From assembly GCF_964204865.1 (NCBI RefSeq), contig NC_135255.1, positions 18,815,135 through 18,879,134 on the forward strand: 64,000 bases of DNA. The letters are read 5' to 3'. Under the pieces are notes generated by a model, which worked only from the letters and a program-made list of their open reading frames with translations, had not been told where the DNA came from and made no database searches. The stretch's first letter is position 1. Each line of letters starts with the position of its first letter. The DNA comes from Styela clava. Lineage: Eukaryota > Chordata > Ascidiacea > Stolidobranchia > Styelidae. Position numbers and translations under genes: made by a program. Positions 1 to 64,000 of the stretch are shown piece by piece.

Positions 1-45
1 TATTCAAAATTTATGAACGGGTATTCATGGGAAAAAAAATTAAAT

Positions 46-192
46 CTGGGTGGTCCGAACCTTGGCATGGGGTCCACATAAATAATAAAAACGCCATTGA
101 TGTAACATAGCAATAAGCTGATTAGAACGGTAACTTCTCACTTTTTAATACATTTAAAGTAATGAAACTTGCAGTATTCTGATCACTTTGAA
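46..192. repeat. direct repeat, copy 1
   Basis: The end of this segment (gctgattagaacggtaactt, then cagtattctgatcactttg) is nearly repeated at 950-1098. The two copies lie about 900 bases apart in the same orientation. They could be the ends or internal duplicates of one old mobile element; I cannot assign a family. Confidence 0.55.
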
Positions 193-949
193 AAAAATGC
201 CATGGTTTTATATACAAACAGGCACCACCTGTCCAGTGCACAATTTGGTTTCTGAGAGACTAACTACCTTCTATGCTTTTGTTTCGGCGGATCCATATAC
301 ATATACTGCAAGGATGCTATAGCAAGAGAACAAGACCCTTGAATCACTCTATTAACTGTATGTCACAAAAAAAGATGAGTCCTTTTAGTTACAAAGCGCC
401 CTTTTTTCTTTTCACTCCTTCCATTTAGCAGCCTATTGACTGAGTTTATTTAGCTTTTTTGTTCTTAGATGCTATTTCTCATGATTTATTGGCATTATAT
501 TATGGCTGAATCATGTTAAATAGTTTGTAAATTTTTTTAATTTGCGTAATCGTTTTGAATTTTGTATTATTCTTTGCTTTGTATTTTTTCTGTATCGATT
601 TAGCTCATTATTCTGTGATCAAGTTTTCACCCGCATTATTATTCTAATATTCTTTTCCTACGATTTCCACTTTGTTAAATTTACCTCCGTCCTGCCGTTT
701 CCATTCAAAAATTTTAGCGATGTTCATGAACAAAATTTGAAATTCCTTTCATGGAGTTTCTACTTACAACATAGATAGATAATGATTTATTTCCGATACA
801 AGTACATAATACAATAAGCATGAGCAAATAACAATAAGCATAAAAATGTATACGGATCGATGGACAAGCAGGCACGGCACAACATTTTCTTTATTCATTC
901 TTCTGTTTGTTGTATCAACATCTGAACTTTAGTCATTGAGTTTATATCT

Positions 950-1098
950 GAGTGGTCCAAACTCTGGCACATAGGCCGCCCCGCCCTTATGCCAAATAAA
1001 GCCACCGATACAACATAACAATAGGCTGATCAGAAAGGCAACTTCTCACTTTTTATTACATATAAAGTAATGAAACTTGCAGTATTCTGATCACTTTT
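950..1098. repeat. direct repeat, copy 2
   Basis: This is the second copy of the segment at 46-192. It starts with a 'ggtccaaactctggc' motif like that at the start of copy 1 and ends 'cagtattctgatcactttt'. Divergence is moderate, so the duplication is not recent. Confidence 0.55.
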
Positions 1099-1300
1099 GA
1101 GTTTCTCCGACTGCAGCCCGCAAGGCTGTCTCAAATTTTTTTTCTCTGGTCCAATCTCTCATTCTTGGACCACCCTGATTTATATTATATTTTATTACAA
1201 CTGTATTGTACTGCTATATTCCATAAAAATCAAAAAAAAAATTACTGAATACCTTTTGAGAGTAGTGTACATTTATTTAGTGGAGTAGTAGAATACAATT

Positions 1301-1697
1301 AGGGCTTCCCAAACTGAGGGTCGCGACCCTGCAGAGGAGACGCGCAACAAACTGTGAATATTAGTTCGGGGACTGTCTGTGTTAGCCAAGTGAATATACC
1401 CCCGTGCCCATAGGTTTAAGTTCCTTTACACAACTTGATGTAAAGTAGGCAAACAAAATTTCTCCATACTGGTTCATCTGGAGAACTCTAAGTACACCTT
1501 TGATTCGAAACACAAGTATTAAAAACATAAATCTTCCATTTTCTATAGAAATACAAGGATCAAAGAAGCGGTGCACTTGTATAGGAATGTGACTTTGATT
1601 GTGAGATTCGAGAAGCGGCGCGCTTGTTTAGCATTTCAATGTGAACAGGGGTCATGGAAAATTTTAACATATTGGAAGGGGTTGTGAGCCCAAAAAT
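1301..1697. mobile_element. hAT-like non-autonomous element
   Basis: The left end reads 'agggcttcccaaactgaggg' followed by a 'tcgcgaccct' palindrome. The right end reads 'tttaggaagctctg', an imperfect inverse of the left. The 'gggtcgcgaccc' block next to the terminus is typical of hAT MITEs. I did not find a convincing 8-bp target duplication. Confidence 0.45.
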
Positions 1698-2564
1698 TTA
1701 GGAAGCTCTGATCTATAGTATATATTATAGATTAACAATTATATAGTAAGTGTTTATAAATAACCGTTACAATTTCAGAAGCTAGTTTTTATTATATAAA
1801 TAAATGGTGTGCTGTGTCCCCGCCTAAAACAATTAAAAATTTTGCCCGATTTCATAGTAATAACAATTGTAAGGATAAATGAGAACTACTGTGAGAACTA
1901 TAACTTTCCTGATAATGGCCATAATAAAGAGCAGGGGTGGGATCAGGGCCAAAAAATGTGCCCGCCCACATGTAAGTATGACGTAAAGAGTTACAGAAGC
2001 AACAGTGAAAAACAATAAACCTCGTGCCAAAACTAAATTTAACCGGAATTTCAACAAATTCCTTGATCTATTTTCAACTTAAACATCAAAAATATTTACA
2101 TAGCCATAGTTTATAAATGGCCATTTCTTTTTTCAGGAAAACTTGCTCAAAAATCAAAGTTTGCTGGGACCACGATACCAAATGCTTGAGTAACAAATAA
2201 GTCAAAAGTTAGTAAATGAAATAAGTAGAAAACCTTTGTTTAAAAATAAGTTGTTGATCGTACATTGAATGAAACAAAAGAAGGAATAATGAATAAATAA
2301 GAGCATATAAAGAGGGTCAATTAATATTGCATGTGATTTATTGTCACCATGTTTCAGATAACTAAAGACATTTGGAGAATCATTTTGAGCGGAGTTCCTA
2401 GTTTTATATTTTCACAATCAATCATTATTTATACCGAAATTTTACTCAGTTTGGGACCAGACTCAGTACATGAAGAATAGATGAGGTGGGAGGTTGTGCA
2501 CCATTATTTATATCCTTTTTCTTGATAACAGAGCTTACGGACATTTAGCAGCATTTTAAAGTCA

Positions 2565-2897
2565 TTAATCTGATACTATTAGTAGTGAATTTGCCGATAC
2601 TAATAAATCAATACTATGTTTAAGATCAATGACATTAAACAACATGATGCGCAACTCCGGCATTTTTGTCCGAAGATCGTATTCGATAGCACGCTCCAAT
2701 GCACATACTTGACGAGACGAAAACGAGCGGATGTGTGCTGCTTTCAAGGCGTAGCACGAATGGTGTTCGTGCCTGCTTTGACAGTTGTTGTCGATTTTAA
2801 TGATATTTTTGAAAGTTGGGGTAAAAAGAAATCGGTAAAAGGTAAGGTGAATACTATTGTTGTATATCACACCCGGGCATCGCACTGTTAAGTACAT
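2565..2897. repeat. dispersed repeat fragment, second copy near 6240-6440
   Basis: The reverse complement of about 2640-2740 shares 'tatgtgcattggagcgt' and 'catcatgttgtttaatgtcattg'-type sequence with 6320-6440. The two copies are inverted relative to each other. Both strands are open for about 100 codons in this copy, but the second copy is interrupted, so I read this as a decayed mobile-element fragment and not a gene. Confidence 0.4.
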
Positions 2898-3963
2898 GTG
2901 GGAAAGCCAGCCTTTGTCAAATACTACGAAGTTATTAATTCAGTACGGTACGTAGTTGCCCATTTGCCGAAATTACATATTTACTTACTCCTTATGGTTT
3001 CAAATAGTTCATGCACCTCCAGTTAGATTTTTTTAATCAGTGAGGATATATACTCAATGTTGATTGCTGCTCACTGTAACATACTATTACGCATTCACTT
3101 TTATTTGCGTATTGAATCAAAGTGTTAACAAGTTCACCTAACATTTCACTCATACCGGTCTATATTGTATAGTCTGATTTCTCAAGTATTTGGAGCCACG
3201 AATGCTTGTAATTTTCTGACTAAACCCTTTTATTAGTTGGTTTATTTTCCAAAATTCAGTAAAATATTTTTTAAATAAAACACGAGATATTGGATTTATT
3301 AGCTTTTCCATTCTGAATCATATAGACTGCTTTATTTATTCTTAACGAAAATTAATAAATCTCCTCTCTTTCTTCAGATGTGAAAGTTGTGGACAAACCT
3401 GTCTAAGCATTGTGAGACTCTTGCAGCACAAGAGGCAATAGCAGAAATAGTAAGTATATCAATCAAGAAATTAAGCCGACATAAAGCAAAACTTTCAACT
3501 ATTCGTCTAATCTCAATTTCCTATTATTTATTCACAGGACAACTATAGCAGACGGGGAGATATCAGAAGTCTGGCGACATATCAGTGACAGTGTGATTTC
3601 AAGAAATATAATGCAATTGAAAATAGAAAATTGCAATAGAAAAACAACCTATGGAGGCATGCAAAGACATTTGACCCTCCGGTAGAGTTGTGTATGGCCC
3701 CCACATCCTGCAGGGCTTGAGGAAAATAACTAAAAATTCCAAAGCGTAAGATTGCATAAGCGGTCTTATTTGTAAAAAGGCACAAAGCACGTCAGGCATA
3801 CTTAAACAGCTTTGGAAATGAGGATTACGGGTACCTCACTGCACCTGTGTTATATTTGGTTCATCAACTTTTGGTAGTACTATAGAAGAAATTCCGGAAG
3901 GGGTATAATCATCATTCATGATAAAATACTATCATATATTTTTTGAACAACTTCAATCTAGAC

Positions 3964-5134
3964 CAGGGATCTCAAACTCGCGGCCCCAGAGAACTTCCAG
4001 TGCGGCTCTCGAACGCTTAACAATAATTGTAATAGTATTTTGGAAGTTTTTTTTTTATCTATAAACCTTCTAAAGTGAAATTGATTATTCACACAGAAAA
4101 CAATTTACTGAAAGTAGTTTTGGAATATTAATTTTTTTTGTCCACATTTTGACCCAATTAAGAATACACATCAAGCTAGCAAAAGAATACTTGAATAAAA
4201 CACTTGAGTAATTAAATTAAACGCAAAGTACACGAAGAAGGTGGCATTTTCGAAGAAAATGGGAGTTGTAACATTTCTGCTCTTCACAAAATTCTGAAGC
4301 ACATTGTTTAATTTGTCATATTTCCATCAATACAATCAAAAAACACAATAAGCTCAGCAGTCAATATGACAAATTCGAAGACCAACTTCGAACAGAAAAT
4401 TTCCATGTGTTTGTATATTAATATAATTATACAACGACTTAGTTACTAAAAATCAATATCAATAATAATTCAAGCAATCCTATGCCACGCAATGTAGTGC
4501 GAAATGTCTTGTCGAAAAAATCTGTCATTTGTTTTTTTACTGATCTATACATGAAATGATAAAAGTAACTTTTTTGCATTACTGGAATTGATTAAACATT
4601 CGTAAAGATCCAGATAAACCCATGATCATGTGGCCTCGTTAGTTAGAGTTGGTACTATAAAATCATTTCAGACTGGCCTTAGTATGCTGGTGACACAAAA
4701 AAGATGCCAAACGCCAGGACGAATGTAATTATTAAAACATTGAGTTTATACTGTAGTATTTTTGTTAATTTTAGGTTCATATATTTAGATTAAGTTATTT
4801 TTAGTGTATGTATTATTCTTTCCTTATTCAAAGCTTGTTCAAAAACGATTTTGATGGTTGTACATAGAATTTTACGATTTTTTATAATAAATACTGTAAC
4901 TTGCAAATGTTGCAATAATAGTGGAATGCAAATATTAATATGTAATTGCATTTGAAATTGAAGAAAATAATAAAACTTAATCCAACTGTTTAGTTGCATC
5001 ACAATATATGTCACAAACTAAAACTATCTTAAAAATATCTTTTAAGTATACATTATCAAAAACTGTTTGCGGCTCTTTTTACAATTTTCAAAATGCAATG
5101 CGGCTCTCGAAAATCCATGAGTTTGACACCACTG
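3964..5134. mobile_element. hAT-like element, about 1.17 kb
   Basis: The left end 'cagggatctcaaactcgcgg' and the right end 'catgagtttgacaccactg' are imperfect terminal inverted repeats, and both flanks carry the same subterminal 'tgcggctctcgaa' motif in the same orientation. The left flank 'atctagac' partly matches the right flank 'atctattc'. The interior has no transposase frame. Confidence 0.6.
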
Positions 5135-6700
5135 ATCTATTCTAGACGATTCAAGCATTGCTTTGGGAAATTATATCACTTCAATTAAATTGAAATAATC
5201 TCGCTATATTAAATACAAAATCGTTGCTATCATAAAGGTAAACCAATTCAGCCACTCGAAATATATTGGCCTTCATAAAGCAATGGAGGCAAAATTGAGA
5301 GATCATGAGCTATGAACATTTGTTCTTTTCTTCGTCTTGAACTTTCCATACTCCACAGCCCCTATTAATTTTTTTTAATTTTAATTACCATGTGATGGTC
5401 ATACATATCTTTAACTTGTATTTTCTGTCATGATGTATTATCTCAATGTGCCAAACTATTAATTTGTGTGCATATTTTGCTTCCAGATGACATAAATGTA
5501 TTGTCATGTTTATTACCTCAGCTTGGAGTATTGACAAGAAAAAGGTGCCAGTAAATTAGGTAAAAAAATTTTCAACTCATTGTTATAATCAGAATTCACA
5601 ATCAATAGGAATTATAAACAGCCAACAATCAGTGAGAATTATATTCGAAATCCCTCAGAATAAATTTGTCTAAAATCGGAGGAAGGCAAAAAATATAGGT
5701 AGTTTCCATTCACACAAGCATTTCAAGAAGACTTGCTCGAGCCAAACTAAATGAGCATCGTCAGGTGATCGGTAAGGCTGCAAGTTGAATTCAGCCCTGC
5801 AACCTCCTGCATAGAAGATAATATTAATTAGTGGGCTATGAGCTAAATTCCTAAATTTAAACAAACCTATCTACGATGCATTATGTACCAGCAATGTTAC
5901 CTACGATTAACTGAATATGTAATATGTCTAATAAATTCACCTACAAAAGCAAGTTCGATAGGTGCAAACTTTGTGTTATGGAATTGTATCGCAGCACAGT
6001 TTTGTATGACACCCTCTTTAAATGAAATTTCAATGATTAAGCGCAAACATTAAAATTACTAACTTTGAACTTTGTCATTATCTGCAAAATGTTCCACACA
6101 AATCTTTCCGCTATCGCGTTTGTAATCTTCTCTGATAAAAAAAAAACGTCTATGATGTCCAGAATTGCTCTTTACAGCTTGCCTGTTATTCCAGCTTTCC
6201 AAGTAAGCAAAACTTCTTAGATATAGAGATTATTTTGTTTCGTTACAGGCGCAAAAAGGCGGTTACTACACGTAAAAAAGACGCCCAGTAGCAAAAGCGA
6301 GCGGAAAACGGACGCGAAAGGCGACGAGAAATATGTGCATTGGAGCGTATCATGAAATACAATGTTTTGCCTGTAGTCTTATGGAGTGACGTCAGAGTTG
6401 CCTATCATGTTGTTTAATGTCATTGTTAAGATCAATAGTATATTTAAGGAAAATTGAACCTGAAGACAATATAGAATATAGATGATTGTCAAATTGACTG
6501 CGCCTGTGTATCGCTGATTATACGATTCATTTAACCTTTCGCGACCCCTCGTCAACTGCAACAAGCCCACATTTGTTATTTGTGACATGTATTTTATTTA
6601 TTATTTCATATCCGCATTTTTTTTTTTTTTTGCATGGCGAAAATGAATATCTGAATCTCGTTCTTATACATGACAGGCGATGAATATCTTGATTTAAGTT
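5135..6700. other. no gene seen
   Basis: The stretch is AT-rich sequence with short spurious frames. The only recognisable content is the inverted copy of the 2565-2897 repeat near 6240-6440. Confidence 0.4.
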
Positions 6701-6739
6701 TAAAGTTATGATCACGTAAAAATAGTTAACTGAAAGTAA

Positions 6740-7265
6740 ACTATGATTTACACTTCCTTGTGATCGCCAACTTGCGAATACACTACCGGTACCAAAACAC
6801 CATCAAATACATTGCAACGGTAAAATGTCATTGAGGCGTTACACCTCAGTGTAAAATGTAGAATAATCTTCCTGGGGTCAAAGGTCGAAAACTTCCATCC
6901 TACTAAAAATACCCAAAACCATTAACTTGCCATAATATTTTTATATCAGTCATCCAAACAACATTTTTCCTTCGATAAAATTAAACTCTGCAAGTTTGAC
7001 ATGGTGATGATGACAATAATGTGCAAAGCCTAGTTGTGAGAGGTCGTTTTTTTGGACCGCATATTTCTCGCCCATTTTCCATTTTAGCAAGGTCTGTTTT
7101 TGTGAGTAAATATATAATTAATAATTAGTTACAAAAGGTTTTTAATTTTGAAAAACTCGTTTATCGTAAATCACTTTCCGAAGTTAGTGATTATGACGTT
7201 AAAGGTTGCAGGGGAAGTACCGAACGAGCTTAACGGGGGACTAGGCCGGTGGCTTTGCGCTTCAG
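6740..7265. repeat. long dispersed repeat, inverted partner at 37885-38400
   Basis: Most of this segment recurs in reverse complement at about 37885-38400. Shared blocks include 'gggtcaaaggtcg', 'catccaaacaacatttttc', 'tttttttggaccgcatattt' and 'ggctttgcgcttcagct'. No long reading frame is present. It may be a non-autonomous transposon of unknown family. Confidence 0.7.
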
Positions 7266-7299
7266 CTGGTCAATCAATCATTTATTGGTAAAATATAAG

Positions 7300-7660
7300 A
7301 TTTACATAATCATCTATAGGGAGAGAAAGTCGATAAAATGGTTAATCGTATGTCACACCACAGCCTCTCGTCTGGTTTCCAAATACCAATCCATGCCGGG
7401 TAACGTACCGTTATGAGATAGTTACGGTACCGGTAGCCAGTTATTTTTTCCGGAAGCATGGACTTGATGGTGTGGTGCTAAGCGTCGTTAGGAATACGAC
7501 ACATTCGACATGGACTGGTAGTCGGACAATGGCTGTACCGTTATAATAGTTTGCCTTATGATTAAGCCGTATTTTCGGCAGTTTTCTCCTCCCGTAAGCC
7601 GTATTATCGGATTTCCTCTCCTCCGGGATAAATATGTACCATCTGCTACGGAGAGAAGAA
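7300..7660. mobile_element. SINE-derived fragments
   Basis: Pieces of the local tRNA-derived SINE are present: 'cctctcgtctggttt', 'ggaagcatggacttgatgg' and 'cggatttcctctcctccggg'. The order is broken, so two fragments appear to be joined. Confidence 0.5.
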
Positions 7661-8109
7661 AGATTAAACAATTTGACATATAGCACAGTTCATAGATTTC
7701 AAGAATATCCCACACGATAAGACATCAATTATAACAAACTTTGCACCTTTTTTTTTTATATCTGTCCACTACTTTGACTAACTATCAACACTCACTCAAT
7801 CATGATTGGTATCTTGAGACTCCGTAAATAGGTTTGTTTGTGTTGACAATGCGTTTGCTGAGACAAGTTCAAATTCTGTTTTTCCATATTGTTGCGGACC
7901 CCCGGTACAGTTATCACGGACCCCCTGGGGTCCGCCGAGCCCAGTTTGGAAAACCGTGATATAGATGACTCGAGTTATTTTAAGAAGATTCAACAAATCT
8001 GCCATGCTAGGGAATGCCGAGCCAAAAAGATCGATCACAATCTTTTCATATTGTTGCGAACCCCCATGACAGTTATCAATCTTATGACTCGAGGTTTGGG
8101 GATTTAGGA

Positions 8110-8333
8110 GGTGTGGCTCATTGTGCTAAGCATTAGGAATATGCTGCCACCACACCTCTGATTACTCTGCGTGGGTTCGCTGGCTCGAATCCCATGCAGG
8201 GATGGTTATCTGCGAGAGGATTGCTGGACTTCTCGCAGCCGTTGGGTGGTTCACGTATGCGCTTTACGTTACGTCTTCCTTCACCATCAAGTCCATGCTT
8301 CCGAAAACAAATAATTAACTAATCCCATACCCC
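8110..8333 (+). mobile_element. tRNA-derived SINE
   Basis: The head resembles a tRNA gene. It has an A-box-like 'tggctcattgtgctaag' and a B-box-like 'ggctcgaatcccatgc'. The body 'accatcaagtccatgcttcc' followed by 'ctaatcccatacc' is shared with many copies in the window. The head is at the low-coordinate end, so it reads on the plus strand. Confidence 0.7.
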
Positions 8334-8341
8334 AAACCTAA

Positions 8342-9070
8342 CAGGGTGTTTAAATATATTGTGGCTGCTTTTCGAAATGAAAGCATGAAGTTGTAGAAAA
8401 TGGTAATTCAGCCTGCAGCTGCCAATTTCAGTCCAAACTCAAATATTTCCCCTGATTTTCATGTCATAGGACAGGTATTTCTTAATTATTCCAGAGTCAG
8501 GAAAGTCTATAAGGCAGCGTAATCATGTGTGAATCATACCATTTCAGTTATCAGGCCACGTACGGTATGGGAATAGATAACTAGATATAAGCTATAATCA
8601 CAAAGTCGGGGTCTCCTGAAATACATGCTGCAAGTACTTCTAATTGGCCTGACTCGACAATTTTTGCATATGTCATTCCTAACCCCCACTTGAATATGTC
8701 ATCCGAAGTCGCATTGACGTAATACTGCCTTCTGAAGGATGGTCGCCCGAACAATCATTCCAAATTGAGCAAGCTATTTCTCTCGTTTTCTCGTCGATAT
8801 GAGCGAGATCGCCGATGTCAGTGAGTTCATTACAGTCGGCACAAATGGCATTTCAGAGGATCGTGGCTATACTTTAGCAAGCTCCATGACGCAATTGTGA
8901 CGTCGCAGTGATGTCATTTGTGGGTGACTAACTCAGGTGGGGGTTAGGAATATTATACTAGTAAAATCGTTGTGCTACGCCCCACTAGAAGTATCTAAGG
9001 GCGCATACTTCAGGAGACCCCACAGTTGGTATGTGTATCATCCTATGAAGGCAAAAATTCTAACAATTTT
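8342..9070. repeat. dispersed repeat interrupted by a TIR element
   Basis: The segments 8342-8608 and 9022-9070 match 12119-12400 ('gtgtttaaatatattgtggct', 'gcagcgtaatcat', 'gggaatagataactagatat', 'agttggtatgtgta'). The copy at 12.1 kb lacks the element at 8609-9021 and so represents the empty site. Confidence 0.65.
8609..9021. mobile_element. TIR element (MITE) inserted in a repeat
   Basis: The ends are inverted: left 'ggggtctcctgaaatacatg', right '...catacttcaggagacccc'. A paralogous repeat at about 12350 continues straight across the insertion point. Subterminal 'cctaacccccactt' and 'ggtgggggttagg' are also inverted. The target duplication is unclear. Confidence 0.65.
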
Positions 9071-9275
9071 ATCAATTACCCCCAGTCTGTATTTAAGTCC
9101 TGTAAGCACACACAGGGTAATCAGTGCTTTCTAGCACAATACACGCCGACCACATAACCTTTATCATTAGGTGGTTCACGTAACTGCTGGTAAATTACGG
9201 ATTCTTCTACCATCAAGTCCATGAATCTGAAAACAAATGCCCGGCTAACTAATCCCATACCTGGCATGTACTGAT

Positions 9276-9405
9276 AACCAGATGGGAAGCGTGGTTCGAT
9301 GAAGCCATCTTACTGACTCTCCCCTCAGGATAAATATGTTAACCAGATGGGAAGCGTGGTTCGATGAAGCCATCTTACTGACTCTCCCCTCAGGATAAAT
9401 ATGTT
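9276..9405. repeat. 65-bp tandem duplication inside a SINE tail
   Basis: The unit starting 'aaccagatgggaagcgtgg' and ending 'ggataaatatgtt' occurs twice in direct succession, at 9276-9340 and 9341-9405, apparently without differences. This indicates a very recent duplication in the 3' part of a SINE. Confidence 0.85.
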
Positions 9406-10057
9406 TATGATTTCCTGCCCTTCACGCCCGATTTCTGTTCCAAACACTCCAAATTCAATACAAAGTTTCTATTCTACATTGCATACGAAATAATATGAAT
9501 AGTTTTGTGTATAGAGAGTTTGATTTGAAAAGTGTAATACAGTTCATGATTCTAACAAAATACAGTATATCATAGTTTCTTCTGGTGGAAAATTAAAATT
9601 TTGCAATATGATAAACCTGATAATCCATATACCAGCAATAAAAATATAATAGAAAAAAGAAAGCAATATACAAAGTGAACTGCACTTGAACTTTTATGAG
9701 TTGCTAACTACTTGGTAATTCCAGCCAGAACAAGTATTTGTAGATATTTAAAATTAGGTAAAAACAATATGTTGGGTGAATCATTTTATTAATCACATTT
9801 GTCATTCAGACCATAATATGCTTCATACAACTCCTAAAAACTAAAACCAATGAAATTTACATATATATATATATATAACTTGAGAGACCTCATCCATTCC
9901 AAAGTTTTTTGCTATAATGCTGCTTTTTCAAAGCCTCCCTCCGAGAAAAGTGAGGAGGATATACGAAATAAAAATTACACCCGGGATAAGTTGAACTGAA
10001 TTTGCTTTACTGATATAATAAATCAAACAGATCTTTGGTAACAATTTGTGGCGCTAC

Positions 10058-10132
10058 AAAAGTATGCGTACCAATGTGGAGGTAACTAATTTTGTTCGCC
10101 TAACCTACACATACTACAGGAGTACCCAATTC
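10058..10132. mobile_element. short MITE of the 'agtatg...accaa' family
   Basis: The left end is 'gcgctacaaaagtatgcgta', and the right end 'cacatactacaggagtaccc' is its imperfect inverse. The inner 'gaggtaactaattttgttcg' is shared with the copy at 54126-54335. Confidence 0.5.
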
Positions 10133-10993
10133 GTAATACACCTTAGGTGGAGAACGTATGGCATTGACGATTAATGAGAAGTTTGGTTGACGATTAATGA
10201 GACGTATAACAAATACAGTGGAATAAAATTTCATAAGTCCAGAGTTTCCAGAAGAAAAACTTGAAATTTACATTTTAGGTAAAAACAACAGTGAATTTAT
10301 TTCAACATAAATATTCATTAAAACTTAAAAAAGGCAAGACTCTAAACGAAAACTCTGTAAAAAGGCTTTTACTTTTTGTTGTCTAGAACAGGGTTTACCA
10401 AACTTTTTTGGGCCGGGGACAGATAATGTTGCATTTACAACACAAACGGCATTAATGTGCACAATTTTTTTTGCTTTTCAAAGCAATTTGTGACGACTAT
10501 CTGAATGGAACAGCAGGAAGAAGACAAATTCGACAGAACGTAAAATTTAGGAAAAGACTATTTGCATAATGACGTGGGATTCAACTTGCTAAAAACTTAT
10601 AAAAATTACATAGATTCCACATAAAAAGCAACCAAATTTACAAACCATTTAAAAACCCTTTGGCAGTTACGCGAATAAAACAGATGAAATTTGAACAAAC
10701 GCGAAATTTCTAAATATTATTACTATAAAATCAAGCGAAATTTTTGGACACCCTGTATATAAATTCCCTTTTGCAATAAAAAAAATGTAAGGCTTTATGA
10801 ACAAACACCTTATATATGTGTGCTATATCATTTTTTGATTAACTTTCCTGATAATGAATGTAATATAAAATATTTCAATTTTGATGTTTGCACTTGGTAA
10901 TCAGATGACAGCAGGTTTGTTACCATCACATGCTAGTTTTTTACTGCTTTCTACATTTGATTATTCCCATGTTATTTTTATTGTATTTTTCGG

Positions 10994-11103
10994 CGCTTAT
11001 GAAGTATGTGTACCAAGATGACGCACAACCTGGCCCTAACCTGTTGTTACACATACTATGTTCAGGTTGTGCGACATATTAATGCACATACTTCTGGAGG
11101 TCC
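10994..11103. mobile_element. short MITE, 'gcgcacaacctg' family
   Basis: The left arm 'gaagtatgtgtaccaagatg' plus 'acgcacaacctg' is mirrored by the right arm 'caggttgtgcgac' and 'gcacatacttctgg'. The element is almost entirely a hairpin-forming inverted repeat. The same family recurs at least eight times in this window. Confidence 0.7.
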
Positions 11104-11215
11104 TATTTATCCATAATTCAAGCATCTATTTATTTACAATGTCTAAAAACTTTTTCGCCTGGAATCGTATTTGTTTATTTGCTATGTCTAATATGGAATC
11201 GAAATAAACTTATAT

Positions 11216-11836
11216 CAATTAAGACATGATGTTACTTCCAAGGGAGGTGTCCATCATAATCAATTTATGCGTCCTTCCTTGGAAATTCAGTGAGCAGTCA
11301 AAACAATTTCCCTACTTTTCATCGTATTTATAATGATTGATCACTCAATCTATACCTAATAAACAATTGTTGGTCACTGGTATTCAAAATATACTAAGGA
11401 AGAAATAGTTTTTTGGTGGGAAAACAGAGACCATTTTCAGATTGAAAAAGAATATATTTAGAACTTACAATTTATGGTTATAACAGTCTACAGACATTTT
11501 CCTGATTCCAGCTTACCGGTATTTAATACCAATTAAGACATGGTGTTATTTTCAAGAGGGGTGTCCACCCTAATCTATTTGTGTGTTTAAAAATGGTTCA
11601 CAAGGAGAATTTAATTATATCATTAGAAATTAAGTTCTCTGTAAATTCAGTGAATATTGAAAACATTATTTATCGTATTTATAATGGGTTGATCAATAAA
11701 TCTATGCCTAATAACCAATTGTTGGTCACTGGATTTCAAAATATACTGAAGGAAAAAATAGCTTTAGTATGGAAGAACAGAAACCATTTTTAGATTGAAA
11801 AAAGAATATATTTTAGAACTCACAATTTATGAGTAT
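11216..11836. repeat. diverged tandem duplication, about 310-bp unit
   Basis: Copies at about 11216-11478 and 11530-11836 share 'aattaagacatg', 'ggtgtccac/tc', 'caattgttggtcactgg' and 'gaatatattt(t)agaac'. The short frame inside the second copy is not maintained in the first, so I read no gene here. Confidence 0.65.
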
Positions 11837-12118
11837 TTAGAACAGACGTTTTGGGTCACGCCGTTGCTCTATTATTAACTCACACACGCATTGATTGAGA
11901 AATAAGGGTACCTAATAGGGGGGAAGATTTTGGATAATGTGGGATTAAATTTCTGCTTATGAGACATTTAGCCAACCCTCTATGCCAGGGTTTCTCAAAC
12001 AGCAGGGGGTCCACAATTATTTGAAAAGAGTCTGATCAATCTTCAATGATTGGTTATAAGCAACAATCCAGTTTGGGAAACCCTGCTCTACGCAATTTAT
12101 TTTTACTTTTCCATAAGT

Positions 12119-12440
12119 AACAGGGGTGTCCAAATATATTGTGGCTGGTTGTTTGCAACGAAATTCTCTATAAATAGAGATAATAATCAGCCACCAATTT
12201 CAGTCCAAACCCTCAAAAAATTTCACCTGATTTTAGGTATTTATTCCAGGGAGAGGAAAGTCTATGAGGCAGCGTAATCATTCGATGAATCATACCCTTT
12301 ATTTCGGTTATCAGCCCATGTAGGGTATGGGAATAGATAACTAGATATAAGTTATAATCATCCAGTTGGTATGTGTAACAACACCCTACGGCAAAAGTCC
12401 TAGCAATTTTACCAATTATCTGCGCAAAATACCCTAATTC
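12119..12440. repeat. dispersed repeat, empty-site copy
   Basis: This copy matches 8342-8608 plus 9022-9070 without the intervening element. The gap between 'tataatcatcc' and 'agttggtatgtg' shows where the MITE sits in the other copy. Confidence 0.6.
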
Positions 12441-13124
12441 ACAACTTAAATTCCACTCCATTCTATGTTTGAAAAAAACGTATTTATCGCATAGCCTAAC
12501 AATTTGCACACTCCACATCTATGAAGCTAGAATGAATGGAAAAAAATTAAAAAGGATGAAAATTTTATGAAAATAATATTGGCATAATGACAAGAGATTG
12601 AACTTCGTCATAAATAATTGTGAAAAAAAATACATTTAATGATTTACATAAAGATAAATCAAATATACAAGCTTTTTTAAATTATTTAAAAATACTTTAG
12701 CAGGTATATATGAAGTTAATAAAGCAGAAATAACAGAATAACAAGAATCTTTATAACAGAGAATAATTTTACTAATTTACATAAAAATTACAAACTTTTC
12801 AAAATTTCTCCAGCAGTTAGTTATAGTTAATGACAGCAGAAATTTTAGACAAAATAATAAGGATCTTTATCACCAAAAACATAAATTAGATTTGAACTAT
12901 CAGGTTTGTAGAGACAAAATTGTGATTAATTTGCAGGCTTCATGGTTGTGATAGGAGTCAATATCCCTAACAGAAAATCAAAAGAGTTAAAAGTCGAAAT
13001 TTTCAACAGAAACTCATGAAGAATGGAGCTGAATAATCATTCTCAATAGTTAATTGAGGAAATTCTACGAGTGCAGCATTTGGACAAAAGTTTTCTTAAC
13101 TTGAAGTCCGCTCAGAGTTCAGAG

Positions 13125-13370
13125 CAGAGGTGGGCAAGGTTTTTGGCTAAAGGGCCAAAAATTTTGCTCACCTAGACTGGTGGGCCATGTAAGTGTGACG
13201 TAAAGTTACATTTTATTAACAATATTTACAGTGTTACAATATCGTGCCAAAGTCAATCGCAATCTCAACAAATTCCTTGCTGAAAAAAATTTGGTTTCAG
13301 TGTGGCGCAACAGGCGGGCCATATTGAATTACCCAACGAGCCATAATTTGCCCATGCCAGGTTTAGAGCC
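13125..13370. mobile_element. hAT-like element, 'ggtgggcaa...ttgccca'
   Basis: The left end 'cagaggtgggcaaggttttt' and the right end 'taatttgcccatgccagg' are inverted. Subterminal 'gggccaaaaa' and 'ggcgggccat' are typical of this group. Related fragments lie near 1930-2070 and 31870-32250. Confidence 0.55.
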
Positions 13371-13559
13371 TGTTATTATGTGTCAAGAGCCCTGTATAAA
13401 GTATATTATTAATTAATTAGTATTGCAATAATAAGCTTATTCATCTTTGTATAGTAAAAATATGAATATATATATGGAAGCAGATAATAAGTAAGACAAG
13501 ACATTTCATAATTAAAAATAATAATGATTGAAGCCATTTTGCATATGGTAAATTATGTT

Positions 13560-13565
13560 TTTATT
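13560..13565 (-). promoter_or_regulatory. polyadenylation signal of gene A
   Basis: AATAAA on the minus strand (tttatt on plus) lies about 50 bases beyond the stop codon of the caspase exon ending at 13616. The position and spacing are normal for a metazoan 3' end. Confidence 0.6.
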
Positions 13566-13615
13566 TTCTCAACAAAGAGAATTATGGAACACTTGGATAA
13601 ACAGTATGAGTCTGG

Positions 13616-15315
13616 TTACACCGGAAATCCTGGGAAAAGATAGAAAAATTGTGATAGGCTGGTTTTCTGCTCACTCATCGCTTTCGCTTCATTAGTGCCA
13701 GTTTTTTCTTTCATCGCTCGATTTACTATCGTCAGCATGTCAGCGACATGGTGCTTTGCTGCTTGGCGCATGAAGACATTTGTTATTGCATTAATAAACC
13801 AGGAACCCTCATAGATATTTCGGATGGCAGCATGTTCCTCATGTGTAGGATATGCAACAAAAATATCAGAGACAGTCGGCATTCTTCTAGCGCCATCTGT
13901 TTGAACACAAACTTTTTCGGAGCTTTCCATAACAGGTTCTTTCATTTTATTATCCGCTGCGATAGTGCTTCTATCTATTATTGTTCCCCTGCAAAATTGA
14001 TAAATAAAAAACTTTGGAATGTTTTGCAAGTTTCCATTCTTAGTGTTAAAGAACATCTCCTCGATTTTTTTAACCTCCACCAATTTATGATCACTGCCTT
14101 CGAAAACTGGTTTTCCCTTGTCTATTCCCCCGTGAGTCATGATCACGATCACAATGAAGCTATACTTTGTCTTGATTTCACTCACTTCACCAAGCAAATC
14201 CTTCATTTGTTTTCCAGTTTTGTCACTTTCCCAGGGTTTGGGAAAAGTTTTATTTCCATATAATTTGCATCCAAGTTTCTTCCAGAGAGTTGTCATGTTT
14301 TTCACATCTATCTCAGACCCTTTTCTCTCTTTGCCTTTTATGCCTTTGAAAGTGTTGTTTAAAATCAAAGCTAAGCCCTTTGGTTTGGTGATGCTGTAGA
14401 TCCCCTTATCTGTGAAACTTTTCTCATAATCATTTCTATCACAAGGAATCACTTCAATTTTTTCCACAAGTCCACACAAGTCTTCAATATCAGCTAATGA
14501 AGGTTGTTCCCCACTTCTAGGTTCAGTATCACGGACTCTATTTTCTCTTGGCGAATCCAGTGGGAACTTGAATTTTTTTATCTCTCTGTCAATTCCATTC
14601 TTCTCCATTTCACATTTGATGACAATTTCAGGATATTGCTGAAAGATAGGGAGAAGTTCAAATTCAAAGTTATGTCTGGGCTTCTTTAAAAAGTCGTCAT
14701 TTACGAAAACGGGTTTATTGAACCACAAGTTTTCTGGGTTTCCTTCAACTCGTAGTTTGACATGAATTTTGTCACCACGTCTTAGAACAAACGGGTTAAA
14801 TCTTGCTGGGAGAAGTTTAGCATCTAGGCCTTTATAAAACCCTTTAACACTTTCTTCAGTGCTCAGAGTCGAATTGAAAAATGCAAAGTTAATCTGGTTT
14901 TTGCCAACGAGATAGAATAAATTTTCCTTGACAACTGGGGCAGAAAACAATCGTTTGATAGCGGCAATTACGCGACTGAACTCTTGACAGCGGAATTCTA
15001 TAGTTCTGTCCTGCATGACTAGATCAGGTTTAATAATGTTCCAGTCAGTGTCATTGGTAAAGTGAAGTATTTCAAAATCCTCTTTCTTCAGCTCGAGACA
15101 CCATGACTTCATTTGTACTATTGCATTTTTGCGTAATGTTGATTCTGCACTGATGTCAAGAACTGGTGTGATGGCGACATATTCTGCTGGGCATATTGAA
15201 TTGTCCAATCCAACTGACATCCAAACTTTTGTTTGTTCATTGAATGTTCCATCCGGAAAAGCAACTTTGCATTCGTTAAGATTCATTGTATCCCCTTTAA
15301 TTCCAATCTTTTTGA
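13616..15315 (-). CDS. gene A terminal exon: ZU5-UPA (FIIND-like) caspase
   Basis: This is a predicted caspase-family (C14) cysteine protease. Numbered from the in-frame ATG at 15376, the residues are: ZU5-like about 21-140 ('FPDGTFNEQTKV', 'AITPVLDIS', 'IEFRCQEFSRV'); UPA-like about 141-272 ('LFYLVGKNQINFAFF', 'LRRGDKIHVKL'); caspase about 300-586. Catalytic His415 sits in MTHGG and Cys462 in QFCRG. S1-pocket arginines appear as R351 (RKGSEID) and R519 (AIRN). The exon probably starts at an acceptor (TTTTTTTAG) after 15315 and not at the ATG, because its phase fits the FN3 exon at 16183-16446. ZU5-UPA occurs in PIDD, UNC5 and the NLRP1/CARD8 FIIND. Joining it directly to a caspase is unusual. 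The FIIND autoproteolysis site (F|S) would be F133-S134. The domain calls are by eye; the caspase call is firm. Confidence 0.85.
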
Positions 15316-15605
15316 CTAAAAAAATTTGATTTTTAAGAAATAAGAAATAAGCAACTAAACAAATAAAAGGTCTCATAAAAATTTATATTCGATTCATAAG
15401 TAACATGCAATTGGACTGTATCTTCCTCGTTGAGCACTTAAAGTCATGGTGTTTTCTTCTGGACAAAAGTAAAAACCAGAAACAATTTTATTTTTAATTA
15501 CGTTATATTCTATCTTCGAATACTTATTAATATATGGTTTTACTATGTTGTTACGAGACTACGGCAGGTTGGAGTCCTGATTCCATTACTAAATATTGAT
15601 TATAA

Positions 15606-15763
15606 TCAATATGGATTCACAATAGACTGGTGGATGAAGCATTTGACTTAACTGCGGCCAGCATAGAAGAGCCAATTTTGAATGGTGTGCCGGTGAAAAA
15701 AGATCTTAGTGTGGGTAATATGGTACAGGTGAGAAATTCCAATCCCTTTGCGTCACAAAGCCT
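15606..15763 (+). pseudogene. orphan exon-like fragment inside gene A intron, opposite strand
   Basis: The plus strand reads as protein-like sequence ('DEAFDLTAASIEEPILNG', then 'VPVKKDLSVGNMVQ'), ending at a good donor (CAG|GTGAGA) at 15728/15729. The likely acceptor (CACAATAG) before 15626 lacks a pyrimidine tract. I do not recognise the family, and I found no partner exons nearby. It may be a captured gene fragment or one exon of a gene on the plus strand. Confidence 0.35.
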
Positions 15764-16109
15764 ATAACAGTACCTGAGTGCCACTATCATATTAGCAAAA
15801 CTAGCTAGCAAAATCCTGTAAAAAATACGCAATGTTATAAAAATGTGTTTCTCACTGAATTCGTTAGTGACTGAAGTCGGCGTGACAATAAATTTGAATA
15901 CTTGTGTAGGATTCTATTCGTTTTACCTCAACATTCCAGCACTACTAATAATGCTGTAAGGTTAAAAACAAAATTTTTGTGTCTGCAACTAGGATATCTT
16001 AAAGGTGCGACCTGCAGCTTCACCCAGTTACTTGTATCTGGCCCTCCTGTAATGAAGGTCGCACACCCCTGACATAATTATTCTGGGAGCTATTGACCCC
16101 TTTTATGCA

Positions 16110-16239
16110 TATAGGCCTACTGTGTTATTCACAGAAGTCAATATCATAAAAAGTGAAAAACTAGATATTCCTCGAACTATACCTTTTATAACATTCTTTG
16201 ACTGAGTCTTAGCTCCAATTTTACCCTGTTTATTCTTGG
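16110..16239. repeat. duplicated FN3 exon/intron boundary, copy 1
   Basis: About 130 bases covering the 3' half of the FN3 exon's end and the following intron ('ataggcctactgtgttattc ... tttattcttg') are repeated with little or no change at 16564-16694. This copy belongs to the intact exon. Confidence 0.85.
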
Positions 16240-16446
16240 CCGAGACTTGGAAATGATATTGTTTACCAAGTGTAGGTGACTTCATTCTATACTGAGGAAT
16301 CTCTGTAGTGTGAGTCTCTCTAAGTTTCACATCATCACAGAAGATTTCTATGTTGTATAGAATGTTGCTGTCAGGTACTCCATCCCAAGTCAAGAGAATG
16401 TCCGATCCACTTCTTCGAGATGAAACATTTTCAATTCGTGGCAAAG
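16183..16446 (-). CDS. gene A internal exon: fibronectin type III domain
   Basis: The exon is 264 bases: acceptor TATTTTCAG| on the high side, donor AAAAG|GTATAG on the low side. It encodes 87 codons with the FN3 pattern: 'LPRIENVSS', 'DILLTW', 'YNIEIFCDD', then 'YHFQVSAKNKQG'. It enters and leaves in the same phase (two bases finish the first codon, one base is left over). The leftover G joins the TC at the start of the ZU5 exon to give valine, so the frame runs straight into VKKIGIKG and the ZU5 domain. An FN3 module ahead of ZU5-UPA-caspase suggests a scaffold or ligand-binding part. The exon upstream of this one is not certain; the frame at 17103-17363 is a candidate. Confidence 0.75.
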
Positions 16447-16563
16447 CTGAAAATAAAGTATTGAGTTAGTTAGTATAAGGATCAAATTACATAAATGTGA
16501 AATATAACCTGCAATATTTATTCTTATTTATACTTCCAAATTATTACTAGTGACTAATAAGGA

Positions 16564-16694
16564 ATATAGGCCTACTGTGTTATTCACAGAAGTCAATATC
16601 ATAAAAAGTGAAAAACTAGATATTCCTCGAACTATACCTTTTATAACATTCTTTGACTGAGTCTTAGCTCCAATTTTACCCTGTTTATTCTTGC
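16564..16694 (-). pseudogene. truncated second copy of FN3 exon end
   Basis: This is a near-identical copy of 16110-16239: the last 20-odd codons of the FN3 exon (KNKQGKIGAKTQSKNVIK), its donor and part of the intron. It lacks the acceptor side and most of the domain, so it cannot encode FN3. The duplicated donor could still act as a decoy splice site. Confidence 0.75.
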
Positions 16695-17102
16695 AATATT
16701 GATAACCTGCAATATTGATATTGCATAAGTATATAGTAGCTCTGAAGTAAATGAGATATCCAAGAAAAATCTCTGTCAATATTATCATTTTTCATAAACG
16801 TCTGTATAAGTAGGACATTATGAAAACATTTCTTAAAATCAACGTCGGCTCTGACTACATAATAAATAAGTTAGCTATGGGTGTTTGTCAGAAACGTATG
16901 TAACAGCACTCTCATGAATCTCGAATCCTCGATGGCACAACGCTGCCATATTATTCTAATATGGATCACGGTATGACACTAACTTAAATGTATGTATAAA
17001 TATCTCAATTATAACAGAGATTAGTGCCATCATCAGCGCAATTAGAAGAGAAAATAAAACCCAAAGGAATTAAATGTCTAGGAAAAGGATGAAATAGTTT
17101 TA

Positions 17103-17363
17103 TTACGAACCCGATTGCTTCTTGATATTAGCCACCAGACCTTTTGAATCATCACTCTTCAGGTTAATCTCAACGTTGGCAGCAAAAGCTGTTAATATAT
17201 CCAAATGAGATGATACGTTATTACACTCTATACCTATTGAATTTTTCCCTTCTACAGTTATCTTATTAGGTGACTTGATCAAGGCCAGTGGCCGTTGTGA
17301 TGGGTTGTTATCACTTCTCCCAGCCATTTCCACTAATGAACATCTATTTACAACAACTTGCAA
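17103..17363 (-). CDS. small protein or 5' exon with two G-K-N amyloid-like motifs
   Basis: The frame is open for 86 codons; an internal ATG (MAGRSDNN) at residue 13 gives 74. It contains 'KITVEGKNSIGIECNN' and, 31 residues on, the weaker 'VEINLKSDDSKGLVANI'. The first matches the linker motifs of genes B and C ('INLKGKNATGIENN', 'INVVGKNAVGIQTN'), and the two-copy spacing matches gene B (33 residues). The stop TAA overlaps an AATAAA signal, which suits a complete short gene. Alternatively this is the first exon of gene A: phase-1 donors such as ATAG|GTATAG exist inside it and would fit the FN3 exon. The upstream sequence is homologous to 21780-21960. A decayed duplicate is the third possibility. 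Confidence 0.5.
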   Translation of the reverse strand: MQVVVNRCSLVEMAGRSDNNPSQRPLALIKSPNKITVEGKNSIGIECNNVSSHLDILTAFAANVEINLKSDDSKGLVANIKKQSGS

Positions 17364-17530
17364 TGAAGCTCAAGGACTAGTTATTCTATCAACATAAAAC
17401 TACTTTTAGAAATAACCTGAAAAAAAATTGTAAATAGTCGGTGATCACAAAATATGAGAAAAACAGTTCAAAGTATATTGATAAACAAGCTGTGTTCTGC
17501 AAACCTTATAAAAGTGGCACAGGGAAAGCA
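17364..17530 (-). promoter_or_regulatory. duplicated 5' flank with TATA-like element
   Basis: On the minus strand the sequence upstream of the small frame contains 'CACTTTTATAAGG' (plus 17505-17517). The whole flank is similar to 21830-22010 ('gtcggtgatcacaaaatat' vs 'gtcagtgatcacaaaatat', 'cataaaagt'). Shared upstream DNA suggests that promoter and first exon were duplicated together. Promoter activity is inference. Confidence 0.3.
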
Positions 17531-18062
17531 GAAATAAATTTGCTTCACAAAATCATAATAGGACGTAAAATTTCCCCTGACAATTTGAATATCATCGAGA
17601 ATGGGATTTGAATTGCAAATTCATAATTGAGTTACAGTAATGATAACAATAATTTTTCAATTTGATAGTGTTTTCAAATCATATTCATTTGATACTAAAA
17701 TATAAATACCTAAAATTTCATAATTCTGTTTAGTATTGTTAAGAAAAGGGAGGAAATCAACAAAAAGCACAGATAATACGTAATGTTCGGAGTAAACCCA
17801 GAAAAAATATTCTTCACAATTACAGCATATAACCAGGGTAACGGTTGAATTGGCACGTTCACCTGATGCTCAATAAACCCCTAAGTTATTCATTGGTTCG
17901 ACACTAAACAGCGTAAATAACAAGTAACACAAAACTCATTGTATATAAATGTCATTAGCGAAAGCAAAATACAGTTCTTATTTCCTCGAGCTCATAAGCA
18001 CTTTCATAAATTGTATTGAATAGAATGCATTGAAAATATAACAGGAAATGTGAGTAAATCCC

Positions 18063-18495
18063 TTCCCACATAATGACGCTGCTGTACAGAAAGAATATCT
18101 TACTCCTACATGTTTTGATAAATAACCATCGAAATAATCATCAAAACTATCAACTATGACTACAAAGAATACCAATATAATGTTAATGATGAATAACTAT
18201 ACGAAACACAGAGATAAATTGCCAGATTAGCCATCAGTTCATGATTCAGAACCCAGTCATTCAATGGCATATTACCTTCCCACATAATGGCGCTGCTGTA
18301 CAGAAAAAATATCTTACTCCTACACAGCAAGTTTTGATAAATAACCATCGAAATATTCATCAAAACTATCAACTATGACTACAAAGAATACCAATATAAT
18401 GTTAATAATGAATAACTATACGAAACACAGAGATAAATTGCCAGATTAGCCATTAGTTCATGATTCAGAACCCAGTCATTCAATGGCATATTACC
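18063..18495. repeat. tandem duplication, about 215-bp unit
   Basis: Copies at 18063-18274 and 18275-18495 run from 'ttcccacataatg(a/g)cgctgc' to 'ggcatattacc' with few differences. On the minus strand both are open and hydrophobic ('HELMANLAIYLCVSYSYS'), but I do not recognise a protein and see no complete gene. Confidence 0.85.
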
Positions 18496-19329
18496 GGGTA
18501 TTAAAAATGTTACATAATAATGCATAAAGGTGATGTCAATAAACGCATGTTGGTCATAGGTTATCGCCAACCAATTGGACATTCTTCGCTATGATATTAA
18601 AGAATTGCAATGAAACATAAAATTAAAAGCTACCCCAATATGAAAAGCACTAAAATATATTCCTAATTGAAGAATAAAACAGGTGGAACAATTCAAAAAT
18701 AAATTGAAACTGGAGACATAGGTATTGCATATTTTACATGTTTTCTATAAGTAATCAGATTTCATTTGAAATGAAAAACGATTTCAATTCGTTAAAAAAA
18801 TGATACAAGTAAGTAACATAACGTAGAATAAAGTTTCCTAACCGAGGAGAAAATAAAATGGAAGAGTGGGTCAGTTTTAGTAATATTATTTAGCATTATT
18901 GTGATACATATTGATGCACACACTATAAAACTAGCACAGCAGTAATTTTAAATCACAGAAACGGTTTTGGTAATTCAAAATTATATTTTGGTGTTATAAA
19001 ATAAGCTTTTTCAGTGGAAATATATAAAAAGGAGTAAACAGTTTTGCTGTAGAATAATTTTTGGTTTATCATTATCACAATTTCATTGTGACAAGTCAAC
19101 ACATAAAAGTAATTGTTAAACGTAACATTGCGTTTAAAAGTGAAAATATAAAAGATAAATATGAGTTGTGTATTTTAGTATAAATGAATATAAGCAAAAC
19201 TCACTGCCTGTAGGGAAATTAGGTCTCATAATTATTTCACTTTCTTATTATAGAAAATTTGTCGAAAGTATATTCAAGCAACTAACTGGTAACCCAGCTG
19301 GCGAAAGCATGTAAGAATAAGGCATCAAA

Positions 19330-19545
19330 ATTAAATGCATTTCATGCTGAGGATGTATCAAAAAATTATCCACCAGAGGGCACCCAAACAACCAATGAAC
19401 TTTTCATACCTCGTACCTACGGCTCTAGTGAAAGTAGGCTTATAAGAACAAGGCACAAATTTAAGTGCATTTTATGCTGAAACAATGGATGAACTTTTCA
19501 TTCCTAATTCGACTATGGCTCTAGTGAAAGATATTAAAAATGAAT
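19330..19545. repeat. tandem duplication, about 105-bp unit
   Basis: Two diverged copies share 'aagaa(t/c)aaggca', 'atgcattt(c/t)atgctgaa', 'gaacttttcat' and 'ggctctagtgaaag'. No gene is seen between 18600 and 19960. Confidence 0.6.
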
Positions 19546-19959
19546 AACACAATTCCTAAACGTAAATATAGGATTTCATGAATAATTTGTAAGTTTGATT
19601 TAAAAATAGGACATCGTGAGGATTAAACAGCTGATGGTTTATGAAATACCCAATTAGGCTATTCAATTTTGGCCATCACTTGACATTAGTATAACTGTGA
19701 CATCATTAATAGCTCCAAAGGTTATTAGGATTTAATTTCACTACTATATCATTTGACTATTTCAATTTACAATAATTTATAGAAATTTCTCAGCGAAAAT
19801 CTGCTTTTGATATTCACCAGTTTCAGTCCTTATTTAGTCCAAGACAGTTCTTTTATACCTTCAGGCCCGAATATGTCGCTGAACTTATTCTGAAGTGCCA
19901 TATCTTACAACTTTGCTTGGTGTCTGAGTAATGGGGGTTCGGGTATCGCTGTTCCAGGG

Positions 19960-19990
19960 TACTTAACAAGAAAAAGGTTGAGAACCCCTG
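19960..19990. mobile_element. hAT terminal sequence abutting the stop codon of gene B
   Basis: On the minus strand 'CAGGGGTTCTCAACCTTTTT' starts two bases after the TAA of gene B. This is a standard hAT terminus. Only this end is recognised; the other end was not found. Confidence 0.5.
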
Positions 19991-19992
19991 TT

Positions 19993-21660
19993 TTAAAGTG
20001 ACATAGTCATGTTTGAAGGTGACTGGCTGCTGGGAAATAAGAAAAGTTTTTTTGACAAGGTTGAAGTGAATCCACTCATCTGTTTTTCTCCGTCAGTTTC
20101 CTTTCCTTTCCCTATTCTTTTTTCCATTGCATTATTAATTATTGCTGACATTTCAGCTACATCACGATCATGAGCATGTATCCTAAAAACATTGATAAAT
20201 GCATTGCTATGATAGTTCCCATTAATAGCATTCTGGTGTCCAACAAAGCCAGGTTGAGAGCCATAAAGAATAATTGTGTCAGATATTGTTGGAATTTTCT
20301 CTGGTCTTTTACTAGCTCCTTGCGTTGAAGTTGATTCATTATCCTTTCCAAAAACGCAATCTTTGATTGAACGATGTAATTTTTCGACGCCCCAATCAAT
20401 GTTTTTTCCTCTGCAAAATGTAAAAACAAAAACTTTTGGAACGCCTTGTAGCTTTTCTGCGTTCCGATTGTTGAATATAGTTAAAACTTCACTGACTTTT
20501 ATACTTTTGCGATCACTAGCATAAAATATATCCTCTTCATCTTTTTCATTTCCATGTGAAAGAACTACTAGAACAAGACAAGACACTGGCACCTTCATTC
20601 GTGCAATATTTTTCAAAGTTATCAAAAGTTCATCTGACGTTTTTTCTTTGAGTACAAGGAGTTTAAAACCAATTTTTTCAAAATAAATTTTGTGATTTTC
20701 AGCATCCCGCTCAGCCCCATGTCTTTCTTCATCAGTTTCAGAAAATGTGCAAGAAATAATTACAGCAAGACGCCCTTTTTCTTTAGTGATTTGGTAAATT
20801 TCATTTGCCTGTTGATCATAGTCTTTTTTTGATGACAATGTGACTTCAAAATTTTCATTTACTCTTGAGCAATACTCAAGTGGTTCCTCTAGCAAAGGAG
20901 ATTTCTCTTTTCCTATCTCAGTTATGGGTTGCTTCAAGTTGAAGTTATTTCTAACACTCGTTGCATTTTTGCCTTCTACATCAATAGTAACATCGCCGAA
21001 CAAAGATGGAGGAATAGAGTTCGGATCTACTCCAGAATAGAAATTGTTCTCAATACCTGTTGCATTTTTCCCTTTTAAATTAATTTTAAGTGAGGAGAAT
21101 AATGGTGCCACTGCCTTATGTGAAAATCTTCCTGTTGGCTTCATTTCATCACTGTTAGAACTTCCATCATATACGTCACCATCTAATGGTGTCCGTCCGG
21201 TCCGGTCAGTGTCACCAGACATAACATTCGAGGCAGAATTTTTAGGTACCGGGGCACTTCCTAATGGCACATTCACACTTTGTTCATTTCTTGAAATTCC
21301 TTGTGCATCAGAACTCAGGGGAGGGGCATCCCAGGAGTGAACTCCTACTACTGAAGAACCTTGCTGTGCGAGTCGGACTTCCTGTGGCTGATGAGCCCTT
21401 TGTGGAGGTCTTTCATCCCGATATTCCATAAGTTGCTCGAGAAGGTCGACTGTAGCGATTCTCCCTTTTTTTCTTTGCCATGTCAGGACCATCTGATATC
21501 TCTGTTCAATCATCCCTTGCATTTGATAATTACATTCGCATTCTTCGATCTCAACTTCCTTCAACCCCAGTTTTATTTTTGCAATTTGAGGCCATTCGCT
21601 TCTTTTTACAGCTCTGACAACTTCGTAAATCCGAGATGCTTCATTTTGATTTGATGCCAT
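19993..21660 (-). CDS. gene B: death domain - amyloid-like motif x2 - divergent caspase
   Basis: A 555-residue intronless frame. Residues 8-82 form a death domain ('EQRYQMVLTW', then 'GRIATVDLLEQLM'). A polar linker follows, with two copies of a motif: 'LKINLKGKNATGIENNF' (191-207) and 'VTIDVEGKNATSVRNNF' (224-240), 33 residues apart. The caspase spans about 265-540, with His369 (LSHGNE) and Cys416 in TFCRG. The large-subunit S1 arginine is kept (R313, ERHGAERD). The small-subunit one is not: the segment reads 'FVGHQN' (Q476) where the siblings read 'xxFRN/FRH', and GSWF(Y)INA has become GNYHSNA. So substrate recognition is altered or lost while the catalytic dyad remains. The C-terminus stops at a transposon end. 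A role in cell death or immune signalling follows from the family; amyloid behaviour is inference. Confidence 0.9.
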   Translation of the reverse strand: MASNQNEASRIYEVVRAVKRSEWPQIAKIKLGLKEVEIEECECNYQMQGMIEQRYQMVLTWQRKKGRIATVDLLEQLMEYRDERPPQRAHQPQEVRLAQQGSSVVGVHSWDAPPLSSDAQGISRNEQSVNVPLGSAPVPKNSASNVMSGDTDRTGRTPLDGDVYDGSSNSDEMKPTGRFSHKAVAPLFSSLKINLKGKNATGIENNFYSGVDPNSIPPSLFGDVTIDVEGKNATSVRNNFNLKQPITEIGKEKSPLLEEPLEYCSRVNENFEVTLSSKKDYDQQANEIYQITKEKGRLAVIISCTFSETDEERHGAERDAENHKIYFEKIGFKLLVLKEKTSDELLITLKNIARMKVPVSCLVLVVLSHGNEKDEEDIFYASDRKSIKVSEVLTIFNNRNAEKLQGVPKVFVFTFCRGKNIDWGVEKLHRSIKDCVFGKDNESTSTQGASKRPEKIPTISDTIILYGSQPGFVGHQNAINGNYHSNAFINVFRIHAHDRDVAEMSAIINNAMEKRIGKGKETDGEKQMSGFTSTLSKKLFLFPSSQSPSNMTMSL

Positions 21661-21840
21661 GGCTCCAAACGACTGATGACAATTATCAGATAAGACGATA
21701 TCGCATAGAAAATTTCACGTAAGGAAATTTTTCCCTTTACCCTAATTTTAAGTGAAGCCAATAATGGTGCCACTTCCCTTTGTGATGAGTCTTTATCACG
21801 TCCTTCAGTCATATATTTCCACAAATGAACATGTATTTAT
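21661..21840 (-). pseudogene. decayed duplicate of motif segment upstream of gene B
   Basis: The minus strand reads 'REVAPLLASLKIRVKGK', closely matching 'KAVAPLFSSLKINLKGK' of gene B. It diverges straight after GK and runs into the 5' side of gene B. The higher-coordinate flank matches that of 17103-17363. It is either a 5' leader made from an old duplicate or a dead exon. Confidence 0.6.
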
Positions 21841-22807
21841 CTCCACTGGCAATGAAGCCCCAAGACTAGTAACTCTATCAGCATAAACTAGGTACTATTA
21901 TAGCTAAGCTAGACGTAAAAACAGAAATAGTCAGTGATCACAAAATATCGAAAAATGATTAAACATTATCAATAAAAATGCATCTAACCTCATAAAAGTT
22001 GGGGGAGCTAATACGAAAAAGATATTTCATTTTAATATTAAAAATTGTTAATCATACAGTTCTATTCTGGAATTTATAGTTATTTCGTTTGGACATGACA
22101 TCGCTATGACAAAAAAGAATTTCAATGAAACGTAAAATTTAAATTATTTCAATCATATAACCACTAAAATATATTGATAATTGAAGAATAAAACAGTAAA
22201 AATGGAACAATTCAATCCAACAAAGCAAAATTAATAGAAATGAAATAAGAGCCATTAAAGTAAGCATAGTGATAATACAATAAGATACATTTCAATACAT
22301 GAGAGTGTAGGCTTTAGTTTTTGCTATACAGAGCCTGCCTAAAAGTCACACAAGATATGGGTAAGCAAGAAAAGTAATCAATGTAAATCAGTGGTCTTTA
22401 AACTTTTTAAGCCTTTTTAGAATTTGTCAAGTCTCGCGCCCCACCTCAAAAAAAATAGATAACAATACAAATAAAAGATGTTTTATTCAAAACGAGTGTC
22501 CACGTATGTTTTATTCTAATGTTAAGTTGATGGAACGTAAATATCAAATAAAGCAGGCAAGATCAAATCCAACAAATATTTTTATTTTTAATTAAGTAGC
22601 TTTACACCCAACAAAAAATTACACTGATGTAGATTCATGATAATGGATATTGATGACATAATAATAATGCCCGTGAAGACCACATGAGTCTGGAAATAAT
22701 TCGTTCCTCCCAAAATTCACTGTATGGATTTTTCAGAAAAAATGCAGTAATATCACTTAACCAAATTCTTAAAGATCAGCTTGGAATAGCAATAATCATG
22801 AATATAG
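21841..22807. other. intergenic region between genes B and C
   Basis: The part to about 22010 is the duplicated 5' flank shared with 17364-17530. At 22391-22470 lies a fragment sharing 'tttttagaatttgtcaagtct' and 'ccccaccT' with the hAT MITE at 42311-42552. I see no gene. Confidence 0.5.
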
Positions 22808-22813
22808 TTTTAT
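22808..22813 (-). promoter_or_regulatory. polyadenylation signal of gene C
   Basis: AATAAA on the minus strand lies about 45 bases past the TAA of gene C. Confidence 0.6.
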
Positions 22814-22855
22814 TTACATTCGTTGGACATCTCTATACACAGGAACTGCTAATAA

Positions 22856-24781
22856 TTATATGAATTCAGCTTCGATATCTTTGGGGAAGCCGGGAAAGAA
22901 GAAAAGTTTCTTTTTTAGGGTAGATGTAAAATCACTCATTTCTTTGCCTTCATGCACTGATCGATCCTCAGTGTTGATCGCAGTTTTACTGGAAACTGCG
23001 TTATTTACGATTGTCATTAGCTCCACCAAGTGTTGATCATGAGAATGACGCATAAACACGTTAATAATAGCATTTATGTACCAGCTTCCATCTCGTTGGT
23101 GACGAAACGCTTTAAATCCAGCTTGCGTTGCAAATGAGACCATCGTGTCTGACATCGTGGGTTGTTTCGAAGTTTGAATACCGTGGCTATCTGATGCATC
23201 ACCAGATGGGGGCACACCGCTACTTTGACGTACTGTAGCTTCGAGCGAGTTAAATAGATTTTCAGCTGGTATATCTACACGCTCCATATGCTCAGATCCC
23301 ATATCTACATTACCTCCTCTGCAGAACTGAAAAAAGAATAGCTTCGGTATTCCCTGTAACCTTGCAGCATTCTTGTTATTGAAAATCTCCAACACATCTT
23401 TCACCTTCACCGGGGCTCTATCAAATCCATAAAAGACATCGTCACCATTAAGTTGATCGCCATGCGACATGATTACCACAGCCACAAAATCGCTCGAGCA
23501 AGCTGCCGGCGATTTAACAAAATTCCGAAAAGTTTGGATACTTTCCGCAGCTGTTATATCTGTTCTTGAAAACACCTTGCAGCCCAGTTTGTCCCAAAGA
23601 AGTTCCATATTTCGCCTATCCAAATCAGAGCCATGTCTTTCGTCTGGTTGTCCTTGAAAAGAATTGTTTAAGATCAACACAGTGCCTTTTGGCCTGTGAC
23701 TTATCTTGTAGATGATATCCTGCTGCTCCAAATGTTGATCATAGTCTTCGTCATCTGCGGGTTTTATATCGATCTCCCCAACTGCAGCACAGTATTCTGC
23801 TGTTTCTGGTAGTACCGGCTTCTTCGGGCGTTTAGTTTCAACTTTCTTCCCACCAAAATAATAATTAGTTTGGATTCCGACTGCATTTTTACCGACGACA
23901 TTGATTTGAACATTATTCATGAACCCTCCAAGTCCTTGAAGTTGTTTTGTCAAGTTTGGGATAGGTGATGCTTTATTTCCAATAGTTTCATATTCTGTGG
24001 TGCGAATGCGATTTGTTGTGCTGGTCCCGAGTTCTTTAGGATTAGTCAAGTCAGGATTGTCCCTATTTCTGCTAGATGAGCTGTTGTTTGGTGCACTACT
24101 TTCCATTTCGAAGGAAGAAGCTGATCTCCCAGGTGTATTAGAGCTACTGTTAACCTGCATGCTTGCCGTAAAACTTGGTGTGCCTTGGTTCAGGTGCACA
24201 CAATTCTGATTTCCGCTTTGATTTGCCGGTGGTTGTCCAGGCTCAGTAAACGTTTGCTGATTGCTGTCTTGTAAGGATGAAAATGCATGAGGCATGCTTG
24301 CCTCACCATGGATAGGTATACTTCTCAAAGATTCTTGATCAATGTCCATTGGTTCGATATTATTTGCGCCAGATTGAGATGGGTGCCTTCTCATAGAGTC
24401 ACAGACAGAGTTATCGCTATGGGTAGGGTTTCTGTGTCCAACGTCGTGCGTCGCAGGCTCAGGCTCTCTCGAATTTGTATTTTGCTCTGGCGGCTGGGAT
24501 AAATACCTTCGAAAGCTATCCACCAATTTGTGAAGATTTTCAGGAGTGGCTTTACGCCCATTTCTTCTTTGCCATAGCGATAGCATTTGATATTTCTGTT
24601 CTTTCACATCATGAATATAGTCCGCTCTGATGTCATCGATTTGATATTCGGTTAAATTCAACCCTCTCGTTCTGCTGCGAGCAAACTCTTTCCACTCACT
24701 GTTATTGCTAAACAATTTCATGACTTTATAAAACTCATCTTCAATTCGTTGATGGCTGGCAGAGCCTTTATTTTGTGCCAT
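22856..24781 (-). CDS. gene C: death domain - amyloid-like motif - caspase
   Basis: A 641-residue intronless frame. It begins with a death domain (about 10-93; 'EQKYQMLSLW', 'GRKATPENLHKLV'), which should recruit it to death-domain adaptors. A long Ser/Asn/Gln/Pro-rich linker follows (about 94-285). Then comes the motif 'VQINVVGKNAVGIQTNYYFG' (291-310) and a caspase domain (about 330-632). Catalytic His440 is in IMSHGD and Cys487 in QFCRG. S1 arginines are R382 (ERHGSDLD) and R560 (FKAFRH), followed by GSWYINA, so this copy looks catalytically competent. The inter-subunit segment (about 500-540) contains Asp residues such as SGDASD, where self-processing could occur. It is the clearest member of the cluster. 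The ATG at 24781 starts just ahead of the death domain. Confidence 0.93.
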   Translation of the reverse strand: MAQNKGSASHQRIEDEFYKVMKLFSNNSEWKEFARSRTRGLNLTEYQIDDIRADYIHDVKEQKYQMLSLWQRRNGRKATPENLHKLVDSFRRYLSQPPEQNTNSREPEPATHDVGHRNPTHSDNSVCDSMRRHPSQSGANNIEPMDIDQESLRSIPIHGEASMPHAFSSLQDSNQQTFTEPGQPPANQSGNQNCVHLNQGTPSFTASMQVNSSSNTPGRSASSFEMESSAPNNSSSSRNRDNPDLTNPKELGTSTTNRIRTTEYETIGNKASPIPNLTKQLQGLGGFMNNVQINVVGKNAVGIQTNYYFGGKKVETKRPKKPVLPETAEYCAAVGEIDIKPADDEDYDQHLEQQDIIYKISHRPKGTVLILNNSFQGQPDERHGSDLDRRNMELLWDKLGCKVFSRTDITAAESIQTFRNFVKSPAACSSDFVAVVIMSHGDQLNGDDVFYGFDRAPVKVKDVLEIFNNKNAARLQGIPKLFFFQFCRGGNVDMGSEHMERVDIPAENLFNSLEATVRQSSGVPPSGDASDSHGIQTSKQPTMSDTMVSFATQAGFKAFRHQRDGSWYINAIINVFMRHSHDQHLVELMTIVNNAVSSKTAINTEDRSVHEGKEMSDFTSTLKKKLFFFPGFPKDIEAEFI

Positions 24782-24887
24782 CTTTGCTTTGACAACTATA
24801 ATCTTGTTGTATCTTAATTTTTAATATTCAGATATTGTAAATGGTTTCTGTTATGTAGAAAAAAATTTATGAATAGCATTCACGGTA

Positions 24888-25016
24888 GATATTTATCCCG
24901 GGGAAGAGGATACCTAATAAAGGATATATAGCGAACCATGGCCTCTGGCAATTTGGTCTGGTTACCAGTCCATGTCGGGTAAGGGATTAAGTGATTAGTT
25001 AACCGTCTAACCCAGT
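24888..25016 (-). mobile_element. SINE 3' part
   Basis: The plus strand reads 'tatttatcccggggaagagg ... ggttaccagtccatgtcggg', the tail half of the tRNA-derived SINE with its end at the low-coordinate side. The tRNA-like head is missing. Confidence 0.6.
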
Positions 25017-25090
25017 GTTTCCCAACTCGAGTCCGCGGTCTCAAATGAGTCCGCGGAGCGCTTGAATTAGTCCGCAACGAGCAAGAAACA
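25011..25090. mobile_element. hAT end fragment
   Basis: 'cagtgtttcccaactcgagt' followed by 'ccgcggtctc' is an hAT-type terminus with a subterminal 'gtccgcgg' block. Similar ends occur at 7890-7960, 35825-35890 and 38912-38960. Confidence 0.45.
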
Positions 25091-25405
25091 CAAAACACTT
25101 TTTTCAAAGTCTTTGCTAAACTTAATCATCAACCAAGTTACGATTTACGTTAGAATTTACATAAAACATAAAAAGCAAGTTTATTCACATAACATTACTC
25201 AAGTTAATAATTACTGGATACTGAGTAGGGCTGGGCATATATTCGTCATTGCCAATTGGACAACAAACGGCAGAGTTATTGATTAAAATATAGTGAAATC
25301 ATCCAAAGTTAGCTGCTTTTACGGTACCGTACGGTAATTAGAAGTGCGGTGGCGAGCTTATTCCAGTATTCAGCAGGATGCTCCACACCCCCAAAGCTTG
25401 AAAAT

Positions 25406-26184
25406 CGGTCTTACTACTTACTGAATACAGCGCGAAACACCGCAAAGAGCGCAAAACAGTGCGAAACAGCGCAAAACAGAGGGAAACAGCGCAAAACAGT
25501 GTGGAAACAGCGCAAAACAGCGCGAAAGTGCGCAAAACAGAGGGAAACAGTGTGAAGCAGAAAAAATTTTTGCAATGAGTTCGGGGCACCTTGTTTTGAG
25601 TTGGAGTACCACGGCAGCAAATTAAAAACACAAACCAACGTATGTAGCCAGTAATGCTGTAATGACAGGTCTGCCCCTGCTGGTGACACATTTTGGGTAC
25701 CATAATTTAGAACATTTTCCATATGGATATGGTTGGCTTTAGGGTTAGGGTTAGGTAAAAGGGACCTCCAGAAGTATGTGCACCAAGATGGCGCACAACC
25801 TGAAAAGAGTATGTGTGTGTGTAGCGGATTCAGGTTGTGCGACATATTGCTGCACATACTTCTGGAGCACCAAAAAGGTAGATAAAATTTCGCATGGTGA
25901 CCTATAATCCGGTACATAACCTTGTAAATATGCCGGAAATAGCGCCATAAAACCATGGCGAGAGGCGCCGTGGTTCTTTCGTGGCAGGAGGTGGTAATGA
26001 CTACGTCTCCTGTTTTGCGCTGTTTCCCTCTGTTTTGCGCTGGTTTCCTTCTGTTTCGCGCTGTTTTCCTCTCTTTTGCGCTGTTTCACGCTATTTTGCG
26101 CTGTTTCGCGCTCTTTTGCGCTGTTTCGCGCTGTTTTGCGCTCTTTGCGGTGTTTCGCGCTGTATTCAGTAAGTAGTAAGACCC
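25406..26184. mobile_element. foldback element with 9-bp target duplication
   Basis: The arms (25406-25560 and about 26008-26184) are long inverted repeats built of short units such as 'gcgcaaaacag' and 'gcgcgaaacag'. The outer ends 'cggtcttactacttactgaa' and '...cagtaagtagtaagaccc' are inverted with one mismatch. Both sides are flanked by 'cttgaaaat' (25397-25405 and 26185-26193). A 9-bp duplication and foldback arms suit a Mutator-like foldback element. The loop carries a nested MITE at 25762-25872. Confidence 0.85.
25762..25872. mobile_element. short MITE nested in the foldback loop
   Basis: The arms 'gaagtatgtgcaccaagatg' / 'gcgcacaacctg' and 'caggttgtgcgac' / 'gcacatacttctgg' mirror one another. 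It is the same family as 10994-11103. Confidence 0.75.
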
Positions 26185-26387
26185 CTTGAAAATGGTTGCA
26201 ATTTGTTTCTTGAGTCATTGAGTGTATTGTTCATTTTGTCAATACATATCATAAAATTTTCATTCGATTCAGAAATTTCACATACGGTACTCTTCTGACT
26301 ACCGGTATAAAAGTTATAAACAACTCACTAATATTTATTTTTTACTATACAGAAAGCACATGTGACCAAATTGTGATAATGAGGAGG

Positions 26388-26526
26388 CTTATGCTTCCGA
26401 AAACAAACAATATAACTAATCCCATACCCGACTTGGAATGGTAACCGGACGAGAGGCCGTGGTTCGCCATATGAATAAGCCGTCTCATCGGCTTTCCTCT
26501 CCCCCGGGATAAATATGTAAATCCTA
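26388..26526 (+). mobile_element. SINE 3' part
   Basis: The plus strand reads from 'atgcttccgaaaacaaacaa' through 'gagaggccgtggttcgcc' to 'ccccgggataaatatgtaaa' and ends with 'tcctatcctatcct'. The head is missing. Confidence 0.65.
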
Positions 26527-26559
26527 TCCTATCCTTATTCCAGTTTATAATTTGTTTCA

Positions 26560-27710
26560 TTTTTTTTTTTTTTAAATGGATCCACAATGTGGATTATTCA
26601 ATATGTAAATAATAAATAAATTAAATATAAATAAAGATATATTGTGTACCGCAAGTGAACAAACATATATATCAGTAATATCAAGATAATTCCATTTTCA
26701 AGATTAACTCCGTATTCTATCTTTCTGAAACCCTACAATTTCGCCTTTCTGTCTCACGGTAGCAGTTCCCTTTTCTTTACATATAGTCCACTAGTTGCGC
26801 TTTGAGGCTAATTTCCATGACGTCATAAATGAATTCTAATCATCGTATATAAGCAGTCCAGTATTATAATATTTTCGCTATATCTAAAAAAATATTATTA
26901 AACACATAAAGTGTTTGAAAACACACTGCAACAACTTTTACCAGAATTTAATATTAAAATTGATTATTTTTCACGTCACCGTTTCATGGGCCCTAGTTTC
27001 GTTATGATCGTAAATAAAAAAAAATAACAAGAGAGCTATGCTCAAATATATGGACACGTAGAGTCACATAATTTTGATGACGTCATAGCAAAAAAAAAAG
27101 TAATAGCATTCTGGAGAAAATTTTTATCTTCAACCACTGAAAATTTCAAAGCAATTGGTCCAGTATTCGAAGAGAAAAGCGACTTTTTAAAAACGTGTCA
27201 AAGAACAAGAACAACAACATAATATTGAAACGATCGTTATGTCCACTACGTGTCCAATAATAACAATAAATTTGTCCCGTTTTCTGGTTCATGGTGATCT
27301 CTATCCTCCATAGATTTTACGTAGGCCATTCTTCTTTAAATTCACTGTATTTATTGAAGTACGACCCCCAAGAATCTTGGTGCCTATAATGTGGTTTATA
27401 TACTAAGTATCCACTACTCAATGATGCATGAAAGAATATAAGTGTAATTATAAGTTTATTTCGACTCCATAATCAGCAATAGACGATAAATAAATAGATA
27501 AAAACAAAAGTAACTGATTATAGAATCGGGAAAGCGAACAAAACCTAGAGTAAGGTTTGAAACGTACAGATTTTAGATGGAAAGGTATTGATAAAAGAAG
27601 TAGTACGTGTTCGCTCACCCACCCAAGAAAATTAGTAGTCTCATTTTGACAACAGCAAAGGCAACAAAATAAAAAAATGGGTCAAAAACGACTTAATGAC
27701 AACAGATGAC
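26560..27710. other. repeat-rich, no gene seen
   Basis: A 'gagagctatgctcaaatata' repeat with a simple A-rich tail lies at about 27000-27245, and a 'tttatttcgactccataat' repeat at 27440-27620. The latter recurs at 27985-28090 and, inverted, at 62690-62760. No protein-coding signal was found. Confidence 0.4.
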
Positions 27711-27741
27711 TGTTGACGGCACCAGCTGACGACGATGGAAA

Positions 27742-27813
27742 GGAAATTCCCCTCATTAGTTGCAGTAATTATGACGTCACTGGTCAGTACATGCCGGTCA
27801 TGTGAATATAAAG
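27742..27813 (+). promoter_or_regulatory. kappaB - CRE - TATA module
   Basis: Three consensus elements lie in order within 72 bases: 27742-27751 is the complement of GGGAATTTCC (NF-kappaB type), 27772-27779 is TGACGTCA (CRE/ATF), and 27807-27813 is TATAAAG. This order resembles inducible immune promoters. Nothing clearly coding follows directly; gene D starts 2.4 kb downstream. It may instead be the promoter of a solo LTR or a chance cluster. Confidence 0.45.
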
Positions 27814-28423
27814 GGGAAAACCCTGGTCTGCCTATCGGTTCTCGTTTGTTGCGAGCTTCTATCTTCCGTTTTTCGTTCTTTTGCTCAGATTTATATATCG
27901 TCGATATCTTTGTATCGTTGTATGATTCGATTTTCATTTAAAACATTAGTATAGGTCGATTAACAAATGATTTATATTGTTAGATAGATAGATTTATTTT
28001 GAAGACTCCATAATACACACAAAAAATAAAAGGCTGAAAGGAGAATTCTGGAGAGCGAGCAAAACCTTTAAAAAAGTTGAAAAAACATGAGAAATATCAT
28101 GTGCCCGCCCACCAGCACACACGCAAAAAAAAATCACAAAAAACACAAACCTTTAGCCTTCCTTCCGGCTGTTTTACTTTTGAAGCACTTAATCTACAGT
28201 AATAATGATTTAAAGACAATGTTAGTGTCAAGGGGTGTAGTGGAGAATCGGAGCTTAGACAGCGTTATGTTGCAGACTCAGATTACAGATTTTTTGTAAT
28301 GTTCGGTTCTGTTATAAGTTATACGGGTACCGGTACTGTTTTTTTAGGTGAACTTTTCTATTATAAAAAAAATAAGCACTGGTGCTTTTACTGCAGTACC
28401 GTATAACGTACAGGTAAATTACA

Positions 28424-29775
28424 GTAAAAGTGCCTAACTTCGGACAGTTCCCAACTTCGGACAAAAATTTTAAACGGCCATATCTTGACTAATAAGCACT
28501 ATATATTGCCAATTTCAATTATTAATAGGTAGAGCTGTTATATACCGGTATACAGCTATTCTCATTTTTTTTAATGTTGCTTAATTATTTTTTCTTAAAA
28601 AACGGAAATACTCGCTATCCAACGGCACAGAGCGTCGCTTCTACTTAAGCTATCATCGTCAAAATACCACCATCCGGTAGAGGGCAATAACAATGTATAT
28701 AATTCATCAGAGTGATCACAAGATGTCAAACGAGATTTAAATAGAACGTAAAAATCTGAATTGTAAATGCCGTAAAAATATTGGGATTTCACACTGCGTC
28801 AAAAGTTACGTCAACCTTACGTAGATCATTTTTCACTCACTTCCAAGACGACGTCACACTGCGCAGTGGAAATGAACTTTGACGCCCGCCACAATGGCGC
28901 CTAATTGACAATTTCCGTTTAAGGTAAAGACCCATTCCAGTGTCATATTTTTGTATTTTGTTCGGTCCGTGTGTGAACATATGCCAAAATCACATTAAAA
29001 AGAATACATATCTTACGTAATCAATGTCGTCAAAATTCGAAAATATAAAAACTAGAGAAATTCCAACGTCCATGTGGCACTGTATACTGACTAAAACAAT
29101 TATTCTATGCTTTGAAGTCAAAATAAACAGTTACTGAATACAGCCGTTTGAAAAATTCATTGTATTTCTAACCAAAATCATGGAACCTATCTCAATGTCA
29201 ATTAACGAGATTAAATTGAAGATTAAACTTCACAATTGGGTTCGCCGTATGTTTGATGAAGAATTACCTGTAAAGATAACAGCGTAACATCAACAAAGCT
29301 ATCCGTCGAGAATAATATTTCAAAGACTTACAAGCCGGTTAAAATGTTTCATTGTGTTTGCATTAGATTAATTTGCGTATGTTAGTTCCTGATTCAAATG
29401 GCTAACATGTTATTATACTGATCTGATTTAACGAAAATACGAAAGAAATGGCAACGATGTAAACATAGGAAATTTCAGATAATGCCGCGACGTTGAGATG
29501 TTACATTACTTCGCCGATGGAGCGCCTTATCTTCACACAATGACTTGATTATGTCACCTGCATCAAAAGCCTCTTCCTCTCTGTGCGTCGCAGTTGCGCA
29601 GTGAGGAAAATTATTCCTATAGTAAAAATGTTCCGATAAGCCCTGAAATTTGCAGAGAATGTAAAGTAACGCATAAATGTATTACCGAGCAATTTTGGCG
29701 CCGTTTGGACAATAAATGGTCAAGTTATTGATTAAAATATGGTAATTTTGTCCGAAGTTAGGCACTTATACGGTA
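28424..29775. mobile_element. TIR element, about 1.35 kb
   Basis: The left end 'aagtgcctaacttcggacag' and the right end 'tgtccgaagttaggcactt' are inverted over about 19 bases. The subterminal parts are also alike ('tttaaacggccatatcttgac' vs 'atggtcaagttattg'). A diverged end fragment lies at 25230-25330. The interior holds no transposase frame. It ends 445 bases before gene D. Confidence 0.75.
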
Positions 29776-30181
29776 CATATTGAGCAAAATTGTCAAATTT
29801 TAGAGACTTCCATCTGGCCATTATATCAATGTACAATGTATGTCCGTCTTTCCATGTCATCTAGCCGCCTAGCTACAGTAGGGCACAGTTTGCTGATTCA
29901 AAGATGTCCCGAAACTTGGTTTGAGAAACCACTCTGATTGTGTCTGAGAAGCGTTAAAGAGTTGAATGTTTTGACATTGCAGGGTAGTGTCTTGGATTCA
30001 TATCGTACCAAGTGTTTAATAATTTGCGTAGGCAATGCAGAACACAAAAAGTTTGTTCCAAACTATGGCAGTATGGTGACTCCCGGCATAGTGATGTCTT
30101 CTTGTGCAGAGCCTTGGTGAAATACCATCGTGAATCGTCGCCAAAAAAATCTAATGAATCTTGTTCTTCATGTATTTTTCA

Positions 30182-30220
30182 GATCGTTTTTATTTTAAGT
30201 ATTTTAGCTGACAGTCTGTG
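30182..30220 (+). other. possible 5' UTR acceptor of gene D
   Basis: 'TTCATGTATTTTTCAG' ends at 30181, 39 bases before the ATG of gene D. An AG-ended pyrimidine tract just ahead of a start codon suggests a spliced 5' leader, the first exon of which is not identified. Confidence 0.4.
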
Positions 30221-31663
30221 ATGTCATCAAAAATTCCTGGGAAACAGATTTATAAATTCATTGATAAATTTGATACTCAACCAGAATTTCTCGAATTTGC
30301 TCGAAGTGAACTCGAAATTAGTAATCGTGAGATAAATGATGTTACCGCAGATCACTCTGGTAGCAGAGAGCAAAAATATCAAATACTATATCTATGGGTT
30401 AAAAAAAATGGCCGTGCAGCGACTCTCGAAAAGTTAGAGCAGCTGAAACATAATTTTGACACTGGTAATGAGGAAAATGATGAAGAAGTTCAACAACAGC
30501 CCACTTCGAGTTACTCGGAACCGGGAAGAGCTCGGGTTCCGCCACCAGGTGGTGTACAACAACCCAATAATACATCAGTTAAAAGAGTCGCTGTAGAAAG
30601 TTCCTCTGAATCAAAAACACCTGCACATGAAGTCCAAAAAGCATTTAACGAAAAATACAGTCACGTTGAGCAACAACTAAACTCTCGACATGAAGAAATA
30701 TCGGTAGGCAGCATTGCTGATCAATTTTGCGAATTACAAACTGCTAATGAATCCCATCTATGCGGGGAAGTTGCTTCAATCAAAGTGCAGAGTTGCTCAC
30801 ATGAGGATATACACTCAATAATGAGGCATGATAACATTTATCAAATATCTCCAAATCCCAAAGGATATGTGCTTATAATAAACAATAATTTTCGAGGGCA
30901 AGAGGGAGAGAGAATCGGTGCGAAAAAGGATGTTGAAAACATGAATCGTTTATGGAGTGAATTGGGTTGTAAAGTTGCTGTAAAAGAGGATTTAAACGCA
31001 GTTGAAATTCGTGATACATTAGAAAAAGTAGCACGATCTCCAAATATATCAGCGTATAGTTTTGTTGTGGTCTTCATTATGTCTCATGGCGATATACAGA
31101 ACGGCACTGAAGTTGTGCTTGGCGCAGACAGCTCTCCTGTTACAATCAATCAAATTTTAGCGCCATTCAGTAATGACAGATGCCGAGCATTAGCAGGAAA
31201 ACCGAAGTTATTTTTCTTGCAGTTTTGCAGAGGATGTATTATTGACACTGGAGGAGAATACCTTTGTCAAGATGATAGGCTAGAAGATTTATTCAAATCT
31301 TTAATGAACCATTTTCCTTCTGAAGAAGTTTGCATGAGTGATTTGAGCAGCCAACGAAGTTTACCAGTAAGGTCTGATATGCTCATATCATACGCAACAC
31401 AATCAGGTTATATGGCATTTCGCAATGGAAGAGGAAGTTGGTTTATTAATGCAATAGCAAATATATTCATGAAGTACGCTCATATTGAGCATGTCGCTGA
31501 TTTAATGATTCGTGTGAGAAGTGCAGTCTGTGCAAAAACTGGGTTAACTCCGTTGAATGACACTATAAATGTACCATGCAAAGAGATGAGTGAAAGTAGT
31601 GACTTTCTGACTAAAAAACTTTATCTACTCCCTGGATATCCAAGGGATGATATATTGGATTAG
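30221..31663 (+). CDS. gene D: death domain caspase without the linker motif
   Basis: A 480-residue intronless frame starting at the ATG at 30221. A death domain occupies about 8-80 ('EQKYQILYLW', 'GRAATLEKLEQL'). A short acidic and Pro-rich linker follows, lacking the G-K-N motif of genes B and C. The caspase covers about 185-475. Catalytic His289 is in IMSHGD and Cys336 in QFCRG. S1 arginines are R231 (ERIGAKKD) and R401 (YMAFRN), with GSWFINA next, so the enzyme looks intact. The inter-subunit segment is about 345-385. It lies on the opposite strand from genes A-C and 5.4 kb from gene C, with transposons between. By family it should act in apoptosis or immune signalling; the partner is unknown. 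Confidence 0.93.
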   Translation: MSSKIPGKQIYKFIDKFDTQPEFLEFARSELEISNREINDVTADHSGSREQKYQILYLWVKKNGRAATLEKLEQLKHNFDTGNEENDEEVQQQPTSSYSEPGRARVPPPGGVQQPNNTSVKRVAVESSSESKTPAHEVQKAFNEKYSHVEQQLNSRHEEISVGSIADQFCELQTANESHLCGEVASIKVQSCSHEDIHSIMRHDNIYQISPNPKGYVLIINNNFRGQEGERIGAKKDVENMNRLWSELGCKVAVKEDLNAVEIRDTLEKVARSPNISAYSFVVVFIMSHGDIQNGTEVVLGADSSPVTINQILAPFSNDRCRALAGKPKLFFLQFCRGCIIDTGGEYLCQDDRLEDLFKSLMNHFPSEEVCMSDLSSQRSLPVRSDMLISYATQSGYMAFRNGRGSWFINAIANIFMKYAHIEHVADLMIRVRSAVCAKTGLTPLNDTINVPCKEMSESSDFLTKKLYLLPGYPRDDILD

Positions 31664-31869
31664 GAACAGAAAATAACCAACAAAATCTGAGTTGAAATGG
31701 ATCCTTTATGGCTTCATTTCATTCGCCTATTACCTCTTTGAAGTCTAAGACCAGTCATCTATGAATACAGAAATTTCGGTTCTACTTTAGCACGAGGGCT
31801 ACCGTCGTAAATGGCCAATCCAGATTTGTGGACTAGTTATGCTCGAGGGCTGTAATATGTATGCTATAG

Positions 31870-32250
31870 CACAGGGATGGGCATTTACTTTTCTGAGTGG
31901 GCCAGTTACACAAAATAACTTTATGACTTGGGCGGTGGCTCAAAACTCACTATGAATAAAAAACAGGAGTATCCTGAAGTATGCGCACCAAGATGGCGCA
32001 CAACCTGAACTCAGGTTGTGTATCAGGTTAGGGTTCAGGTTGTGCGACATCTTTGTGCGCATACTTCAGGAGCACCAAAACAGGTTATTTACAACAGCTA
32101 GGCTAACGTCTATAGCAAAAAGACATTATTTTTATCTATATTTTCAACAGAAATTTACGTCCATAAAAATTATAGTCATAATTTCATCAGACACTAAAGG
32201 GCCGGATGAAAAACTTCGTTGTGCCGTAATTTGCCCAACCATACTGTAGC
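31870..32250. mobile_element. hAT-like element interrupted by a MITE
   Basis: The left end 'cagggatgggcatttacttt' and the right 'gtaatttgcccaaccatactg' are inverted. The copy at 13125-13370 is related. A 'gcgcacaacctg' MITE sits inside at 31966-32077. Confidence 0.5.
31966..32077. mobile_element. short MITE, 'gcgcacaacctg' family
   Basis: The arms 'gaagtatgcgcaccaagatg' and 'gtgcgcatacttcaggagc' mirror each other, with 'cacaacctga' / 'caggttgtgcgac' inside. Confidence 0.75.
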
Positions 32251-33290
32251 ACCAGCTAAATGTAGATCTCACGCTGTAATAACATCGAAATTTTTTAATT
32301 AGCACATTATATATGTGTGGTAAAAAAAAAACGATAATTGTAGATTTATTATTGTTTGAACTAGAACCCAACCCAAAAGTCTGATTGAAGTCTTTGATTT
32401 TTTGCTTGATGCGGCTTTCGTCTGTGATAAAATCCAGGATTATGATACTAAATTGCCCACATATGTTTAATTGAATTTCGAAGAATGTAATTTTCTATGA
32501 TACTAAATTGCTCACTTATATTTGATTTCATTAGTTTTCATTTTTTTTGTAATTTTACAGATTAATATTTTTAGGCAACCACTGATGTACTAAGAATTAA
32601 GTGTGTATTTTATACTATATTGTTTTCAACTTTTTATCGAATTTGTATTGCTCTTATAACTGTCAATTTACCACTTTTCTAATTTTGAAACTATGAAATG
32701 ATTTTTAACTCATTAAATAACTAAATAATGTTTACCATTTCTTTTATACACTTTTATCTGATAATGAAAGATTTTCATGAAATTGCCAAACGAAACGAAA
32801 TTTTTTTGTTTTTTGTTTGTTCATATTACTATTGCGTAGAAAATTTCAGTGATGATTATGAATGATATTTCATCTTGTAAATGATACGTTTTTTGTCGGC
32901 TGGACAACTTTGTATAAAAAAGAAAAACAAATACTGTGGAGCCAACTGATCTGGCTACCTTACTTGATACAGTATTCAGTACTCCCAAAGTATGTGTATC
33001 AGGTTGGGGTACAAATACTACGAGAGTCATTGCTAGTCCCCTAACTCTACAATAAAACTTAAAATGAGAAAAGTTAGAATAAAATTATGGCCTAACCCTA
33101 ACCTGGTACACATACTACATTCCGGTGTTCGCTATCTTGGTTTACAAACCTCAGCAGCGCCCAGTGTTCATATAGTAGACGTCAATTTGAATTATCATAT
33201 TTTACGGACCATAAGAGCGATACCCTGTATTATAAGGCGCACTGTCAATAAATTGCTTGGGTTGAGTTTTTATTCCTACATAAAATACAT
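32078..33290. other. no gene seen
   Basis: AT-rich sequence. A partial 'gtatgtgtatcaggttgggg' MITE piece lies at about 32985-33150, linked to the copy that follows. Confidence 0.4.
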
Positions 33291-33291
33291 T

Positions 33292-33495
33292 GGTACTCCC
33301 AAACTATATGAACCAAGATGGCGGACACCGGAACGTAGTATGTGTACCAGGATAGGCCCCAATTTTCCTTAGTTTAGTTCTATTACGAGTTTGGGGAATA
33401 GCCAAGTGTCTCCCGTAGTATTTATTTGTACCTGAAATTATGGTCTAACCCTAACCTGCTGTCTAACATCTTGGTTCACATACTTCAGGTGTACC
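33292..33495. mobile_element. MITE, 'ggtactcc' family
   Basis: The left arm 'ggtactcccaaactatatga' plus 'accaagatggcgg' is mirrored by '...aacatcttggttcaca' and 'tacttcaggtgtacc'. The inner 'gagtttggggaatagccaag' is shared with 34489-34640 and 40049-40275. Confidence 0.6.
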
Positions 33496-33499
33496 GATA

Positions 33500-34480
33500 C
33501 ATCGGACTATAAGGCACAATGGTTTGTAAGACAATATCTGTACTAGATCATACTATTCGATCGTAAATTGCCTCATTTTCATTCTGGCCTCATGTATTCA
33601 GGCGAGAGGTTAGTATTCATACAAATATTTGCATGAACCCTTACTCAAAATTCAGTCACATCGCCAGATTTACCTGTTGCCATACTTTTTAACAACTATA
33701 AGAAATGCCTGATTTTACAAGGTCTGGTTGAGTTTTTTACAGATGTATATGAATGAACTGCACAAACTTCAAATGTTTCTTAGACAGACTAAGAAAAAGT
33801 GTTTTGCATTGTGTGATGTTTGGGAAAATGGGAAATTATATTTAATATACTGTAGCAGTATCAAATGGCACGTGGTACAGTCATTTTGGCTTTTAATAAT
33901 TTCACAAACTTCTCGAAATACCTGCAAATTTTATTCTTTCTGTTATACAAAACGTCAAAACGTTCTTGGAGATCATTGCATAAGCTTTGTTTCTGTACAA
34001 TTTTTTCCCAGTTGTACTTCCAACTGTCTAACATGCATTTTCTCTGGAAACTTTTACTGTCAATGTTTGATATTTATTCAAGTATTTGGTGATTTAGAGT
34101 TACTCATAATATATTTTGATAAAGATTTCAAATTCAATATCGAACAGGATTCCTGTTTTGTAAATTATCGACAATCAAGCAAGTGCACTTGTAGATTGTT
34201 GTGTTAAATTATTGTTGGGAGAAAATCAATTTTTATCTTCGCAACTAACAAACCAATATAGTGAAGCCACTGGAGGGCTAATATTTGACTCAAAATTTTG
34301 CTGTTCAAATTTGAATCAGGAGAGAACAGTCTATTCCGTCCCACTTGGCCCCCCGCTCACGCCTGGCTGATAATCTTTTGAGCAAACTCAGTGCTCAAAC
34401 GATGTCCTATTTTACCGCTATTTCTGCATGACTTTCATAAATTTTAAATTTTGCTCTAATTTCTTTTATGATAAATTAGG
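33500..34480. other. uncertain stretch, possible exon remnant
   Basis: An acceptor-like 'gagttttttacag' at 33742 is followed by about 40 protein-like codons ('MNELHKLQMFLRQTKKK', 'LCDVWENGKLYL'). The frame then becomes T-, F- and C-rich and ends at 34207. I cannot name a family, and nothing upstream connects to it. The rest to 35460 is AT-rich with an AATAAA at about 35412, as a long 3' UTR might be. Confidence 0.2.
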
Positions 34481-34488
34481 GTGCTCTT

Positions 34489-34640
34489 GAAGTATGCGAA
34501 CCAAGATGGCGGACATCGGAACGTAACACGGGTAACAGGTTTGGGTTAGGCGAGAATTTTTTCAAATTTTCCTTATTTTAGTCCTATTATCAGTTCGAAG
34601 ACTAGCCAAGAGCCTTGGTTCGCATACTTCGGGAGCCCCT
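34489..34640. mobile_element. MITE, 'ggtactcc' family
   Basis: The left arm 'ggtgctcttgaagtatgcga' plus 'accaagatggcgg' is mirrored by 'ccttggttcgcatacttcgg' and 'gagccc'. Confidence 0.7.
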
Positions 34641-36050
34641 AAATTAATTATATGTTAATGTATGTACAAGCAATCCATGCAAATCCTGTTTACACTAACA
34701 AATGTTGAATTCTAATTAATCCTGATTGTATTTCGACTGTTTTTTTAACTCGACTGTACAAGATTCGCATTTTATTCATTCCATCATAATTAACAGAAAT
34801 TTTGCTATTGGTATTGTTTACGAGTTATATAATGTGTTACAATTTTTGTACATATGTTAAATTATCTGATAGGGATTCTACCAATTTTATTACCAATTTT
34901 ATTTTTTCTAGCTTTTTATGCATTTGGCAATTGCTTGTGCTATATTTTTCCACAAACAAGGTCATGTTGACAATCACAAAAAAACTTCCATTTCCTGAAT
35001 TTTACCCACTTAAGATTGTACTGAAATGAAATAGGTGCTTCATGTAAAGGAGGAAATGTACTAACTGGTACAATGGTTCTTCTCAACTGTGCTTTATTTA
35101 TACTTCATAGTATATTTTAGCTTTGTTTCAAACTGTATTGAGCACTTGAAAAAATTGGACTTTTGTTAGGGAAGAGAAGAACTAACAGATGCTATGTCTC
35201 TTATATCATGCATTTGGTGTTGTGTGCTCATTAAATAGTTTAACACAAATTTCTGTAGAAAGTTTAAAAAGCATAAACACCACTTCACTGGAATCTCCCC
35301 CTTTTTGATTGTTATTAGTGCACACATTGTTTTCAAATTTAGACTTCAGATGTTGATTTTTGCCTTCCACCTTTAATTGCTTTTATCCCTGTATTGGTTG
35401 ATAATACATTAAAATAAAACGAAAATTGTCAGCAAAATGTGAACTTGTTTAATATTAAAAGGCTTTAGGCAGGGATTGGGGGCGTGAATCTAGCTGCGAA
35501 ATTTAACCATAATTTATTCGAGGAGCAGATTATTGGACATGGAGTGGGCCTATGGATCATCAAAATGTGCGCACCTTGTGACGGTTCAGCGAACTCATGC
35601 TTAGCGAAAATGGGAGGTTTTAACGGGATCGGTGGACTGTGGAACTTGATCTGGTAATACAGTGAAATGGCTTGGATCAATTGGTATTTTAATTGACGTT
35701 GCAAGAGGAATGGATAATCGTAATGGTGTGGGGGTGGGGTTAATATCTCCGGCTCCTTGTTGACAAATATCCTGAACCTCCAGTCAAGAGATGACTTGGT
35801 AATAAGTTGAGTCATCTATAAAGGGGTTTCCGCAACTGGGGTCCGCGGACCCCTGACGTTTCGTGATGACTGTACCGTGGACCCGCAGAAATATGAAAAG
35901 AGTGTGATCAATCTTAAATGATCAAAACCCGGAGAAACAGAATTTGAACTTGTCTGATCAAACGCATTACCGATATAAACAAAATTATTTGAAGTCCATT
36001 ACGTAGAATCAAGATATCAATCAGAAAAAAAATGTTGATAGTTGGTCAAA
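34641..36050. other. no gene seen; hAT end at 35825
   Basis: 'ggggtttccgcaactggggt' followed by 'ccgcggacccc' near 35822-35850 is an hAT-type terminus. The remaining sequence has only short frames with no recognisable protein. Confidence 0.4.
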
Positions 36051-36051
36051 G

Positions 36052-36156
36052 GGTACTCCCGTAGTATGTATACTAGGTTAGGGTTACTTGGCTGATCCCC
36101 GAACTTGTAATAGAACTAAAATATGGAAAATCTTGGTTTACATACTACAGGAGTAC
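36052..36156. mobile_element. MITE, 'ggtactcc' family
   Basis: The left end 'ggtactcccgtagtatgtat' is mirrored by 'tttacatactacaggagtac'. The centre contains 'ttagggttacttggct' as in sibling copies. Confidence 0.65.
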
Positions 36157-36309
36157 GGTACCGATCAAAGTGGTGGAGATTTAATATAGAAAAAAAGGAT
36201 GCAAACTATAATTGATGTCCTATTGTGGGGGATATTCTTGTAATTCGGGAACTGTGCTATATGTTGTAATTGTTCAATCTTCTTTCAGTCTTCATGCTAC
36301 AGAAAGAGA

Positions 36310-36535
36310 TAGGATCAGATTTACATATTTATCCTGGGAGAGAGGAAAGTATATGGCAAACTACAGCCGTTGTCTGGTTACCTGTCCGGGTTGAACCGAT
36401 TTGGAAGCATGGACTTGATGGTGGAGGAAGGAGTGACCGACCAAACGGCGGTGATGAGTCCAGCAATACTGTCTCACATTATTTACCCAATAGGAAATCG
36501 AGCCTGCGAACCCACGCAGGGTAATCAGGGGTGGG
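36310..36535 (-). mobile_element. tRNA-derived SINE
   Basis: The tail 'gatttacatatttatcctgg' is at the low-coordinate side. The body 'ggaagcatggacttgatggt' and a head remnant 'cgagcctgcgaacccacgca' (inverse of the B box) follow. Compare the fuller copy at 54611-54920. Confidence 0.65.
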
Positions 36536-37099
36536 GTGGCCAGAGTACCGTAAAACTGGGTAACAAAACACGCTTTACGTCGTTGCCTAAATGTTCAATT
36601 CACGTCACGAGTGGCGATGATAATGAAGACCATAGGATTTCTGGTGCGGCACTTTCAAGTTGTTTTTATACTAAAATGTCTCGTTTTATTTTCTCTCATC
36701 ATAACTTTAGATCCGAATATTCACTGATCATAGCCGATTTTGCTATATCCGATAATGTTTTGATAGCGTTTGTATATTACATATCGTATATAGTCTCACG
36801 ATGAATATTATTGAGCATGCATATGACCGAATTCTTTATTAAATGGACCTATTGTCGGTCGTGCATAAATCATGACAAAACACCAATTTGGCAACTTTGA
36901 TTTAAATTACTTAATACTTCATTTAAATTCAATAAACGGAACTCACTTGCAACAATGATTCTTGTTATTTATCGCTGATTATATATTCTTATATTTACCC
37001 AGCGTTTCTTTACTGCTTACAATTTTTCTATTTTAAATCATGCCGCCGTTCCAAATGGAGAAATTTGAATTGTCAGATCGAACGAAAATATTTTTCGGT

Positions 37100-37360
37100 A
37101 ATTGCCATTTAATAAATTACATTTCCAACATTTGATGCCGTGACCACGGAAAACTGTTGATGTGTATATTTCAGCCGATATTGATCCAATCGTACAAAAT
37201 ATCGCTGTTAATTTCAAATCTACACCAACTCGTCGGCGCCCGAATGTCTAGCGTCAAATCTGTAACAACGACGCATCATGACGTCTTCTTCGAAGTCAGC
37301 GACGTCGAGGTAACGTCAGTTCAGCGTGTGCGTCAGATGCTATTATTTTGATATAAAAAA
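37100..37360 (+). mobile_element. possible LTR-retrotransposon remnant
   Basis: 'catttgatgccgtgaccacg' at 37130 resembles the primer-binding-site neighbourhood of BEL or Gypsy elements. No LTR pair or polymerase frame is visible. The call is weak. Confidence 0.2.
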
Positions 37361-37721
37361 CTATTTTAATTGTTTCTCGAGTCTCCTGTGACATCTCGCG
37401 ATCAGTCTAATTGTGTATATACGATGATACCGCCCTCTATCGAATGACGGTATTTTGACAAAGTTAGCATCGGTAGAAGTCACAATTTGAGCCGCTCGAA
37501 AATGCTCCAGTGTCAATTTTATGCTAAAACGAATTTTTTTAATCAAAAAATAAATTGGATTGCGCGATTGAATATGGTAACAGATTGAGATATATAAGGA
37601 CTCACTATAGAAACTGCTAGAAGCACAATATGACGCTTTTTAGTCGAGATACAAACGATTGATTGAAAATTTCATCCGAAGATACAAGGCATTCGAAGCT
37701 ACCCGGTTTTACGATACTGGT

Positions 37722-37872
37722 ATTCCTAACGCTCAGCACCATACCATCAAGTCTATGCATCTGAAAACAGATAACAGGCCAACTAATTCCATACTCGACA
37801 TGAACTGGTAACGGGACAAGAATCTGTGGTTCTCAATCGACTTCCCTCACCCCGGGGATAAATATATAAATC
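37722..37872 (+). mobile_element. SINE 3' part
   Basis: The plus strand reads 'taccatcaagtctatgcatc ... ccccggggataaatatataa', which is the body and tail of the tRNA-derived SINE. Confidence 0.6.
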
Positions 37873-37884
37873 TTATCTTTTATT

Positions 37885-38400
37885 AGCTGAAGCGCAAAGC
37901 CATCGGTTCAGTCAGCAATCCGCAGGCCAGCCTCGTTTGGTGATTCCCCTGCAACCTTTCACCTATGACGTCATAATCATCAATTTCGAAAGGTGATTTC
38001 CAATAAACGAGTCTTTCAGAATTGTTAACATTTTGTAACTAATTATTAATCAAATATTTACGCACAAAAACAGAGCTTGTTATACTGGGAATCGTGCAAG
38101 AAATATGCGGTCCAAAAAAACGCCCTCTCTCAACTAGGCTTTGCGCATTATTGTCGTCATCACCGTGTTAAAGTTGCAGGATTGAATTTTATCAAATGAA
38201 AAATGTTGTTTGGATGACTTATAGAAAGATTTTATGGCTAGTTAGTGGTTTTGGTTATCTTCGGTAGGATGAAAGTTTCCGACCTTTGACCCCAGAAAGT
38301 TTATTCCTACATTTCACTATTACGGAGTTTTTGATGATATTTTGGGGGTGTATTCGTAAGTTGGCGCTTACAAGTCAATTTACATGATTATAACCATCAT
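37885..38400. repeat. long dispersed repeat, inverted partner of 6740-7265
   Basis: The reverse complement of most of 6740-7265. Both copies are flanked on one side by SINE-type sequence. The two copies together form an inverted repeat with a 31-kb spacer. Confidence 0.7.
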
Positions 38401-38497
38401 TTTGAATTTAAACTTACCCGCTTGGAATTTATAAGAACCTTTTAATGGTATGTGCCAATTTCTAGTCGTGAGTCATGAAACGCTATGTATAAAAATG

Positions 38498-38563
38498 GCG
38501 CTCCGGAATATGCGTACCACGATGGCGCACAACCTGAACCCTAACCTGGTACACATACTACGG
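38498..38563. mobile_element. short MITE fragment
   Basis: 'gcgctccggaatatgcgtac' and 'gatggcgcacaacctgaacc' are followed by 'taacctggtacacatactac', the two ends of the MITE family with most of the centre deleted. Confidence 0.6.
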
Positions 38564-38803
38564 TATGTTCAATATATACCCTGACTCACAACATCGGAAT
38601 AAGTGCGGGACTAATATACGATAAAGAGGAACACAACATTTTGAAGTTTCATTGCATTCGACAGGGGGTTATAAAAATTGAGAATCTTGTTTTAATCATT
38701 ATTTTGCTTAGTATATCCGAAAATACTTTTAAACACATATTGATTTCAATCAGATACTACAACCTGATGTTTGCCTATAAATATACTAATGATCTTAAGG
38801 ATG

Positions 38804-38911
38804 GGATTTACATATTTATCCCGGGGGAGAGGAAAGTCGATAAGACAGCTTAACCATATGGCGTCCGTTCGGTTACCAATCTATGTTGGGTATGGGTTTA
38901 GCTCAGTGGTT
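38804..38911 (-). mobile_element. SINE tail, broken by an hAT end
   Basis: 'gggatttacatatttatccc' to 'aatctatgttgggtatgggt' is the SINE 3' part. It is cut off by 'cagtggttcccaaactgggg' at 38912. Confidence 0.6.
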
Positions 38912-39690
38912 CCCAAACTGGGGTCCGTGGAGCTCTTTCGGAGAGTCCGCAAAATAAATCTGTAATATGGCTAATAGCTTAATTATACAAAAATTAAGTG
39001 TTTTAAATTTGCAAATACACATTTGTCGGTTTTTGCTGCTTCGCAATCACCACAGGAGACACTGATTCTGCACATTCTGTTCCGATCACTCTGCCCCATT
39101 GTGATGTCACAGAGCTGTGGGCCTGTGGTATCACAGAAAGAGTTCAATTCATGCCACCACAGGTTTACTAACTGCAAAGCTGACGCTGCCGTTTTGCACT
39201 TTACCAAATTTCGAAACAGACTAGATGTCACAGTTTCATTAGAAATGCGCTTTATATTCTTCTGTTCGATCCCTATACAGCAAATTCACTCTTTGTTGTG
39301 ATCTTTCTGAGAAGCTTGTAAATTAAAACAAAATACAAACACGAAAACCCATGCCTATGAGAAAAAGCAATCAACATCCATAGTATTTATTTTTGTCATT
39401 CAAAATTGAATTGAAGCTTGTATAAAAACTATAGAAAGTGAAGTAATTTTTCCAACAGAGGAATATTATTGTTTTCATAGAGGATATTTTACTTTGTATT
39501 TTCTAATCTTTTTTTTGTATATTATTATAATACAAATGGTAATTTATTCAAGCCGTATAAAATCCAGAGTGTGAGTTGTGCGTACTACTGGTTATGACCT
39601 ATTTAAAGATTGAATGACATATAATTTATTATTCTTATTGAGGGTGTAGCGAAAAATTGAAAAAGGCTGGGAACACTGCTATCGAAAACA
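38912..39690. mobile_element. hAT-like element, about 0.78 kb
   Basis: The left end 'cagtggttcccaaactgggg' plus 'tccgtgg' and the right end 'ggctgggaacactgctat' are imperfect inverted termini. The interior has no transposase; its short open frames on both strands look fortuitous. Confidence 0.5.
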
Positions 39691-40048
39691 GCAAAAGTAT
39701 TCACATTCATAATCTGCACCAAGTTGTGCTTTACGTCACAGCACAGAGATCAGTATATTCTCATAATTGTGCTTAATTGAAACAATACTGAATCAAATTA
39801 ATATTTTATTCAATATCGATTTAACCACAAAAGTATTGCACACTATTTTATTATAAAATCTGCAATCATCTTAAAATACTTTTAGTCTGAAAGCGGGAAA
39901 GAAGTTTGAACATGATGACCTATGGTCTCAAAACATTAGATGAAACAGAAAAGCATAAATAATCAGCCCAATTCTAGTTATTCATGAGAGTGGAAAAATT
40001 CGAACCTCCCATGATAATATTGACAATGGCGGAAGTTTTATAGGCCCC

Positions 40049-40275
40049 CCTGTACTATGTGAACCAAGATGGCGACAGCGGAACGTAGTATGTGTACCAG
40101 GTTACAGTTAGTCTATAATTTCAGATACAATACTACAGGAGTCACTTGGCTAGTCCCAGAACTCGTAATGGAAATAAAAAAAGGAAGATTGGAAAAAATT
40201 CTTGCCTAACCCTAACCTGGTACACATACTATGTACCGGTGTCCGCCATCTTGGTTCACATACTACGAGAGCGCC
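40049..40275. mobile_element. MITE, 'ggtactcc' family
   Basis: The left arm 'tactatgtgaaccaagatgg' is mirrored by 'gccatcttggttcacatact'. The centre has 'cacttggctagtcccagaac'. A second copy follows almost at once. Confidence 0.7.
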
Positions 40276-40303
40276 ATTTTATATACGGTATATATATATA
40301 TTT

Positions 40304-40538
40304 GGTACTCCTGTGGTATGCGAACCAAGATGGCGAACACCAGAACATAGTATGTGTACCAGGTTAGTGTTAGGCCATAATTTCAGGTACAAATACTATG
40401 GTAGTCACTTGGCTAGTCCACGAACTCGTAATTGGACTAAAATATGGAAAATCGGAATAAAATTATGGCCTAACCCTAACCTGGTACACATACTACATTC
40501 CGGTGTCCACCATTTTGGTTTGCATACTACAGGAGTAT
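40304..40538. mobile_element. MITE, 'ggtactcc' family, adjacent copy
   Basis: The left arm 'ggtactcctgtggtatgcga' plus 'accaagatggcg' is mirrored by 'ccattttggtttgcatacta' and 'caggagtatc'. It is separated from the previous copy by a short TA-rich stretch. Confidence 0.7.
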
Positions 40539-40806
40539 CTTTTTTTTTACTTTGGTGGTCAATGAATCATCCACTGCCTCTTTAAAAGAACTTTTTTAAT
40601 TTTTTAACAAAGTTTTTACAGAGCTGATTTTGGAAAAAAAGAATTTTTCAAACCTTATGGTACAATCGTCTTTTTGGACCCTGCCTAAATTCTTTTTCTT
40701 TTCAATAAATACCAAAACATTTTTTGTAGTGGCCACATTCAACGGGAGAGAAATAGAAGCGTTGAACTATTTTTTTAGTTCAACCCTAATGAAACATGGT
40801 TGATTT

Positions 40807-42216
40807 TTAGTCTACTTCTGGCATGGTTTCGTTATCAGTGTTGCAGGAATCGGGAATTTCATCAGAATGAAGTTCACAACTTAAATATTTGACTTCAGGG
40901 GCACATTCCTTGAAACTTTTAAACTGCAGACCTTTATCGACACACTCCCATGTTCTTGTATATACATGATAAAGGAAACAAGGGTATCTCTTTACAAAGA
41001 AGTCCCATAAGCCATTAACAGAACACCCGAATGCATGCTTGGTACCATTATCATCTTCCCAAATATGTACGTAACGATTGCGAAAAAAACGCATCAATTC
41101 ATATAGGGATTCGATGTTATAGTTCTCAGCCAGCTTTCCAAGAGTTTCTTTTTCCACTTTACATTCTGAACCTTGATTGATGTCCTCCAGGTCTTTATCA
41201 TCTATTTTAAGCTTTGCTTTCCAATCTTTATTTGCGAACACAAGAGATCCATCCAATGTGTAGTTTGACTTTAGCTTTTGGTCATAGGCTTCTTTGTAAG
41301 GCTTTTTATCACCTTTGACCTCCATTTTCAGGTAACTGAAAATTGTATCAATGAATTGACATTTCTTCGATTCAGACCAAAAAAATGGATGGCTAAGAAT
41401 ATTTTCATATCCAAATTCTCCGTCACACATTTTAATTATCAAATCATAGGCCAATGTGGGTTCATTATATTTCAAGAATCCATTTATAGAGTTCAGTTTT
41501 GTCATAAATTTGTCTATCAACTCAATTTTTTCGTTTATACGTTCATTCTCTGGTTTTGCACTCAATGCTAGTAAGCGAAGTTTATTTTTGAACTCTTCAT
41601 CTAAAGAGAACAAAATTTTTATTAAGTCTGACGCGTTAACCTTCTGTTTTTCATTACACAGTTTTGTCAAGTCATTGTATGTTTCACAATTAGGACTATG
41701 ATCCGCAACATTTCCATCTGAGAGAACATACAAAAAAATTTTAGCCAGATACTTCAAATCTTTGGCTTCAGTGTATGGATGAGCATCTGCAATGGCCAGT
41801 TGTTTACGTTTAGTGCATAGATAAATACAGGAAGAATCAAACTGTCCATGTACCACTTTATTCTTTTGCAAATCATACAGGCAATGCGTTATTTTTGAAA
41901 GCAGTTCCACACGAAACGAAGTAGTTAATCTCTCACATTGTTTGCTATTGTTCATGCCATGTATGGAAGTATCAACCGTGGTACTTTTCTGTTGACTTTG
42001 TATAATTTTTCTAAGAGATTCTTTGTAATTCACATTGGCTTCAAGAATGCTAGAACTCGACTTTGTTTTTTTTGATGCACTCGTAAAGGTGATGAAATGG
42101 TAAATAAGTCTTTGGTTTGATTGACTCGTTGATTTCACTTCTATGACATCAGCCTCATCTTTGAAATTTGTAATGGTGGTTGCTTTGCTATCTCGGTCAA
42201 TCAAATCATTATCCAT
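40807..42216 (-). CDS. gene E: pseudokinase-KEN ribonuclease (RNase L/IRE1-like)
   Basis: A 469-residue frame. The C-terminal third matches the KEN (kinase-extension nuclease) domain shared by IRE1 and RNase L. 'LSHPFFWSESKKCQFID' (275-291) is the hallmark kinase-KEN hinge, and 'LYELMRFFRNRYVHIWED' (371-388) carries the R-N-x-x-x-H catalytic pattern (R379, H384) with RNase L spacing. 'FFVKRYPCFLYHVY' (406-419) is the closing helix. The kinase part is degenerate: the catalytic loop reads VVHGQFDSSCIYL (no HRD) and the DFG position reads IAD, so no kinase activity is expected. No ankyrin repeats (RNase L) or lumenal/membrane part (IRE1) are visible. The frame is open upstream of the ATG to an acceptor-like TTGCCCAG, so 5' exons may exist. 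Likely role: regulated RNA cleavage in the cytosol, perhaps antiviral (inference). Confidence 0.85.
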   Translation of the reverse strand: MDNDLIDRDSKATTITNFKDEADVIEVKSTSQSNQRLIYHFITFTSASKKTKSSSSILEANVNYKESLRKIIQSQQKSTTVDTSIHGMNNSKQCERLTTSFRVELLSKITHCLYDLQKNKVVHGQFDSSCIYLCTKRKQLAIADAHPYTEAKDLKYLAKIFLYVLSDGNVADHSPNCETYNDLTKLCNEKQKVNASDLIKILFSLDEEFKNKLRLLALSAKPENERINEKIELIDKFMTKLNSINGFLKYNEPTLAYDLIIKMCDGEFGYENILSHPFFWSESKKCQFIDTIFSYLKMEVKGDKKPYKEAYDQKLKSNYTLDGSLVFANKDWKAKLKIDDKDLEDINQGSECKVEKETLGKLAENYNIESLYELMRFFRNRYVHIWEDDNGTKHAFGCSVNGLWDFFVKRYPCFLYHVYTRTWECVDKGLQFKSFKECAPEVKYLSCELHSDEIPDSCNTDNETMPEVD

Positions 42217-42302
42217 GGATAGAATAGTATAAATCTTATCAATAATTTCTGGGCAATATAAAGATATGGATTAAGCGTATAAGATATAGGCAAAACTAAT
42301 CA

Positions 42303-42560
42303 TTCCACAGCAGTGGTTCTCAAATTGTGAGGTGTACCTCACAAGTGGGGCGTACACAATTTTTTGAAGGAGCTCGAGGCTAATTGAAAACATTTGTTTC
42401 ACATTCCATACACGTATTTGCAATGTGTTTTTTTAATAAAAAATACATTCGCCCTACCATCTGCTAATTGTAGCTTATTGTAAGCTAGGTGGGGGGTGAG
42501 ACTTGACAAATTCTAAAAAGAGAGTGCGGCTTAAAAAGTTTGAGAACCACTGTTCTACAG
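42303..42560. mobile_element. complete hAT MITE with 8-bp duplication
   Basis: The element spans 42311-42552. Termini 'cagtggttctcaaa' and 'tttgagaaccactg' are perfect inverses. Flanks 'ttccacag' and 'ttctacag' are an 8-bp target duplication with one change. It lies about 90 bases upstream of the gene E start codon and could affect its promoter. Confidence 0.9.
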
Positions 42561-43195
42561 TATTTGAAAAACAAACTTTGATTTCATGGTAAACAGCAAA
42601 AATCATATGCAGTGAGGATAACAGAAGAAACAGAAAGATTAAATATGTTTATAATAGCTTTATATACAAAAGTTGAACATCAATACAAATAAAACAGTGC
42701 GTTGTTTTTTTCTAGGCACCTGTTAGGAAAGCTGGTCCGTGGTTTATCAAGCCAATGAATAAAATCTAGCTGTGGCACATAAGTTTTTCAAATTATCCCA
42801 ATCCAAATTTTAAGACTTGTCAATTTTTGATGACCTGAGGAAATATTACTATCAGCACAACCCTATCAAAAATTATTAATGCCCGATAAGGATTCCCTAA
42901 ATTGCGAAATGTTATTATCACAAAAGTTGTCTATTTTTAGAGAAATGAAAGAGACAATGACATAAGAGTCTTGCGAATTGGCATCAACATAAAGAGATGA
43001 ATCTAAAATCGCATTAAATAAGCAATTGCATGAAATTATCTTTCGAAGTCACATTTTTAAAGGTCGCAGTGTTGCATTATAGAGAGATGGACAGTAGGCT
43101 GTCAACAAAATTGAACATAGACGGTGTAATAAAATATGCATTTCTCTCCATGAATCACTTTAAAATGATCATTCATGACTTGTTACTGATTAAGA

Positions 43196-43440
43196 TGGAC
43201 TCGGCGTCTGGTGCATCGTGTGAAGCGTTAGAAATATTGTCATCCCTCATGACAACTTTGCATGGGTTCACAAGTTCTAATCCTTTGAGGGAATTCCGTA
43301 GTGTGATTCACGTAACTGCTGGGTGGTTACGGCTTCCTCCACCATCAAGTCCATGCATCTGGAACAAATAACTTACCGTACTAACTAATCTCATTCACGA
43401 CCTAAACTGGTAATATGACGAGAGGCCATGGTACCTTAAG
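43196..43440 (+). mobile_element. tRNA-derived SINE, degenerate head
   Basis: A head-like 'tggactcggcgtctggtgca' is followed by the body 'accatcaagtccatgcatct' and the tail 'gagaggccatgg'. Confidence 0.55.
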
Positions 43441-43449
43441 TTATTAATC

Positions 43450-44360
43450 CATTTAAAATCTTTTCCCCCTGAAACCAAGTAATACAGTTTAGTACCTTTC
43501 AGCAAATCCCACCACACTTAAACACTCAGAAATATTATTTATGCACAATAGGCTGTTTCTGTTAGAACAACGTTTCTCAAAATTAGGAGGAAATATCATT
43601 TTGTATTTGGTGTAGTTTCACAGATATTTTTTAGTTATTCATTACGGTACGTATTTATATATAAATTATTCAAACTGAGCAAAAGCCAGAGTGCGAGTTG
43701 TACATAGCACTAGCCTAGCAAAAGGAGGAATTTATCGAAAAAAAAACACTAAGAAAAGTAACAGTGATGATAGAAACAAAAACAGATGCAAGTAACAGTA
43801 TAAACAATTTTTAAAAATCATTTTATCGTGGCATTGGAGACTAAACAAGAAATATATATTTTTTGTTGATGATGACATGTAAGAAATATGCATGCAATGG
43901 CGCTACTTCAGTGATTTTAGTTAGGGTTAGGAACTTAATTCTATGACAATTTGCCTATGTGATTGAACGCATACCAAAGTGGCACCAAAACTGGATACGC
44001 AGGTCAATTAACAATTTTGCTATACCCAATCTGAATTGTTGATAAATGTTATAAATGAGACATGTTATAAATCAAAATGTAACTTGGAAAAATTCCAGTG
44101 CTTCTATTCAACAGTAAGGTTTTACATATTGTTAAAAACCAGTGGAAGCTTACACATGACCCTGTTCGGAGCAATTGAAGTGACATATAATAATAAAAAG
44201 TACTCCATCGAATTGGGTGAGCATGTTTGTAAAAGGGAAGGAGAACAGTGATGATACGGCTATTATAAAAAAATATATTTAAAAATTCCATTTTAATTGA
44301 AAAAACCAAAAATAATACTTCAAAAGATCTGGTACAAATACTGTCATGAATTTAATAAAA
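43450..44360. other. no supported gene
   Basis: A 71-codon plus-strand frame at 44036-44251 ('TLFGAIEVTYNNKKYSIE') has some protein-like character, but I see no splice context or family. The rest is AT-rich. Confidence 0.25.
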
Positions 44361-46054
44361 ACTAGAGCTGCGTGCAGCTTTAACAGGCTTCCCGCGTAAA
44401 AAAAACTGAAGACGCGTTTTGCTCACTGGAGCGTGAAAGCGTGGTCAGTCATGCATAAAATTTGCAATTTATGATGGGGGACTTATTATCTGCATGTGAT
44501 GTAAATTTCAAGTCTCCAAGTAGTGTCGTTCTCGAGAAGAAGATGAAAATGTAAAATCCTATATTGCTCACTGGAGCGTATCGCCGAGGTCACTCATCCG
44601 TATCCTTGACATATCGTATCCGGAACATGTCCATTAATCATTGTTATGAATTTCAACCCAATATCATGTATAAATTTTGAGAAATTGCAAAAAAACTGAA
44701 GACGCGTTTTGCTCACTGGAGCGTGAAAGCGTGGTCAGTCATGCACAAAATTTGCATTTTATTGCTAGCTGAGAACTTCTGCACATTTGAGGTGAATTTC
44801 AAGTTTGTAGGACCAATTTGAAAAAAAAATAATAAAAATAAATAATAATAATAACTAAATAATAATAATAACTAGAGCTGCGTGCAGCTTTAACAGGCTT
44901 CCCGCGTAAAAAAAACTGAAGACGCGTTTTGCTCACTGGAGCGTGAACGCGTGGTCAGTCATGCATAAAATTTGCAATTTATGATGGGGGGACTTATTAT
45001 CTGCATGTGATGTAAATTTCAAGTCTCTAAGTAGTGTCGTTGTCGAGAAGAAGATGAAAATGTAAAATCCTATATTGCTCACTGGAGCGTATCGCCGAGG
45101 TCACTCATCCGTATCCTTGACATATCGTATCCGGAACATGTCCATTAATCATTGTTATGAATTCCAACCCAATATCATGTATAAATTTTGAGAAATCGCA
45201 AAAAAACTGAAGACGCGTTTTGCTCACTGGAGCGTGAAAGAGTGGTCAGTCATGCATAAAATTTGCATTTTATTGCTAGCTGAGAACTTCTGCACATTTG
45301 AGGTGAATTTCAAGTTTGTAGGACCAATTTGAAAAAAAAATAATAAAAATAAATAATAATGATAACTAAATAATAATAATAACTAGAGCTGCGTGCAGCT
45401 TTAACAGGCTTCCCGCGTAAAAAAAACTGAAGACGCGTTTTGCTCACTGGAGCGTGAACGCGTGGTCAGTCATGCATAAAATTTGCAATTTATGATGGGG
45501 GACTTATTATCTGCATGTGATGTAAATTTCAAGTCTCTAAGTAGTGTCGTTGTCGAGAAGAAGATGAAAATGTAAAATCCTATATCGCTCACTGGAGCGT
45601 ATCGCCAAGGTCACTCATGCGTATCCTTGACATATCGTATCCGGAACATGTCCATCAATCATTGTTATGAATTTCAACCCAATAGCATGTATCAATTTTG
45701 AGAAATCGCAAAAAAACTGAAAACGCGTTTTGTCCACTGGAGCGTGAAAGCGTGGTCAGTCATGCATAAAATTTGCATTTTATTGCTAGCTGAGAACTTC
45801 TGCACATTTGAGGTGAATTTCAAGTTTGTAGGACCAATTTGAAAAAAAAATAATAAAAATAAATAATAATAATAATAAATAAATAATAATAATAATAAAA
45901 CACAGGAATACAATAGGTTCCCTGCTGACAAGCAGCGGGAAGCCTAATAATAAAACACAGGAATACAATAGGTTCCCTGCTGACAAGCAGCGGGAAGCCT
46001 AATAAAACACAGGAATACAATAGGTTCCCTGCTGACAAGCAGCGGGAAGCCTAA
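44361..46054 (-). mobile_element. nested Helentron-like (HINE) elements, three copies
   Basis: Three units of about 510 bases (44361, 44871, 45382) each begin on the plus strand with 'actagagctgcgtgcagctt'. Read on the minus strand this is a hairpin (AGCTGCACGCAGCT) directly followed by CTAG, i.e. a Helitron-type CTRR 3' terminus. The opposite end 'cagcgggaagcct' also occurs three times (about 45893-46054). Subterminal 'aggcttcccgc' and 'gcgggaagcct' are inverted, as in Helentrons. All three 3' ends come first and all three 5' ends last, so the copies look nested inside one another and not head-to-tail. Each unit has an internal duplication and an (AAT)n tract. Confidence 0.7.
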
Positions 46055-46608
46055 TTATAAAGTTTGAAAATTGCATAAATGTCATAATTGCATATTGCAT
46101 AGCAACTATGTAATACTGGGGTCACACTCAAGCAAAATTATATATCAAATGGAAGTAGAATAGTTTAATAGTTATGAAAATTAGTGCTAATGCTAAATTG
46201 AATATATATAAAAGTTTGTCAAATGTAAAGTTTTTTGTAAAAAATACTGTGGAAGAGTTGATGCGGAGTGAAGTTGAAGTTCAATATATCAAAGCAGGTT
46301 TCTGAACAAAACAAAAAATGATTGTTTCAAATATATTTGAACTAATTGGATATTTCAGAAAAGATTGTTTATCAAGTGGCTAAAAATATTTGTTCATTCT
46401 ATTTGTAAGCAGAAAGTAAATTTAGGAAAAATAATTGTATTAAAGATAAAAAAGAAATGGAAGAATTTACAACAGAATTACAGTTTCCGCTGTATTTCAA
46501 ATATTCTTCAACTTAGCAGAAAATTACGATAATGGTTTGGTATTATTTGAGTTATCCACTTATGCAGGTCCGATATACAATGATCCATGAAAAACTAATT
46601 TTACTTAC

Positions 46609-46782
46609 ATTGCAAACGTTAAGTTCCTCCAACATTTTTTGTAGAAATTGTTTGGATGAAGGAGTCATTGATTTGAATTTAATGATGAGCTTCTTTGAGA
46701 CATGTCGTAGGAGACCACTGACAGCCTTTACATATTCCAGTGAAACCGAGCGATGTTCGTCACTCAAATTCAGTGATTCAAT
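46609..46782 (-). CDS. LRR gene F, exon 8 (last seen)
   Basis: 58 codons, acceptor GAATTTAG| and donor AAT|GTAAGT, phase 0 at both ends. 'IESLNLSDEH' opens an LRR. If the donor is not used, the frame stops at 46552. The sequence is more diverged from the LRR consensus than its siblings, as expected near the C-terminal end. Confidence 0.65.
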
Positions 46783-47639
46783 CTAAATTCAACAATAAAC
46801 TTAAAACAACTTTAAAGCGGACTCATTTTGTTCTATTTATTAAATATTTTCAGCACTGGCTGATTGACTGGCAATTTAAGACATGTGCAATATTTGAAAT
46901 TTTTTTGTTACTATAGTGAATATAGTTTGCAGGTTCGAATCTCGCCAGTGGCGCAACCAGGCCGTTTTCAACAGGAAGGGGGGTGTTTGGCCGGAATTGA
47001 CACAGTGCAACCACAACATAAGTAGCAACGCCACCAGGTGTCACCCCAGTGTCGGAAACCTGATAAATTCGTAATATCCAGCTATCTACCTTTGAGGTAC
47101 GTATATCGTATATTATTACCTATACGATGAGCGACATTATTATTGCAGACTAACAGCAATAACTTATCCTAAACATGAAGACGGGCAGGAGTTAAATTGC
47201 GTTAAGATGAAGCACGAGAGTATTCGTTACAAGAGAGAGCGTGATACATTCTCATTCTCGAATACAAACATATATGTTGGGAAAGGACAATAACAAAAAA
47301 ACCGAACCCAGGAAATTTGGAAAACATATTCTAGATCAGGGATGGTGAACCACTGATCCATGGGTCACAATGTCACCCACCAAGTCTTTTCAGTGTCCCG
47401 TCAAGTCACGCATCATGGCAAAAACATTCCCATAATTTATTGATAAAATATAATAAACCCGGCTTTATTTCAATCTAACATTAAAGTGAACTACGATAGC
47501 AGAGATGACGAACATGCGGCCTGCCAAAGAATGTCATGCGGCCCTCGAACCATTCAGGACTGTACCGAGAAAAACGGGAGCGCTAGTATTACTGGCAAAG
47601 CTATTACCAATACTTACATATTGTTTTGGTGAACCATTG

Positions 47640-47920
47640 TGACCTTTAACATTGGATCAAAATGACCATTGTCACATTGTCTTATCAGCATACGCATAGA
47701 GGTTAATGGACGAAGGGGTAACCTTACTTTGTGAAAATGTTTTGGCGGAATCCGGAAATTCCCATGTAACAGTCGTCGCAATCAGGTCATTCGTGAAAGG
47801 AGACGACTTTCTCGACAGACAACGATTTTTCGAATATGTATTCTATCGACGGCCGATACGAGCATTTCAAGTGTCTTTAAGTTGTATTAATCTAATTTTG
47901 GTATCTCGCGGTTGAAAGAA
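47640..47920. repeat. dispersed repeat in LRR intron
   Basis: 'ggatcaaaatgaccattgt', followed by related sequence to about 47740, recurs at 63260-63380. No coding role is seen. Confidence 0.5.
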
Positions 47921-48229
47921 ATCTTGGTGAGAAAATTCCCAAGACCTATAGTAAAACCTCAAGACTCTATAATTTATTTTGGTACAATTGATAATTTATT
48001 GGAGATATTTACATTGATTAGCAGAAAGGATTCGAAAATACATATTTATCGCCTCTAAATCCCCATGAAAGTGCTTTTGAGACAGTTGCTACGATTACGT
48101 CACTTGCTACAAGGTCTATTTTATCGGGTAATGATTTTTCAGTCGCACAAAATATTCAATCCACGACCAATACGAGTCTATTTATAAAGTCTTACTTTCG
48201 GGGCATCGTGTACAAAAATCCACTCTTAC

Positions 48230-48394
48230 TTCTGCTTTATCATCCAACGCGCAGACAAACTCATACACATTTTCTGTTGAAAGCATGCATTGACTTAAGT
48301 TCAAATTTTTCAGATTGCAGATGTTCATTAAATGTGCAACTTCAGCGACGCCTCTACCAAGTACAGGATTGTCAGATATATTCAGTTTTTCGAG
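48230..48394 (-). CDS. LRR gene F, exon 7
   Basis: 55 codons, acceptor TATAACAG|, donor GCAGAA|GTAAGA, phase 0. It encodes 'LEKLNISDNPVLGRGV' and 'LKNLNLSQCMLSTENV', two LRRs with the L-x-x-L-N-I/L-S-x-N/C signature. Confidence 0.75.
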
Positions 48395-48731
48395 CTGTTA
48401 TAGAAACAAAATTGTGTTAGAGATCTTCGTGGTCAAGGCAAATGTTGGGTTTATAATGTTGCTACCTAACAGTCAATGAGAACCATCAAAATGTCGCTAA
48501 AAGGAATTGAATTAAGAAATTCAATTCAATTTGGCTAGTAAGAAAATTTTTCCAATCATAAACAGGGTTTTTATATTTAAATTGTGTTGTTAAGTATAAT
48601 ATATTTTTGACTTCTTTCTAAGGATGCCTTCTATGGATCAGATTCACCAGACATATAACAACAACTACACCATGTAACATAATTTCTAACTTCCAGAAAA
48701 TTTATTACTGTATTTATAATTAAAAATTCAC

Positions 48732-48908
48732 CTTCAGAGGTTTAATGGAATTTTCCAAAGGCTCTGTAAACATTTTCATATGTTCAGAATTCAAGCTGCA
48801 GCCAGCAATTCCCAAGTAATTAACTTCAAACTTTGTAACCAATGTTCCAACCACAGACATACCACTTGGTTGTAGAGAAGCATTGTAACTCACATCAAGC
48901 TCAAAAAT
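48732..48908 (-). CDS. LRR gene F, exon 6
   Basis: 59 codons, acceptor CATTCAAG|, donor CTGAAG|GTGAAT, phase 0. It encodes 'IFELDVSYNASLQPSG' and 'VNYLGIAGCSLNSEHM', two LRRs. Confidence 0.75.
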
Positions 48909-49386
48909 CTTGAATGAATAAACAAAAAATAACATTTTTATCTTGAATATTGAAATCTCTTTTAATGATGTTTGAGATTCAAGAAATAAAAGTTATCGGG
49001 TCTGGGCAATAAAATACATCAACTCTTGGTAAATTATGCCAAGTTTTATAAGCATTCTCGCGCTCACACCACCGCATACCCTTCATCGATGCGCAATTTG
49101 GAATTTTTTTGAGAATGGTCAAGTGTCAGAAAATTACTGAACTCTTGGCCGCCACAATGTGGTTTAAAAACTGCTGGTTGGTTATGGATTTCTTCAATGT
49201 CGAAGTCTAGCATGTTCATGCATGAACTACAAAGCTATCCTAAATCTACCGTAATAAGTTTTTTTTCCATTAATAAACAACAAGATGGGAAAATAGTTAT
49301 TGGGAGAAAATATTGGAAATCAGTTTCGAAATATCGTAAAACTAAATGTAGGAACCATAGATAATGATTAAATCCATATAACAAAC

Positions 49387-49572
49387 CTTGGTAGTTTGAT
49401 AGTCAAACTTCTGTAACACATTCAATTTTGATTCATCGATATCACAGCATCGAAGAGATAACACCCTGTATATTTGTGAAGTTTCACATATTTCAGAAGA
49501 TAACAGTTGTCCAATTCTTTGTAAGCTTGTTGCTGTAATATTGCCATTTCCACTGAAATTTAGGACTTCCAT
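49387..49572 (-). CDS. LRR gene F, exon 5
   Basis: 62 codons, acceptor TATTTTTAG|, donor CCAAG|GTTTGT, phase 0. It encodes 'MEVLNFSGNGNITATS' and 'YRVLSLRCCDIDESKL', two LRRs. Confidence 0.75.
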
Positions 49573-49619
49573 CTAAAAATAGTTAATAGATCTTCTTGTC
49601 GCCATGTCTGCATAGTTAT

Positions 49620-49990
49620 CACACTGGATATTTATCTACACTCTGGTGGTGAAGTGATCAAGCTCACATTTAACCAAAATATGGTTTCATTGACTGGCTT
49701 TTCTAAGAGCTGTTTTTTTTTGTCAGAACCAACTTCTAGCTGGGACACACTAAAAATAGAATGTATAATAGAATGTTATAAACCACAGGAAAATCTAAAG
49801 AAGAGAATCCGATGGGGAATAATTGTGTGCAAAAGGATTGTTGGAGCCATAGCTGTTAAAAAGTATTTCATGTTTCTTCAACTACAGAGCCCTTGCATCT
49901 GAACAAATAACCGGGAAATTATCCGCATACCCAACTTGGATTGGTAATCAGATAAGAGGTTATACTTTGTCATATAATTAGGTCTTATCT
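49620..49990. mobile_element. degenerate SINE fragment in LRR intron
   Basis: 'cttgcatctgaacaaataac', 'catacccaacttggattggt' and 'aatcagataagagg' are diverged pieces of the SINE body. Confidence 0.4.
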
Positions 49991-50223
49991 TCTTTACACT
50001 CGAAAATCACATCCTATTTGTCAATCTGTCAGCACTTTTTCCGAATTTAGATGAGATATATATGTGAACAACTAAAAAATTTGAGTATTCTAAAAAAGGC
50101 CAAAAGAGTTTTCATACATCTTGAATATGTAATTGTTAAATATATATGAATACTTCATGTCAGATTTTCGAAGTATGTTTAATTTGGTAATCATGCCATT
50201 ATTATAATATAGTTTTTTTTTAC

Positions 50224-50397
50224 CTTTTTATCACCAAGATGTTGACAAAAGGTTTCAACTTTTGTATCATTCAAGTTGCAATCCATCAACACAATTTCAG
50301 TTACTGGAAGCATTCGAACAACTTCCCCCAGATGATCAAAATTGGTTAGAAGTCTATTTCGGCTCATATCCAGTCTGCGAAGTTTGATACCTGTCAT
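50224..50397 (-). CDS. LRR gene F, exon 4
   Basis: 58 codons, acceptor TTCAACAG|, donor AAAAAG|GTAAAA, phase 0. It encodes 'LRRLDMSRNRLLTNFD' and 'VTEIVLMDCNLNDTKV', the clearest LRR pair of the gene. The pattern of alternating N-type and C-type repeats is that of NLR-family LRRs. Confidence 0.8.
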
Positions 50398-51028
50398 CTG
50401 TTGAATAAAAGTATAAAGATATACTGGCCTGAGAGTTTCACAGATTAACAACCCTGTCCAAGTTCAAGCCAGCCCGACAATAAATTCACAACTAACTTTC
50501 TCTTATGATGAGAGATGCCAAAACTGAAAATTTTCATAAATATGACTGGCGTTCTATTGCAGTATTTACGGGCTGTAGAGTTGAATACAGAGTTTCCCAT
50601 TTTCGGGCAATATATAGATTATGGATTATGGAACTTTGAGAGTGCAGCCATCAGCATTCACAGTACTAAGGTTGCAAATTAGATACTCTTTGACAAAAAA
50701 GAAGTTTAATCTCAATTTAAGCACCCCATGTTTCTAATAAAAATTTAAATCGCCCGTAAAAATTAGTTATAAAAGTTTCAGTTTCGAGTTACTAGCATTA
50801 GTGGACAACAGAAAAAGCTCAGAAAACAGCTTATTGAGAGAATGATTTGGAGCCAACATCAAAAGTGTCCAGCTGCTAAATGCTGAAGGTCATATCAGTA
50901 TCGTCAATGTATTCGGCAATTGCTAAAGTATCACAAATTTAACACAGTCTGTGATATTTTTCAAAATAAGCTAATAGACTTGCTTTAAGCCTCCAACCAC
51001 AATAAGACCCCAGAAGTAAAATACATAC

Positions 51029-51190
51029 CTCAAGTTTTTCAACAGTTTCTTTCATGACTTCTAAATCACAATTTTGAATCCTAACTGCCCGAATCTCAAG
51101 AATTTCAGTGTTTGCCTTTTCCACAAGTGATAACAAAGAGTCGCAGTACTGCTGAAGATTTTCAACTCCCCAAACATGAATTTTAGCAAT
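51029..51190 (-). CDS. LRR gene F, exon 3
   Basis: 54 codons, acceptor TTATTTTCAG|, donor CTTGAG|GTATGT, phase 0. It encodes 'IAKIHVWGVENLQQYC' and 'EIRAVRIQNCDLEVMK', two weak LRRs. Confidence 0.7.
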
Positions 51191-51658
51191 CTGAAAATAA
51201 ACATATTATTTTTTCAAATTCTTGAACAATGGATTTTACCTGTTTATCCTCAAGTAAAGTTCATATAGCAAACTAGTACCCAAGTCAATGGTTCCGAATG
51301 CATAAGTAAATCCAGTGTCAATTACGGCATAATACTAAAAATTAAAAAAGTATCAGATCACAAAACCTCTATTTTGAGGTGAAATTATGTCTGGGACGTA
51401 GTTCAAGAAGATCTGCTGTATCGTCTTCTTTCAATTGGAATGTAACCTATTTTAAATCCTTGCAAATAAGAAGATTTTATTTCAAATATGACTAATGTTT
51501 GGTTTCTAACTAAGGTTTCTAATGTTTTTGATTATTTGATTTAGACCCCAAACAACGCTAGCACTAACTGCCGCTAGTTTATCCCATGCAAAACGGATTT
51601 GAAACCTAGTTAGTAGAAGTGGAATAACAGTGAAAAAATAAAACAACAGTACCGTTAC

Positions 51659-51924
51659 CTGACAATCAGTTTTTTCTATTTTTCTGAAGAAGTTTTTGAG
51701 ATCCTGCGGTTTCCCAGTATTGTGAATAGTCAACGAATTCAGCTTTTTACATTTTGAAATGATTCCATAAAATACTTTTATATTTGAATTATTCAAATTG
51801 TAATTTTTCACAGATATTTCGTGTACACACTCTTGTACCACAATTTCTGGAGCATTTCTATACTTGTGGAACACTTCCACGAGGTCAAATGTGTCTTTTG
51901 CTCCACTGAGGCCCTGTCTGAAAT
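51659..51924 (-). CDS. LRR gene F, exon 2
   Basis: 266 bases. The acceptor TTTCCTAG| supplies AT to complete the codon begun by the G left from exon 1; the donor is TGTCAG|GTAACG. It encodes a helical segment ('TFDLVEVFHKYRNAPEIV') and the first LRR ('LNSLTIHNTGKPQDL'). The alternative acceptor six bases on (ATTTCAG) would break the frame. Confidence 0.7.
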
Positions 51925-52079
51925 CTAGGAAACATTAAAACTGGAGTTAGTATTTATATCAAATTATTTAACTGTACTGTCATTGCATATTCATATTCGC
52001 GGCTTCTCGACAGTATTTTTTTCTATTTAGTTTAGCATGCTTAGTTGACATAATTAGACAGTCCATGATTAGAATAGTA

Positions 52080-52230
52080 TAAGATTTTCATATTTATACC
52101 AGCAAGGCGAAAACCAATAAGACAAACCCTGGACTCTCGTCCGGTTAGCTGTTTATGTCGAATATGGGAGCAGTTCACCATTTATTTGTTCAGATGCATG
52201 GACTTGACTGGTTAGCGACACCCATGATTA
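52080..52230. mobile_element. SINE fragment in LRR intron
   Basis: 'tatttataccagcaaggcga', 'actctcgtccggttagctgt' and 'agatgcatggacttgact' are pieces of the SINE tail and body on the minus orientation. Confidence 0.5.
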
Positions 52231-52671
52231 AGTCTAATAGTAATAGATAATAGAATAAATCAAACAACAATTATAAAAGAAATTTACGTCAAAGTACGTA
52301 GAGGAGACCTGGATATCCAGATGATGCTAGATACAAAGAGAAACAGATAACGACTCCAAACACCATCATGCAAGTAATCATGGGAACAGCAGCAAAAGTC
52401 TGTACAGCAACAGAATACCGATACCCAGACTTGTAGTTAATATAATAGGATTTTCATTTTATCTTGCGAGGGGAAGTTGATAATGCAACATAATCCTATT
52501 CGATGACATTGTTATGTTTTTTTGCAGTTTGGAATAAAATGCATGGGGACAAAGCAAGGACTGTGGTAAAGTACTTTGGTGCCGGAGTAGTTGTGAATTG
52601 GTGAACGACATACGGTAGAAGATAGAAAAAAAAACTTTACCACTCCACCATCCCATACACAGTAATCTTAC

Positions 52672-52754
52672 CTCTGATCAGTTCTTTGTCTTCCTCACTC
52701 AATTGTTCCTTTCCAAATATCTCATGACTTTTTCCCATTTTCAATGCTGCATCC
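52672..52754 (-). CDS. LRR gene F, exon 1 or NACHT-distal exon
   Basis: Exon bounded by acceptor CATTCTTGCAG| (high side) and donor CAGAG|GTAAGA. It encodes 'DAALKMGKSHEIFGKEQL' and 'SEEDKELIR'. An ATG at 52738 could start a short LRR-only protein. Alternatively the open acceptor means the exon follows earlier ones: the 'ALKMGK...' helix resembles the segment between NACHT and LRRs in NLR proteins. I found no NACHT on the minus strand up to 64 kb, so the gene is either LRR-only or its 5' part lies outside. All eight exons to 46609 are phase-compatible. Confidence 0.6.
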
Positions 52755-52975
52755 CTGCAAGAATGATTTCAACATATACAACGACAGAAACAGTTTAGAC
52801 CAGGGGTTCTCAAAATTTAAGTGATTTATGCGGTTATGTGATCCACCGTCTGGCGGAAAAGTGTCCAGCAATCCTCTCGCACATAATAATCTCCACTGAC
52901 TCCAACCAGCCAACAAACGCAGGGAAATCAGAGATTAGGCAGGATGCGCTACATTAAACTTGACTATGACTTAAT

Positions 52976-53088
52976 GGTGCTCTCGCAATATATGCACCAG
53001 TATGTCGCACAACCTGAACATAGTATGTATACCAGGTTAGGGTTATCAGGTTATGCGCCATCTTGGTGCACATACTACAGAAGCACCA
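52976..53088. mobile_element. short MITE, 'gcgcacaacctg' family
   Basis: The left end is 'ggtgctctcgcaatatatgc'; the right end 'gcacatactacagaagcacc' mirrors it. Inner arms are 'gtcgcacaacctga' and 'caggttatgcgcca'. Confidence 0.75.
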
Positions 53089-53089
53089 A

Positions 53090-54120
53090 TTATTCTGTAC
53101 ATCTCAATATACCTCTGTATTTCTGTTTTAATTTTGACACAATCTTCTTGATTTTTCTTTCCATCTGTAAATAAATTCAGATCCAGTGAATATGATTTAA
53201 GGTAATAATAAATAATTTAGGGGGATTATTGTTCTAATGACCCTATATTTCCATCTAAATATTCTCTATTCAAACTATTTGAAAAAACCCACAAATTAAA
53301 AATGGGTCTTGGTCTTTCTGTCTATCAACTTTGATTAAAATAACAAGTAAATTAAGACTATGTTTGCATCCTAGATTACACACCACAGGTTCAAATTTCA
53401 AGCTCCCCACCTCATCCAGGGTGTCTTATATTGGACAGGCAATGCCTAACCAGAAAGATACTGGTACTGGTTACTAGAATAAACCATTAGCGTTCATATA
53501 TCATCAAATAGAAATTGCATTTATCAAGATATCGATTGAATTTTCAGTTGAAAATATATTTTATACATCTTTAGAATGTATTTTGAATAACAAATTATCT
53601 GAACATTTCTTGTGAGTCATCTGCAGTTTAAACTTCGATCTTTGAATTTAAAAAAAGGTAGCTAATAACTAACCTTTATTTAAAATCTTTTTAAATGGTT
53701 GAACAAAACTTATTGGAACCAATGAGTTCTCAGAGATCGAACGCGTTATTTCTAGCATAATAATTATATCTAAGACAAATGCAAAATACAGTTGAATATC
53801 TTATAGAATCATAATAAATTACGGGGAATAACAAAATATTTTGCAACAAATACAAATCTAGAATCTCTATGCAAATATGTATTTATCTAGTATTAATAAG
53901 ATAAGTAAGATAAAAGTATTCCTCAGTCAACTCAGATTCAAAGTTCTTTTTGAATAACAACCTTTCAAACTACAAATAACAGATCAGATTTTCACAGAAA
54001 CACAAAAGCTGTATAATAATATAGAGTATATTTATTTCATATGAAGGTTTTAATTTTAATGCCAAGGTGCAGGGATCACTAAAAAGTAACCAGCTGATAT
54101 ATAATTTTGATATACCAAAA
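53090..54120. other. no gene seen
   Basis: AT-rich DNA with only short frames. I see no splice-site pairs enclosing protein-like sequence. Confidence 0.4.
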
Positions 54121-54125
54121 TTTTA

Positions 54126-54335
54126 GGTGCTCCAGAAGTGTGCACCAATATGGAGGTAACTAATTTTGTTCGCCTACTTTACATCATGTAGTGTAAACGG
54201 ACTGAAACCTATGGGGGTATATTCACATGGCTAACACAGACAGTGCCCGAACTCGTAATAGACCTGAAATTTGTAAAATCGAAATAAAATTATGACCTAA
54301 CCCTAACCTGGTTCACACACTATGGGAATACCAAA
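54126..54335. mobile_element. MITE, 'ggtgctcc' family
   Basis: The left end 'ggtgctccagaagtgtgcac' plus 'caatatggaggtaac' and the right end 'ggttcacacactatgggaat' plus 'acc' are diverged inverses. Confidence 0.55.
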
Positions 54336-54610
54336 TTTTATGCTCTTAGTCATCAGTTAATATTCTTGGTGCATAGAATATACCTTGTTTAATACAAAAA
54401 CCAGACGCTCTTATTTTATATATCTCATATAACATGCGATATAACATTGCAATATGATGGTGGATTAATTTAATATTGCAATCTCATATATATGAGATTT
54501 GTTCTTTGTGATTCATATTCATAGCATGTTACACTATTTGCTAGTTTTCAACTGCAATTTTTTTTACATAATATTAGATATGGATTTATTTGCTTGTAAA
54601 TTTTTTGTTA

Positions 54611-54920
54611 GGATTTACATATTTATACCAATGAAGATGAAAGCCGATTAGATGGCTTTATCATATGGCGAACCACGACATCTCGTCCTGTTACCAGTCC
54701 ATGTTGGGTATGGGATTTAGTTAGTCAGTTATTTGTTTTTGGAAGCATGGCCTTGATGGTGGGGGAAGCCATAACTGACAAGCGGTTAGGTGAACCCTAC
54801 AGCAGAGAGAAGTCCAGCAAACCTCTCGCATGGGATTCAAAGTTGCGAACCCACACACAATAATCAGAGGCGCAGTGGCGAGCGTATTCCCAGCGCTTAG
54901 CACGATGCGCCACAACGCCG
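54611..54920 (-). mobile_element. near-complete tRNA-derived SINE
   Basis: This is the best copy in the window. On the minus strand it starts 'TGGCGCATCGTGCTAAGCGC' (A-box region), then a B-box-like 'GGGTTCGCAACTTTGAATCC'. The body 'accatcaaggccatgcttcc' follows, and it ends in the tail 'ataaatatgtaaatcc'. At least ten other partial copies lie in this window. Confidence 0.75.
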
Positions 54921-55889
54921 AGCTACACAGATGTTGATTTATAGTAAAGCATATAAAAAGTCCATTAAAAGTTGGCTCCGCATAAATGACTACCAAAATA
55001 CCTATAGTTCTCTCTGAACAAGAATCTGTATGAAACAACTACTGAAAAGCATGGAATGATCATACAAACGTTTACTCTAAACTAGTCTCAGTATAAGCAA
55101 AGGCCTCATAGTATAGATTTTGTTAACACATTCACTCTCAAATAGGGTACATATCAAAAGCTCACAGTAATTCCACGTAAAAAACTGGGAACAAAGAAGC
55201 TTCTTTGTTTGTTACACAGTGTAATAATTTCTCACATAAAAATCTTATTCTCTCATTTCTTTATACAATCCTCTCGATTTATGGTTTCAGGTCTGATATT
55301 TTTAAAAATATGAATACCCTGCTTTTATGAGACTCATGCCATTAGAATGAGTGAATGGAATGTCTCGTATAACATGTTTTTGCGATGTAATGGGAGACAT
55401 AAATTTTTAACAATACTGTAATTATAAAGAGCATTTGTTTGACGTATATTTATAGCCTATTACATTCTTTTGCTTTGGGAAGCCATTAAAAATTTGTGAC
55501 CACATTAGAGTTATTTGTTCACCTGAACATTATGCGTAAAATTATTAAAATCTGTTTACCTAGATAATACTTTATTTTGCATGCTATGTCACATACATAA
55601 AATATTAATATTTTATAAAATGCAGATTCACAGGTATAGATTTCTAGTGAAGTCACTGAGGACTACAATCAACAGTCAAAAGTGCCCTAAGTGTCAAATA
55701 CTACAAAGTAAGGTCTGTAAAAACAACTAACAAAATATGGACTGTGCATTTATAGTTCTCTCTAACAAGACTAAAGTAATTACTAAAAAAAAGAAATTGG
55801 AGATAAATCACGTTTATTCTTCTTATTTGCAAGATAAAAAACACTCTAATGCGTTATTGCTAAAACATGTTTTTCAAAGTCTAATTCGG

Positions 55890-55951
55890 ATGAAAATATT
55901 ACTGTTAAATGCAATGACTGTCACTGTCCTTTTATTGTACCTTCATGTACG
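55890..55951 (+). CDS. gene G candidate exon 1: signal peptide
   Basis: An ATG at 55890 opens MKILLLNAMTVTVLLLYLHV, a good signal-peptide shape. A donor at 55952 (CG|GTATCT) leaves two bases, which are completed by the T at the start of the exon at 56974. The donor is weak and the link is inference from phase alone. An AATAAA just downstream would be intronic in this model. Confidence 0.3.
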
Positions 55952-56973
55952 GTATCTACACATTGTGTTTGAATAAAGCTTTTTACGCATGTTTATTCAG
56001 GTGAAGGAATAGTGGCTTTATCATCAAATGTCACACTATGTAAATAGTAAGCTCCAGAAAGTCTGTCTGAAGTTATAAAGTCAATATATATTGCTGAGTG
56101 CCAGTTAAAGAATATATTGTCATAGTGCAAAGTTCAACAAGTAATTTTGTTTGTTGCTAGGTTATTCTTTGATTGTGCGGTTAGTATTACTATTATTATA
56201 AAGAAGGATTTTAACTTGATGAACTGCTAATAACCGTAGAATATTAGATCAAAGTTAAATCTGGTTTGTGTAAAACACAAATTTTTTATTGAAAGTTTCA
56301 AATGGGCATTTTCTCGATACTTGCCAATTTTCAGTCGTAAACTATTTACGGTATTGCCCACATAAAAATTTTGATATTGCTTTGTACTATATCCTAAAGA
56401 TTTTCCTTGTTGTTCCTCGCATTGTTGTATTACAATTTAACTAACTCAGATAAAACTGTGTCAAATCCAAGAATGTCATATCTTACTGGTAATACCCATA
56501 ATATATATTGTAACAAGGGATAGTATATCATCATACACACCTCTTTTAGGTAGGCGATTGCGACTTTGCCTTCATAAGCATAAATAAACCATAAATGTCT
56601 ATTACTAAGAAAAAACCCACATTAATAATATTTTAAAATGGAAAAATTACTATTTGCTTGATCAATGTCATCAGTTTTATGACTGTGATACATTTTAGCG
56701 TAGCTCGTGACCACAAATGTTTATCTAATAGGTTACTTTGGTCTGTCTATTTAGGCACAGCGTGCTGGTCTTAATAGACAAAAGTGCAGTATATGAATTT
56801 CTTTGTTCAAATGCTTAGCTATTGACACTCAATAGCTCCATTCCACAGTTTTATTGTGTTAAGTTTAATTGTGAGATCAAATCCCGCCTACCACCTGCAA
56901 ATAATTAGATTCCAGCAGTAGCTTCCTATTATTCTCTTGTATAAACTGCTGATTACTAAAATATATATTTCAG

Positions 56974-57066
56974 TGGTTGCAAACAAGAAATTGCAAAAGA
57001 TTGCTGCAAGAAATGTCCCGATGATCAAGAGAATCTGAAGCCTGAATACCCTAATAGTTGTTCAGA
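56974..57066 (+). CDS. gene G candidate exon: TNFR-like cysteine-rich segment
   Basis: The exon has a strong acceptor (ATATATTTCAG|) and donor (CAGA|GTGAGT). Its 30 codons read 'GCKQEIAKDCCKKCPDDQ' and onward to 'YPNSCS'. The C-x7-CC-x2-CP pattern is that of the first cysteine-rich domain of TNF receptors, but five cysteines are too few to be sure. It continues in frame into the next exon. It may be an extracellular receptor or a secreted cysteine-rich peptide. Confidence 0.5.
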
Positions 57067-57122
57067 GTGAGTCTTATTCAGAATATTAAACCTAAAACAT
57101 GTAGAAAAGATTTCTTGCTATC

Positions 57123-57450
57123 GACTAGGCCAGGGCTACTCAACTATCTTTGCTAAAGGTCCGTATACAAAAGTTAAAATTTCTTGGGGTCCGGTCTGGC
57201 CAGAAAATGTATTTCATACTGCGCCTAACTATATTTTAGGGACTCTATCTTTTCGGTTAAAAAATTGAGGAAACGCAAGTTGTGGAACACTGAGTAACCG
57301 CAAAATATTCCACGTTCTTTTACATATCTAGAGTTAAATGGAGACAATACTCAAGAATAAAAAAAATCAGACGCGGTCAGAATCGAATACTTCAAATCAA
57401 AGGTCTGGATTCGGACCGCGGACCGCTATTTGAGTAGTCCTGGACTAGGC
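57123..57450. mobile_element. complete hAT MITE with perfect 8-bp duplication
   Basis: The element spans 57131-57442. Termini 'cagggctactcaa' and 'ttgagtagtcctg' are inverted with one mismatch. Flanking 'gactaggc' is present on both sides without change. Subterminal 'ggtccg' and 'cggaccgcgg' are inverted too. Confidence 0.92.
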
Positions 57451-57668
57451 CAAAAAATATTGCGCTAGCGACTAGGTCTTTTTTTAAGGGGAGAGCTTAT
57501 TTTAGGGAACGCAGTAGGTAAACAAAATATTGGATCTTGGTTGCACGAATGTTTGAATTGTTCTTCAACTAAGTCAGGAATTGTTTCCAACTTTTTCATC
57601 AATATAGACCACTGTTATGGAGGCATAAATTATTGACTAAGTTATTCTTCATCAAATACTCTCGAGAG

Positions 57669-58000
57669 ATCTAGAGCAGGGCTACTCAACTGGCGGACCG
57701 CGGTCCGAATCCGGACCTTTCGAGTATTGGATTTGGACCGCACCTAATTATTTATTTTGGATCATTAGCCCCACTTTTTGAATTTCCTATTATAAAATGA
57801 ATTTCATAGTTTTGAATGTATACGAAAAGAACTATAACATCATAATAAACACTTTTAATTTGCTACTAATCATCAGTCGGTCGAAGAAGTGCTCGTTTAA
57901 GGATGACGAAATATCATTTCGGGAAAGACCGGACCCAAATAATTTTGAAGTTTTGTTTGCGTACCTTCGATAAAAATAGTTGAGTAGCCCTGATCAAGAG
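57669..58000. mobile_element. second hAT MITE of the same family
   Basis: The element spans 57677-57992. Termini 'cagggctactcaact' and 'agttgagtagccctg' are perfect inverses. Flanks 'atctagag' and 'atcaagag' are an 8-bp duplication with one change. It sits in the same intron as 57131-57442, in the same family. Confidence 0.9.
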
Positions 58001-58410
58001 AATGACTCGAACTCGATGAACCACCTCACACTTACTCAGTGATTGACACAACTTGAGATTCGAACAACTTGTGGCTCGACTTGACCCAAGACTCGAATTA
58101 AAGTACTTATGTCCAGCACAAGTTCAAATGGAGCCCCTTCGTTGAAAGTTACTACTGATGAGGTACTACACTTACTTGACTGCTTATGCAGAGCCATGTT
58201 TGAAGTGAAAGGTGTATAATCATGCCATATAATAAATCCCTAGGAAATTATCAAGGTATCTAACTATTTTGGAGTATTGTGTACTAAACTGCAAGTCGTT
58301 ATTCCTTGTTTACTACTTGCTTTGAATCCCAATGTGTCCATTGTTACATTGATGCCTGATAGAGATAGTATTACAAAGCAGTAGTTTTATGTTTAATATT
58401 TTATTTACAG

Positions 58411-58511
58411 CATCCTCGATCAATCAATTACAAGTGAATTAGAGTATTCCACTATGAATACACAGACCTCCACAACTGCCATAGATGAGAGTACTGCAAG
58501 TCTACAAGACG
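58411..58511 (+). CDS. gene G candidate exon: Ser/Thr-rich stalk
   Basis: Acceptor TTATTTACAG|, donor GACG|GTATGC. The GA left by the previous exon is completed by C to give Asp. The 33 codons read 'ILDQSITSELEYSTMNTQ' and then 'TSTTAIDESTASLQD'. A Ser/Thr-rich segment after a cysteine-rich module is typical of the juxtamembrane stalk of a receptor. One base is left over. No transmembrane exon could be assigned with confidence; a 22-base candidate at 62615-62636 fits in phase but is weak. Confidence 0.5.
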
Positions 58512-58744
58512 GTATGCCAATCAATTTTATTTCTTGGGTTTAACATGATAAAATCATCTATGATAAAATCATGTTCAAACCAAAATAGTTTATATAATTT
58601 GTGAAGATTCGCTCGAAGCAAGGTCAGGCATAATCAGCTAATTGACTTGAAGATGAAGTCCATGTAGGGTATGAGATTAAGTAGCCAGTTGTTCATTCAT
58701 GGACTTGATGATGGATAGAGCCAGCCACCAGTGAATCGAATCTA

Positions 58745-59615
58745 CTCAAAGCAAAGTCTCACACACTCAGAAGTAAGGAGACTTATTTCTGAGCAAAGTT
58801 ATGAGCACTCACTAAAAGTAACGGAGACTCTTTTCTGAGCACAGTTATATGCACACACTCAGAAGTAAAGTAGACTCATTTTAAGGCAAAGTTACAGACA
58901 CTCACTCATAAGTAAAGAAGACTAATTTCTGAGCAAAGTTATCGGCACTGACTCATAAGTAAAAGAGACTTATTTCTGAGCAAAGTTACGAGCACTCACT
59001 CAGAAGTAAAAAAGATTCATCTCTGAGTGAAGTTATGGGCACTCACCCAGAAGCAGGGAGACTCATTTCTGAGCAAAGTTACGAGCACTCACTCAGAAGT
59101 AAAAAAGATTCATCTCTGAGTGATGTTATGGGCACTCACACAGAAGTATGGCGACTAATTTCTGAAAAAAGTTATGGGCACTCACTAAAAGCAAAGAAGA
59201 CTCATTTCTGAGCAAAGTTATCGGCACTCACTCAGAAGTAAAGGAGACTCCGTTCTGATGAAAGTTATGGGCACTCACCCAAAAGTATGGAGACTAATTT
59301 CTGAAAAAAGTTATGGGCACTCACTAAAAGCAAAGGAGACTCATTTCTGAGCAAAGTTATGGGCACTCACTCAGAAGTAAAGAAAACTAATTTCTGAGCA
59401 AAGTTATGGGCACCTACTCATAAGTACAGAAGGCTTATGTCTGAGCAAAGTTACAGGCACTCACTCAGAGGTAAAGGAGACTCATTTCTGAGCAAAGTTA
59501 TGGACCCTCACTCGTTAGTGAGAAGACTCATTTCTGAGCAAAGTTACAGGCACTCACTCAGAAGTAAAGGAGACACTCGGTAGTAAGGAAACTTATTTCT
59601 GATCAAAGTTATGGG
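58745..59615. repeat. minisatellite, about 54-bp unit, roughly 16 copies
   Basis: The unit is 'ggcactcactcagaagtaaa' followed by 'ggagactcatttctgagcaa' and 'agttat'. Copies vary by substitutions and small indels ('gaaaaaagttatggg', 'gattcatctctgag'). The array starts about 230 bases after the exon at 58411-58511. Confidence 0.9.
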
Positions 59616-60255
59616 CACCTTTTATACCGGCACCCTTTTTTAAAATTTGTCAATGATTGCACATAGATGTATCAAATGAAGTCAAAATACTCAAACAATT
59701 ACTGAATAAAAACGGTTAAGATATATTGAGAACTGACATCATAACAAATCTGAAATTGTGAAGGGACTTTATGGACATTCTGTATATTGATTATTTACAT
59801 TAGGTAAATTTTGTATTCTTGATTTATTTCTACCAGCCTTCTTCAATCCCAACATGAACCACTGACGCATGTAAATCTTACACAGTCAATTTCTCCGTCA
59901 ATTTTTACAATATTTTTTTTGTTTAATTTATTGACGTACATGTAACTGTTTCAACATTTCAGTTACTGTGTAGATCGAAATAGGTTGTGCTACCTATTTA
60001 TTACTAAATTGTACATTTGCTACATATTGGTGCTTGACTGATCAACAGACTAACAATTTACTGCCAGTCCTATATGAGGGTTATAATATTATATTACATA
60101 ATGATACATGTTTTTGATATTGTATGTCTATTATATAAATCTAATAATATGTCTATTAAGTTAGCCAAAAATATCAAATTTGCAACTATTTATGGATTAT
60201 TTTGTTTTAGCAGTATTAGGCTCACTTTTATTTATACAATTTCAAAGTTTATAGA

Positions 60256-60905
60256 TTATATACCAGTGGTTCCCTAACTCTTCAGAGCTGGGACCCCTTA
60301 TTTATTACCACAGCTAATGGCGACCCATTTACCTTTATAAATCCATTATCCATTATATTGAGGACTAAGTAATATAAAAGTAAAGTTACAACTGCTTCTA
60401 AGTAAAGTCAAAACTACAACTGCCAGTTGCAGCGCACCTACACAACAAAATATCTTTGTTGGTTCTATTTTCTTTTGTTTTTTTTATGACATAACACGGA
60501 ACACAGCAATGGCTAATCATCGCAAAACTACCGTGTTTCCTCGAAAATAAGACCTGGCCTGAAAACAAGACCTAATTTGAATTTTAAAAGTGATTTTAAT
60601 TAAACCCTACCCTTAAAATAAATTTAAGGTGTGTGGGAGAGGAAAGGTTCAATGACCTGAAGTAAGGTGAAGATCACACCACTATTCAAGATTGTGTGAT
60701 ATCACAATCACAATTATGTTATTTGTCACTTGATTTTTGTATAGGAAATACAAATAAAAACAATTGATGTCGGTTTTTATATGTTTACTAAATAATCTCG
60801 TGATTTTCTACAATGTAATTTTATTTTTGATAAATGAACACAAAAGACCTTTTCCAAAAAAAAAAGTGGGTCGCGACCCATAGTTTGGGAACCGCTGTTA
60901 TATAC
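60256..60905. mobile_element. complete hAT element with perfect 8-bp duplication
   Basis: The element spans 60264-60897 (634 bases). Termini 'cagtggttccctaact' and 'agtttgggaaccgctg' are inverted with few mismatches, and 'gggtcgcgaccc' lies next to the right end. Flanking 'ttatatac' is identical on both sides. There is no transposase frame. Confidence 0.93.
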
Positions 60906-61261
60906 GGTAATGCTCATTATTCACGAAAGAATGTTATACTATTGCACATGGGGTTCTTTAGGGAAAACCAATAATAACATTGAATGAAAAAATAACAAAA
61001 TAAAGCAACGTCCATGACAATTTATATATGTGTGATTTGGAATCCTTATCATGTGTTGTTTAAATTACTTCATCAAAAACTCTCAACACGCAAAATTATT
61101 CATTTCCAAGTTGTTGAAACAAAATTTCGTTTTCAAGTGCCAAATACTCAAAAGAGGGTGCAATATTACTGAAAGAATATATTAATAAGAAAATTTGCCA
61201 TAATACAGTTTTGAGCTAGTATTGGGTATTCATTTTTATTTGATATCTTCTATTGAAAAGT

Positions 61262-61374
61262 GAGCGCTCCTAAAGTATGTGCATCAAGATGGCGCACAGC
61301 CTGAACCCGAACCTGGTACACAAGCTTTTTTCAGGTTGTGCGCCATCTTGGTGCACATACTTCGGGATCTCCGA
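61262..61374. mobile_element. short MITE, 'gcgcacaacctg' family
   Basis: The arms 'gcgctcctaaagtatgtgca' / 'tcaagatggcgcaca' and 'ttgtgcgccatcttggtgca' / 'catacttcgggatctcc' mirror each other. Confidence 0.8.
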
Positions 61375-64000
61375 AAAGTGTACTTATTACGCTATAATGT
61401 AACGAATTCATATCAAATAAAATTGCGACAGCTGCTTAGATAACTTTGGATCTGAAATTCAGAGAGCCCAAGTCATTTTCAGAGTAAATGTTTAAAACAT
61501 CCCAAAATTGTTTTTCATTTTATTAGATATCTTCTACCGAAAAGTGTTCTTATTATGCTATCTTGTAATGAATTCATATAATATATAATTGTGATAGCTG
61601 CTAAATCAATCAACTTATCTCACTACCTTTTCTTTTGAATCTGAAATTCAGACAGCAGTTTTTTCAGAGTAAATGTTCAAAACATCCCAAAAAGGTTTTT
61701 CTTGAGAATCCTTTACAAACCCCTAACGACCACTTTTAGCTGCTTATTCCGAAATTTTTGCACCTGAATTATCTTGCTTTTGAAGTCATAAAGAGCCTAA
61801 ATCTTATTCAGAGTGAATATTTAAAACAAACAAAAATGTTTTTTATTTGGGCTTTGAGAAGCACTTTTGCGTCTTTCATAAAGCTGTTTCATTCTGTAAT
61901 TAAGAACCACTTTGAGCTGCCTGTTCCGAAATAACTTTTGTACTGGAAACATCTTGCCTTGAATATCTTAAAGAGTCGAAATCTTGTTCAAAGCGCCTGT
62001 TCAAAAGTTTAGCAGTGATGCATACTTGCTTTAAACTGTTTTATTCTATTGATATGAAATGAATGGCCTATTGCCTTTGCCCCCCTTTTCTATGAGAATT
62101 TTGTACTTTTCATTCTAGTCGAGGAACCAAAACTATGTTTAGAACAAATTGTAAAAAGTTTTTGTGTGTGTCTTGTCTGCATGCCTATGATTCATTTCAC
62201 GTTTTATGCAATGTTAGATCTGTCACAGACTCGCGAGGAGAGGTAAGAAGCTACATGACTGACATGGGCAAACTACAGCCCGCACTCAACTCTGGTCTAT
62301 ACTAGCAACACAAGGGGAGATAGATAGAACCACATTTCACATATTTGTCAAGCTCCTCTGTCGCCAGTTTAAAAAACTGTGGTCTAACTTCATCACTGTA
62401 GTGCTTACTTGCATATATTACATTGTTTGGAATTAGGTATTGCTTATTTTTTCTCATCCATGGAGTATTAAAGTTATTAACTAACATTATTTATTGCATA
62501 AATATAGGAACACCATATATAGCAAGAACTTCTTCTCCATATACTATTTGTTTATCCTGTTGGTATTTGGTCATCTTCTGGATTTGTCTATCATTTTTTG
62601 TACATTTATTTTAGGCCTGAGCTTGCTTTTAGTCAGGTATGTGTTTATTTTGAGTGATACTTGAAATTATATTTCTCATGTGGTAAAGGTTGTGCTCGCT
62701 CTCCAGAATTCTCGACTTTTTAATTTTTGTATTATGGAGTTTTCAAAATAAAAAATCTATACATTATTTTGCTGAAGTATGTTTAATAGCATGGAGAATA
62801 AGGCCACACAGTATATGTCCCACTCATACAATAATATTTTTTTAATTAATAAATTGAAACGCTGATATTAACTAAATTTATGGTGTAATCTTCCAGGATA
62901 CCTATTATATATCCTGTGTCTGTGCATTTGTATGTTTTCCAAAGCAAGGTTACCAATCCCAACTAGAGAAGGGGGGAAGGACAGATTGGAATGAACGAAT
63001 TGCAAGTTTGTTCATAGCTTTGTCGGAAGCACAAAATAAAGAGTGAAAGATTACTGATATAAAGGTTATGAGTTTGCACCGTTGCAATACATGAACCTTT
63101 GTTATCATATATATTGTTGAATACAAATAAATGGTTCGAAACATGCTAACCACCAGAGAGAATCCAAGTCGCACTGTATTTATGAATCCCTAATTTCAAT
63201 TGGTCCTCTCCTTCTTAGCGAGCCAGTGGTCAAAGCATCAATAATTATCCTTATCTTCAACAATGGATCAAAATGACCATTGTTATGCTGCAGATAGTAA
63301 ACGATCGACTAATCTTTTGTTCCGACGCATGTCTTAATGGGTGAAGGAAAACCATACTCCGTTAAAGTGTAATGTTTTGAAGCACGATATGAGGGATATG
63401 TATCATTTGACTCGGGAATGATTGCTGATAACGGAGACTAAAGTTGAAACCATAAAAGTGGATCAATAATGCGCAGAAGGCTTGCTTGATGACTGACGTG
63501 GAAATCTTGCAAAAAAAAACGTCAAATTTCGTAATGCTGATTTCGCATGTTTTATTATTTCCCAATCAATAGAATTTTTTAGTTGTAGTGTCGCTTAAAA
63601 ACAGTCAGTTTTGAACGTTTACACGCAATTTACAAACGTGTACACGTAATAAGCCATCGCCAAGTGTCGCTCTCGTTGCTAGGCTTCAGACGAAGCTCTC
63701 GATTGTCGTCTGTCACAAAGTGACTATACTTTGGTCTATCATTAGTTTTACTGATATTATTTCGACAATTTAGGGTGTGACAATTTAGGGTGTGGTGCGC
63801 AATCCAGAATGTTATCAATCAACAGGATGATCGGCCACTTCGAAAGTACCAACAATGACATTAAACATTGATTAATGTCATTGGTGCCATTTGCAAAGTA
63901 GTTATTCTTGGTCTACCTACATGAATTTAGCGGATGCCGTTAGCGCTCTCCGCTATTTATTGAAATATGAAAAAACAGTAATACAGGCTTTTCCAAAGTC
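61375..64000. other. repeat-rich, no supported gene
   Basis: The segment 61380-61720 contains an internal duplication ('gatatcttct(a)ttgaaaagtg', 'taatgtaacgaattcatat', 'catcccaaa'). 62263-62350 has an hAT-like 'gacatgggcaaactacagcc' end. 62690-62760 is an inverted copy of the 27985-28090 repeat, and 63260-63380 matches 47640-47740. Short frames in this part have no recognisable family. Confidence 0.45.

Follow-up and report, generated by a model that had tools for sequence, protein, structure and literature searches.

A conserved, in places paired linker motif in death-domain caspases of Styela clava as a candidate self-association module

Two death-domain caspases of Styela clava, genes B and C, carry a short motif in the linker between the death domain (DD) and the caspase domain, and among the sequences compared this motif matches the folded domains in conservation, whereas the rest of the linker is hardly conserved. 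Our literature search found no description of a caspase that has a DD together with a conserved, in places repeated linker motif. Both genes lie in the window, the stretch of 64,000 nucleotides analysed here (Table 1). Gene C has one copy and gene B two copies of the motif, which is approximately I-x-[VL]-x-G-K-N-[AS]-x-[GS]-[IV]-x-x-N. All three strings that a sequence-only reading had quoted were found on the minus strand of these genes, each of which matches both Death and Peptidase_C14 in Pfam, and the distance of 33 residues given there for gene B was reproduced as 99 bases between the copies. The second copy of gene B lies just outside the start of the interval originally flagged (21040..24000).

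Genes B, C and D are death-domain caspases, since Death and caspase domain both score above the Pfam cut-off. Genes B and C are 93% and 99% identical to S. clava LOC120330782 and LOC120328466, respectively, and H440, G441 and C487-R488-G489 of gene C are invariant in all eight aligned proteins.

Table 1. Positions of the genes, proposed exons and motif copies in the window
Feature	Position	Strand	Evidence or remark
Gene A, proposed exon 3, caspase domain and further region	13616..15315	-	Peptidase_C14 E 1.6e-33
Gene A, proposed exon 2, weak likeness to fibronectin III	16183..16446	-	phase-1 splice sites; Pfam fn3 E 0.01, under cut-off
Gene A, proposed first coding exon, motif pair, phase-1 donor at end	17111..17327	-	splice model
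Gene A motif copy 2, degenerate, NVEINLKSDDSKGLVANI	17124..17177	-	31 residues after copy 1
Gene A motif copy 1, ITVEGKNSIGIECN	17220..17261	-	regular expression and left-out profile
Gene B, single open frame of 555 aa with DD, linker and caspase	19996..21660	-	Pfam Death E 9.8e-07, Peptidase_C14 E 3.5e-36
Gene B motif copy 2, IDVEGKNATSVRNN	20944..20985	-	33 residues after copy 1
Gene B motif copy 1, INLKGKNATGIENN	21043..21084	-	
Truncated motif-exon remnant, MTEGRDKDSSQREVAPLLASLKIRVKGK..., without second half of motif	21716..21812, limits approximate	-	DNA alignment with gene A exon 1 and L011
Gene C, single open frame of 641 aa with DD, linker and caspase	22859..24781	-	Pfam Death E 2.4e-11, Peptidase_C14 E 6.4e-44
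Gene C motif, INVVGKNAVGIQTN	23864..23905	-	kept in P0007 and P0008; pLDDT <50
Gene D, DD-caspase without motif, comparison	30221..31660	+	Pfam

P0007 and P0008, relatives with 50% and 42-43% identity to gene C, both keep the motif, with GDH in place of GKN in P0008. With the core (residues 293-306 of gene C) fixed as the motif before the comparison, the three sequences gave a three-way identity of 0.64 (9 of 14 positions) and a mean BLOSUM score of 3.57. The corresponding values for the linker (100-287) were 0.08 and, for the best of its 174 windows of 14 residues, 1.74; three-way identity was 0.54 in the DD and 0.49 in the caspase domain. Neutral drift, against which the motif was to be judged from the outset, is contradicted by this contrast between core and linker.

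A strict regular expression applied to all six frames of the window gave five sites, namely the three in genes B and C, one in gene A (17261) and one at 40018, which we took as chance because it lies in a short frame between stops. Outside genes A, B and C, no motif copy in the window exceeded the profile inclusion threshold. A profile made from gene C, P0007 and P0008 alone scored 14.9 bits in gene A and 13.7 bits in gene B, where only copy 1 was among its best 8 matches; 40 dinucleotide-shuffled windows reached 12.8 bits at best (mean 6.6), so that the margin for gene B is thin. When the profile was built without gene A, gene A scored 17.9 bits versus a shuffle maximum of 10.2 (mean 7.1). 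Chance occurrence of the motif was rejected on these left-out scores, and the copies of genes B and C are paralogous, with no independent invention.

At the level of the gene model, the motif probably also occurs in a second architecture, as an N-terminal pair on a caspase in which no DD was found. Pfam gave no Death match for the caspase exon of gene A, nor for residues 1-413 of the model. The profile detects only the first strand of the degenerate second copy (2.1 bits); its best BLOSUM score, 23.7, was not reached in any of 2000 shuffles of that stretch (shuffle maximum 22.2). In the proposed exon 2, two further Pfam families match as weakly as fn3.

AlphaFold placed the motif of gene C outside the DD and caspase folds with a pLDDT below 50, and the setting of the motif is probably disordered according to this model. 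The expectation that the motif stands apart from the caspase fold therefore agrees with the prediction, low in confidence as it is. A motif belonging to the caspase fold was rejected on the same prediction, and on its absence from 10 of 10 other upstream stretches. For the gene B pair, mean pLDDT was 50.8 with no confident arch, and one strand was predicted with low confidence at the opening of each copy (residues 11-16 and 44-49). On a published aggregation scale, the motif contained the 7-residue linker window of highest aggregation propensity in gene C (rank 1 of 229) and P0008 (1 of 191); the motif window ranked 7 of 219 in P0007, and the two copies of gene B were not outstanding (14 and 28 of 171).

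The core of the RHIM is given as G-(I,V)-Q-(I,V)-G (PMC7885112), whereas the corresponding residues are G-I-Q-T-N in gene C, P0007 and P0008, G-I-E-N-N or S-V-R-N-N in gene B and G-I-E-C-N in gene A. Direct reading found no RHIM core in the copies of genes A, B and C, P0007, P0008 and L011, a decayed gene on another contig. A canonical RHIM was therefore rejected, in line with the earlier remark that N stands where the RHIM core ends in G. With the RHIM of RIPK1, RIPK3, ZBP1 and TRIF, and with RHIM-like motifs, it shares its place in a death-signalling protein and its make-up as a short conserved stretch in which hydrophobic and polar residues alternate. In RIPK1, too, a RHIM and a DD are combined; homologues of RIPK1 are reported as not found in tunicates (PMC12119088). 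The PP motif shares the RHIM core (PMC7885112) and thus differs from the present motif in the same way, and the PUASM pattern FxGxGxQxxGxGxF (PMC9815663) was absent on direct reading. With PP, BASS and PUASM of fungi and bacteria, which are linked to NLR and effector proteins, the motif has in common a length of about 20 residues, a composition often polar in N and Q and a possible beta-arch-like character.

Paired copies are separated by 33 residues in gene B, 31 in gene A and 32 in L011, and gene C, P0007 and P0008 have a single copy. HET-s-related repeats are described as a 21-residue unit with a loop of 6-18 residues in 154 of 155 sequences (PMC4518210), and the 31-33 spacing fits this range. 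Apart from this comparable spacing where the motif is paired, likenesses are an asparagine close to where the unit starts, and a position at the N-terminus of one protein and ahead of the effector domain in another. The HRAM register, however, calls for hydrophobic residues at 5, 8, 10, 16 and 18 and for glycine at 19 (PMC4518210). When GKN is aligned with its N at position 3, gene C fits at two of the five (5 and 18) by eye in this one register; positions 8, 10 and 16 carry polar or charged residues, and glycine is missing at 19. Membership in HRAM1-5 was rejected on this register and on the lack of a HET-s match in PDB or Pfam. No Pfam family matched any of six motif segments even with E values of 10 allowed, and three longer segments gave none either, in searches where HMMER filters lose weak short matches; a PDB search gave irrelevant matches only (E 4.2 and 7.6). 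No detectable sequence link to RHIM or HET-s, the likenesses drawn at first, or to other families emerged from either database. Death-fold caspases of invertebrate chordates likewise join a recruitment domain to a caspase domain, one from amphioxus having a DED and a DD; the available part of that report mentions no conserved linker motif (PMC3196919).

We propose, somewhat short of even confidence, that the motif is a short, selected and portable self-assembly element that clusters caspases, an amyloid type being plausible and unproven. The motif would lie unfolded in the linker of the resting protein, as predicted for gene C. A receptor or adaptor would cluster the proteins through the DD, or in gene A through the motif itself, and motif strands from several molecules would then stack as strand-turn-strand units of I-x-V-x-G-K-N-A-x-G-I-x-x-N, probably forming an amyloid-like cross-beta core. 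Stacking may bring caspase domains near enough for activation, and caspases with and without a DD may co-assemble through the motif; self-association, cross-beta structure, activation and co-assembly are all what we infer. The 31-33-residue pairs and the N-terminal position in gene A favour an interaction module without singling out amyloid. Of the amyloid-type interpretation, the conserved, repeated and probably disordered linker motif has stood, but amyloid-family match, RHIM core and HET-s register have not. Less likely than not is a non-RHIM animal signalling amyloid in which tunicate caspases carry a HET-s-like paired motif, so that amyloid templating would nucleate a caspase beside the DD (genes B and C) or in its stead (gene A). 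A conserved, portable, sometimes paired caspase motif is a concrete candidate for such an amyloid; if true, helical death-fold and cross-beta polymers would be united in one protein.

In the main alternative, which is somewhat less likely than self-assembly, the stretch is a short linear motif for attachment to a folded partner (for instance an adaptor, a receptor or an inhibitor) by an added beta strand or hairpin and does not self-assemble, its duplication giving higher avidity. A short conserved island, duplicated and portable in a probably disordered linker, suits this well, as does the absence of amyloid-family matches in Pfam or PDB, and strand-turn-strand with a G-K-N turn is also suited to a hairpin. 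However, linear motifs are seldom as long as this stretch of some 20 residues, in which hydrophobics alternate with G, N and Q, and a candidate partner was not found. The motif would then be a caspase recruitment motif of which the literature search found no description.

Docking in cis, in which the motif would bind the DD or caspase domain of the same protein, perhaps as a strand that is autoinhibitory or extends a sheet, appears improbable. In genes B and C the core ends about 58-60 residues ahead of the Pfam caspase match, and the gene C model regains confidence at 326, about 20 residues past the core, both of which would suit docking; but the predicted position outside the caspase fold at pLDDT <50, the 10 motif-free caspase stretches and, in the gene A model, a distance of about 400 residues to the caspase match speak against it. 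Recent exon or linker duplication in an expanding family, with the motif retained through youth and not function, has very little probability. The motif exon is indeed scattered over the S. clava genome in copies and remnants, but the core survives in relatives that share only 50% and 42-43% identity with gene C and whose remaining linker has diverged, and the conservation result largely contradicts this reading.

The gene D linker has no motif (best score equalled by 974 of 1000 shuffles), and P0003-P0005 gave no profile match, P0004 and P0005 being assessed by eye and profile only. A trace in the paralogue P0003, KISLQMEDPNGVQD, is suggestive by position only, with 87 of 1000 shuffles scoring equally. 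None of 10 scanned stretches upstream of other caspase genes contained the motif (of 36 genome-search rows, 28 lay wholly or partly in scanned stretches and 8 outside), and the motif is thus optional. Genome searches, few in number, found no receptor bearing the motif, one motif scan of prokaryote genomes gave 37 pattern stretches with none confirmed, and of 33 candidates from a protein-database search with the motif region only two S. clava gene B records were retained. A genome search with the gene B pair, of low sensitivity since it missed genes A and C, returned two places, gene B itself and L011. The truncated motif-exon remnant lies directly upstream of gene B.

The motif, approximately I-x-[VL]-x-G-K-N-[AS]-x-[GS]-[IV]-x-x-N, is real, conserved and portable; some but not all Styela clava caspases carry it, as do two relatives. 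Genes B and C each encode a death domain (DD) and a caspase domain in one single open frame according to Pfam; the gene B protein is 93% identical to Styela clava LOC120330782 over its whole length, and the gene C protein 99% identical to LOC120328466. The window, at C6:18815135-18879134 of the genome, thus comes from an ascidian, within the tunicates that the sequence-only reading had proposed to search. A scan confirmed where that reading had placed the three motif strings, with one exception: the second gene B copy falls just beyond the range it had given. The reported spacing of 33 residues between the gene B copies was correct. Database records differ from the gene C allele at 6 of 641 positions, none of them in the motif, and comparison with the gene B allele gave one D to E change within motif copy 2. 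The motif is absent from gene D.

Six-frame scanning of the window revealed one more strong copy, the fourth, in a gene A frame of 88 residues. Through predicted splice sites, all of them phase-1, this frame can be joined to an exon with a weak likeness to fibronectin (Pfam E 0.01, under the cut-off) and to a long exon with a terminal caspase domain; the resulting predicted protein has 726 residues, and Pfam found no DD in it. A degenerate second copy follows the first by 31 residues; its ungapped BLOSUM score was reached by 0 of 2000 shuffles of the stretch, and the profile recovered its first strand alone. Part of the proposed fibronectin-like exon, namely its 3′ end with the splice donor, occurs a second time as a partial copy. 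At L011, a locus on contig C10, one exon carries two motif copies 32 residues apart, and it shares a similar start and upstream DNA with gene A exon 1. Because the DD-like stretch that follows is interrupted by two stop codons, L011 appears decayed and is likely a pseudogene.

Positions of the features described in the text
Feature	Position	Strand	Remark
Gene A, partial second copy of exon end	16628-16729	minus	
Gene A motif frame	17106-17369	minus	
Gene B, motif copy 2	20985-20944	minus	
Truncated N-terminal motif-exon remnant	about 21716-21812	minus	adjoins gene B on its upstream side; shares homology with exon 1 of gene A and with L011
GCGCAAAACAG-type repeats	25414-26170		
Gene D	30221-31660	plus	third DD-caspase by Pfam
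KEN-domain frame	40813-42270	minus	
Leucine-rich-repeat-like frames	about 46500-51930	minus	
RRLISEQSYEHSLRSKKDSSLS-type repeats	58963-59583	plus	
Motif-pair exon and the DD-like stretch after it	L011:4325-4929		

Two relatives of gene C, P0007 and P0008, showed 50% and 42-43% identity to it in alignments over 99% of its length, and carry the motif as ITVSGKNAIGIQTN and ISVFGDHAVGIQTN. Across these three sequences, 9 of the 14 core positions are identical, compared with a three-way identity of 0.08 in the 188 linker residues before the core, arguing against drift alone, the outcome that the sequence-only reading had named as refuting; the death and caspase domains scored 0.54 and 0.49. The GKN turn is not absolutely fixed, since P0008 has GDH in place of GKN.

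In the AlphaFold model of gene C (ten aligned sequences as input, mean pLDDT 53.4), the DD and caspase were mostly confident, except for low stretches such as 489-543, and residues 97-325, including the motif (291-309), were below 50. The motif-bearing linker is thus modeled as probably disordered; the alignment was shallow, and therefore the low confidence supports disorder rather than proving it. Because the profile detected the motif in none of the 10 stretches scanned upstream of other caspase genes, the motif is, judging from these stretches, optional for the enzyme. By eye, the longest frame had a DD-like start in 8 of the 10. Another cluster of compact caspase genes, the majority having short linkers and DD-like N-termini (by eye), lies at 19.24-20.09 Mb of contig C6 in the Styela clava genome (G000), and the stretches scanned there had no motif.

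RHIM and the HET-s family, which one paper reportedly links, exemplify homotypic signalling motifs, for which a disordered-linker setting, duplication and N-terminal placement are typical. The present motif, with its strand, G-K-N turn, strand pattern, resembles them in its probably disordered linker, its doubling in some proteins and its N-terminal position in the gene A model, in which no DD was found, and self-association is taken here as its most likely working mode; that this includes an amyloid step is an inference. Against such a step, Pfam and PDB searches gave no profile link to any homotypic signalling family, the canonical core of RHIM-type motifs is absent, and the low-confidence model of the gene B pair has one short strand per copy and no more. 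Self-assembly is the tentatively favoured mechanism; binding of a partner is rated somewhat less probable. No receptor sharing the motif was found by genome search, which is weak counter-evidence because the queries were few and the motif-only query also failed to retrieve the copies that genes A and C are known to carry.

The comparisons used excerpts of the sources for the RHIM core (PMC7885112) and tetrad (PMC12119088), the HRAM rules (PMC4518210, where 2KJ3 is given as a HET-s fibril structure), the PUASM pattern (PMC9815663), and amphioxus and Ciona caspases (PMC3196919, PMC10923776); an excerpt of PMC7889193 poses animal amyloids as an open question. Among the matches listed from the open-licence literature, none reports in its title or displayed abstract that tunicate caspases have a conserved motif in their linkers; such a description may have been published elsewhere.

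In the same neighbourhood as the caspases, one frame of 486 residues resembles a gene of the RNase L / IRE1 type: Pfam assigns it a Ribonuc_2-5A (KEN) domain at E 8e-11, and the stretch before this domain is kinase-like by eye. Several leucine-rich-repeat-like frames, recognized by eye (top Pfam match LRR_1, E 0.0098, under the cut-off), are possibly exons of a single LRR gene. The GCGCAAAACAG-type repeats are degenerate and, by eye, differ in orientation between the two sides, running forward on one and as reverse complements on the opposite one. The RRLISEQSYEHSLRSKKDSSLS-type repeats extend over three open frames.
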